Source: Staphylothermus sp. (GTDB lineage: Archaea; Thermoproteota; Thermoprotei_A; Sulfolobales; Desulfurococcaceae). Taken from it: a stretch of 49,092 nucleotides of DNA. A program made the position numbers and the translations under genes. Shown piece after piece: positions 1 to 49,092 of the stretch; positions within the stretch are counted from its first letter, which is position 1, and the number at the start of each line of letters is the position of its first letter. A model generated the notes under the pieces. It saw only the letters and a list, made by a program, of their open reading frames with translations, ran no database searches and was not told the DNA's origin. Location: the NCBI GenBank assembly GCA_021157925.1, contig JAGGVR010000107.1, positions 1 to 49,092 on the forward strand, given 5' to 3'.

Positions 1-366
1 AAGCTTACTAATAATGGGTATAAACCAATATATTATGTAACTAATGCATTCTGTGGAGTAACCTATACTGGGAAAGAACAGAATACTAGTTTTGAACCAA
101 TCCTATGGACCGTGAAGAACCCGGTTGGATTACCAAGAATAAGAACCGAGAAGGGACAGGTGTTCCCAACGCCGATAGGATGTACAGAAGATCTAAGATA
201 CGTTAAGGTATTGCCTGGAACAAGTGTTTCCCAACAATACTACTACATAGTAACTAAGTCATTCAAAGGAACAATAAGGATTACAACAGAAATATGCACC
301 AAACCACTAGACAACAAATGTAAAACTTTAGAGAAAACAATTTTTGCAGAAATAAGTAATACATAG
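1..366 (+). CDS. C-terminal part of an unidentified protein truncated by the window edge
   Basis: Frame 1 is open from base 1 (KLTNNGYKPIYYVTNAFCGVTYTGKEQ...) through the listed 84-aa ORF to TAG at 364-366; no family recognised. Confidence 0.55.
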   Translation, partial: KLTNNGYKPIYYVTNAFCGVTYTGKEQNTSFEPILWTVKNPVGLPRIRTEKGQVFPTPIGCTEDLRYVKVLPGTSVSQQYYYIVTKSFKGTIRITTEICTKPLDNKCKTLEKTIFAEISNT

Positions 367-556
367 AACATTTAGGGATGCATAATTGTTGGTTATTCTC
401 GGATCTATGTAACTGTTCAGTATTTTGTTTCCAATAATTCCTCTCTATAACACTGAGCTTTAATCCCATGATTATTATTGATGCTATAAGAACCACAATT
501 GTTCCTGCTAATGTGTCTAGTAGAATGCTCCTAGCTATACTCATGGATCTCATCAT
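281..556 (-). CDS. possible small membrane protein
   Basis: 91-aa ORF with a hydrophobic N-terminal helix; it overlaps the 3' end of the convergent ORF and has no recognised family. Confidence 0.25.
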   Translation of the reverse strand: MMRSMSIARSILLDTLAGTIVVLIASIIIMGLKLSVIERNYWKQNTEQLHRSENNQQLCIPKCSMYYLFLQKLFSLKFYICCLVVWCIFLL

Positions 557-746
557 TGTACCAATAATTCTTAATATTAGTGCTTATTTAATAGTCTTAG
601 TTCTTTCAACAAGTATTTTATAATTGGAGAGTGGTTTGAAAAACTCGGAGTCTAAGATGTGTTTTGGCAAGGAAGCAGTCGTTCTTGAGATCTCTGTATC
701 TGACACAACTATGGAGAATAGACTATACTGTAAAATGAAGTAAAAA

Positions 747-947
747 TTATAGTTGCTCAAGAATTGCTTTGCGTGCTTTATAGACTATATAGATGAACAT
801 AATGAATGTAAAGACTAGGAGGATCAACATTAATGAGATCACGGAGTGGTATCCTGTTGTATAAGCTAGAATAATAGATAATACTTCAAGTACGAGAAAC
901 CATGAGAGAAAAAATAGTATTGGCCTATACTCTTGGCCTGTACTCAT
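747..947 (-). CDS. small two-TM membrane protein, last gene of the transporter/GH16 operon
   Basis: 66 aa with two hydrophobic segments; its start overlaps the GH16 stop codon by 4 nt (944-947). Confidence 0.55.
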   Translation of the reverse strand: MSTGQEYRPILFFLSWFLVLEVLSIILAYTTGYHSVISLMLILLVFTFIMFIYIVYKARKAILEQL

Positions 948-2638
948 GATTTTCGCCTTGTACTTATTAGCATGTATAATATTACTATAATAGCTATTAC
1001 TGCAAGAATAACTATCAACACGATAGTGGATGCACCGACTAATATGATGTTAGTGGCTCCACTTGTGGTTGTTATAGATGATGATGTAGTAGTTGTGGTT
1101 GCAGTCGTGATTGCCGTATTTTGTGTTGTAGTGGTCTCAATTGTGGTTTTTAGTGGGGGGGTTGTTGTGGTTTCCGTTATGGGTTTACAAGTGTTTATTC
1201 TACATATTTCAACTTCATCTATGAATATTGTTAAATCTTTATAGATCGTGCCATTATAGAGCAGAGCTATTTCGACCGTGTTAGATCCCCATGGGGGATT
1301 ATTTAAGCGTAGTTCATAGTATCTGGGCTCGGTCGTTAGCTTAACAATTGTCTCATTAAGAATTTTGGGTGGATAAATGGGTAGGGATACTCTAATGACT
1401 AATTTTTCTTCAATACTACTCCATGCTCTGACTCTAATGATATAACTTGTGTTTTGATATATCCATATAACTTGGCCAAGCTTGATCTCAGCCGGTCCTG
1501 GCCCAGGAGGCTTTATTGTTAGTTTTAAAACGCCGTTCTCTACAACCGTATTCCTTTCATCAATCAGATCTAATCTTCCTGTCACGTACCATTCGTCCGG
1601 GTTTGTGATCGGGCTGTTCTTGAAATCTATGGGTTTAGAGAAATCACCATTAACCATAGTCTCTAAAGATGCTTTGGGAAATCCCCGTGTCTTGGCGACG
1701 ACTTCGTTGTAACTATCAACTATATCAGTGGTAAAGGCATATGAGGGCTTGTTTACTCTATAGATTTTTATCCAGTCAATATACATTCTTGCTGGGAACT
1801 GTGTTGTTTCGTCAGGGTTTCCTGGCCAATAGCCCCCTACGGCTATATTCAGGACTAAGTGAAATGGTTTATCAAATACCCATTTACATCCATGTTTTTC
1901 AAATTCTGTCCTAGTCAGTATGTGGTATATTTGGTCATCGACGAACCAAATTATGTAGTCATTAGTCCATTCTATTCCAAAGACATGATAGTCTTGGGAG
2001 AAATCCATCCCTTTCGGCAATTTGAAATGTGAACCTACTCCTCTAGATCCATAACAGTATGGTGCATGAACAGTTCCATAGATTGTATTGGGTTCCTGCC
2101 CAATTAATTCCATTATATCTATCTCGCCACACGATGGCCAAGCTTTTACATTGTTTAAAGACCATTCCTCTCCAATCAACCAGATCGCCGGCCATAATCC
2201 TTTTCCTTTCGGTAGCTTAGCTCGTACCTCTATTCTTACAGGTGGTGTTATCTTTAGTTTTCCAATAGTGTCTAGTCTAGCTGATGTATACTCGTATTCC
2301 TTATTCGTCAGAGGATCTATGTATTTCTCCTTACGTGCCTCTATAACTAAATTGCCGTTTTCTATGAAGGCGTTCTCTCTAGTGTAATATTGTAGCTCTC
2401 TATTGCCCCAGCCACATAGGTTTGGACAACCATTTCCAATGTTGAAATTCCATATATTTTCATCAATAGTTGATTCGTTGAAGTCCATGAACTCTATAAG
2501 CGTTAATGGATCACTCTTCTGCGTGTTCACTATTAATCCATGTGCGAGAGAAATACTTGAGACTTGCTGTGCTATAATGATGGATAGAATCAAAACTATG
2601 AGAACCAACAATGTTTGAGGCTTATAATGCATTGACAT
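944..2638 (-). CDS. GH16 family endo-beta-1,3(4)-glucanase (laminarinase-like), exported, Thr-rich stalk and C-terminal TM anchor
   Basis: GH16 catalytic motif GEIDIMELIG (ExDxxE), WPAIWLIG, GTVHAPYCYG; N-terminal signal; C-terminal TETTTTPPLKTTIETTTT... then a hydrophobic helix. Confidence 0.9.
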   Translation of the reverse strand: MSMHYKPQTLLVLIVLILSIIIAQQVSSISLAHGLIVNTQKSDPLTLIEFMDFNESTIDENIWNFNIGNGCPNLCGWGNRELQYYTRENAFIENGNLVIEARKEKYIDPLTNKEYEYTSARLDTIGKLKITPPVRIEVRAKLPKGKGLWPAIWLIGEEWSLNNVKAWPSCGEIDIMELIGQEPNTIYGTVHAPYCYGSRGVGSHFKLPKGMDFSQDYHVFGIEWTNDYIIWFVDDQIYHILTRTEFEKHGCKWVFDKPFHLVLNIAVGGYWPGNPDETTQFPARMYIDWIKIYRVNKPSYAFTTDIVDSYNEVVAKTRGFPKASLETMVNGDFSKPIDFKNSPITNPDEWYVTGRLDLIDERNTVVENGVLKLTIKPPGPGPAEIKLGQVIWIYQNTSYIIRVRAWSSIEEKLVIRVSLPIYPPKILNETIVKLTTEPRYYELRLNNPPWGSNTVEIALLYNGTIYKDLTIFIDEVEICRINTCKPITETTTTPPLKTTIETTTTQNTAITTATTTTTSSSITTTSGATNIILVGASTIVLIVILAVIAIIVILYMLISTRRKS

Positions 2639-2650
2639 AGTCTTTTCACC

Positions 2651-3493
2651 TCATAGCTCGAACTTCCATTTCCTATAAAGCATGGGAACGCTTTCGATTA
2701 ATTCCTTAGTATATTTATGCTTTGGATTGAAGAATATCTCGTCTGGGGTTCCTTCTTCAATTATTTTTCCCCTGTACATTATCATTACACGATCTGAGAC
2801 GGCATAAGCTAAGCCGAAGTCATGCGTAATGAATAATACGGTTGTTTTTTGTTCATCACGTAGCTTGAGGAACAATTCTAGTATTTTCCCCCTAGTAGAT
2901 ACGTCTAGCATTGATACGGGTTCATCAGCTAGAAGCAGTTTTGGCTTAATAATCCATGCCCTTGCAATCATTATTCTCTGTAACTGTCCACCTGATAATT
3001 GATGTGGATACTTACCAAGTGTTTCATCAGGTCTTAAACCGACAACTTCTAAAGCCTCTCTTATAAGTTGCTTACCTTCATGCGAATCGGGATCTATACC
3101 AATTAATTCTAGTGCTTGTTGTAGTGTTCTATCAACTTTGTAGAATGGGTTAAAATTTGAGAATGGGTTTTGGAATATTATGTGAACATTTCTCCAATAC
3201 CATTTAAGGTCTTTCAAGCCTTTAAGATCACGCCATATGTTCTTGTCTTTAAAAATTATTTCCCCACTTGTAGGCTCTAATACCCGCAAGATCATTTTTG
3301 CTAGAGTTGTTTTACCCGAACCACTCTGACCAGCAAGAGAAACCACTTCTCCCTCCTTTAAAAAAATATTTACGTTATCAACCGCTTTGATATAAGTTTT
3401 TCTCAGAAAACCTGATTCAAACACTTTTGTTAAATTCTTTGTCTTGAGAAGATCATAGCTCATTTGATTCACCCTTTTACATGTAACCAGCAA
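2651..3493 (-). CDS. Opp/Dpp-type ABC transporter ATP-binding protein (OppF-like)
   Basis: Walker A GQSGSGKTT, signature LSGGQLQR, Walker B LLLADEP; operon context. Confidence 0.9.
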   Translation of the reverse strand: MLVTCKRVNQMSYDLLKTKNLTKVFESGFLRKTYIKAVDNVNIFLKEGEVVSLAGQSGSGKTTLAKMILRVLEPTSGEIIFKDKNIWRDLKGLKDLKWYWRNVHIIFQNPFSNFNPFYKVDRTLQQALELIGIDPDSHEGKQLIREALEVVGLRPDETLGKYPHQLSGGQLQRIMIARAWIIKPKLLLADEPVSMLDVSTRGKILELFLKLRDEQKTTVLFITHDFGLAYAVSDRVMIMYRGKIIEEGTPDEIFFNPKHKYTKELIESVPMLYRKWKFEL

Positions 3494-4470
3494 GCTACCA
3501 ATCTATCGTTATTTATTTTGATAAGCGGTGGTTCTTTCTTTCTACATATGTCTTTGGCAAATGGACATCTATCTACGAATCTACAGCCTTGTGGAGGATT
3601 TATGAGGTTGGGTGGTTGTCCCGGAATATATCTTAATCCTCTTTTTCGAACTTCTGGTTCTAAAGATATAATGGAGTCTATAAGACCCCTAGTATATGGG
3701 TGCTGAGGATCAAATATAATGTCTTCTGTAGGAGCTACTTCTACGATCTTACCAGCATACATTACTGCTATTCTATCAGCGATCTGTCTTACAACAGAGA
3801 TATCATGAGTTATGAACACCATAGAATCAATTATTCCTTTAGCTGCTAGACTCCATAGAGTTTTAATTACAAGTTTCTGTGTAGAAACATCTAGTGCTGA
3901 AGTAGGCTCGTCTACGACTAGGATTTCTGGATTTAATAGGGTAGATATTGCTATAACTGTTCTCTGAGCCATACCCCCACTTAATTCAAATGGGTATCTG
4001 TCTACAACATAGTCCGGGAGTCCGAGTTCCTTTAGTCTCTTAGTAAGTAATGACACTGTTTCATCAAGACTTATGTCTGGATTATGACTGCGTAGCACAT
4101 CGTACGCTATTCTTTTGATTTTCAATGTAGGCATCAGTGCTGACATAGCTTCCTGAGGAATAATGGCTACATGCTTACCCCAAACATCTTTTTTCAACTT
4201 TTCTCGGTTAAGCTTTGATATTTCCAAACTATTACCACTTCTAGTATATAATATTATTGTTCCACCCTTGAAGAAGAGTGGAGGATTAATATTCATTAAC
4301 ATTACCTTTGCAAGTGTAGATTTACCACAGCCAGACTCCCCGACAAGCCCTAGTATTTCGCCCTTACGTATTTCAAGATTAACACCATCGACAGCTCTGA
4401 CGTCCGCTTCTCTATTCCCAATGAGAAGCCTGTAATATGCCCTTACATTCCTTAGCTCTAATCTCTTCAC
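3469..4470 (-). CDS. Opp/Dpp-type ABC transporter ATP-binding protein (OppD-like)
   Basis: Walker A GESGCGKST, LSGGMAQR, ILVVDEPTSALD; C-terminal oligopeptide/dipeptide-type Cys motif CRFVDRCPFAKDIC. Confidence 0.9.
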   Translation of the reverse strand: MKRLELRNVRAYYRLLIGNREADVRAVDGVNLEIRKGEILGLVGESGCGKSTLAKVMLMNINPPLFFKGGTIILYTRSGNSLEISKLNREKLKKDVWGKHVAIIPQEAMSALMPTLKIKRIAYDVLRSHNPDISLDETVSLLTKRLKELGLPDYVVDRYPFELSGGMAQRTVIAISTLLNPEILVVDEPTSALDVSTQKLVIKTLWSLAAKGIIDSMVFITHDISVVRQIADRIAVMYAGKIVEVAPTEDIIFDPQHPYTRGLIDSIISLEPEVRKRGLRYIPGQPPNLINPPQGCRFVDRCPFAKDICRKKEPPLIKINNDRLVACWLHVKG

Positions 4471-4480
4471 ACCCTTCCAC

Positions 4481-5332
4481 CTACATTCCTCTGAGTCTCG
4501 GGTTGAATACCTCGTCTATTCCAGTCGCGATGAGGAGTAGAGAGACGCTTAAGAGTACTTGGAGTAGACCGGCTGGTATAAATGTCCACCATTTCCCTAG
4601 GATGAATGCTTGTGTTATTGCTGCGAAGTACAGTATTTTGCCGAGAGTCATTATATTCATTGGTGTTAATCCAAGTATGCTTAAACCCACCTCTCCATTG
4701 ATACCTAGATTAATATAGTTTACGAAAGATACTAGTGTAAAAGTCGCTAGGTGAGGCAATATATCTTGGAAAGCTATTTTCAGGCTATTGTATCCTGCTA
4801 TTTTTGACAAGTACACGAATTCTCTCTCCCTAAGTGACAAGACCTGCGACCTAACAGCTCTAGCAAATCCAGGCCAAGCAGTTATCGACAATACGAACGC
4901 TACCAGTTCTAGTCTTGCATTCTCGTAACCAATATATGTTATGATCAAAATAGCTAGTAGGACGCTTGGTATTAACATCACGATATTAGTCATGGCCATA
5001 AGAATTTCATCTAGTATGCCTCCCTTTATCCCCGAAATCAATCCCACAACTAACCCCATGGCAATAGTGAAGAGACCTGTTAGAACCCCAACATATAATG
5101 AGTTTCTAATACCGTGGAAAATCATTGCCAACATATCTCTTCCGGAACGATCAGTTCCCAGCGGGTATACTTCATTGGGAGGAGTCCATGGTGGATTATC
5201 AGTACTAAATGGGTCAACAGGATATAGTAATGGACCCATAAATGATAAAAGTAGCTGGAAAAGTATGATCCCAAAACCTATCATAAATCTCTTGTTATTG
5301 AATAGAACATATAATAACTCAGTAATGCTCAT
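4481..5332 (-). CDS. Opp/Dpp-type ABC transporter permease (OppC-like)
   Basis: Multi-TM; HPLGTDRSGRDM-like PLGTDRSGRDMLAMIFHG motif; position in the operon. Confidence 0.88.
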   Translation of the reverse strand: MSITELLYVLFNNKRFMIGFGIILFQLLLSFMGPLLYPVDPFSTDNPPWTPPNEVYPLGTDRSGRDMLAMIFHGIRNSLYVGVLTGLFTIAMGLVVGLISGIKGGILDEILMAMTNIVMLIPSVLLAILIITYIGYENARLELVAFVLSITAWPGFARAVRSQVLSLREREFVYLSKIAGYNSLKIAFQDILPHLATFTLVSFVNYINLGINGEVGLSILGLTPMNIMTLGKILYFAAITQAFILGKWWTFIPAGLLQVLLSVSLLLIATGIDEVFNPRLRGM

Positions 5333-5343
5333 TAAATCACCCT

Positions 5344-6372
5344 TTAGTCTCGTCTATGTCCAAGCCTTATACGTGGATCAATCAATACATACACGAAGTC
5401 TACGATGAAGTTCGCTAATAATACCGTAGCGATCAGTATCATAAAAACACCTTGTATAACGGGATAATCCCTGACACCCAAGGCTCTTGTGAGAAGTATG
5501 CCCATTCCCTGATAATTGAATATCTGCTCGGTTATTATTTGGCCACTGAGAACGAATCCTAATTGTATTCCCAAGGCAGTAACTTGAGGAAGCATAGAGT
5601 TTCTCAACACGTATCTGAACAGTATTTTGTCCTTAACACCTAGAGTATCGCTATAAAATATGTATGGTGAGCCAAGCTCCATTGTCGCTATTACTCTCAT
5701 ACTTATTATCCATCCACCAAGAGATGGTAATAGTAATGATAAGAAGGGTAGAACATAGTGCCTAAGATAACTAATTATAAACTCTAGCGTAAGAGATGGT
5801 TGAAGGACGGGATCATAGGCAGAGCCCGGTGGAAATAAGTCTACTCCCCATAATTCTCTCGGTAATACTGCTAATGCAAAGATTAGTGTCATTGCTAACC
5901 AATAATAAGGTATCTGTGACACAACCATCCCTGCACCAATGGTTACTTTCTCAAATATTGATCCTCTCTTATATGATGCCCGTGCTCCGAGATAGTTACC
6001 TATGAACCAAGCAGTGACAATAGCAGGAACGAGTAATAGAATTGTCCATGGTAGGTGTCTTGCAATAAGAGAAACTACAGGTTCTCCGTATGATTGTAGA
6101 GATACACCTAGATCCCCTGTAAAGCTTTTCCTAAGAAAGTTAATAAACTGTATATGCAGGGGTTTATTTAGCTCAAATACTTCAACAAGTCTTCTTTGAT
6201 AATCACTAAGTAGTTCAGGCGAGAGACTGCCAGAAGCTAGGCTCACAATAAGGCTTTGTACAGGATTGCCAGGCACAATTCTTGGGAGAACAAAAGCAAT
6301 TGATAATGCAATAAAATATGTTATAATCAGGATAACTAATTTAGTAAAAATAAATTTATATACTCGACTCAA
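5344..6372 (-). CDS. Opp/Dpp-type ABC transporter permease (OppB-like)
   Basis: Multi-TM; typical PRIVPGNPVQSLI N-terminus and C-terminal YVLIDPRIRLG. Confidence 0.9.
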   Translation of the reverse strand: MSRVYKFIFTKLVILIITYFIALSIAFVLPRIVPGNPVQSLIVSLASGSLSPELLSDYQRRLVEVFELNKPLHIQFINFLRKSFTGDLGVSLQSYGEPVVSLIARHLPWTILLLVPAIVTAWFIGNYLGARASYKRGSIFEKVTIGAGMVVSQIPYYWLAMTLIFALAVLPRELWGVDLFPPGSAYDPVLQPSLTLEFIISYLRHYVLPFLSLLLPSLGGWIISMRVIATMELGSPYIFYSDTLGVKDKILFRYVLRNSMLPQVTALGIQLGFVLSGQIITEQIFNYQGMGILLTRALGVRDYPVIQGVFMILIATVLLANFIVDFVYVLIDPRIRLGHRRD

Positions 6373-6382
6373 TTTATGAACT

Positions 6383-8476
6383 TCACCTTTTTCTCGCTAT
6401 TGCGAGCCTTATTCCAATAATTATAGCTATTATTATCACTACTATCACTAGAAATATAGTTAATGCATTTATAGCTCTTCCTCTAGAAGGAGATGTTGTG
6501 CTAGTAGTAGTTGTCGTTGTGGTTGTAGTCGTTGTAGTCATGGTTGTCGTAGCGGTTGTGGTGGTTGTAATTGTCTCATATTTAAACCCAGTAACATTTG
6601 CAAGCATCTCTAACAATATGCTATTTGGTATTAGAATTCCTCCTTGATCTACCGGCTTAGCCCATGCAACCTCAACAGGTTTGCTTCCTTTCGGCCTCAA
6701 ACTAAACAATGTCCATAAAGGCAGTGAATATTCCTTATACGGCGCCACTTCTGTCCACCAAGGATTGTCTTCTGAAGGCCAACCCTCCCAATATAGTGTT
6801 GAGTATGCATACCATTGTACAGTATATCCTATTGGTATTGATGGTATCTTCTCATAGATTATTTCTTGGAACTTCGTGAAATACTTCATTCTCTCTTCAA
6901 AACTAAAAGCACGTGAAGAATTCTCTAGGAGACTTACTATGTCAACATCAGTTATATTAAACCACTCCCAATTACCGACTGGAGGAGCTAATCTTGGATC
7001 TAGTAAGAATCTATAGGTATCCCATGGATGCATGAAAGTCGGCGCAGGTACCCAGCCTAATAAAGTAACATATGATCCGCTATTCAAATATCCCCAATAA
7101 GCACCATAATCTACTGGATATGATTGTGCATTTATACCTATATCTCTAAAGTCGCCAGCTATTAAATCAGCTGCTAACATCCAATCAGTCCATCCCGATG
7201 GAACCATAACTGTTATGTTAAATGGTTGTCCATTTGGTAATTCCCTAAACCCGTCCCCATCTATATCTTTATAACCAGCTTTGTCTAGTAACATCTTAGC
7301 ATAAGTTTTATTGGTAATAATCTTAGCATCAGGAGTGCCCCAGTACTTAATAGCTAGTGTTTTGTTAATATATATTCTATATTGTGGTAGAACTTCAAAA
7401 ACAAAAGACATAGAAGCCTGTGTCGTGTACCCAAAGAATGCCTTCTTTAATATCTCATTATAATCTATTGCATACGCTAATGCTTTTCTAAGTATAGGGT
7501 CTTTTAAGTAATCTAACTGATTATTAATAAATAATACTAATATCTGGTTAGGTCTAAAATATGGAGGCTCCTTATAATATGTCCATACACCATATGTCTT
7601 AAAAGTCCATACGTCCGGAATGAATATACCACTCCAGTCAACATTTCCAGACTGTAGATCCAGTAGAACTTGCTCATTACTCAAATAGATCCTATGTACC
7701 AAATACTTAGGACCTGGTAATCCAAATATGTCTTTACCCCACCAATCATCTATTCTAATATAAACTATTCTAAGCTCATCAAAGTAGTACAGCTTATAGG
7801 GACCAGATACTACTTGGGGGAGATCTATTACTACGTCTCCGCTCTCAGTAGAAACAATATCTTCACATGCTTCGCCACAGTTCCTCCAGCTTACAATATT
7901 ATTCCCTACTTTTTCATATACTTGCTCAACGATGTGTTTTGGAACTGGCGTCATTTGAAGAGCATAGAGAAGAAACATAAAGTAATTCTCGGTCTCATTA
8001 TTAATATAGAATTCAACGACTTTATCACTTATTGCTTTCACGTCTGAAATATATATTTCCGAACCAGCCGCTGGCCCGCTACCTAGCTCTATAGAAATTC
8101 TATATGTATACTCTACATCGTAAGCTGTGATTGGTGTTCCATCACTCCATTTAGCCTCGGGCCTAATATAGACTCTTAGAGTATAGGGGTTGATAAACTC
8201 GAATTTCTCACCAATAATGGGAATCCATTCATCAAGACCCGGAACATACTGGAATAATGGAACATAAAGAAATCCACCATAAGTAGCTGTACCCCAAGTC
8301 TGAGAAGGTGATAAAGGATTCCAAGTACTCGGTGGTCCCCACTGAGCACCTGTTACAAACACGGTCTCTTCTCTCGGCAATTTTATCTGTGTATAGCCGA
8401 TTTGTGCAAATAATGGAACAAATATAATTGCAATTAACAATATACTACATACGTACTTTGTCTTAAGAAGTTTCAT
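6383..8476 (-). CDS. family 5 extracellular solute-binding protein with C-terminal poly-Thr stalk and TM anchor
   Basis: SBP_bac_5 features (WSDGTPITAYDVEYTYR, LRKALAYAIDYNEI); signal peptide; poly-Thr tract then hydrophobic helix and basic tail. Confidence 0.9.
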   Translation of the reverse strand: MKLLKTKYVCSILLIAIIFVPLFAQIGYTQIKLPREETVFVTGAQWGPPSTWNPLSPSQTWGTATYGGFLYVPLFQYVPGLDEWIPIIGEKFEFINPYTLRVYIRPEAKWSDGTPITAYDVEYTYRISIELGSGPAAGSEIYISDVKAISDKVVEFYINNETENYFMFLLYALQMTPVPKHIVEQVYEKVGNNIVSWRNCGEACEDIVSTESGDVVIDLPQVVSGPYKLYYFDELRIVYIRIDDWWGKDIFGLPGPKYLVHRIYLSNEQVLLDLQSGNVDWSGIFIPDVWTFKTYGVWTYYKEPPYFRPNQILVLFINNQLDYLKDPILRKALAYAIDYNEILKKAFFGYTTQASMSFVFEVLPQYRIYINKTLAIKYWGTPDAKIITNKTYAKMLLDKAGYKDIDGDGFRELPNGQPFNITVMVPSGWTDWMLAADLIAGDFRDIGINAQSYPVDYGAYWGYLNSGSYVTLLGWVPAPTFMHPWDTYRFLLDPRLAPPVGNWEWFNITDVDIVSLLENSSRAFSFEERMKYFTKFQEIIYEKIPSIPIGYTVQWYAYSTLYWEGWPSEDNPWWTEVAPYKEYSLPLWTLFSLRPKGSKPVEVAWAKPVDQGGILIPNSILLEMLANVTGFKYETITTTTTATTTMTTTTTTTTTTTTSTTSPSRGRAINALTIFLVIVVIIIAIIIGIRLAIARKR

Positions 8477-8575
8477 CTACACACCCCCCAATCAAACAAT
8501 GCGAATTTTCAATAGTAATTTTCAAGAACAGAATATATTAAGCTTTATGGACGGAAATATTCTAGCTAAAATATA

Positions 8576-8585
8576 CTTATAAATA
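8576..8585 (+). promoter_or_regulatory. candidate archaeal TATA/BRE-like box in the divergent intergenic region 8477-8670
   Basis: CTTATAAATA between the divergent transporter operon and the GH-A gene; it lies about 85 nt upstream of the start, so its role is unproven. Confidence 0.3.
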
Positions 8586-8670
8586 ATGCATTCCAATCAA
8601 GCTCTGTAAGACAGATTAATATAACAAAGTTTTCAATAATACTAGACCGGCATATTTCGGGGGATATTAT

Positions 8671-10191
8671 ATGAAGAAAGAACTCATCTATGCATTAATA
8701 GTATTAATAGTTATAGGAAGTACTATATTGCTAGGTATATATCTTAAATCTCAGGTAGAGTTTGGAATGAATACTAAAACAACGCCCCCAACAAAAACAA
8801 GTACAACTCCTGCTACAACGACATCATTAACAGAAACAACGACTTCACCTACATGGACTACTAAAAAGACACAAACTCAGCAAATTCATGAAAAACACCC
8901 GTTTTATCCCGATAAATACTCTAGATATGGGGGATGGCTAAAACTTCGCCTCAAACCAACTGGGTTTTTCCATATAGAAAAAGTTAATAATACATACTGG
9001 TTTGTTGATCCAGAAGGGTATGTTTTTATATCAAAGGGCGTTAATCATGTTAATTATATGGGTGATCATTCACCAGCTCTAGGTTATTCACCATACTATG
9101 CCAATATACTGAGAAAATATGGCTCGATTAATAAATGGATAAACATAACAGTCAATAGGCTCTTAAAATGGGGTTTCAACACCATCGGTGCGTGGTCTTC
9201 ACGCGAACTCTATAAGTATATGCCTTATACAGTAAACTTGAATATACTTGGAAACTATGGATTCGAATGGACTACGGGAAAAATGCCAGATATTTTTGGT
9301 GAAGAATTTGTAGAATATGTTGAGAAAAAAGTCTACTTCAACTGCCGACCTTTAGCAAATGACTCATTACTATTGGGATACTTCTTAGACAACGAGCTTA
9401 GGTGGGGGCCCGATTGGCGATCGAGTACGCATTTACTTGATGACTTCTTCAAACTACCTCCTAGTTCGCCTGGAAAGAAAGTTGCAGTAGATATTGTTAA
9501 AGAAGCATATAATAACGATATAACGAGACTCAACAAGGATTTGGGAACCAAATTCAAATCATTTGACGAACTATTATCGTACTATGGCCCGCTCCCGGAT
9601 ACAGAAGCCATTGGAAAAGCAAGAACGGAATTCGTAAGACGATACGCGGAGAGATACTTCAATGTAACAGTATCAATTATTAAGAAATATGATCCAAATC
9701 ACTTAATACTTGGAATCAGGTTCTCTGGATTACCAACTAGAACACATGAACTGGAATTATTCAAAGTAATGGCAAAATATGTAGATGTTATTTCAATAAA
9801 CTTATATAACACAGTTGTTCCACCCAAAGATAAATTAATGGAACTATATAAGATAATCAAAAAACCAATAATGATAACAGAGTTCTCGTATAGAGCAAGA
9901 GACTCTGGTTTACCAAATACTAAAGGCGCTGGACTAACATTCAATACTCAGACCGAGAGAGCAGATGCCACATACAGATTTGTATCTGAACTCATGTCTC
10001 TAAGATTCGTAGTCGGGTATCACTGGTTCCAATACTATGACCAACCCAAGGAAGGAAGATTTGATGGCGAAGACAGTAATTATGGTATTGTAAATATAAA
10101 TGATGAACCATACCTTGAAATGGTCAATATGTTTATTAAACTCAATACTATGGTAGAAGAGATACATTTAAGCCTAAAAATAGGGAATTAA
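8671..10191 (+). CDS. clan GH-A glycoside hydrolase, agarase/GH50-like, N-terminal membrane anchor and Thr-rich linker
   Basis: WFVDPEGYVFISKGVNHV, LLGYFLDNELRWG (acid/base E), IMITEFSYRARDSGLP (nucleophile E), VGYHWFQYYDQPKEGRFDGEDSNYGIV resemble agarase-like GH-A enzymes. Confidence 0.7.
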   Translation: MKKELIYALIVLIVIGSTILLGIYLKSQVEFGMNTKTTPPTKTSTTPATTTSLTETTTSPTWTTKKTQTQQIHEKHPFYPDKYSRYGGWLKLRLKPTGFFHIEKVNNTYWFVDPEGYVFISKGVNHVNYMGDHSPALGYSPYYANILRKYGSINKWINITVNRLLKWGFNTIGAWSSRELYKYMPYTVNLNILGNYGFEWTTGKMPDIFGEEFVEYVEKKVYFNCRPLANDSLLLGYFLDNELRWGPDWRSSTHLLDDFFKLPPSSPGKKVAVDIVKEAYNNDITRLNKDLGTKFKSFDELLSYYGPLPDTEAIGKARTEFVRRYAERYFNVTVSIIKKYDPNHLILGIRFSGLPTRTHELELFKVMAKYVDVISINLYNTVVPPKDKLMELYKIIKKPIMITEFSYRARDSGLPNTKGAGLTFNTQTERADATYRFVSELMSLRFVVGYHWFQYYDQPKEGRFDGEDSNYGIVNINDEPYLEMVNMFIKLNTMVEEIHLSLKIGN

Positions 10192-10230
10192 AAAACATTA
10201 TTGGTAAATAAATTAAATCACGAATCTATT

Positions 10231-11487
10231 TTATTGTGCTCGTCTTCCTCCCTTAGCTACAATGCCTATAACGAATCCAATTATGAGAGCAATTATACCA
10301 ATAATAGCCAACGTTGCTGCATCAGGGGCAGCTGTTGTTGTCACTGTAGTGGTATCTGTGTCTGTATGAGTTACTACTTCGGTCTTTGTTTCAGTCTCCA
10401 TTACTGTTGTTGTTTCAGTAACTGTTGTTTTCTCTGTATGAGTAGCTGTTTCTGTCACAGTCTCTGTTACTGTCTCCTTCACGATCTTTGGTGCTAGTTC
10501 TGGTGGTACAAGTCTTGCATCATAGAGTACCCATCCAAGCTCTGCTTCAGTTCCCTCACTACCAAAATATGTAGAGAACGCTACGCTACTCCATACTACC
10601 TTTTCTGCCGGTATTCCGAAGAAGTTAACTAATTGATCGAATACTTCATTAACAAATGGTTTTAGGTCAACGTAAACTTCGCCACTCATTATATCTGTGT
10701 TCTTGAGTAGGAATACCATCGCAGCCCAACCACCACCACTTAACGCTCTCTGCACCTCGAATTCGCCGTTCACTAATTCACCATTTACAATTAGTGGGAC
10801 AGTTATTGTTTTTACAACGGTTTTGTCACCAACCCATCCACCAAAATCGTCATGGAATGCTACATATACCTCTCCAATACCACTACCGTCATCTGCGTTC
10901 TCGAACCACATGAGAAGCCCTGTTCTCACTAACGTATCGTCACGTCTAAATACTTCATAGTTGATCTTCACATAGAGAGTATCATATTGGTTTAGAAAGT
11001 CTTGTGCCGCCATTGGTAGTGTGATCCATGTGTATCCACCAGTTGGTGGTAGAACAGTGCCTCCTGCAACTCCTGGTGGTGTTCTTCCAGCAAATACGAC
11101 ATCTGGGTTGCCAAAAGCTATTCCGCCCCATACTGTTTCAACGTTGCTTAGGGTTGCATAGAATGCTACTTGATCCTTGCTCTTAATGAACCTCATGTAG
11201 TTTTCTCCTGTCGCGTTTGCAACATTCCAGAAGTTTGGCTCAATCCATAGTTTTGTTCCATCGCTCCTTGTAACTAATTGTCCGGGCCAAGTACAGTTGT
11301 GGTAAAGTATACCATTGACATCAGCAGGCTCGACCCAGAAACCACCTGGTACCCATACAAGAACTACATCTCCTGGTTTAGGTGATGATGCAAGTGCCTT
11401 AATCTCCTCTAGTGATGCCGCCATTGATGCTGTTGGTAGAATTAATAGACCAATCAGGAGTATTATGAATACGTTCTTCGAATTCAT
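10231..11487 (-). CDS. exported GH12-like (endoglucanase) protein with Thr/Glu-rich stalk and C-terminal TM anchor
   Basis: Signal peptide; segments resembling GH12 (IEPNFWNVANATGE, GNPDVVFAG, RTGLLMWFEN, C-terminal EGTEAELGWVLYDARL); TVTETVTETATHTEKTTV stalk then TM helix. Confidence 0.6.
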   Translation of the reverse strand: MNSKNVFIILLIGLLILPTASMAASLEEIKALASSPKPGDVVLVWVPGGFWVEPADVNGILYHNCTWPGQLVTRSDGTKLWIEPNFWNVANATGENYMRFIKSKDQVAFYATLSNVETVWGGIAFGNPDVVFAGRTPPGVAGGTVLPPTGGYTWITLPMAAQDFLNQYDTLYVKINYEVFRRDDTLVRTGLLMWFENADDGSGIGEVYVAFHDDFGGWVGDKTVVKTITVPLIVNGELVNGEFEVQRALSGGGWAAMVFLLKNTDIMSGEVYVDLKPFVNEVFDQLVNFFGIPAEKVVWSSVAFSTYFGSEGTEAELGWVLYDARLVPPELAPKIVKETVTETVTETATHTEKTTVTETTTVMETETKTEVVTHTDTDTTTVTTTAAPDAATLAIIGIIALIIGFVIGIVAKGGRRAQ

Positions 11488-11782
11488 GATAACAACCCCT
11501 AGATCTAGATTTATAATCTATGTTTAATATATTTTGTTAAGTCAAGTATAAAAACAATACATCAACACTATATGGAAAGATAAAATCCTGATAGGGCTGT
11601 ATTTTCATCTCTTATGCTTTCTCGACGTTTTGAAATATACATTAATAAATTAATGATAATCTGTGAAAGTGATGTATTTGAAAATAGTTATTGACCATAT
11701 CTTGAAATACAAGAAGACTTACCACATAGAATTCAAAGCACCTATATTTATGTGGAGAACGTAGTACAAAAATAATATCGTT

Positions 11783-14551
11783 TTATGGTTTCTTGCTTTT
11801 AAATATAAATAGTACAATTATTCCCGCAACGATGACTGGTAAGAGAATCAATAATATTCTTGTAAGATCTAGTTTACTGGGCTCAGTTTTTGTTATTTGT
11901 TGAGTAGTTGTAGTTATCATTGTAGTAGTTGTAGTGGTTGTAGTTGTTGATTGTATTGCAGTTGTTTCTGTCCCAGCTGTGGTTTGAGTTGTTGTTGTAG
12001 TTTTTTCTTGAGGTATTGTTTCGGGTAGTGCTTTTGTTATTGTTATTAAGCTTGATGGGGGTTCGTATGTGTATAGTTTTTCTTGTGGTATTCCGAGTGT
12101 TTCTGCTAATGCTCTGGATCTTAGTGTTACTTTGAGTATGTTGTAAGCGCTTCTTCTAAGATAAGATATATTAAGGTCCCCAATCTTAATGGATGTTTCT
12201 ACTTGTTTCCAAACATTCGCGAAAAGGTTGGGCTCGTATGGCATTAATGCGTCATTACCCGCTATATAAGCCATATAATTGTAGCTCCCTGAGCCCCAAT
12301 CAGTCATTACGAATCCATTGAATCCCCATTCGTATCTAAGAATGCCTTGTATCAATTCGGGATCATTGCCTGTATATATTCCGTTTAATTTGTTGTAGGA
12401 TGTCATAATACACCACGGATCAGCTGTTTTAACGATTATTTCAAATGGTTTTAGGTAGATTTCGCGTAGAGCTCTTTCAGAAGCGTATACATCTAGTTTA
12501 AATCTATTGAATTCCTGCTCATAGGCTACAAAGTGTTTAACTACTACTCCTATTCCATTATGGCTTTGAACACCCTTCACAATCTCTGATGCAAGTATAC
12601 CGGTAAGTAATGGATCCTCTGAGAAGTACTCAGCATTCCTACCACCAAGCGGATTCCTATGAATATTAACAGCGGGTGCAAGCCATAACGTGATGTTAGC
12701 CCATCTCATTTCCCGACCTATTTGTATTCCGTATATTCGTGCAAGCTCGGTATTCCATGAAGCTGCTAATATACTAGCACTTGGATAAGCAATCCCTCCT
12801 GGATTAGGCGATGGCCCATCCCTTAATCCATTAGGTCCATCAGCATGTCTAAGCTCTGGTATCTTACGGCTTATGTGTGCTCGGAGACCAATAGTTATGT
12901 CCACTAGTTCCCTTAGTGATAACTGCCCGATTAGTTCCTCGAGTGTATGCTTTCCTTCTACAATATCCTTCAATGTTATAATTGGTTGCTCCGGAACCTC
13001 GGGGAATTTGGGAGGTTTATTGATTTCCGTTATACTTTTGGACTTGTCCATGGTTTTAAACAAGTTAGTATTAACAATATATTTAGGTGCATTCTCGATC
13101 TCCTTTTCTCTGCACGGATATGGGAATGTTTCAGCCCCCTTCTTTGATAATCGGTCAATATGTGGGCTGTGTAGCCTATTCTGTGTTTTCACTAATACTA
13201 CTCTATTAGGTATAGTTAAAATAGCAGCAACACTTGTATTCCTCGAAGATGCGCCAACTCGTATGATGTAATCACCTTTTGCTAACACCCACGAGCTTGT
13301 ATTTTCATCGTAGGACGCCAGTGAAGATATGTTAATCGTGATATTGATTACTTGTTGTTTACCTGGATCTAAAACATCTGTTTTAGCAAAAGCTATGAGT
13401 TCCTGGTATGGATTTTCTAGTTCATCATTAGGCTTAGATACATATACTTGGACCACTTCTTTTCCTGGATAGTGTCCTTTATTTCTAACGAGTACTGATA
13501 CCTCAAATTGTGTCCCCATCAGACTAGTATTCAGTACTTCTATCTCAAAATCCGTATAGGATAGACCATATCCAAATGGATAAGCTGGACTGATATTGAA
13601 TGTGTCAAAATATCTATAACCAACATAAATGTCCTCATAATATCTAGCTACAAACTTACTAAAGTATTTAGTGGATGGATAATCCTCTAAGGACTTTGCC
13701 CACGTATCAGGGAGTCTGCCACTAGGAGACACTATACCAGCTAATATCGAAGCAATAGCGTTTCCTCCCTGCTCTCCTGGGAATCCAACCCATACAATAG
13801 CATCGATCCCTTCATTATCCCAATTTATAGAGATAGGGCCTGGAGTATTTAATATTACTATAACTTTATCGAAGAATTTCGTGACTTGGTCTAGGAGCCT
13901 GCTCTCATTATCACGTAGATAAAATGAACCATCACTTATATCCGCACCCTCAGTAGCACTTCTGCCTATAACAACTATTGCGACATTATTCCTCGCCGCA
14001 AACTCCTTCATTTCTTCATCACTAAAGACTATTTCCTTTCCACCCGCTTCTTCATAACGAGACACTATCTCTTCGTCCACGTTAAAACCAGCATTCCTAA
14101 GACCCTCTAACAGCGTCACCAATCTTTCCTCGGGTACCTTAACATATGAAGAACCACCACAATGATAATTCCAAGCCCAGTGCTGAGCAACACCAAACAC
14201 AGCAACCCTACTGCTTCTATCCAGAGGCAATACACCATTATTCTTTAAGACAACGATTCCCTCCAGAGCAATAACATAAGATAATTTTGCGCCATCCTTA
14301 AGTACATCGGGAAGCGTTTCTGGTATAGACTTTAATACAAAATCGGGGACAGTGTATTTTGATAGAAATTCCTTTACAGCCGTATCGAGCCTAGAACCGT
14401 CATTACTTGACTCGTTAGCTGCATACACAATAAACACATCCATTAATATGTTTAAAGAGATAACAAATAATACTAATAATGCTCCGAAACATAATAATTT
14501 AAGGCGAATCTCCACACACCCCCCCATTAGCCTACACATGTAGCTAATCAA
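11783..14551 (-). CDS. GH3 family beta-glucosidase-type enzyme with reversed domain order, exported and C-terminally anchored
   Basis: GH3 C-domain (ALEGIVVLKNNGVLPL...) and FnIII-like region precede the TIM-barrel domain (LRHADGPNGLRDG, VVKHFVAYEQE, GFVMTDWGS nucleophile D); Thr-rich stalk and TM at the C-terminus. Confidence 0.88.
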   Translation of the reverse strand: MISYMCRLMGGCVEIRLKLLCFGALLVLFVISLNILMDVFIVYAANESSNDGSRLDTAVKEFLSKYTVPDFVLKSIPETLPDVLKDGAKLSYVIALEGIVVLKNNGVLPLDRSSRVAVFGVAQHWAWNYHCGGSSYVKVPEERLVTLLEGLRNAGFNVDEEIVSRYEEAGGKEIVFSDEEMKEFAARNNVAIVVIGRSATEGADISDGSFYLRDNESRLLDQVTKFFDKVIVILNTPGPISINWDNEGIDAIVWVGFPGEQGGNAIASILAGIVSPSGRLPDTWAKSLEDYPSTKYFSKFVARYYEDIYVGYRYFDTFNISPAYPFGYGLSYTDFEIEVLNTSLMGTQFEVSVLVRNKGHYPGKEVVQVYVSKPNDELENPYQELIAFAKTDVLDPGKQQVINITINISSLASYDENTSSWVLAKGDYIIRVGASSRNTSVAAILTIPNRVVLVKTQNRLHSPHIDRLSKKGAETFPYPCREKEIENAPKYIVNTNLFKTMDKSKSITEINKPPKFPEVPEQPIITLKDIVEGKHTLEELIGQLSLRELVDITIGLRAHISRKIPELRHADGPNGLRDGPSPNPGGIAYPSASILAASWNTELARIYGIQIGREMRWANITLWLAPAVNIHRNPLGGRNAEYFSEDPLLTGILASEIVKGVQSHNGIGVVVKHFVAYEQEFNRFKLDVYASERALREIYLKPFEIIVKTADPWCIMTSYNKLNGIYTGNDPELIQGILRYEWGFNGFVMTDWGSGSYNYMAYIAGNDALMPYEPNLFANVWKQVETSIKIGDLNISYLRRSAYNILKVTLRSRALAETLGIPQEKLYTYEPPSSLITITKALPETIPQEKTTTTTQTTAGTETTAIQSTTTTTTTTTMITTTTQQITKTEPSKLDLTRILLILLPVIVAGIIVLFIFKSKKP

Positions 14552-14628
14552 CTAATCTCATAAAATAACATTCCTCCACGCACGATACCTCATTCATTTA
14601 AATTATTATTTATACAATTAAAACTACT

Positions 14629-14826
14629 AAGCAAGACCCAGCCCTTCATATCCGAGGAGGAACTAGCGATCATAAAGAAATAAGGAAGCACAAAGAGATG
14701 AAAGCACAAATGTTAGAATTCACACGAAAACTAGTCAATGAAACAATTGATCCTAGACAGAAGATTATTCTCGCAGAAATATATGATGACGAAACAAAAC
14801 ATCGCAAATTGCTCCTAGACATGTAA
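14629..14826 (+). pseudogene. remnant of a ferritin-like helical protein
   Basis: Frame ending in TAA 14824-14826 reads ...DHKEIRKHKEMKAQMLEFTRKLVNETIDPRQKIILAEIYDDETKHRKLLLDM*; ferritin-like helix with DETKHRKLL; no full gene upstream. Confidence 0.35.
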
Positions 14827-15005
14827 GTATATGTGGCAGAAGAAGAAGCCTTTACAGATGGAAAACTGTGAGATGCTGTATGGAAGGAGAGCCTATGACA
14901 CGGTTCACCCGGTGGATAAACTAGACTTAAAAACAATTATCTTTCATCAATCCTTTCTTGTTTTAATGAACACAATATTTTTAGACTATTATTATTTTTG
15001 CTCAA

Positions 15006-15524
15006 TTAATGGTTATGGTGTTGAAAAGATCTTTTACCGATCATGTATGCTTTCTTGTTGACTTCATAGTTTTTTCTCTTTTGAAGTAGCTTGTCTATGA
15101 CTTTATCAATACCCTCTATGTCTAGGATTGAGAATACGGCTCCTACTGCTACTATGTTTAGTGCTTGATAGACTCCTTCTTTCTCAGCAATTGTTGATAA
15201 TGGTGCCTTGATTGCTCCGGGAATATTTGTTTTTACTAGCTTTTTGTCTAGTATGATTTTCTTGGATTTTTCTACTAGCCGTTTCCACCGCTTCAATCCT
15301 TCCTCGTGAAGCACTACTATAATATCGAATTCTTCTATGAATGGATTCTTTATCGGTTCATGATCTGCTACCACGTATCCTAGCACTGATCCTCCTCTTA
15401 CAGAGGCTCCATAGTTTTGTAGTTGTGCAACATAATAGCCCTTCTCATAAAGGGCTTCAGCTGTTAGTGTTGCTGCAAAGACTATTCCTTGTCCTCCCCT
15501 GCCTAGATAAGCTATTTTGAACAT
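15006..15524 (-). CDS. korC: 2-oxoacid:ferredoxin oxidoreductase, gamma subunit
   Basis: GRGGQGIVFAATLTAEAL and GASVRGG motifs; position in the four-subunit operon. Confidence 0.85.
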   Translation of the reverse strand: MFKIAYLGRGGQGIVFAATLTAEALYEKGYYVAQLQNYGASVRGGSVLGYVVADHEPIKNPFIEEFDIIVVLHEEGLKRWKRLVEKSKKIILDKKLVKTNIPGAIKAPLSTIAEKEGVYQALNIVAVGAVFSILDIEGIDKVIDKLLQKRKNYEVNKKAYMIGKRSFQHHNH

Positions 15525-15530
15525 ATTGTT

Positions 15531-16361
15531 TCACCTCTTCAGCCTAGCTATTAATTGTTTATAGTTATCTAGGAATCCAGGCTTGTCTTCTTCTCTAAAG
15601 ACACCGGTTGGGATATGCTTGGTTCTCTCTTCGGCTGGTAGTTTCTCCCATTTCTCATACCCTATACAAGTGTTCATTAGTTCCTTTAGCTTCTGACCCG
15701 GTGTCTTGTTTTCTCTCCTTATAACAAATGTTGTACAAGGAGCATATACTTCTATGAAACGGAACCCTCTCTTGATTTCTCCAAGGACTTTCTTGAAGCT
15801 GTTCTTTAGGAATAGGTATTGTGAAACACACCATCTAGCAACATAGTTAGCATTAGTATTTGCTATTAATCTTGCAACATCCATTGGTTCCTCGGGGTTA
15901 CCATAGGGTGTTGTTGGTGTGACCATTCCCTTGGGGGTGGTTGGTGCTGCTTGTCCACGAGTCATACCATATACTAGATTATTTATCATAATAACTACTA
16001 AGTCCATGTTCCTCCTAGCCGCGTGGAGTAAGTGGTTGCCACCAATAGATGCTAAGTCACCATCACCACCGATAACGATCACTTCTAATTCGGGATTAGC
16101 TAGTTTAACACCAGTAGCAACAGGAATTGCTCTACCGTGTAGTGTGTGGAGAGAATCAGCCTTAATATAGGGGCTTGGTATCCATGATGAACAACCAATA
16201 CCGCTAACGAACACGTATTTTCTCAGATCATATATTCCGAGCTCCTCAAATGCTTGGAACAAAGCATTCATAACAATACCGTTATAGCATCCTGGACAAA
16301 ATGCTGTTGGTAATACTTCTCTCCTCATATACTTAAGACTCAGGTGCTCATGTTTAATCAC
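15531..16361 (-). CDS. korB: 2-oxoacid:ferredoxin oxidoreductase, beta subunit (TPP-binding)
   Basis: FCPGCYNG, GIGCSSW, LHTLHGRAIPVATG, GGDGDLASIGGNHLLHAARRN, NNLVYGMTRGQAAPTT. Confidence 0.92.
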   Translation of the reverse strand: MIKHEHLSLKYMRREVLPTAFCPGCYNGIVMNALFQAFEELGIYDLRKYVFVSGIGCSSWIPSPYIKADSLHTLHGRAIPVATGVKLANPELEVIVIGGDGDLASIGGNHLLHAARRNMDLVVIMINNLVYGMTRGQAAPTTPKGMVTPTTPYGNPEEPMDVARLIANTNANYVARWCVSQYLFLKNSFKKVLGEIKRGFRFIEVYAPCTTFVIRRENKTPGQKLKELMNTCIGYEKWEKLPAEERTKHIPTGVFREEDKPGFLDNYKQLIARLKR

Positions 16362-16365
16362 GGGT

Positions 16366-17478
16366 TCACACCTCTAAAGCCTTCTTGATCTCGGATGGAT
16401 AAATAGGGACCCCACCACCAACCTTGTTGACGCCAACTACTTTTATACCACTATCGATAACCTGCTGGACATCATAGATCAGTTGACCCAGTGACAACTC
16501 TGGTACAACGACAAGCCTCACATTAGATAATAGTTCTCGGAGCAAATCATAGTTCAGCGGCCACAGCGTAATCAATCTAATCAACAATACATTATCTAAA
16601 CCCATAACAGCTTCCTTCGCAGACCTACACGTAGAGCCGAAACACACTATTGCTTTCTCAGCCCTTCCCGGATCACCTATGACTTCGTACTTGAACACCT
16701 TGTCGATATTGCCCCATATCTTCTCCTTAAGCCTTCTGACAAGCTTGTAGTGTGTCTCGAAGCTATGTACATCTCTATAACCATACTCATTATGAGTAGA
16801 CCCCGTGACGAGGACATAGTATCCCTCACCGAGACGAGGCATTGGCGGTGGAATTCTTGGGTCATCGCTTCCAAATAATGGCTCGTGATCACTTGATCTA
16901 CGGCGCTCAACAAGCTTTATCTCCCCAGGTTCTTTCCGAAACACTACTTCCCGGCCATGCCCTATGAATTCATCCATTAAGAAAACCACGGGTGTCCTCA
17001 GAGACTCTGATATGTTGAAAGCCTCTATGATCAAATCATATGCTTCTTGAGGAGATTCTGGAGCCAAAACCACTAGGTACTGGTCTCCATGTCTACCCCA
17101 ACGAGTCTGCATAAGATCTCCTTGTGCAGCTTTTGTTGCTTGACCAGTAGCGGGGCCTGCACGCATAACATCAACGATCACGAGAGGAGTTTCAGTCATT
17201 ACAGCGTAGCCTATGCCTTCTTGCATTAAGCTAAAACCAGGCCCACTAGTTGCAGCCATTGATTTCAAACCAGCCCAAGAAGCCCCGATGATCATGTTTA
17301 TTGCGGCTAACTCGTCCTCAGCTTGTATGAAAACACCGCCGGCTTCTGGGAGGAGTTTTGCCATCATATGCATTATCTCACTACTAGGAGTGATCGGGTA
17401 GCCAGCATAGAATCTACAACCAGCATCAATAGCTCCATAAGCTACTGCCTCATTACCAGAGAGAAACATTCTCTTCAC
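16366..17478 (-). CDS. korA: 2-oxoacid:ferredoxin oxidoreductase, alpha subunit
   Basis: GNEAVAYGAIDAGCRFYAGYPITPSSEIMH, ATSGPGFSLMQEGIGYA, GPATGQATKAAQGDLMQ. Confidence 0.92.
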   Translation of the reverse strand: MKRMFLSGNEAVAYGAIDAGCRFYAGYPITPSSEIMHMMAKLLPEAGGVFIQAEDELAAINMIIGASWAGLKSMAATSGPGFSLMQEGIGYAVMTETPLVIVDVMRAGPATGQATKAAQGDLMQTRWGRHGDQYLVVLAPESPQEAYDLIIEAFNISESLRTPVVFLMDEFIGHGREVVFRKEPGEIKLVERRRSSDHEPLFGSDDPRIPPPMPRLGEGYYVLVTGSTHNEYGYRDVHSFETHYKLVRRLKEKIWGNIDKVFKYEVIGDPGRAEKAIVCFGSTCRSAKEAVMGLDNVLLIRLITLWPLNYDLLRELLSNVRLVVVPELSLGQLIYDVQQVIDSGIKVVGVNKVGGGVPIYPSEIKKALEV

Positions 17479-17484
17479 ACATAC

Positions 17485-17718
17485 TCACCTCTTCTCAACA
17501 ACCACTATTGCTTGGTCTGGGCAGAACCACATACACAGCTTACACCCAATACATTCTCCTACAAGCTTCGGATTAGGATAACCAGTCGCTGGATTCACAC
17601 TATCCATAACAAGAGCCTTCCGAGGACAGATCTCCGAACAAATACCACACCCCTTACAGAGCAAACCATTAACATCAACAACATAGGTTTTACCCATAGA
17701 ACAGCCCCTCACAAACAA
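17485..17718 (-). CDS. korD: 2-oxoacid:ferredoxin oxidoreductase, delta (2x[4Fe-4S] ferredoxin) subunit
   Basis: Two CxxCxxCxxxC motifs: CKGCGICSEICP and CIGCKLCMWFCP; first gene of the operon. Confidence 0.88.
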   Translation of the reverse strand: MFVRGCSMGKTYVVDVNGLLCKGCGICSEICPRKALVMDSVNPATGYPNPKLVGECIGCKLCMWFCPDQAIVVVEKR

Positions 17719-17779
17719 TAACTATATCGATTCGAGTAGAAAACCGTATTGGGAGAAAACACATGTGGAGAAAAAAGTA

Positions 17780-19021
17780 TTATTGTTGCGGAGGATATAT
17801 GTAGCTTCCAGCAAATAATACTGCATCGTTTCCGGGATCTACTAGGAAGAATAAGAATGGCTTATTAATCCATATGTTTTCCAATTCTTGTGGAATAGCT
17901 GTTAGTTTTATGATTATAGCGGTTGCTGCAGCAGCTTCTGTACCATAAATAGTTATTTTCATACGTGCTCTATGCAGTACGTCATCAACATACAAGATCT
18001 TAGCATTATTAGCTAGCATAGGGCTTAAATCAGCTTGATCAGGGTCAAAGACTTTTACTATCCCCATATCCCTTAATACTTTCTTATAACTAATTACTCC
18101 ACTATCAATATCGAAGACTGGTAAGTATAATTTAGCCTCAACTGGTTTCTTAGAGAATAATTCATCGAAGATCCTAAGTAGATCCTGGCCCTTTAGACTA
18201 GATACAAATCCTTCAAGGTCACCGTTCTTAGGCATAATAACTACAAACTTTATATCAGTCCCCTTATACCCTAGAGCTAATGCAATATAGTCATTGGTTT
18301 CGACAAGGTAGACTTCTTGTATTCCTGTAAGATAGTCTACATCAACTTCTCCTCCGGGTGAATAGAACTTGTCTTTGATAACAATTTCGAACGGTGTAGT
18401 CCAATTAGCTTTAAAATACAGCGTGTTTACCAATACAATCCTAGTCAGGGGATCTATTGATGATTCATCCACTATACGCTTGATTAAATCATAAGTCTTA
18501 TTCGAAACCCAGTCATTAATCATTCTCACAGCAAGAGACGGGTTATGTACGAAATCAACGTATTTAGCTTCAGCGTAATAGTATTCTTCAAGCAACTCTA
18601 CATACGACTTATTAATCGGGAACCCTTCCTGAACCCATATACTATTAGCTACATTACTTCTAGCAGGATCAGAGACAATAAGCATATCATTGAGAACATT
18701 TTTGAACCAAGTCCTGGCATCACTCATAGACGATAAGTAAAGAGCTTTCATAAGCTCAGCTCTAGTATCACCACCAGCCCCCTCCGTAAGCATAAGCAAC
18801 GCTATATAAATACTCAACGGAGAAACAACAGTATTATTCCTACCCAAACCACTCCTCTTCAACAACTCCAGAGAAAACACAGTATAAGAATCAATAGGCT
18901 TACCATAAACAATCTCACCAACACCACCCCTATTGAACACATAGTAGAAAACACCAACAACTACAGCAACAATTAAAACAATACCAACAATAATCAAATA
19001 CAATCGTCTAGAACGAACCAT
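17780..19021 (-). CDS. serpin-family protease inhibitor with N-terminal signal anchor
   Basis: NSIWVQEGFPINKSYVELL, LVNTLYFKANWTTPFE, hinge GTEAAAATA, NKPFLFFLVDPGNDAVLFAGSYIYP; N-terminal hydrophobic helix. Confidence 0.92.
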   Translation of the reverse strand: MVRSRRLYLIIVGIVLIVAVVVGVFYYVFNRGGVGEIVYGKPIDSYTVFSLELLKRSGLGRNNTVVSPLSIYIALLMLTEGAGGDTRAELMKALYLSSMSDARTWFKNVLNDMLIVSDPARSNVANSIWVQEGFPINKSYVELLEEYYYAEAKYVDFVHNPSLAVRMINDWVSNKTYDLIKRIVDESSIDPLTRIVLVNTLYFKANWTTPFEIVIKDKFYSPGGEVDVDYLTGIQEVYLVETNDYIALALGYKGTDIKFVVIMPKNGDLEGFVSSLKGQDLLRIFDELFSKKPVEAKLYLPVFDIDSGVISYKKVLRDMGIVKVFDPDQADLSPMLANNAKILYVDDVLHRARMKITIYGTEAAAATAIIIKLTAIPQELENIWINKPFLFFLVDPGNDAVLFAGSYIYPPQQ

Positions 19022-19154
19022 AATTAATCACCAAGCAAAACCTATATAGAACAAACCATATAAACCAATGCTATGAACAAACCAAAACAATAATCGAACA
19101 AATAAATCCAAATAACCGAACACATACAGATAAAACCATTGAACAAAGAACAAT

Positions 19155-20232
19155 CTAGTGCATAGGCTCCAAAAATATGACCTCGTGCTTATTTAGAAGT
19201 AGTGCGAACATTACGTCCTCGAGACTGTTTGCGTGTACGTGTATTAGCTGGAGTATTGTTATTATTATTTCTTGCCAGTATATGTTGATTATGTTTTTCT
19301 CGAACTCAATGAAGAATCATATATTATTAGGCGTTTTTGGAACCTTCCTTAAGTCAAAATACACATCCCATGAATTCCTGGGATCACTCGTTAAAGACAT
19401 ATCTATTCCCTTATCACCGAATCTACTGATCCAAGCCTTCTTGAACTCATTAAACCTATTCTTAACAAAGTTCTCAAAGATCTTATCCATGAAAACCCTG
19501 TCCCCCTGACTACGAGTAATTACAATAACGTTACCTACATATGCGGGAGCCAATTCATCCTCGTAGGGTTCAGTGAATGCTATGATATAGGGTGGATGAA
19601 AATATACGTATCAAAACCGTAAGCGTTTGCGATCCTAAGGATACATGGATCGATCAACTTTATATATGTACCATTATACTTGAACGTAGTGTAGTTCGGT
19701 AAACAATACTCTGCAGGCGCAAGATTAATTATAACAAATCTATACTCGTCTAAATAGAATATTGCATTTATAGAACCCATTCCTGTCGGATCATCTCCTG
19801 TAAAATAACCATTATGGTATATGAATAATCGCTTATTGACTCTATCGTATTGTATCCATGTACGGTTATCCTATGGATGTTTTGTACCACGAAAATAAAG
19901 CTCAGTGTTCAAAGCAATTTGATAAATAATCTTGTTTAGTATAAAGCGTTTGAACTCATATGTATGGTTTAAGCTATATCTATCATATTGTATTTGTATA
20001 TCTTTTTTGCTCCAAAATATATCGAATGAATAAACCCATAACTTATCGGATTTACTCCAATACTCATCAAGCAGAGTATCAGCTATTCCTCTGTATCTCT
20101 AACATCCCCAACATTAACAATAACCCTACCCTCCACACTAGACCCACAAAAATAAATACAAAGGAATAGTACAGAGGACAAAACAAGAACAACCAAGACA
20201 AAAACCAACAACTTATAGTTCCGAGAAGACAT
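19155..20232 (-). pseudogene. degraded gene for an exported protein of unknown family
   Basis: ATG at 20232 followed by a signal-like MSSRNYKLLVFVLVVLVLSSVLFLCIYFCG. The reading continues through a frameshift near 20085, TAG 19871-19873, a frameshift near 19585 and TGA 19317-19319, to TAG at 19155-19157. Confidence 0.75.
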
Positions 20233-20242
20233 GATGATCGCT

Positions 20243-21526
20243 TCACCCTGTATGGCTTGATCTAGTATATTGACCTAAATAAAAAATATACAATGATACT
20301 ACTAATATAGAACCTATTCCCATTAGTGATGCTGTTATTATAGTGTATCCCCATGTTTCTAGTATCACTGAGATAATTATATATGATAATGCTATAGGAA
20401 TGGTGGCTAAACTATCAAATAATCCCCTAAAGCTTCCTAGAACTTCTTCTGGGATCCTTATTTGGAACAATGTATCAGCTCCTATATTCAATACCGCCCC
20501 CATAACAGCCATTAACATATACATGCCTGTAACTAATAACAAGGTAAATACCCAATCATAATATACATTAGAAAATGCTATTATGAAATATATTCCTGCA
20601 ACAGCTACTGCTTCACCAAGTAAGCCGATAATAATACAAGAAATGTATCTCAGCTTCTTTGAATATGTAACAACGAGGCTAGAGCCAATTATTGATCCAA
20701 GAGTTGAAATAGCCATGATAAAGCCATAACACTCCGTAGGTTTATCAACAGCATTGTAAAGATAATTTATTAGAATTAAAGAAACAGGTGCCGTGAAGAA
20801 ATTAAATCCAAGAGCAACAATTAAATAGGAAAACACCGATGGATCTCTCCTTATGATACTGAGGAGTTCTTTAAACTTTATTTGTTTACCCTCATTCATA
20901 GACACATCTTTGTCGAAGCGTGATCGTTTCTTTTTTGATGCTTTGCTGAGATCGATTAGTAGAAGAGCTATAATAGTTAAACATGCAACATCTATCCAGA
21001 GCGTCTTATAACCATATACTGCTACTAAGTATCCGCATAGAACATACATGATTATAGTACCTATTCCAGAGGATAGCTCTGTAATACTATTGAATTTGTT
21101 AAGGAGAGCCACATTCTTTCCCACTAGCTCAGGAATACTGGTAAACACAAAGTATCTGTGTATAGAGTCAGTAGTACTTATAACAACTATTGAGAGATAG
21201 ACTATTCCGAGAAACCATAAGGTTTCTAAACCAGTAGAAAGCATAAATATGATCAATAAAACAGATAAGATCTGCATAACCATACAAAGAGCAGCAACAA
21301 ATGACTTATTCTTAGCAATATCAATGACTCTACCAGCAATAAACGGTATAAAAACCCAAGGCAATAGATAAGACACAAAAACACCACCAACAAGAAAAAT
21401 ACTATTCGTAAAATCAAGCACCTGCCAAGGAACAGTAACCTCCTCAACAACATCACCAATACTCCGCAAAACAACAGTAACAACCAATGTTATGAAAAAC
21501 AATGACGTATAAGATGCTTTACACAT
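20243..21526 (-). CDS. MFS-type transporter
   Basis: 427 aa with about 12 hydrophobic segments; macrolide-efflux-like MFS layout (DVVEEVTVPWQVLDFTNS, AGRVIDIAKNK). Confidence 0.75.
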   Translation of the reverse strand: MCKASYTSLFFITLVVTVVLRSIGDVVEEVTVPWQVLDFTNSIFLVGGVFVSYLLPWVFIPFIAGRVIDIAKNKSFVAALCMVMQILSVLLIIFMLSTGLETLWFLGIVYLSIVVISTTDSIHRYFVFTSIPELVGKNVALLNKFNSITELSSGIGTIIMYVLCGYLVAVYGYKTLWIDVACLTIIALLLIDLSKASKKKRSRFDKDVSMNEGKQIKFKELLSIIRRDPSVFSYLIVALGFNFFTAPVSLILINYLYNAVDKPTECYGFIMAISTLGSIIGSSLVVTYSKKLRYISCIIIGLLGEAVAVAGIYFIIAFSNVYYDWVFTLLLVTGMYMLMAVMGAVLNIGADTLFQIRIPEEVLGSFRGLFDSLATIPIALSYIIISVILETWGYTIITASLMGIGSILVVSLYIFYLGQYTRSSHTG

Positions 21527-21627
21527 TCTTTAACACCGAAACAATAAACCGTAACTACGAGTTAATTTAAACGTCAAAATCATTTTATTATACAATATAT
21601 GTAATTAATAATAGGGAGGTTATCTAG

Positions 21628-22038
21628 TTGAACTGGTTTAACCAGTTAAAAAAGAAAAGAACGGTAGCTTTAAAGAACTTTGACGAGGAAACTTATAGAC
21701 TGGTAAAAACCTTTGCAAGTTTAGAGGGACGGACTGTTTCGTCCGTTTTTGAAGAAGCTGTGAAGGAATGGCTGATTAGGAGAAGGAATTATGAGGAAGT
21801 ACTTCTTTGGAATAAGTTGGAGAAGGCTTATGAAGAAAACATGAATGCACTTATAAAGAATAAGTTAATTAAAGGAAAAGAGAAAGGATACGTTCTCGTA
21901 TGTAATGGAGAAATTATTGGAATATATAATAGATATGAAGAGTTAATAGAAGAAGCTAAAAAGAAGTGCAGAGCACCAGGACTAGTTGTTAGAATACCGT
22001 ATGAAGAAGAATCAATAGACTTGGGTCTACCATGGTGA
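21628..22038 (+). CDS. ribbon-helix-helix (CopG/Arc-like) protein with short C-terminal domain (possibly DUF5678-like)
   Basis: N-terminal RTVALKNFDEETYRLVKTFASLEGRTVSSVFEEAVKEWL resembles RHH; C-terminal GYVLVCNGEIIGIYNRYEELIEEA; 6-nt gap to the next gene. Confidence 0.6.
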   Translation: MNWFNQLKKKRTVALKNFDEETYRLVKTFASLEGRTVSSVFEEAVKEWLIRRRNYEEVLLWNKLEKAYEENMNALIKNKLIKGKEKGYVLVCNGEIIGIYNRYEELIEEAKKKCRAPGLVVRIPYEEESIDLGLPW

Positions 22039-22044
22039 CTTCTA

Positions 22045-22428
22045 ATGACTAAGACTTTTTTCAGGAATAAAGAACGAAATTACGAACCAATAGTGAGAGC
22101 AACCATAACTAATCCATTGAACAAAAAATCAGTAGAAATAGAAATGACTATTGACACAGGTTTTCAAGGAGGAATACTTGTTCCTCTAAAAACATATACC
22201 GATCTCGAACTCTATCTCCTAGAAGAACCAAAAATAACAGGAATAATAGCAACTGGGTCAAGAATAGAGCTTAGAAGAGCAAAAGCAATACTAAGAATCA
22301 ATGACTTCACAACATTATGCACTATATATACAGCATTGGGAGTAATGAAATCATTACTCGGCAGAGAAGTATTGAAGACACTTGGAGTCTACTACAAACC
22401 TCCCGAAAAAATACTTATAGGAATTTAG
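22045..22428 (+). CDS. clan AA (retropepsin-like) aspartic protease, DTGF type
   Basis: Catalytic IEMTIDTGFQGGILVP; C-terminal LLGREVLKTLGVYY psi-loop-like motif; 127 aa. Confidence 0.75.
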   Translation: MTKTFFRNKERNYEPIVRATITNPLNKKSVEIEMTIDTGFQGGILVPLKTYTDLELYLLEEPKITGIIATGSRIELRRAKAILRINDFTTLCTIYTALGVMKSLLGREVLKTLGVYYKPPEKILIGI

Positions 22429-22633
22429 CTAGCAAATGATTGTTTAATTTATATATTTGAAACATTTTCAGCTAGTTCGGTTAAAATGTTATGAAAAATA
22501 TGAAGATAATCATTATGTGTAAAGAACAACATATGCAAATATATAAATTTAACCAACAGGGAAGAGACTGATTGATAAACAATCACGTACTTTGGTTAAC
22601 TTTTATTATATTGGTTTAACAAATTATATTTTG

Positions 22634-22894
22634 GTGAACTCTGTGAGTTTGAGAACAATTTTAAAAGTTAGGAAGAAAGGTATATTGATACTTCCAAAGA
22701 AACTGCGTGAAGCATGCAATATTAAGGAAGACAGCGAAGTCATTGCCGAGGTTAGAGGAAATATGCTTGTCATAAGACCCCTTAAACCCCCATTAATTGT
22801 CGATGTAGATGCTGAAACTGTAGAAAAGATTTTCAGAGAAGAAAAAATCCTTGAGGATGTAAAATATGAAGAGATTATTAATAGGAAACAATAG
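22634..22894 (+). CDS. AbrB/SpoVT-type antitoxin (VapB-like)
   Basis: LKVRKKGILILPKKLREACNIKEDSEVIAEVRGNMLVIRPL; overlaps the PIN gene. Start taken at in-frame GTG 22634; the supplied track starts at TTG 22592. Confidence 0.8.
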   Translation: MNSVSLRTILKVRKKGILILPKKLREACNIKEDSEVIAEVRGNMLVIRPLKPPLIVDVDAETVEKIFREEKILEDVKYEEIINRKQ

Positions 22895-23333
22895 ATTTGT
22901 GCTTGATACAAGTGTCCTAGTTGAATATATTATTAAGAAATCACCATATAGAGGCATAGTTGAAAAATTATTCCAAGGATCCACGAGTGGAAAATATGAA
23001 TTATTCATTAACTACCTAACATTAAGCGAAACCCTATACGTTGTATCAAAAATATATAAAGCCGCTGGTGTCTCTGAACCAAACGAGGAGGCCTTGAACT
23101 ATATAATGTGGTTAAAAAAGAAAACAAAAATTATAGGAATTGACGAAAACATTGCTTTAAAAGCTGGAGAATTAAAGAAAAAACTACGTTTATTACTACC
23201 TGATTGCTATGTAATTGCCACAGCTATGACATTAAACGCTATACCATTATTTAGGAAACTAGAAAAAGAAATGCTGTCTATAGAAAACATGATTAGGGAA
23301 CTGGGAGTAACCTTCTTGAACGAACTATTCTAA
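22866..23333 (+). CDS. PIN-domain ribonuclease toxin (VapC-like)
   Basis: FVLDTSVLVEYI, LTLSETLYVVSKIY, LLLPDCYVIATA acidic PIN motifs; partner AbrB gene upstream. Confidence 0.85.
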   Translation: MKRLLIGNNRFVLDTSVLVEYIIKKSPYRGIVEKLFQGSTSGKYELFINYLTLSETLYVVSKIYKAAGVSEPNEEALNYIMWLKKKTKIIGIDENIALKAGELKKKLRLLLPDCYVIATAMTLNAIPLFRKLEKEMLSIENMIRELGVTFLNELF

Positions 23334-23399
23334 TAAATGTTATTAGTTATATATGCTCTCGGTTCCTCAGTAATTTATTCAGTAGATCAAGTATCTTGT

Positions 23400-23643
23400 T
23401 TAATTCTTATGCACCTTTATGGTTACGGATACATATCTTTTCGGTCTATTGCTTAGAACATATTTTTCCTCTACGAGGCCTTGTTCTAGCATTTTATTAA
23501 GATAATGTCTTGGATTTCCTCATGTCAGTTTTAGTATTTTAGCAATTGTTGAGAAGTATGCTCCTTTTCTGTATAGGAGGCAGAGTGTTATAGCTTGTCT
23601 ATATCTTGGTTATTATGCCAGCGGTATTATTTGTACTATCCAT
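23400..23643 (-). pseudogene. degraded winged-helix (ArsR/MarR-like) transcriptional regulator
   Basis: After a frameshift: RYRQAITLCLLYRKGAYFSTIAKILKLT*GNPRHYLNKMLEQGLVEEKYVLSNRPKRYVSVTIKVHKN*, with one in-frame TGA. Confidence 0.65.
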
Positions 23644-23836
23644 TTATAGCCCTTAAAGGGACAAGATATTTTACTAGCAGAGGTTTTCGTAACAGGATTA
23701 TTGTTAAGCAATATAAGAATAACCACTAATTCGTCAATACCAGTCATTATAGGTCATTCAGCCATGAATACTGGAGGAATATTGGTTTATAATTTTCAAA
23801 ATAATTAATCAATTGATTAAACTGTTACATTATTAA

Positions 23837-24030
23837 TTATACTCTCAATCTAAAGAAACCACTCCATTTTCCTCTAAGCTTCTTAATATCAAAATGATGT
23901 ACAAGGAATGAACCTTTTCTAGTGAATAAATTAATTCATTAATCCTTTCACTGACTTTATTTTTCTCATCTATTTGTAAATTTTCTAAAAATTTTAGAGC
24001 CTTTCTATGAATTTTTACACTCCATTCCAT
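23837..24030 (-). pseudogene. frameshifted RelE/ParE-like toxin
   Basis: MEWSVKIHRKALKFLENLQIDEKNKVSERINELIYSLEKVHSLY, then in another frame HFDIKKLRGKWSGFFRLRV*; typical RelE order split by a frameshift near 23892. Confidence 0.7.
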
Positions 24031-24211
24031 TCTACGAAATCCTCTTCTGCGTAATCCTGTGGTGAGCCTGCTTTTTCATCTATTTCTTTCTGTTCTTCTT
24101 CATCTACGTATGGGATAAGCTCAAGAAGTACTTCAAGAAGTGCCTTTTTTACTTCTTCTCTAATTATTTTCTGAGGGTTTCTTCATTTATCGTTATTGAA
24201 AATAATTTCAC
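24015..24211 (-). pseudogene. frameshifted RelB-like antitoxin partner
   Basis: VKLFSITINEETLRK then (frameshift near 24165) IIREEVKKALLEVLLELIPYVDEEEQKEIDEKAGSPQDYAEEDFVEWNGV*, overlapping the toxin start. Confidence 0.65.
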
Positions 24212-24276
24212 TTGGATTATAATATGAATAATTGGTCTTAAAGTATTATAATTTGTTAACCATGAACTCTATTCAG

Positions 24277-24765
24277 TTATTCTTGCTTTATTTTGAATGG
24301 TGTTGGTAGTAGTTGTTTTAGGTTTGTGATTACTAGTTTCTTTGATTTTGTTGAGTACATTGCTATTGTTGCTTCTGGGTTGAATTCTGCTATTACTTGT
24401 CTGCAGGCTCCACATGGTGGTATTGGTTCTTCATAGTCAGTTACTATGGCTACTATTATGGGTTTTCTATCTCCATGGGTGACCATGTTGAATATTGCTG
24501 TTCTCTCTGCACACATTGTTAGTCCGAGGCTTGCGTTCTCAATATTGACTCCCTGGTAGATGTTTCCTTTGTCTGTCAGGATTGCTGAGGCTACGTGGAT
24601 TCCGCTGTATGGTGCGTAGCTGTTTGGGAGGATTTCTTCTGCTTTCCTTATTAGTTCTTGGATCTTGTCTTGTTGCAATTCATTATTCCTCGTAGGAGTG
24701 AGTGTTTTCGAGTGATTATAATATTTGTGTGTTGCAGAATAAAAATAGTATTCTGACGGAGTCAT
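24277..24765 (-). CDS. cdd: cytidine deaminase
   Basis: YAPYSGIHVASAIL, GVNIENASLGLTMCAERTAIF, PPCGACRQVIAEF zinc-binding motifs; the true start may be an internal Met. Confidence 0.92.
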   Translation of the reverse strand: MTPSEYYFYSATHKYYNHSKTLTPTRNNELQQDKIQELIRKAEEILPNSYAPYSGIHVASAILTDKGNIYQGVNIENASLGLTMCAERTAIFNMVTHGDRKPIIVAIVTDYEEPIPPCGACRQVIAEFNPEATIAMYSTKSKKLVITNLKQLLPTPFKIKQE

Positions 24766-24794
24766 TGAAAAGAATTAGGATTGCTGTGTGGTGG

Positions 24795-25652
24795 TTAGAG
24801 TAGTATGCTCATGTACCTCATTGCTCTTACTATTTTTCCTCGTGCCTTTGTCTCTATTTCTTCGATCACGTCTGTTTTTGCCTTGATTATTTCTAGGTAT
24901 CCTTTCTCACTTGCTTTTTTTACTAGTTTCTGTGCTTTCTCATCTCTTATTATCAATACTGTGTATCCGGGATAGTTCTCGCTTAGACCAGCTGATATGT
25001 CTGAGAATATGCCAGTATAGTCTGGGCATACGAGGCATCCTGTCTGAACGTATGGTAGGATTTCTTGTAGGGGGATCTTCTTTTCTTCTTCACCATATAT
25101 TACCTTGATATAGTTTTTCTCCAGCCCTACTGAGACTATCTTCTCCGGGTCTAACCCATACTTGAGTTTAAGGAGGTCTACGAATGCTTCTGTAGCAAAG
25201 GTGCCTAGGCAGAAGAGGCTTATAACCATATAGATCTTTGAGACAACATCTGTTTCTAGGAGTGGGAAAGACCTCATTTGCCAGAGGAACTGAGCTTGAC
25301 AAGGTAGTCCTACAATAGCTATTCTTTTCAATGACTCGTCTTGAAGGGCTTCTCTAAACCTAGCAGTATATGGTAGTACGCTCCATCTATTACCAGCTGC
25401 TTCGAGTACTTCCTCCCTATTACGAGCTATCACGAGTTCTGCTTGGAGACCCCTTATCTTCTTAGCAACTACGACTCCATCAACTAAGTTGTTTTCAAGC
25501 ATGTATATTAGTAGCGTGGTAATGGCTCCACCACTAGCTGTTCTCCTACTCCTAATCTCTTCATCCTTACTCCTAGCTAGGACGATCTCGAGATATTCTC
25601 CGAGAGGCTTTTCAATAGATACAAGAGACAATATATTACACCTCCTTAACAA
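24795..25652 (-). CDS. coenzyme F420 hydrogenase/dehydrogenase beta-subunit-like (FrhB family) protein
   Basis: RTASGGAITTLLIYMLE, GLPCQAQFLWQMR, CLVCPDYTGIFSDISAG. Confidence 0.85.
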   Translation of the reverse strand: MLRRCNILSLVSIEKPLGEYLEIVLARSKDEEIRSRRTASGGAITTLLIYMLENNLVDGVVVAKKIRGLQAELVIARNREEVLEAAGNRWSVLPYTARFREALQDESLKRIAIVGLPCQAQFLWQMRSFPLLETDVVSKIYMVISLFCLGTFATEAFVDLLKLKYGLDPEKIVSVGLEKNYIKVIYGEEEKKIPLQEILPYVQTGCLVCPDYTGIFSDISAGLSENYPGYTVLIIRDEKAQKLVKKASEKGYLEIIKAKTDVIEEIETKARGKIVRAMRYMSILL

Positions 25653-26334
25653 GGACTTTCAACTGTACAGGATACTTCTTGAGCAAAACTTGTGAAGCAC
25701 GTGGACACCTAACATAGCAGGTACCACATCTAATACACTTCTCAACAATGAGGTCTGGTTTCTTCTCAATCATTTGGAGAGCCCCAGTTGGGCATGAGAG
25801 GACACAAGCACCACAACCAATACATAGACCAGATAATACTACGTCATCTAATAGGTCGAAACCACTCAGCTTCTTTGATTTAGCGACAGCCGCAAATATT
25901 CTCAAGAAGGGCCCAGCTCTACCTGTCAAGTTATTTATGATAGTATTGAGTATTTGTGGTGCTGGCGGGCAACCAGGTATAGCGTAGTCTACTTCCACGA
26001 CACTACTTATTGGTTGAAAAACTCTGTGCTCGGGTCTAGGCTCTTGCCCGCCCCTACAGAATCTTGTTACACCACCAACAGCCGCACATGAACCAAAAGC
26101 CACTAGGATCTCCGTATTCTCCCTTATGCGTTTCAATATATTAACCATGTGCTCATCATTTATACAAATAGACCCAGTAACGAGTACTATATCATACTTG
26201 TCCTCTGGGTCAAAGTTTCCTAGTTGCTTAGCATATAGCTCTACCCTGTCCTTAATGCTCGGCAGAGACCTTAGAACAGTCATTGGGCACCCCTCACACC
26301 CTCCTACATCAAATAATAGGATCTTGGGCTTCAT
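25636..26334 (-). CDS. NiFe hydrogenase small subunit, FrhG-like, with 2x[4Fe-4S] ferredoxin domain
   Basis: GGCEGCPMTVLRSL, GSCAAVGG, PGCPPAPQIL; CIGCGACVLSCPTGA and CIRCGTCYVRCP. Confidence 0.9.
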   Translation of the reverse strand: MKPKILLFDVGGCEGCPMTVLRSLPSIKDRVELYAKQLGNFDPEDKYDIVLVTGSICINDEHMVNILKRIRENTEILVAFGSCAAVGGVTRFCRGGQEPRPEHRVFQPISSVVEVDYAIPGCPPAPQILNTIINNLTGRAGPFLRIFAAVAKSKKLSGFDLLDDVVLSGLCIGCGACVLSCPTGALQMIEKKPDLIVEKCIRCGTCYVRCPRASQVLLKKYPVQLKVLVKEV

Positions 26335-27530
26335 TTTCTCACCCTAAGGTAATGAGTTGAACAGGGAACACATGGATCAAATAAGCGTACAGCAAGGTCT
26401 CCGAGGCTTGGTTCAAGATTTATGAGTGATTTTTCGAGAACAGGGATGTTAAACATTGTAGGCACTATGATCTTGTACTTTAATACCCTACCATCATCAT
26501 TTAGCTCTACAAAGTGTACAAGAGTCCCTCTAGGAGCTTCATATACTCCAATTCCTTCACCATGCTCATATACTAGTGTTCCTGTCCTATGCGGAGCATT
26601 AGGTCTTATTCTATCGAGTAGTTCAAGTATTCTATGGAGAACTAGCTCTATCTCTACAAACCGTGCTTCCTGTAGATCCCATAATGATTTACCACTGTAT
26701 TCTCTAAATAATTGGAGACGTGCTCTAGGGGATGCTTCGACAATTCTATCATCATATAATGCTATCATTGAGGTTGACTTACTCCCTATCTCCTTGTTTT
26801 CACGGTACTCATCGTATCTCTTAACAGTGATTTTACTAGGATCAAATGCGTATCTATCTCCATAGAAGAGATGAGTTGCTAAGATGTCTGCGTCTGATGA
26901 TAGGTATTGTTTTTTGAGCTTCACAGCAGAGGAGCATTTATCGATGAATTCTCTTAAGCCTTCACGGTAATCAATATATTGTTTTATTATATCGGCTACT
27001 TTTTTCTTAGAGTCATTAATTACTGTTTCCGTAGGCATCTTTAAGACCCCGCCGATCGCGATATATGGTGGATGAGTAGGAGCACCACCGATTCTCATCA
27101 TTACATCATTGACCTTGTTTATCAGGTTTATTAGCTCCAATAACTTCTTGCCCAAGATCTCGTTGGGCAATATATCTGGTAGGAGGAGAGTGAGGTGATA
27201 CAAGTGGCTTTGCACTCTATTCAGTAGCCCTATTACTTCTCTTAACCTCCTACCATTTGCTGGAGGCATAATTCCAAGAGCGTCCTCGAAGGCCTCTACA
27301 GCAGCTATACCATGTGCTGCATGACAAATACCACATATCCGCATAACTGCTTCAATAACAAATAATGGGTTCTTACCCAATACTATTTTCTCAAACCCTC
27401 TTACCGGGGCAGTGGTTATAAAATAAGCATCTATGATCCTATCGTCGTCATGAATTATGTATAATTGTGCATCACCGCCTATTCTGTCGAGTTCTCTCAA
27501 CGTTTTCTGAGTCATAGCGACACCAAGCAT
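26331..27530 (-). CDS. NiFe hydrogenase large subunit, FrhA-like (group 3-type)
   Basis: Both Ni-binding motifs present: MRICGICHAAHGIA and C-terminal DPCVPCSTHYLRVRK. Confidence 0.9.
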   Translation of the reverse strand: MLGVAMTQKTLRELDRIGGDAQLYIIHDDDRIIDAYFITTAPVRGFEKIVLGKNPLFVIEAVMRICGICHAAHGIAAVEAFEDALGIMPPANGRRLREVIGLLNRVQSHLYHLTLLLPDILPNEILGKKLLELINLINKVNDVMMRIGGAPTHPPYIAIGGVLKMPTETVINDSKKKVADIIKQYIDYREGLREFIDKCSSAVKLKKQYLSSDADILATHLFYGDRYAFDPSKITVKRYDEYRENKEIGSKSTSMIALYDDRIVEASPRARLQLFREYSGKSLWDLQEARFVEIELVLHRILELLDRIRPNAPHRTGTLVYEHGEGIGVYEAPRGTLVHFVELNDDGRVLKYKIIVPTMFNIPVLEKSLINLEPSLGDLAVRLFDPCVPCSTHYLRVRK

Positions 27531-27721
27531 AACCCCGTTATCTTCAATTGAACAATATTTATGACGAGGAATATATATTAAGGCGTTAGGTTATCCTAAG
27601 TGGGACAGAAAAGTACATAATAATAAAATATACAGGTCCCACAAATTTATAAGACAATAATACATATTATAACCATAACATAAGAAACATAGAATAATAT
27701 AGACAACAAGGCCAAGAAGCG

Positions 27722-28480
27722 GTGAATACAACAATGCTTGAAGTAGAAGACCTCACAGTAAAAATCGGTGATAAAACAGTCTTAGAAGACATAAACCTAA
27801 CGGTTAAAGAAGGAGAACTCACAGTAATAATGGGGCCAAACGGTAGTGGAAAAACCAGTCTTGCACTAACAATAATGGGTCACCCAGCATACAAAATAGT
27901 CAAGGGAAAAATAATACTCAATGGAGAAGACATAACAAATAAATCCACAGAAGAAAGAGCATTGAAAGGCCTCTTCCTAGTCTTCCAAAACCCAGTAGAA
28001 ATACCTGGTATAACACTATATTCACTAATAACGGCAGCTTATAACAAGAGACAAGGAAAAACAGAACTCACCAAAACCATGCCAGAACTCCAGGAAAAAA
28101 TAAAAATAGAAGCCAAGCTCATCGGACTCAAACAAGAACTCCTAGAAAGAGAAATAAACATAGGATTCAGCGGAGGAGAGAAAAAGAGAAGCGAAGTACT
28201 CCAAGCAAAAATCCTCAGACCAAAATACATAATAATGGACGAGCCAGACAGCGGACTCGATATTGATGGAGTAAGAATAGTAGCAGACATAATCAAAGAA
28301 TTCATAGAAACCAAGCGATCAGTCATACTAATAACCCACTACCCAAGAGTACTACAATACATAGACCCACACCAAGTAATCATACTATACAAGGGAAGAA
28401 TAGTAGCAAAAGGAGGAAAAGAACTCGTAGAAAAAATCGATAAACAAGGATACCAATGGCTAGAAAACAAGTCTAATTAG
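27722..28480 (+). CDS. sufC: SufC-like ABC ATPase (Fe-S cluster assembly family)
   Basis: GPNGSGKTSLALTIMGHPAYKIVKGKIILNGEDI, IGFSGGEKKRSEVLQ, DEPDSGLDIDG. Confidence 0.8.
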   Translation: MNTTMLEVEDLTVKIGDKTVLEDINLTVKEGELTVIMGPNGSGKTSLALTIMGHPAYKIVKGKIILNGEDITNKSTEERALKGLFLVFQNPVEIPGITLYSLITAAYNKRQGKTELTKTMPELQEKIKIEAKLIGLKQELLEREINIGFSGGEKKRSEVLQAKILRPKYIIMDEPDSGLDIDGVRIVADIIKEFIETKRSVILITHYPRVLQYIDPHQVIILYKGRIVAKGGKELVEKIDKQGYQWLENKSN

Positions 28481-28579
28481 GAACTCTCTATAACAATTAC
28501 TATTTGGAACGTAGAATTCTTTCTTAACACAAAAATTTCTACTTCCCAAGAGTACAATAGAACAAGGGTGTAGACAGAC

Positions 28580-29524
28580 TTGCCAATTTCAACACCTTCA
28601 CATGAAATCCTTAAGTTCTTAGACATACTTCTAGGATCCCTTCACCTATCAAACTGGAAAGTCAAAATTACCTTCAATACCTTAAACGATATTGTCGGTA
28701 AATTAAAGAAAAACATGAAAATAAATGAATCATACAATATTAACGAATCTGATATTATTTTAGAAGATATAAAGTCGTTGAAAGAAAATATTACCAGTTC
28801 GTCCAAAGAACTAAGCAACAATACATTATTAATAATTCATCGTATTATCTCAAGTATTGATCAGTACCCTCAAATATTCAAAGAACTAGGAAGTATTGGA
28901 TTCACTAAATCAATTCTACCCATTAATGAAGGGATCGCTATAGCTATAAAGAGAGGATACAATGTGGAGTTCTTTAGGAAGACTGTTAAGGTTTACCGTG
29001 AATCATTCATACATGGGCCCAATCCAGTAGACTATAATACTGCTCTAGCCCTCTACATTCTGGCCAAATTCATTCTTGAACGTAGGAAAGGAGTAATAGT
29101 TGAAATTGGTACAGGTAGAGGATTCTCAACGCTTTGGCTAGCCCATGCAGCTAAAGAAACAAGTTCACGTGTTATATCAATAGACAATAAATGCGATAGA
29201 GTAGACTACACTAAAAACGTATTGAAGAGTCTCAACCTAGAAGACTATGTAGAAATATTGTGTACTGATGCCAAGAACTATGACCATGGAAGTAAGGATA
29301 TAGTGTACGTGTTCATAGATGGTAAGAAAAACGAATACCACTTATACCTAGAAGCCCTAGAACCCTACCTACTCCCAGGAGCACTCATACTAGCACACAA
29401 CACACTATCAGACGCCCACCTAATCAAACCATACATAGAAAAAGTCTACAAAAAACCCTACAAATCTATAACCATAGCAACAGACCCAAAAGGATTAACA
29501 ATCTCAGTCTATATGCATCAATAA
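28580..29524 (+). CDS. class I SAM-dependent methyltransferase-like protein
   Basis: VIVEIGTGRGFSTLWLAHAA, SRVISIDNKCDRVDYTKNVL, DIVYVFIDGKKNEYHLYLEAL (O-methyltransferase-like). Confidence 0.7.
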   Translation: MPISTPSHEILKFLDILLGSLHLSNWKVKITFNTLNDIVGKLKKNMKINESYNINESDIILEDIKSLKENITSSSKELSNNTLLIIHRIISSIDQYPQIFKELGSIGFTKSILPINEGIAIAIKRGYNVEFFRKTVKVYRESFIHGPNPVDYNTALALYILAKFILERRKGVIVEIGTGRGFSTLWLAHAAKETSSRVISIDNKCDRVDYTKNVLKSLNLEDYVEILCTDAKNYDHGSKDIVYVFIDGKKNEYHLYLEALEPYLLPGALILAHNTLSDAHLIKPYIEKVYKKPYKSITIATDPKGLTISVYMHQ

Positions 29525-29608
29525 GCGCATTGTAATATTTCAATATAAGTAGTACAATCTTTTACCTAATTTAAGGATATAGCGATAGCTTAATCATTAA
29601 GTTAGGGG

Positions 29609-30898
29609 TTGATACGCTTGCATCTAGACTTAAATATAAAACCCATTATGAGTTCGAGATTACAGTTCTATCATGACAATATTATTGAGTTATGTAATGA
29701 ATTGATATCTATTCCTACGGTAAATCCTCCTGGTGTAAACTATGAAAGGATCACGTTTGTACTTGTTGAGATTCTTCGCGATTTAGACTTTGATGTGTTT
29801 GAATACCGTGTTCCTAGGTATGAATTCTCTAGGCATGGTCTTAGCAAGGAATCCGAGGATAGGATAAACATTGTTGCTGTTAAGCGGTTTGGTAATGATG
29901 GTAAGAGAGTTCATATTCATACACATTACGATGTTGTTCCCCCGGGTTCTGGTTGGTGTAGAGATCCATTCAAGCCCGTTATAGAGAATGGAAAGCTCTA
30001 CGGTCGTGGAGCATCGGATATGAAGTGCGCTATAGCTGCATCTATCTATACTGTTAGAATAGTTGAGGAACTTGCCGAGAAACTTAAGCTAGATCTCCAT
30101 GGTGAGGTATTGATCTCTATTACACCTGATGAGGAGACTGGCGGTCTTACTGGTGCTGGCTACCTAGCTGAGAAAGGAATTATTCAAGGAATTGACTATA
30201 CGATCATGCCAGAGCCAACGTCCTTAACCTATGTATGGCATGCTCACAAAGGTTGTCTATGGTATAAGATAAAGATCAGAGGTAGACAAGCACATGCAAC
30301 ACTACCACACCTAGGAGTTAACGCTTTCGAGAAGATGGTTCAGCTGGCAACGAGATTCATAGAATATAGGAAGATCGTTGAGCAGAGAACCAGTAGGTTT
30401 GAGGCGTATCCAGTTGAAGGTAATAGAGCCTCTATTGCTATAGGTGGTATGTGTAGCTGTTGCGATGCTGTGAACATCGTTCCTGGAGAAGCATGGTTCA
30501 CTATTGATCGAAGGGTTCTGCCTGAGGAAAACATCGATGAAGTTGAGAATGAGATTAGAGCTATAGTTGATGAGTTCAGGAAGCAGAACCCTAGCATCGA
30601 TGTTGAGCTAGAGAACCTGCTTAGGATAGAACCTAGTTATATTGATCCAAACCACGAACTCGTAAAGCTGATACAGAAAAGCGTTAGAGAAGCCCTAGGC
30701 TTAGATGTCAAATCCGTTCTATGTCCTGGTTTCCTAAACATTAGGTACTTCATAAAGGCAGGTATGCCAGCAATTGCATGGGGTCCTGGAGATCTAGAGC
30801 AAGCACATGCACCAAACGAGTACATAGAGCTAGAGAAACTATTCAAGTGGATGAAGGCATTAATCGCATTCCTCATATATGCTCTTAAAGGTAATTAG
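29609..30898 (+). CDS. M20 family metallopeptidase (ArgE/DapE/succinyl-diaminopimelate desuccinylase-like)
   Basis: VHIHTHYDVVPPGSGW, GRGASDMKCAIAA, TPDEETGGLTGAGYLAE motifs. Confidence 0.88.
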   Translation: MIRLHLDLNIKPIMSSRLQFYHDNIIELCNELISIPTVNPPGVNYERITFVLVEILRDLDFDVFEYRVPRYEFSRHGLSKESEDRINIVAVKRFGNDGKRVHIHTHYDVVPPGSGWCRDPFKPVIENGKLYGRGASDMKCAIAASIYTVRIVEELAEKLKLDLHGEVLISITPDEETGGLTGAGYLAEKGIIQGIDYTIMPEPTSLTYVWHAHKGCLWYKIKIRGRQAHATLPHLGVNAFEKMVQLATRFIEYRKIVEQRTSRFEAYPVEGNRASIAIGGMCSCCDAVNIVPGEAWFTIDRRVLPEENIDEVENEIRAIVDEFRKQNPSIDVELENLLRIEPSYIDPNHELVKLIQKSVREALGLDVKSVLCPGFLNIRYFIKAGMPAIAWGPGDLEQAHAPNEYIELEKLFKWMKALIAFLIYALKGN

Positions 30899-30900
30899 TT

Positions 30901-31469
30901 ATGGTTAGAGTGTGTGTACTCATTGATAATGGTGTTGAGGAGCTCGATTTCGTAGGAGTATATGAGGTTCTTGCTGATGTCCGTAAGGTTTCAGATCATC
31001 GTATCGATGTTGAAGTTGTTACATTTCATAGAAGGGATGTGGTTAAGTGTAGGAATGGACTTGTAGTCGTTCCTCATAGGGTTACCAAGGATTTTGGTGA
31101 ACGCGATATTCTTGTTGTTCCCGGGGGTAGGGATTTCGTTGAGAACGCTATGAATGATCAGCAACTTCTTGAAGCGGTTAGAAGATTCTACGAACAAGGA
31201 AAGATAGTCGCATCGGTATGTACGGGTTCTTTGATTCTAGCCAAGGCAGGGATCTTGAGGGGTAAGAAAGCTACAACGCATCATCTAAGATGGATATGCT
31301 TCGAGAACTTAGAGCAATACCAGTTAATAAAAGAGTTGTTGTCGAGGACAGGATCATTACAGCTGCCGGGATCTCAGCATCTATAGATCTAGGGCTAAAA
31401 CTCATTGAGATTTTAATAGATAAAAAGCTTAGCCTTCAAGTGGCTAAATACATTGAATATATAAAATAA
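30901..31469 (+). pseudogene. DJ-1/PfpI family gene interrupted by a frameshift
   Basis: Frame 1: ...GKIVASVCTGSLILAKAGILRGKKATTHHLRW. After a shift near 31293: MLRELRAIPVNKRVVVEDRIITAAGISASIDLGLKLIEILIDKKLSLQVAKYIEYIK* (TAA 31467-31469). Confidence 0.8.
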
Positions 31470-31702
31470 TGTCAATATGTTTACTCGAACGATTGATCAT
31501 AAGGAATAGCTATGGATTCCTTGATTATAAAAACTTAGAAATAAAATATTCACTCTAATATTCCAATAGTGCCCAGCTATCAAAGATAAACCAATGGGCA
31601 GGATAGGAAATACAAATATAGGGAAAATATATAGAAATCATATTTCATTCAGATATCCATTATCTGGTTGTACTTCTATTTATTGTGCTATTAGTATCAT
31701 TA

Positions 31703-32185
31703 CTATTTCTTTTTTAGGACTATTATGATTGCCATTATTACTACTATGGCTATCGCTATCATTGCTAGTAGTGGTAACTCAGTTTGTCCTTGACTTGGTT
31801 TGTTTGGTGTTTTTGTAGTGCTAGATGTAGTGGAACTAGTAGTGGTTGTTTTAGTTGTCATTGTTGTTGATGTATGAGTGGTAGTGGTTGTAGTTGTTGT
31901 AATGCTTGAAGTGGTCGTTGTCGTAGTTGTAGTTGTTATTGTTGGTGTGGTTGTTTTTCCTAGTGTTATTTTTTGTATGGGTTGTGTATTTGACACGATT
32001 AGAACTATTCCTTTCTTTTCTTCGTACACTACGAATGTTGTTAAGGATAATGGGTATAGTTTTAGTATGTGTTCACTCTCCGTATATACATTAGTGTCTA
32101 TTGTTTTGACTTGTTTCCTACCAAAATCTATTAATACGATACCTATGCTGTATTTATATTCGCCTTTAGCTAGTAGTTTTAACAA
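31703..32185 (-). CDS. C-terminal portion of a surface protein: Thr-rich stalk plus TM anchor (possibly truncated)
   Basis: 160 aa with TTTTTTTTTSSITTTTTTTTHTSTT tract followed by a hydrophobic helix and KKK; no signal peptide. Confidence 0.45.
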   Translation of the reverse strand: MLKLLAKGEYKYSIGIVLIDFGRKQVKTIDTNVYTESEHILKLYPLSLTTFVVYEEKKGIVLIVSNTQPIQKITLGKTTTPTITTTTTTTTTSSITTTTTTTTHTSTTMTTKTTTTSSTTSSTTKTPNKPSQGQTELPLLAMIAIAIVVIMAIIIVLKKK

Positions 32186-32347
32186 CGATTAAACTCTCAA
32201 GTAAAGAACTATTCTCAACCATTGATCAGCAGAGCGACTAGAAAGCACGCAATATCATTAGTTGATTACAATAACTAATTAATGCTTTAACACTCTATAT
32301 GGAGGAAAAATATATTAGTAAAAACTCACTTGCATGATCTACCAAAT

Positions 32348-32617
32348 TTATACTTTATGATCTTTTAGCTGCTCCTTGATCTCCTTTACTATCTCTAGCG
32401 CTTTCTCTCTGGGTATTCCTGTTACAATAGTCCTAGCAATCATATCGGCGAATTGTTCCTTATTAATTGGTGTTGGCGGTGATGGAAGCGAGACTGGTAT
32501 ATATTTTTGGATAATCGATAAGGGGTCTATGGTTGAATTAATTATAATTACCTTAACGATCTCGGCGAGTACTGAAGGAGCCTCCATTTCAGTAAGTTTC
32601 TTCTTAAAGAATGACAT
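32348..32617 (-). CDS. hypothetical small protein
   Basis: 89-aa ORF with balanced composition, no recognised family. Confidence 0.4.
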   Translation of the reverse strand: MSFFKKKLTEMEAPSVLAEIVKVIIINSTIDPLSIIQKYIPVSLPSPPTPINKEQFADMIARTIVTGIPREKALEIVKEIKEQLKDHKV

Positions 32618-32804
32618 GTTTTTATCACCATTATAACATATATTGTGCCTAAAACAAAAATATTACGGATCGATAAGTATTTGGGTCATTATTTATCTAT
32701 GTATTTCTATTGATTACTAATTCCATAATTTTCCGAAAAATGGGTTTTCATGTCGAATCCTTCTCTACACGTTGTTCAAAGCGGTTTCTTGACATAAAGG
32801 CGAC

Positions 32805-34454
32805 CTATTTATATTGTAAAGCCGTTGCTTTAACTAATCCCCTTAATGTCCTAATATTGACCTTAGAATATACCTTTTCGATTACTTCTGGGTCGTTTTT
32901 AATGCCTTTCATCCATTCCACCATAGCATCTATTGCTTTTTTAGCTAATGCTGTCATTATCCTACGTGTTAACGGATTCTTTATACCTGATAAGACCTTT
33001 GGATATATCTCGTAGGAGAACTTGATACTTAGACTCCAACCAGCCACCATAGCGTCAATGGCTTCCTGAGGTAATTTCTTAAGAGTTAAGAGCTCCTTAT
33101 AACCACTTTTCTCAATTAAAGTCCCTCCAATAGGTACCAGGATTAATGGAAACGTCCATCCCTTAAACCCCTCTTCCCTTAACCTATCGATAAGCTCTAT
33201 TGTTAGTATATAGTCATCAGGTGTTGAGTCTGGAAAACCTATAATGTATGTATAGCATGGATACCAGTAATTATTGTTTAATAGTTTGCTACCATTTATG
33301 ACTACATCCCACCATTCACTGGGTTTCCATGGGTACGGCTTCCCACCGAAATATTTGGCAACAATTCTCGGGCTACCGCTTTCAAGACCAACTTGGGGAA
33401 ATAATGGTCTATTATTGCTGAGCTCGTTAACCTCACTTATATATTCAACGGCTTCTTTAGCTACAAGTGCTGAGGATAAAGTTACATGACTGAATCCTAT
33501 TGGATCAGTTACATGGTACTTGCGTGCTAATCTGATCACATTATCAAACAACTTCTTGATGGCGTCAACGTTTAGGTTTAAACCATTAGCACCATAGAGC
33601 ATTATATCTTCAGTAGTTAATCCTATAGCCCTAATGCCCGATCTTAAATTAAATTCGATCTCCTTTAATATTGTCTCCAAAGGTATTGATCGGAAATTAA
33701 ACATTGTTGGACTACAGAATCTGCATCTTCTAGGACAACCTCTAGTAACTTGAACTATCCCATTCCTCGAAGGCGTTACTATAGGTGGTATGAGACTAAG
33801 TGGTGGGGATTCTCCCCAAACATGCCTAGGCACCTCTCTACCTTCTAAAATATCCTTAACTATCTTAGGAAACGTTAGCTCTGCTTCTCCCTCAAATATT
33901 ACATCGATCCCATACTTGTCTTCAAGCCCTCTAAGTTGCCAGACACCTGGCCCGCCAACGACTAGTTTGAACCCATACTTTTTCTTAAGATTCTTAATAG
34001 TCCTCATCAACCTTTCAAATTCATAACGAGTACACGTTACACCGCCGCCAGTGAGTACTCTCAAGGTTCATGAAACAGGCGCTAATCCCATAGGATCTAA
34101 TACATGAATACCTACCACTGCCACATCCTTGTCAACTACATTGCTCAGATAGTTAGGGGGCACTATGAGGACATCATCACGCTTAAAACCACTAGCCAAT
34201 AGTGCTGCTTCAACCTTACATAGAGGATAGGGAGCAAACGGGGCCCTGTCATCAACCAATTGGACCGAAGGTGATAGAACCTTGTACTGGACGAATGCTG
34301 GCACTAGTTTATAGGGTAAACAAAGACTGAATCCCAACGCATCCGAGCCGCTGAAATCCGTAAATGTAGCTTGATCACTAGTTAGAATAATCTTGGGCAT
34401 TCTATCCCACCTCCTAATCATCAAATATTTAAGTGCACTAAGGAAAGTCCTCAT
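32805..34454 (-). pseudogene. B12-binding/radical SAM family protein, ORF split by one in-frame TGA (34068-34070)
   Basis: Upstream ORF ends VVGIHVLDPMGLAPVS*; the same frame continues TLRVLTGGGVTCTRYEFERL... and contains CPRRCRFC (CxxxCxxC) radical SAM motif. Confidence 0.75.
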
Positions 34455-34614
34455 ATATTATATAAGATTATCTAGCCTTATCGTTTTTCGAATAAAACAA
34501 AATAAACCACAATATAATGTAAATGCATTTAAATAAACAATTAAAAACTAATGAACATATATCAAGTCTCCTCAATATTTTCTTAGACATATGTTGCATT
34601 AAGTCTCAGTACTT

Positions 34615-35070
34615 CTACCATATAATTTCGATTCCAAGCTTTTTCGCAACATAGGATAGATCAGCATCGCCTGTTAATATTGGTACATTATATTTTTCTG
34701 CAAGTACTATTGTGGTAGCATCTGATACAGATAATTTTCTATGTCTAAGCATGGGATCATTGGATTCCTTCAATAATTGATCTCCTACGATTTTTATCTT
34801 TGAAGCCTTTAATGCAGTCTGTGGATCTAGGGGAGTAAGATCAAAATATGTTTCTATGAAATCCAATAACTCTTTCTCATTATAAAAAGGTAGTCTTCCC
34901 TTTCTCCAATGATAAGAGAGTTCATAAATAATTAAGTAATGTAATATACCTTTTACTTCTCCGCTCCTTATTTTATCAAGAATGTTAGTAGCGGCTAAAG
35001 AGGCTTGTCCCGTTAAATCTGCCATAATTGCATATGTATCAACTATTACTGCTCCATTCTTTCTAGCCAT
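34615..35070 (-). CDS. PIN-domain ribonuclease toxin (VapC-like)
   Basis: VIVDTYAIMADLTG, SVSDATTIVLAEKYNVPILTGDADL. Confidence 0.85.
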   Translation of the reverse strand: MARKNGAVIVDTYAIMADLTGQASLAATNILDKIRSGEVKGILHYLIIYELSYHWRKGRLPFYNEKELLDFIETYFDLTPLDPQTALKASKIKIVGDQLLKESNDPMLRHRKLSVSDATTIVLAEKYNVPILTGDADLSYVAKKLGIEIIW

Positions 35071-35300
35071 TCTACTTCATCCTCATCGATTTCTCTTTCA
35101 GCTTTATCAATATCCACTTTTAACCTCTTGCCGCGTTCTCTAAGCTCACTCCAAAGATCACGGGTTTTAATAACTATTCTATCTTTTTCAACACTTAACT
35201 CCAGCACCATACCTTCTTTTATACCGAGTTTTTCACGAACTTCTTTGGGAATAACTATCACTCCACGCTTTCCAACACGAACTCTAGGCAAATAACTCAC
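35046..35300 (-). CDS. AbrB/SpoVT-type antitoxin (VapB-like)
   Basis: RVRVGKRGVIVIPKEVREKLGIKEGMVLELSVEKDRIVIK; overlaps the PIN gene. Confidence 0.88.
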   Translation of the reverse strand: MSYLPRVRVGKRGVIVIPKEVREKLGIKEGMVLELSVEKDRIVIKTRDLWSELRERGKRLKVDIDKAEREIDEDEVEWLERMEQ

Positions 35301-35572
35301 CTCTATTTCAGAAAAATAATTTATTCAGACAGATAATTAAATATGTTTGAATTTTTCAAAACGCGTTCTATAATGCATAAGTATGCTGAAGCTTATTCTA
35401 CAAAAATTATTACTATTTTATTTTCCATGCTTTTTAAGCTAGTAGAAGTTCTTTGGAAATCATAAGCTCATTGTGACTTTCAAAGCTAGTAATAATACAA
35501 TTGATACATGAAAACATTTAGTGCAGGAACTCATATTATAGTAGTACGATGAATTATATTGTGTGACCAAAT

Positions 35573-35920
35573 ATGGATAACCATAAAGACTTAGAATTCC
35601 CCGAATTTTTCAAATGGGGTGTTTCACAATCAGGTTTTCAATTTGAAATGGGTGATATGTATAGAAGATTCATAGATACGAATACAGATTGGTGGCATTG
35701 GGTAAGAGATCCTTTTAATGTTTCAACAAAACTTGTAAGCGGAGATCTCCCGGAAGACGGTATAGATTATATAGAGTTATTCAGGAAAGACCACGAGATA
35801 GCATATAGTTTAGGTCTTAATATTTATAGAATAGGTATTGAGTGGAGTAGAATATTTCCTCATCCCACATGGTACGTAGACGTAGATGTCGAGCATGATG
35901 GAAACGGATTACCTATATAG
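35573..35920 (+). pseudogene. 5' fragment of a GH1 beta-glycosidase gene
   Basis: FFKWGVSQSGFQFEMG...LVSGDLPEDGIDYIELFRKDHEIAYSLGLNIYRIGIEWSRIFPHPT aligns to the N-terminus of the intact GH1 at 36668-38134, then stops at TAG 35918-35920; no intact barrel follows. Confidence 0.8.
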
Positions 35921-36120
35921 CAATGAACGAATCCATAATAGCTCAAAGAGGATTTGGAAAATAACAAGCAAAGCATATGGGTCCGGAGTAGAATATTAAA
36001 GCGAAGCATTCATTATGGGTTTAAACACTAAAGCATATCTATAGCCAAGGCCTTGGGTCTGAATGATACTTTTAATTACTTCTGAATACTCAATAAGGGA
36101 AAAGGAGACTATAAAGTAGT

Positions 36121-36453
36121 TGCTGGAGCTCATTTTGACCGAGTAATGCATCGAAGAACTTAGAACTAGTCATTATGGGTGAGGAATTCGAAGTAAATGA
36201 AATGTATCCAGCATACATAGAGATAGCCAAGCCACAGAGAGAACAAGCGGCAGTTAGATCATTCAATTGGGCTCTGGAAGCAGAGAAAATACATGCAAAA
36301 CTACTCAATGAAGCAAAGAAGTACGTGGATCAAGGCAAGGATTGGTCCCTTGAAGGAAAAATATGAATCTTTCCAGTATGTAGATACACATGTAAAGAAG
36401 CTCGAAAAATACCTAATATGTAGAGCACATGGAAAATGTTCAAAGATTTTTAA
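36121..36453 (+). pseudogene. degraded rubrerythrin
   Basis: NASKNLELVIMGEEFEVNEMYPAYIEIAKPQREQAAVRSFNWALEAEKIHAKLLNEAKKYVDQGKDWSLEGKI*IFPVCRYTCKEARKIPNM*STWKMFKDF*; stops TGA 36364-36366 and TAG 36421-36423; rubredoxin-type Cys ligands eroded. Confidence 0.8.
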
Positions 36454-36667
36454 CGGAACTATTTTCTTTCAGGCATTCCTTTATTCTGATTATTTTACCT
36501 CTGGTATTATCTGTTAAGATATAACAATGATTTACTAATGGAATATCATGCTTTCAATTAAATAAAATCTTGTCGAAAATATTAAATAGGTGGATACGGA
36601 GTTGATAGTATTGTTTTAATGAAATTTATAAAAAGATCTCAGATCTATAGTCCTTTACGTATTAAAT

Positions 36668-38134
36668 CTACTTTCTTACTAGGATGTCTATGTTAGTTAA
36701 ATGAGTTAGTTCTTCGGGTATTTCTTTGTTCTTTGCTATTTCTTTGTATATGAACGCGCTTGGGCGGAGATATCTCTTTTTAGTATTGTAATCAATGTAT
36801 ACAAGTCCGAACCTCTTGCTGAAGCCTTGTGCCCATTCATAGTTATCGATTAGTGACCAATGAAGATATCCCTTTATATTTAATCCTTCTCTTATGGCTT
36901 TATATACTTCATATAGGTGACTAACAAGGTAATATGATCTGTATCTATCGATTTCATCAGCTATTCCATTCTCAGTAATAATTAAGGGGACATTATATCT
37001 AGATGCTATTTCTCTTATGAGCTTTCCGAGGCCTTCTGGATAAATTTCCCATCCAAAATCACTTGCAGGTCTACCGCTTCTACAGTATCCACCGGGTTGA
37101 CAATTGAATCCGTATCCGTCAAGTATTGTTAATCTACCATCTTTTTCCCCGAAGACATGCCTAGAATAATAGTTGATGCCGATCCAGTCAAGGCGTCCTT
37201 TTAAGTCTTTTCTTTCTTCTGTACCAGGTGAGCGTCCAGTATAGACAGAGTCAACAAATGCATAGAGTACTTGGTTCTTTATGTTATTGACTTGTTCTTC
37301 AAGTTTCTCATCAAGGGCTTCAATCCATGCAAATGCATAGATTAACCCAACGGGTTTTTTCGAATACGCTTTTATCGCATCATATGCACGAGCATGTGCT
37401 TGAATCAAGTTTTTAGCTACTTTTTGGGAACCTTCAAAACTGAGATAACCAGGTGGGAAACCAGATTTAACGTTGATATAGCCTTGTTGATACACAACGT
37501 TGGGTTCGTTCATTGTGCTCCACATATCTACTAAGTCGTCGAAATGATAACTGATGAAAGCTGCAAACTTTGCAAACTCTATAACAGTCCTATCATCAAG
37601 CCATCCACTTGGAGCTCTATCGGGTCCGTATTTTCTTACTTTGATTGGATCATGGATCCATAGGGGCAATGGCCAATGATATAGATTTAGGATAAAGGCT
37701 TTACCTCTCTCTTTCCAATCAGCGAAGATTTCCCTATAGTGTTTAACTGCTTCCATATCTGCAATTTTTTCCAATTTCTCAATAGCTGACTCCGTTACGT
37801 CTACATGAATAATATTGCCGTCCTCATCTCTCTCAACATCAGCACCTACATCAAAAGTGGGTTTAGGAAAGATCCTTGCCCATTCTATACATCCACGAAT
37901 TGTATTCATTCCAAGAGATTCAGCAATATCATGATCTTGCTTATATAAATGCCAATAAGCTGGACCATTTTCCGGTAAATCACCGCTAACAAGGCCAGAG
38001 ACTATATTCTCTTCATCATGAACCCAGACCCACCAATCACTATAAGGTACCTCACTACCCTTTAATCCCATTTCGAACTGGAACCCAGACCAAGAATAGC
38101 CAAAAAGGAAGTCTTTAGGAAACTTGTAGGACAC
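36668..38134 (-). CDS. GH1 family beta-glycosidase (beta-galactosidase/beta-glucosidase-type)
   Basis: FLFGYSWSGFQFEMG, STMNEPNVVYQQGY (acid/base E), LIITENGIADE (nucleophile E), YLHWSLIDNYEWAQGFSKRFGLVYIDY. Confidence 0.93.
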   Translation of the reverse strand: MSYKFPKDFLFGYSWSGFQFEMGLKGSEVPYSDWWVWVHDEENIVSGLVSGDLPENGPAYWHLYKQDHDIAESLGMNTIRGCIEWARIFPKPTFDVGADVERDEDGNIIHVDVTESAIEKLEKIADMEAVKHYREIFADWKERGKAFILNLYHWPLPLWIHDPIKVRKYGPDRAPSGWLDDRTVIEFAKFAAFISYHFDDLVDMWSTMNEPNVVYQQGYINVKSGFPPGYLSFEGSQKVAKNLIQAHARAYDAIKAYSKKPVGLIYAFAWIEALDEKLEEQVNNIKNQVLYAFVDSVYTGRSPGTEERKDLKGRLDWIGINYYSRHVFGEKDGRLTILDGYGFNCQPGGYCRSGRPASDFGWEIYPEGLGKLIREIASRYNVPLIITENGIADEIDRYRSYYLVSHLYEVYKAIREGLNIKGYLHWSLIDNYEWAQGFSKRFGLVYIDYNTKKRYLRPSAFIYKEIAKNKEIPEELTHLTNIDILVRK

Positions 38135-38756
38135 ATCATCACCTCTAACTAATGTATGTTATAGAGACTATAAGTTTCCGAATTATCTCCTCGCTCTAAA
38201 TAATTAAGGCACTCATAAAATAGTTTTTCTCCAAGTTTTTATCTGATCTAGGTTAGGGCGTTTTGCTTTTTCTTAAAACATTTATGGCCTTGTCTATAGA
38301 TTATTTGTTGCCTAGGTGTTCTGTATGTTTAAAAACCGTGGATTTATTAAGTGCTTTTGATTCTGAAAGTTGTTTTATGAAGAGATAATCCATGCCATAA
38401 TGCTGGCTGGTGTAATATGGAAATCCGAAAGATCCACTAGATCAATGTAGGATCGTTCTGTGACAGTAATTAATATGATACTTAATAAATCTATGTAGCT
38501 AAATTAAATGAAGTTAATTTCTTTAATAATTCTTTCGTGCCCTCTTAGGCTCTCTCCCGGCATGATGGTGTTTAATATTTTGATAATTAGTTAAGATCCC
38601 GTTATTTTTAGATACAGTGTAATACTAGGATATTGTACCCCTTTCATAAGCTTATAGGTATTAACATATTGTTTAATCTAAGGTTAAATAATTTATGATT
38701 CTCTATCGCAATATTTGAAAACAGTAGTGAGAAAATAAGGGATTCCGAGTTAGCTT

Positions 38757-39782
38757 TTATGTAGTAAGCATTCTCATTATCCTTATCTTTGCTAATTCAC
38801 CTTTTCTAATTATTCCCTGTGCAGCTAACGCTATTATGATGACTACTCCATGCACGAGTCTTATCCAGAAGCCTGAGACTCCTGAGGATAATACTCCCAT
38901 TTCTATGAATTCTAGTATCATACCACCCAGAAATGTTCCATATATTGTGCCTACTCCTCCAGTTACTGGTGTTCCACCTATTACTACTGATGCAATAGAT
39001 TTCAACATATAAATGTCGCCTAGTGCTGGCCAAAAAGTAGCCATTTCTAGTGAGTCAAGAATTCCTGCAAAGGCCGCGATCATTCCATGAATTGCATATA
39101 CTGTTATGAGTACTCTGTCTACGTTTATCCCGACCATTCTAGCAGCTGTACGGTTATCGCCGATATAGTATATGTATGCACCAAATTTATGTCTATTAAG
39201 TAATATCCAGAATATTATTGCTAATCCTATTGTCCAGAAAAACTGTACAGGTAGTCCACATAGTCGTCCCACAAAGATACTATATATAGGAGAATCCTTG
39301 AATTGACCAAGAGGGATGCTGAAACCTTGAGTAACCACTAATACTACTCCTCTCCATAGGAACAGAGTACCTATAGTAGCAATTAGCGATGGTATGCCTA
39401 GTTTCGTTATTAGGATACCATTAAGTAGGCCTGCTCCAAGACCAGCCAAGAGACCCAATAATATTCCCAGAGGAGTTGGTTCGCCAAAGAATTGCCATGT
39501 CATAGCCATAACTAGAGGACCTAGGGCCATTACTGAAGCAAACGATAGATCAATCTCTCCGGTGATTATTACAAGCGTCAAGCTAATAGCTGGTATTATC
39601 GTAAAAGGTGCCACTCCCATAATGGATGTATATGTGAACGAATTTGAGAATGCAGAGGGATTTAACATATAGAATGCAAGCCATATTAAAAGAAATATAA
39701 TGGTTATAACGAACTGTAGTTTGAATTCATAGATGATTTTTTTAACTCCATGCATCTTATATATCTCAGCCAATATCAACAC
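38757..39782 (-). CDS. ribose-type (CUT2) sugar ABC transporter permease
   Basis: Multi-TM; ITGEIDLSFASVMALGPLVMA, GLLNGILITKLGIPSLIATIGTL, SIASVVIGGTPVTGGVGTIYGTFLG. Confidence 0.9.
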   Translation of the reverse strand: MLILAEIYKMHGVKKIIYEFKLQFVITIIFLLIWLAFYMLNPSAFSNSFTYTSIMGVAPFTIIPAISLTLVIITGEIDLSFASVMALGPLVMAMTWQFFGEPTPLGILLGLLAGLGAGLLNGILITKLGIPSLIATIGTLFLWRGVVLVVTQGFSIPLGQFKDSPIYSIFVGRLCGLPVQFFWTIGLAIIFWILLNRHKFGAYIYYIGDNRTAARMVGINVDRVLITVYAIHGMIAAFAGILDSLEMATFWPALGDIYMLKSIASVVIGGTPVTGGVGTIYGTFLGGMILEFIEMGVLSSGVSGFWIRLVHGVVIIIALAAQGIIRKGELAKIRIMRMLTT

Positions 39783-39789
39783 CCCTCTT

Positions 39790-40608
39790 TTAAGAAGCTA
39801 CTTGGAGAGAAGAAGCTTTCTTGTATAGATTTAATTTCTCATATTCTTTGGGTACCCTACCTGTTCTTGCAATAGATATCATTATTTCTGATAAGTCTTC
39901 TGGAGTGAGATCTTTCTTATAAAATTCTGCGACAACTTCTCCTCTATTAAGTATTACAAATCTATCAACAACTGGGTACACATGATAAATATTATGGCTA
40001 ATGAAGATCGCTGATTTTCCTTTCCTCTTTAACTCCCGAACATATTCTAGTACTTTTTGTACTTCGGCTAGGCTTAGAGCTACTGTTGGTTCATCAAGGA
40101 TAACAAGGTCTGCTTCGAATGTTAGGGCCCTTGAAATCTGGACTCCCTGCTTATATCCTCCAGATAAATACTTGACAGGTGTATCTACAGGCATTTTTGT
40201 AAGCTCTAACGTTGTAAGGCTTTTATACGCTAGTTCTTTCATTTCCTTTATTTTTAAGAAGCCGAATCTATTTGTTAGTTCTCTACCCATGAATACATTA
40301 CGCCATATTGGATGATTTTCGCATAGTGTTCGTTCTTGATGTATTAGAACTATTCCGAGTTCATAAGCCTTTTTAGGTGTGAGTCTCTTGTACTTCTTGC
40401 CCTTAATGATTATTTCTCCCTTATCAGGCGCATATATTCCGAATAATATTTTTACAAGCGTTGATTTACCAGCACCATTATCTCCTACGAGGCCAACTAT
40501 TTCATTTTCACGTACATGAAAGTCCACACCTTTCAAAGCTACTACAGCCCCGAATCTTTTGACAATGTTATGCATTTCTACAATGTTTTCCTCAGACAAG
40601 CTATTCAC
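39790..40608 (-). CDS. ribose-type (CUT2) sugar ABC transporter ATP-binding protein, single-domain
   Basis: GDNGAGKSTLVKIL, YLSGGYKQGVQISRAL, LVILDEPTVALS; 272 aa, one nucleotide-binding domain only. Confidence 0.88.
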   Translation of the reverse strand: MNSLSEENIVEMHNIVKRFGAVVALKGVDFHVRENEIVGLVGDNGAGKSTLVKILFGIYAPDKGEIIIKGKKYKRLTPKKAYELGIVLIHQERTLCENHPIWRNVFMGRELTNRFGFLKIKEMKELAYKSLTTLELTKMPVDTPVKYLSGGYKQGVQISRALTFEADLVILDEPTVALSLAEVQKVLEYVRELKRKGKSAIFISHNIYHVYPVVDRFVILNRGEVVAEFYKKDLTPEDLSEIMISIARTGRVPKEYEKLNLYKKASSLQVAS

Positions 40609-40710
40609 CTTTCTCTGTATTCAATAATTCAATATTTATTTTATTATATTGTTTGTCTGAAAGTGCTTTGTGAGGAAAAGTGGAGGAAAAAATAATTTCA
40701 TTTATTCAAT

Positions 40711-41823
40711 TTAGCGATATCCTTGTTCAACGAGTTTTTCTACTTGTCCTACAGTAGTATTGTCTACAATTGCTCCGCCGGTGTCTATGTATAGTCCTTG
40801 GAAGAGATATTTCTTGCTTAGTACAAGATTTAGTACTGTTAAGAATCCTTGTAGATATGGCTGCTGATCAATGACCATTTGTACATATCCATCTTTAATG
40901 CCTTTTACTGATCCCGGTGTGAGATCAAATCCCACTACGATGATTTCTCCGGGTTTCTTGCCTGCAGCTTGCATGTATTGTTCTGCGGCTGCAGTAGTAC
41001 CTCCACCATCGAAAACTAATAGTTTGACATCTGGATGTGCGGATAGGTATCCTGTGACATAAGTTACTCCCTCAGAGGGGCTTCCATATACTGATGGCGG
41101 ATGAGATACCCTGTCAACTATTAATCCAGCTTCCTTTAATGCATCCTCACATCCTCTTGCACGTAGAGCTCTTGCTGGCTGCTCCCAGCTTCCAGAGAAG
41201 ATTGCTGCCCTTGTACCCGGCTTTAATATATTACTGTATTTTTCTACAGCGACTTTACATAAGGTATAACCCGCCTGATATAGGTCTTGTCCAACATATC
41301 CAGTATACCAATACTTTTCTCTTAACTCTGGTATATCAACATTAGCTAGTGTTACAAGTATTCCATTCTTAGCTGCTTCCTCAAATAATGGTGCCAATGC
41401 ATCATAGCCTGGATGACCCATAACAACTATTCCATCAGGGTGAGCAGAAATAGCCTTCTTGAATTCTTGAACCATTTTATCAGGATCCCAATTTGTATGT
41501 ACATAGATGAGCTTAACACCTAGGAGTTTTGCTGCATCTGTTGCTCCTTTATAGAGTCTTGCATCGAATGGGTCTCCCGCTGCTCCACCTATCCAGTAAA
41601 TAGTCATACCTGAACCAGGCAATACTGGGGTTTGAGTGACAGTTCGTGTAGTTGTTTCTGTAACTGTTACTGTCTGTGCTCCTGCAGGAGTTTGTGAAGG
41701 AACTTCTGGAGACGGCTTAAGATAGTATCCTGCAAGACCAGCGATAATAGCTACGATGATTAATGATATTAAGAATATGGAGATGGAAATGCCCTTCGCT
41801 TGGGCAGACATATTTTCCACCAC
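40711..41823 (-). CDS. ribose-type periplasmic-binding-protein-like sugar receptor, N-terminal TM anchor
   Basis: DAAKLLGVKLIYVHTNWDPDKMVQEFKKAISAHPDGIVVMG..., VGFDLTPGSVKGIKDGYVQMVIDQQPYLQG; TVTVTETTTRTVTQ linker. Confidence 0.9.
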   Translation of the reverse strand: MVENMSAQAKGISISIFLISLIIVAIIAGLAGYYLKPSPEVPSQTPAGAQTVTVTETTTRTVTQTPVLPGSGMTIYWIGGAAGDPFDARLYKGATDAAKLLGVKLIYVHTNWDPDKMVQEFKKAISAHPDGIVVMGHPGYDALAPLFEEAAKNGILVTLANVDIPELREKYWYTGYVGQDLYQAGYTLCKVAVEKYSNILKPGTRAAIFSGSWEQPARALRARGCEDALKEAGLIVDRVSHPPSVYGSPSEGVTYVTGYLSAHPDVKLLVFDGGGTTAAAEQYMQAAGKKPGEIIVVGFDLTPGSVKGIKDGYVQMVIDQQPYLQGFLTVLNLVLSKKYLFQGLYIDTGGAIVDNTTVGQVEKLVEQGYR

Positions 41824-41906
41824 TTATATATCATTTCACAATCGTATAAAATGTTTTCTCCATAGAGTGAAGTTTTATCTTGATAATTGATATAATTGTT
41901 TAAAAA

Positions 41907-43280
41907 TTAGAGCTTGATAAATTCCAGACCCAATAGATCAGCTATGATTCTCAGAGTTTCTACATGATTTCCTCTAACAAGAACCATGTGATGACCGAAT
42001 GCTTCACGACTAACTCTTTTTGCATCTTCAACCCTTATACCTACTGTAATTCTACAGTGTACAGCGTCATATGTCCAAACAACTTCGCCACTTGTAGCCC
42101 ATATTTTATCCATGTTCCAATGCATTCCCGCCAGCGTGACTTTTAATCCAATAGGCAGTTCTGTATATGATGTTGTACCTCGGCCCATATTATGGTAATC
42201 TTTAACGAAATACTTGCAGTTAGGACAACCGTAGCTTGGCGGAACTACGTCATGGTTTATAGTGACTATATTATGTTCGATATCCCAGTGTGTAACATTT
42301 TCATTTAAGTTCCCCATGAAGGCAGAATCCCTTGCAGCCGCCATTAACAGAGACATTGTTAGAAGAGCGGGTAGATCTGCCTCACAACCCATTGGGATAC
42401 CTTCGTCTAATAGCAAAGAGAATGCATGACACGGCACGTATTTTATGTCTGGTAAGCCAGGGCATTCAAGAGTAAGAGAGTTTGCATTATATTTATTGAG
42501 TAATTTCTTTATCCCTATATAGATCTTTGCGTACTCAATTATATCTGTTCTAAGTTTCTCATCGATCATATACTTTTTGATCCATTCATTCGCGACCTTT
42601 TTTGCTTCCTTTACAAGTACTGATTCAATAGATTCAATGTATTCATTAAAACTTGTCTTATAGAACTTTACTCCAAACTTTCTCTCAATATCGTCTAAGG
42701 AAAGCCCTTTTGGCACAGTCACACTTCTTGGAGGATATTCACCAACATAGATTACTCTTAGGTGTCTTAAGAAACTTATCGCTCTTAATGCATCAATTAT
42801 ATGATAAACGTCTTCGTGCCCCATTGGTATGATGTATTTTATGTTCTTGAAACGATTAAGTCGAAATCTCGATAACCTACCATGTATACTATAGCCCCAA
42901 CTATCCCATTCCGCTATGAGCGGCCTACCTCTATGTGCGATAGCTTCGAGTATTTCCTCATCTACCAACCAATCCTCCATGTCTCCAATTATATACGCAT
43001 CAGCTTCTCCCGATAATCTTTTAGCATCGTCTACACAGTTAACCTCAACAGGCTCTAGTACATCAACTAAATTACTTTTAGCCAGAGAATCAAGCCCAAC
43101 ATTTACAGGGGAAAACTCCTTTGCCCGGAGCTGGTCTCTCGGCTTCTTTGGGCCATAGACCCATGTATACTTGGCTACTGGTAATTCATCTGTACTCCAA
43201 AACTCTAACGCGCTCTTCATCTTAATTCTCTGAAGAACAGGTTTAATTACCTTAGAATTATATTTTTCATAGTAATTCAT
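41907..43280 (-). CDS. L-fucose isomerase-like protein (copy A)
   Basis: EGIPMGCEADLPALLTMSLLMAAARDSAFMGNL and HHMVLVRGNHVETLRIIADLLGLE typical of the FucI-like C-terminus. Confidence 0.75.
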   Translation of the reverse strand: MNYYEKYNSKVIKPVLQRIKMKSALEFWSTDELPVAKYTWVYGPKKPRDQLRAKEFSPVNVGLDSLAKSNLVDVLEPVEVNCVDDAKRLSGEADAYIIGDMEDWLVDEEILEAIAHRGRPLIAEWDSWGYSIHGRLSRFRLNRFKNIKYIIPMGHEDVYHIIDALRAISFLRHLRVIYVGEYPPRSVTVPKGLSLDDIERKFGVKFYKTSFNEYIESIESVLVKEAKKVANEWIKKYMIDEKLRTDIIEYAKIYIGIKKLLNKYNANSLTLECPGLPDIKYVPCHAFSLLLDEGIPMGCEADLPALLTMSLLMAAARDSAFMGNLNENVTHWDIEHNIVTINHDVVPPSYGCPNCKYFVKDYHNMGRGTTSYTELPIGLKVTLAGMHWNMDKIWATSGEVVWTYDAVHCRITVGIRVEDAKRVSREAFGHHMVLVRGNHVETLRIIADLLGLEFIKL

Positions 43281-43297
43281 AATGGGTTCCCTCCATC

Positions 43298-44656
43298 TTA
43301 TTGTTCTTTGTCTTCTTCAAGAACTCTTAAGCCTAATAATCTTGCCGCGTTTATGAAGGCTTCTCTATGATCTCCTAGAAATACTACTCTATGCCAACCG
43401 CTTCTACGTCTCCAATTTAGAACAATGTTACGTACATTTGTTTTAGCGACCAATTTATTACTACATGCATGGTCGCTTTCCTCAATCTTAACGAGATCAG
43501 ATGTATGAATTGTTAATATTTTCTCGTCTAAGCTTAGACCGACAGCCGTGATTTTTGTACCAGGCTTAAATAATACTCTTTGGGAAGCTCTCTTCTCTCC
43601 TAGATGAGCAGGAGTAATTATATAAGGATATTCGGGTTTATCAGCTCCTGATGGATTTGTTGGAGCATAGCAATGATAATATATTATCTCATTGTTTTCT
43701 TCATCAACAGCAGGATCCGTTATGAAACCGTTTATCCCCAATAAATATTTACCTATCATTAAAACGATCGCCGACCCTACATCAGCTTCACATACGGGTA
43801 TTATGTTATCATACCATAACTGCATATAGGCTAGACATGGCCAAGCATCCAGTTCTCCTGTGTTTCTTAAAACTATACAATCAATAGCCACTAATTTAGC
43901 TCCCGTTTCTTCTACTGCTTTCTTGATTGCTAAGTATAGCTTCGCACTCTTTAATATTTCATTATAGTCGGTCTCGCGGTTTTCTATACTGTTCTTAATC
44001 CATTTTCTAGCGATTTCTTCAGCTAATGCATCATCAACCTTATCATAGTAATTATTTCTGAACTCAACAGAGTCCAAAACTGCATATCCAGCACCGGTTA
44101 TAGATGAAAAAGTCTTCAATGATCCATAAACATCTATGCTTAAAGGATACTCAAGATTTAAGTAATACTTTGTGGCCCTTGGAACAATGAATAATGCTTT
44201 TGTTTTTCTTAACTTGTCTAGTAAGACTAAGTAGTTTACCATTTTCTTGAGTAGAGCAGGATCATATGGCTTCCTAGTGGATATTCCTAATACAGGAAGA
44301 CCTTTCTTGACCGCTTCACCATATTCGAGAACATAATCACCAGAACCACCATATGTTTCATTAATAATGACTATGGGCTTACCAGTATTTAATAATGGTT
44401 TTAATAATCCTGAAATACAGTTGAGTACAAACACTAGATATCCTAAGGAACTGCTTTCTTTAATTAAGGCCTCCTCTAGGTCATCTATATTTCTTATATA
44501 ATAATATGTGAAGTCTATATGGCTACAACATGTTTCTAATCCCTGTTTTATCTTCTCAGTAATTTTATCAAGCCAGTTCCGAGCAGCTTTTGGTCCTCCA
44601 ATAGCTCCTTCTGGATTCGCTAAGAAGAAGACCGGAATATGAGTATCATCAGACAC
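43298..44656 (-). CDS. L-fucose isomerase-like protein (copy B)
   Basis: NIIPVCEADVGSAIVLMIGKYLLG; AHLGEKRASQRVLFKPGTKITAVGLSLD; HRVVFLGDHREAFINAARLLGL. Confidence 0.7.
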   Translation of the reverse strand: MSDDTHIPVFFLANPEGAIGGPKAARNWLDKITEKIKQGLETCCSHIDFTYYYIRNIDDLEEALIKESSSLGYLVFVLNCISGLLKPLLNTGKPIVIINETYGGSGDYVLEYGEAVKKGLPVLGISTRKPYDPALLKKMVNYLVLLDKLRKTKALFIVPRATKYYLNLEYPLSIDVYGSLKTFSSITGAGYAVLDSVEFRNNYYDKVDDALAEEIARKWIKNSIENRETDYNEILKSAKLYLAIKKAVEETGAKLVAIDCIVLRNTGELDAWPCLAYMQLWYDNIIPVCEADVGSAIVLMIGKYLLGINGFITDPAVDEENNEIIYYHCYAPTNPSGADKPEYPYIITPAHLGEKRASQRVLFKPGTKITAVGLSLDEKILTIHTSDLVKIEESDHACSNKLVAKTNVRNIVLNWRRRSGWHRVVFLGDHREAFINAARLLGLRVLEEDKEQ

Positions 44657-44756
44657 GTTTGGTCACCATTATTAAATTAGACTCTATAATTTTTAAGGAT
44701 AACGTAAAATACTATTAACATGAAAATTAAAACAGAGGATTAAAGGAGGAGCTTCT

Positions 44757-45800
44757 ATGAGTGATAGAGAAGGAAATTTTCCTGAAGCCCATGAGCTTAG
44801 ATGGAACCCGCTTATTGGAACATGGATAATAGTTGCTGGGCATAGAAAAAAGAGACCATGGCGACCTGAAGAATCTGGAAAACCTTTTTGTCCTTTCTGC
44901 CCAGGTGCACCTGAAACAAAGAAGTTCGGCAGCAACTGGGATGTAATTGTACTACCAAATCGATTTCCTGCCCTTACACTTGATGCACCTGAACCTGTAT
45001 TGAGTAAAAATTCTCTCTTTAAAACATCTAGGGCTATTGGAATATGCGAGGTTGTTGTGGAGACTCCTAAACATGAGGGAGATTTATGCGATCTCAGCCT
45101 TGAACACATGGTTAAAGTCATAAATGCATACACAAGAGAATACGAGAGACTTGGAAAGCTAGACTTTATTTCATATATAGCTGTTTTCAGGAACAAGGGC
45201 AAGGAGATCGGAGTATCGCTGACACATCCTCACAGCCAGATATACGCATTACCATTTATACCTCCTAGAATAAAACGCGAATTAGACATGTTTAGAAAAC
45301 ATTATGAGGAGAAAGGTAATTGTCTTCTGGGAGAAATAATCAAGGCTGAAATTAAGGAGAATAAACGTATTATATATGAGAATAATGATGTGCTTGTTAT
45401 ACTTCCATATTATGCTATGTGGCCCTACGAGATACACATCTATTTGAAAAGGCATGCACAAAGCCTCCTAGACCTTGACAAAGACGAAAAGAGATCGCTC
45501 GCAGATGCTTTAAGAATAGTTACAGGAACATATAATTCATTATTTGATAGAGACATGCCATACATTATGGCGTTTCACCAAGCTCCTGTAAATGGAGATG
45601 ATTATAGCTATTATCATTTCCACGTAGAATTCTATCAACCATACAGGGAAAGGGATAAATTGAAATATGCAGCTGGAATAGAATGGGGTTACTGGACCTT
45701 CACTTATGATGGAGTCCCAGAATCCAAAGCAGAGGAACTAAGAAGGGCTTGTAGAAAAGCTTATAAGAAATATGGAGGTTTTATTGGGAGGTGTTTCTAG
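44757..45800 (+). CDS. galT: galactose-1-phosphate uridylyltransferase
   Basis: RWNPLIGTWIIVAGHRKKRPW, CPFCPGAPET, VSLTHPHSQIYALPFIPP; SD-like GGAGGAG just upstream. Confidence 0.92.
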   Translation: MSDREGNFPEAHELRWNPLIGTWIIVAGHRKKRPWRPEESGKPFCPFCPGAPETKKFGSNWDVIVLPNRFPALTLDAPEPVLSKNSLFKTSRAIGICEVVVETPKHEGDLCDLSLEHMVKVINAYTREYERLGKLDFISYIAVFRNKGKEIGVSLTHPHSQIYALPFIPPRIKRELDMFRKHYEEKGNCLLGEIIKAEIKENKRIIYENNDVLVILPYYAMWPYEIHIYLKRHAQSLLDLDKDEKRSLADALRIVTGTYNSLFDRDMPYIMAFHQAPVNGDDYSYYHFHVEFYQPYRERDKLKYAAGIEWGYWTFTYDGVPESKAEELRRACRKAYKKYGGFIGRCF

Positions 45801-45801
45801 A

Positions 45802-47073
45802 ATGAAGAAAGATAACACAATCAAATATATTGAAGAAGAATTCTACAAATCCTACAACAATTATCCAGAAATAATCGTTTCAGCACCTGGCAGAATAGAT
45901 TTCCTAAACACCCATCAAGACTATAAAGGATTACCTGTAGTTTCAGTAGGCATAGATCTTAGAACCTATGTAGCTATTAATGCAAATAACAGTGATAAAT
46001 GCATCGTGGAAAGCATAAATCTGCGGGATGAAGGCAAGGAATACCGTGATGTTTTCAATGCAGTACATCCAGCGCTTAAAACTGGAAAATGGTTCGGAAA
46101 CTATTTACGAGCATCAGCTCTGTCCCTTAAAAGAATGGGATATAGCATTAAAGGATTCAATGCACTTATATACAGTGACGTACCTGTAGCTGCTGGCCTA
46201 GCGAGCAGTGCAGCTCTCGAAGTATCATTTATAGGTGCATTAAATCAGCTCTTTGGATTTGGTTTATCGCGAAAGGAGATCGCAGAAGCAGCTTATATTG
46301 CTGAACACGATATCATGGGTATTCCCTGTGGTAGACTTGATCAATACGGTTCATCTTTTGGTGGTATAATCAAGATAAATACCCGCCCACCATACAGTAT
46401 TGAAGAATTGCCATGGATAAACGGTGTGTTCATAATAATTGATTCAGGTATAAAGCACAGTACAGCAGATATACATCCACAAAGACAAGCTGAGATAAAC
46501 AATGGACTGAAACTCCTTCTGGAAATGAGAGATCTACCAGATGATGTAAAGAAATACATTAAGCCACATTACTATGACACCCTTTGGGAAGAAATAGACT
46601 TTGAAAAAATAAAGAACTATTTGGATAGGTTGTCAAGCCCATATAGAGAAAGAATACTATTTACATATAAAATGCATAAATCAACACTACTTGCATTAAG
46701 AATAATCAAAGATGAAGATATAGAGCCTGAAGAAATAATTTCTACACTAGACCTATTCGACACTAATACAATAAAGAAATCTATTGGAGACAAACTCAGG
46801 TTAATAGGCTTGATCATGGATTATCAACACATACTACTACGCGACTATTATGAACTAAGCCTTCCAGCACTAGAAAGGATACGGAACCATATGAAAGAAG
46901 CAGGTGCTTTAGGTGCAAAATTATCAGGGGCTGGTCTAGGAGGAGCAATTATAGGGCTAACAAAAGATCTCAATACTGCTAAAAAAGTATTAGAAGCTGG
47001 AATTTCTGGTGGAGGCAAACGTGGATGGATTGTAAATATTGATGAAGGTGTTAGAGTAGAAAAAACTAGATAA
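45802..47073 (+). CDS. galK: galactokinase-like GHMP kinase
   Basis: APGRIDFLNTHQDYKG, VPVAAGLASSAALEVSF, KLSGAGLGGAIIGL. Start placed at ATG 45802 after GGGAGGTG; the supplied ORF starts at 45772. Confidence 0.82.
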   Translation: MKKDNTIKYIEEEFYKSYNNYPEIIVSAPGRIDFLNTHQDYKGLPVVSVGIDLRTYVAINANNSDKCIVESINLRDEGKEYRDVFNAVHPALKTGKWFGNYLRASALSLKRMGYSIKGFNALIYSDVPVAAGLASSAALEVSFIGALNQLFGFGLSRKEIAEAAYIAEHDIMGIPCGRLDQYGSSFGGIIKINTRPPYSIEELPWINGVFIIIDSGIKHSTADIHPQRQAEINNGLKLLLEMRDLPDDVKKYIKPHYYDTLWEEIDFEKIKNYLDRLSSPYRERILFTYKMHKSTLLALRIIKDEDIEPEEIISTLDLFDTNTIKKSIGDKLRLIGLIMDYQHILLRDYYELSLPALERIRNHMKEAGALGAKLSGAGLGGAIIGLTKDLNTAKKVLEAGISGGGKRGWIVNIDEGVRVEKTR

Positions 47074-47074
47074 A

Positions 47075-47416
47075 TTAAGAAACTATTTCATTATATTGTG
47101 TTTTTATATTTGTTTTTTCTATTACTAATGCTATGCCCTTTACTCCTTCAGGTCTATACGCGTTATGCCATTCATCCACTATATAGATCTTTCCCGGCTG
47201 CATTTCCACCTCATGAAACGTTTTGAGATCACTACTAATGACTAATACAATTCTACCTTCTATGAGATAGAATAGTTCCGGTGCATCGTGCTTCTCAAGG
47301 TACTTGATATCTTCTCTTGAAGTGTTCTCTGGCACATATATGCCTGCCTGCCAGTGATCGTTATCTTTGAAAATCACCTCCCATCTAGACTTAGGAGATA
47401 TATTTAGTACTTTCAT
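47075..47416 (-). CDS. cupin-domain protein
   Basis: HDAPELFYLIEGRIVLVISSD...EVEMQPGKIYIVDEWHNAYRPEG single-cupin pattern. Confidence 0.7.
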   Translation of the reverse strand: MKVLNISPKSRWEVIFKDNDHWQAGIYVPENTSREDIKYLEKHDAPELFYLIEGRIVLVISSDLKTFHEVEMQPGKIYIVDEWHNAYRPEGVKGIALVIEKTNIKTQYNEIVS

Positions 47417-47559
47417 TTTCCATCAACTATGTTCTAGGTTATTTTCGCTTAAAACTGTATGTAATACTACAGAGTAGGGATTTAAATTTATTGAAGAACT
47501 GTTTTCATACATTATTTTGAATGAATACTTCTATAAGGTTAGAGAAGTCGTAAAACAAG

Positions 47560-48516
47560 CTACTTGAGGCCGAGTTCTTTGGCAAGTAATTCTGCTGTTA
47601 ACCTAACAGCCTCTCTACTAGAGTACTTAGGTTTCCAACCAGCCCTTTTGATCTTCTCTATGCCTAGAAGCATTATCTTCACATCACCAGGCCATCCACG
47701 CCCATCCGGTGTCCCCCCGGTAAAAGTGAATCGAGGCTTTAATCCAAGTACACCCGCCACTATCTCCGCTATTTCTTTAACTGTTATCCAATCCTCGTTA
47801 CCAATATTGTAGACGTCATAGACCTGATTAGCCCTAGCAGTTACATGTAACGTTGCTTCTATAGTATCTTCTATATAGAGGTAACTCTTTCGTTGAGTAC
47901 CATCGCCAAGGATCTCAAGTTTTGTTGGATCTTTTCTCAGTTTCATAAGGAAATCGTATATTACACCGTGTCTTAATCTAGGACCAATTATGTTTGCATA
48001 TCTTAGGGATAATCCTTTAAACCCATATAGGTGAGAATAAGAGCATATTAATGCCTCACAGCTCGCTTTGGATGCTCCATAAACACTGATCGGTCTTATT
48101 TCATGGTCTTCTGGAGTAGGTATTTGTTTTGCATCACCATATACTGTGCTGGAACTTGCAAAAACAAACTTCTCTACATTTCCTTCAATACGGATTGCTT
48201 CTAGTAGATTAAATGTTGCAATAATGTTTTCGCGAAAATGAACCTCTGGTTCCGTGACACTTAGTCTGACCTCAGGATTAGCGGCGAAATGAAAGACTGT
48301 GTCTATATCTTTCACGACTTTCCTAATAAGTTCTTTATCCTTGAGGTCGCCTTTTATGAATTCAAAATTCCTTCTACCAATATGTTGTTTAATGAAGTCA
48401 AGACTGCCACTGCTAAGATTATCGATCACTCGCACATAGTATCCGTTTTCCAATAATTTATCTACTAAATGACTGCCGATGAATCCTGCCCCACCGGTTA
48501 CGAGTATGTTATGCAT
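47560..48516 (-). CDS. galE: NAD-dependent nucleotide-sugar epimerase/dehydratase (UDP-glucose 4-epimerase-like)
   Basis: ILVTGGAGFIGSHLVDKLL, FASSSTVYGD, YGASK (YxxxK), LRYANIIGPR. Confidence 0.85.
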   Translation of the reverse strand: MHNILVTGGAGFIGSHLVDKLLENGYYVRVIDNLSSGSLDFIKQHIGRRNFEFIKGDLKDKELIRKVVKDIDTVFHFAANPEVRLSVTEPEVHFRENIIATFNLLEAIRIEGNVEKFVFASSSTVYGDAKQIPTPEDHEIRPISVYGASKASCEALICSYSHLYGFKGLSLRYANIIGPRLRHGVIYDFLMKLRKDPTKLEILGDGTQRKSYLYIEDTIEATLHVTARANQVYDVYNIGNEDWITVKEIAEIVAGVLGLKPRFTFTGGTPDGRGWPGDVKIMLLGIEKIKRAGWKPKYSSREAVRLTAELLAKELGLK

Positions 48517-49092
48517 AGTTGTTCACCACTTACATGATATAAGGTAAGATGTATTTATAAAATAAATTTTAATGAAACAATATTTTGCTTTATTTGAAGA
48601 TTTTCTAACAATAGATATGTGGATATAGAGAACCCCTGCCTCTAAAGCTTCAATAACATTTATAGCAATAATTAGTCAATACCTTGATTTTCCTTGAGAG
48701 AACAATAATACATTAACATGTTCATTCATTTAATAGATCAGAGTCTTTTCTCTAATTATGAGCTACAAGATCGAATCTTACAAGGAACGAGATAACTTGG
48801 TAACCAGTAACATTATGCGTTATTATCTATTGAATAAATATCAATGCTTATTCCATCTAATTCATCAAGAAAAACCAATTAATTTATTTAAAGGAGTCGT
48901 AAATAAGTCATTTAATATGGTAAAGTATCCAATAGATTTAAAAAGAAGAGATAATTATTTGAAGCAAGAATAATCAGGATGGGCAACAGATACTACATAT
49001 GCCCGCCAAAACAATACAAAGAAAAAATAGCCAAGCTACACGGGAAGAAAGTAAAAATACTACTACTCCACGAAGAAGACAACCCATGAAAA

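Follow-up and report, generated by a model that had tools for sequence, protein, structure and literature searches.

What is the role of a gene for a small DNA-binding protein that lies directly ahead of a gene for a retropepsin-like protease in an archaeal genome? We addressed this question for a locus in the window, meaning the whole stretch of 49,092 nucleotides that was analyzed, which comes from contig 76 of a draft archaeal genome (G000) whose named relatives are Desulfurococcales archaea. The preliminary description had placed here a 136-aa RHH protein and, after a spacer of 6 nt, a DTGF retropepsin; our reading of the open reading frames bore out its coordinates, both proteins and the spacer (Table 1). 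The TATA-like element upstream of the pair is almost unchanged in a genome of the same genus.

Table 1. Positions of the features of the RHH-retropepsin locus within the window.
Feature	Position	Strand	Remarks
AT-rich TATA-like element	21583..21600	+	5' of the candidate operator; possible promoter element, from sequence reading alone
GGGAGG ribosome site of the RHH gene	21614-21619		
Candidate RHH operator	21615..21650	+	9-bp tandem repeats GGAGGTTAT CTAGTTGAA CTGGTTTAA CCAGTTAAA, spanning the start codon
RHH-DUF5678 protein gene	21628..22038	+	136 aa, TTG start; would repress its own operon and bind the protease
DUF5678-like domain	21886..21999	+	aa 87-124; strand-strand-helix-strand
Conserved C-terminal tail IDLGLPW	22015..22035	+	G, P and W invariant in 14 rows
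GGTGA, likely ribosome-binding site of the protease gene	22034..22038	+	role suggested by position
Clan AA (DTGF) retropepsin-like protease gene	22045..22428	+	127 aa, MTIDTGFQGGILVP; proposed effector
Catalytic motif DTGF (Asp37)	22153..22164	+	D-T-G-F invariant in 10-row close alignment
Second retropepsin motif LLG (hydrophobic-hydrophobic-Gly)	22354..22362	+	LLG/LIG conserved, then R
VapB-like gene	22592-22894		3' of the protease gene
PIN gene	22866-23333		follows the VapB-like gene

The preliminary description had named the lack of a conserved linkage in other genomes as one finding that would speak against a functional pair. Alignments of both proteins were therefore searched against 229 genomes of the class, with two protease positions coming from a separate search. 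Strong RHH matches (E < 1e-7) numbered 36, in 32 genomes, and a retropepsin gene lay directly 3' on the same strand at 35 of them. Outside the class, in a search of about 400 phylum-wide genomes, 29 of 32 RHH loci were paired with a retropepsin as well. The linkage is thus kept; the pairing far exceeds chance and is not a local accident. The paired loci span Sulfolobales-like genomes (family f11, a name that we infer) and Candidatus Methanodesulfokora, and occur also in a MAG titled Thaumarchaeota and in a further archaeon (L104). The RHH gene comes first; the two genes overlap or are separated by a short spacer, 6-7 nt long in most close members. Any RHH match at all was found in 47 of the 229 genomes of the class, a patchy distribution, and four genomes (G215, G210, G525 and G492) hold several RHH copies each. 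In other words, this is an adjacent, co-directional pair with the DNA-binding partner first, patchy and multi-copy, as type II toxin-antitoxin (TA) systems are. Most other DTGF/DTGA paralogues read in relatives have no RHH neighbor, so the constant element is a particular retropepsin subfamily together with its own RHH protein.

Neither viral contigs, including those of IMG/VR (searched with both alignments), nor phage and plasmid sequences (searched with tblastn) yielded relatives, and there is therefore no direct sign of mobility. Trees of the RHH protein and the protease were too poorly resolved to show transfer, and in an empty-site comparison of G001 and its relatives the flanking gene was not found. 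Compared with L092, dS is 0.88 for the RHH gene and 0.51 for the protease gene, whereas the transporter and VapBC genes that flank them show lower values, 0.05-0.21; it looks as though the module had undergone exchange or were evolving separately from its flanks.

The protease of the window scores 51.3 bits (1.2e-13) against TIGR03698 (clan_AA_DTGF), slightly under the cut-off of 57.35, and its same-genus orthologue scores 67.5 bits, over that cut-off. Its structure was predicted with AlphaFold as a read-through fusion of both proteins, a model that cannot show homodimers and in which the linker is of low confidence; over the protease part, pLDDT is mostly 75-96. The predicted fold matches the retroviral proteases of Rous sarcoma virus, EIAV and HIV, with E-values down to 3.6e-6. 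According to this model, and with the D-T/S-G and hydrophobic-hydrophobic-Gly motifs both present, the protein has a single-lobe retropepsin fold (clan AA). Against the same-genus orthologues, dN/dS is 0.29 for the protease gene and 0.08 for the RHH gene. A genome scan with the single protease sequence returned no relatives. Natural active-site variants occur in otherwise well-kept proteases: VTG in L046 (G169), DIG in L049 (G137) and NTG in L080 (G210). NTG replaces DTG in two Sulfolobales copies, with the RHH gene intact in at least one. Retropepsins of the DTGF family are common in archaea; our literature search found no function assigned to them.

For the RHH protein, individual matches are weak but consistent. 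The window protein matches the Pfam families PSK_trans_fac (1.2e-4) and RH3_dom (3.6e-4), both under their cut-offs, and matches to these two and to RHH_1 recur across several members. Its closest sequence match in the PDB is the RHH protein E73 (4aai), and the best Foldseek matches of the RHH-DUF5678 model are Arc, SvtR, ORF56 and FitA, individually weak and none below E 0.5. From these matches, we assign an RHH fold to the N-terminus of the 136-aa protein. The preliminary description was also correct in seeing a small C-terminal domain behind it, and this domain can now be named as a divergent DUF5678. A profile-profile comparison with stand-alone DUF5678 proteins gives E 2.9e-5 at a probability of 74%, and some distant RHH members match DUF5678 (PF18929) more strongly than the window protein does. 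The window protein alone matches at E 0.015, with 15.6 bits against a gathering cut-off of 23.2, and 3 of 14 close members match at E<0.05. Given the sub-cut-off score and the distant profile-profile homology, we term the domain DUF5678-like and do not count it as a formal member. For the DUF5678 part of the RHH-DUF5678 model, Foldseek returned no significant match.

Genes encoding DUF5678 on its own also lie beside retropepsins. A retropepsin-like ORF adjoins a stand-alone DUF5678 gene at 25 of 30 loci. Of these neighbors, 20 lie 3' on the same strand; the other 5, two of which come from a single genus, are convergent. The neighboring ORFs were called by a motif pattern that gave 1 match in 463 kb of reversed sequence and that, applied to the window, recovered the known protease alone. 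Because of this adjacency, DUF5678 is apparently a retropepsin partner domain. Judged by gene neighborhoods, it seems to partner archaeal retropepsins in general, and the RHH protein appears to combine a DUF5678-like domain with an added DNA-binding domain. Our literature search found no paper on the function of DUF5678. At the convergent loci (L106, L107, L115, L116 and L134), the two genes are 3-8 nt apart, which would be odd for a co-regulated pair. On contig 53 of the genome that contains the window (L001/L126), a stand-alone DUF5678 gene (1426-1650 in L126) is followed by a DSGA retropepsin gene (1696-2118 in L126), near PIN and HEPN-like genes, a second type of module that lacks RHH. By eye, DTGA-type retropepsins without RHH (L007, L014, L021, L025 and L028) often adjoin HEPN-like, nucleotidyltransferase-like or PIN-like genes.

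At its C-terminus the RHH protein has a conserved tail. It reads G-(L/F)-P-W at the very end of all 14 close members, and across subfamilies the motif reads (V/I)E(L/F)G-x, with endings such as VELGWSLVEL, VEFGMGVL, GEWLGGS and similar in distant subfamilies. The motif falls within the last 16 residues in 32 of 39 non-redundant paired RHH proteins, with 4.1 expected from shuffled tails, and in 0 of 254 other blocks; since it was defined post hoc from these sequences, these counts are descriptive. E, L, G, L/F and P are encoded by many different synonymous codons while the residues themselves do not change, so the tail is selected at the amino-acid level. We therefore rejected, for E-L-G-L/F-P, the explanation that the tail is conserved merely as a ribosome site for the protease gene. 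Such a constraint is possible in part for the final W and stop codon, TGG TGA, which make up the GGTGA and close the RHH gene in 17 of 18 members; the W is also kept in a member that reads TGG TAG. The RHH protein of L105/L138 lacks the tail and no protease was detected alongside it; in L147 the tail is intact, yet no protease was detected there either. A resemblance in close members between the tail (IELGL) and the C-terminal strand of the protease (LELGI), noticed through a MAFFT misalignment of the two, was discarded, as it is absent by eye in distant subfamilies.

Upstream, the locus carries a row of 9-bp repeats. In close and distant families alike, repeats of the consensus unit CTAGTTTAA run across the RHH start codon; those of the window do so too and presumably also cover the transcription start. 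In an autocorrelation of 17 members aligned at the start codon, signals appeared at lag 9 (z 8.7), lag 18 (z 8.6) and lag 27 (z 4.0), with none at the remaining multiples of three; these z-scores overstate significance, as related sequences were treated as independent, which leaves the contrast with the controls unaffected. The lag-9 signal is also found in the non-coding bases -36 to -1 alone (16 members, z 7.7) and at 12 loci of distant RHH families (z 7.8). It is absent from the stretch -60 to -37 and from fourteen stand-alone DUF5678 genes (z -0.7). RHH dimers are two-fold symmetric, so that self-complementary repeats are expected, and tandem CTAGTTTAA is almost self-complementary. A 27-nt pattern, allowing up to three mismatches, was found in 5 of 14 genomes, always at the RHH start, with no further occurrence in the 14; a reversed control pattern gave no match. 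The pattern is stringent and weaker sites could be missed. As its stringent form is confined to the locus in the 14 genomes, we rejected a wider regulon at this stringency and regard the repeats as a candidate autoregulatory operator of the RHH protein.

Some copies of the pair are decaying. In G013, a nonsense codon closely follows DTGF, and in G150 the protease gene is frameshifted; the RHH gene is intact in both. In G005 (L048), a deletion fuses the RHH N-terminus to the protease C-terminus, and the operator repeats upstream persist. In G169, the RHH gene is broken and the catalytic D of the protease is changed to V. This asymmetry, drawn from few cases in draft genomes with possible assembly errors, would fit a harmful protease and a protective RHH protein.

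We favor the reading that the two genes form a single functional unit, operating in the manner of a type II TA operon, and give it about an even chance. In such a unit, the RHH-DUF5678 protein would dimerize, bind the row of repeats over its own gene start and repress the operon. Its C-terminal half, that is, the DUF5678-like domain and the (V/I)E(L/F)G-x tail, would bind the homodimeric retropepsin and keep it inactive or in check. If the RHH protein dropped, through degradation or for want of fresh synthesis, the protease would be freed and the operon derepressed, and the freed protease would then cleave cellular or invader proteins. The regulatory or TA-like module proposed by the preliminary description gains from the unique self-complementary candidate operator at the promoter, the RHH-first order, the short spacing or overlap, the patchy distribution, the conserved tail and the TA genes nearby. 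Its other proposal, a proteolysis-controlled repressor, is less likely in a wider form, since the operator was found at its own locus alone in the genomes searched; an operator that is local at the stringency used implies local control. We also count for the TA reading the pairing at 35/36 and 29/32 loci, the selection on the tail peptide, the retropepsins next to DUF5678 genes without RHH and the PIN genes near the pair. To these we add the decay cases, in which the RHH gene can be intact beside a broken protease gene but a broken RHH gene goes with a deleted or D-to-V protease, and the one RHH protein that lacks the tail and has no detected protease neighbor. The five convergent DUF5678-retropepsin pairs, which form no antitoxin-first operon, count against it, as do the NTG copies, L147, with its tail and no detected protease, and the lack of relatives in the viral, phage and plasmid searches. 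More tentatively, and with the balance of probability somewhat against it, DUF5678, whether RHH-fused or free, may be a general retropepsin-inhibiting domain of archaea, its C-terminal strand or tail lying in the protease cleft or dimer interface, and the pairs a class of TA systems with a protease as effector.

It is rather unlikely that DUF5678 instead serves a housekeeping retropepsin as an activating or substrate-selecting cofactor, with RHH just keeping operon expression low. DUF5678 does partner several retropepsin subfamilies without RHH, the convergent pairs being the best argument for such a cofactor; the bacterial retropepsins so far characterized tend to require other proteins (PMC11957791), and the dN/dS of 0.29 for the protease gene agrees with this role. 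However, presence in 47 of 229 genomes of the class is unlike that of a housekeeping gene, RHH autoregulation and a TA-island setting would be superfluous, and an intact RHH gene beside a broken protease gene implies that the protease is dispensable.

We consider it improbable that the retropepsin, on a signal, cleaves its RHH partner and so derepresses the operon, comparable to ImmA/ImmR. With the operator confined to its own locus in 14 genomes, cleavage would control nothing further; moreover, the conserved element is the extreme C-terminus and no inter-domain linker, and the NTG copies keep the pairing. In favor of such a switch, a repressor with an adjacent cognate protease is a design that is established, and Makarova et al. 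2009 (PMC2701414) discuss COG2856 zincin-Xre pairs in these terms.

The position directly before VapBC, noted in the preliminary description, holds here and in one genome of the same genus; elsewhere the neighbor varies. Within 1 kb of the pair, a PIN gene was found in at least 4 of 13 genera, where 0.32 would be expected (P about 2e-4), as counted from among the matches listed and with a 1-kb threshold picked after the data were seen. This enrichment, and the VapBC genes that follow the pair in the window (22592-23333) and in the same-genus genome, would suit a multi-gene unit with processing of the VapB antitoxin by the protease, but we hold this to be very improbable: most members have no adjacent VapBC, and the others have differing types, sides and orientations. 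VapBC as a fixed third component was rejected, and from these neighborhoods we regard it as an island-level neighbor and no component of the module. That the genes are chance neighbors or an annotation artefact is practically dismissed, for although the window proteins alone give weak domain scores, adjacency at 35/36 and 29/32 loci, purifying selection and a conserved operator have already refuted it.

Read as a TA-like operon, the pair resembles type II systems with RHH antitoxins (FitAB, RHH-type VapBC and AtaRT) in its two small genes with RHH first, its promoter repeats and its patchy presence, and in that the C-terminal part of the DNA-binding protein is the presumed toxin-binding region; in VapB, a C-terminal tail lies over the toxin active site (PMC10127717). 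In those systems the second gene encodes a nuclease, acetyltransferase or kinase, whereas here it encodes a retropepsin, and the partner domain is DUF5678. COG2856/ImmA zincins likewise pair a protease gene with a DNA-binding repressor and are linked to TA genes (PMC2701414), but combine a zinc protease with an HTH protein, in contrast to an aspartic protease and RHH with an operator at their own locus alone; neither the motif nor the fold of a HEXXH zincin or an Xre HTH partner was found in our pair. Within TIGR03698, in which the profile, at a score slightly under the cut-off, and the motif would place the window protease, the present subfamily is nearly always accompanied by RHH-DUF5678, whereas the family entry gives no such partner or function. 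PEPT_D of PADLOC, an aspartyl protease of type III CRISPR operons in Sulfolobales, is a distant archaeal homologue (4.5e-5) with a defense-associated annotation, but no CRISPR genes were noticed among the neighbors read here. RimB of Pseudomonas is, similarly, a single-domain prokaryotic retropepsin that works with a partner (PMC11957791), but it belongs to the rimABK operon, acts on a ribosomal protein and has no RHH or DUF5678.

In a term search of Makarova et al. 2009 (PMC2701414), the COG2856 zincin was the sole protease family discussed as a TA component, and no aspartic protease came up. We found no published retropepsin toxin or retropepsin TA system among the open-licence papers listed, where absence is no proof. 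We know of no earlier retropepsin toxin; the protease here, if it is the effector, would be the first. Beyond the preliminary description, the analysis adds the candidate 9-bp operator, the identity and partnership of DUF5678 and the conserved tail. For the retropepsins of the DTGF family there is now a constant partner, along with an operator and a tail peptide that are both defined, which makes their function directly testable. If the protease is the effector, DUF5678 would be, to our knowledge, a first family of natural protein regulators for prokaryotic retropepsins.
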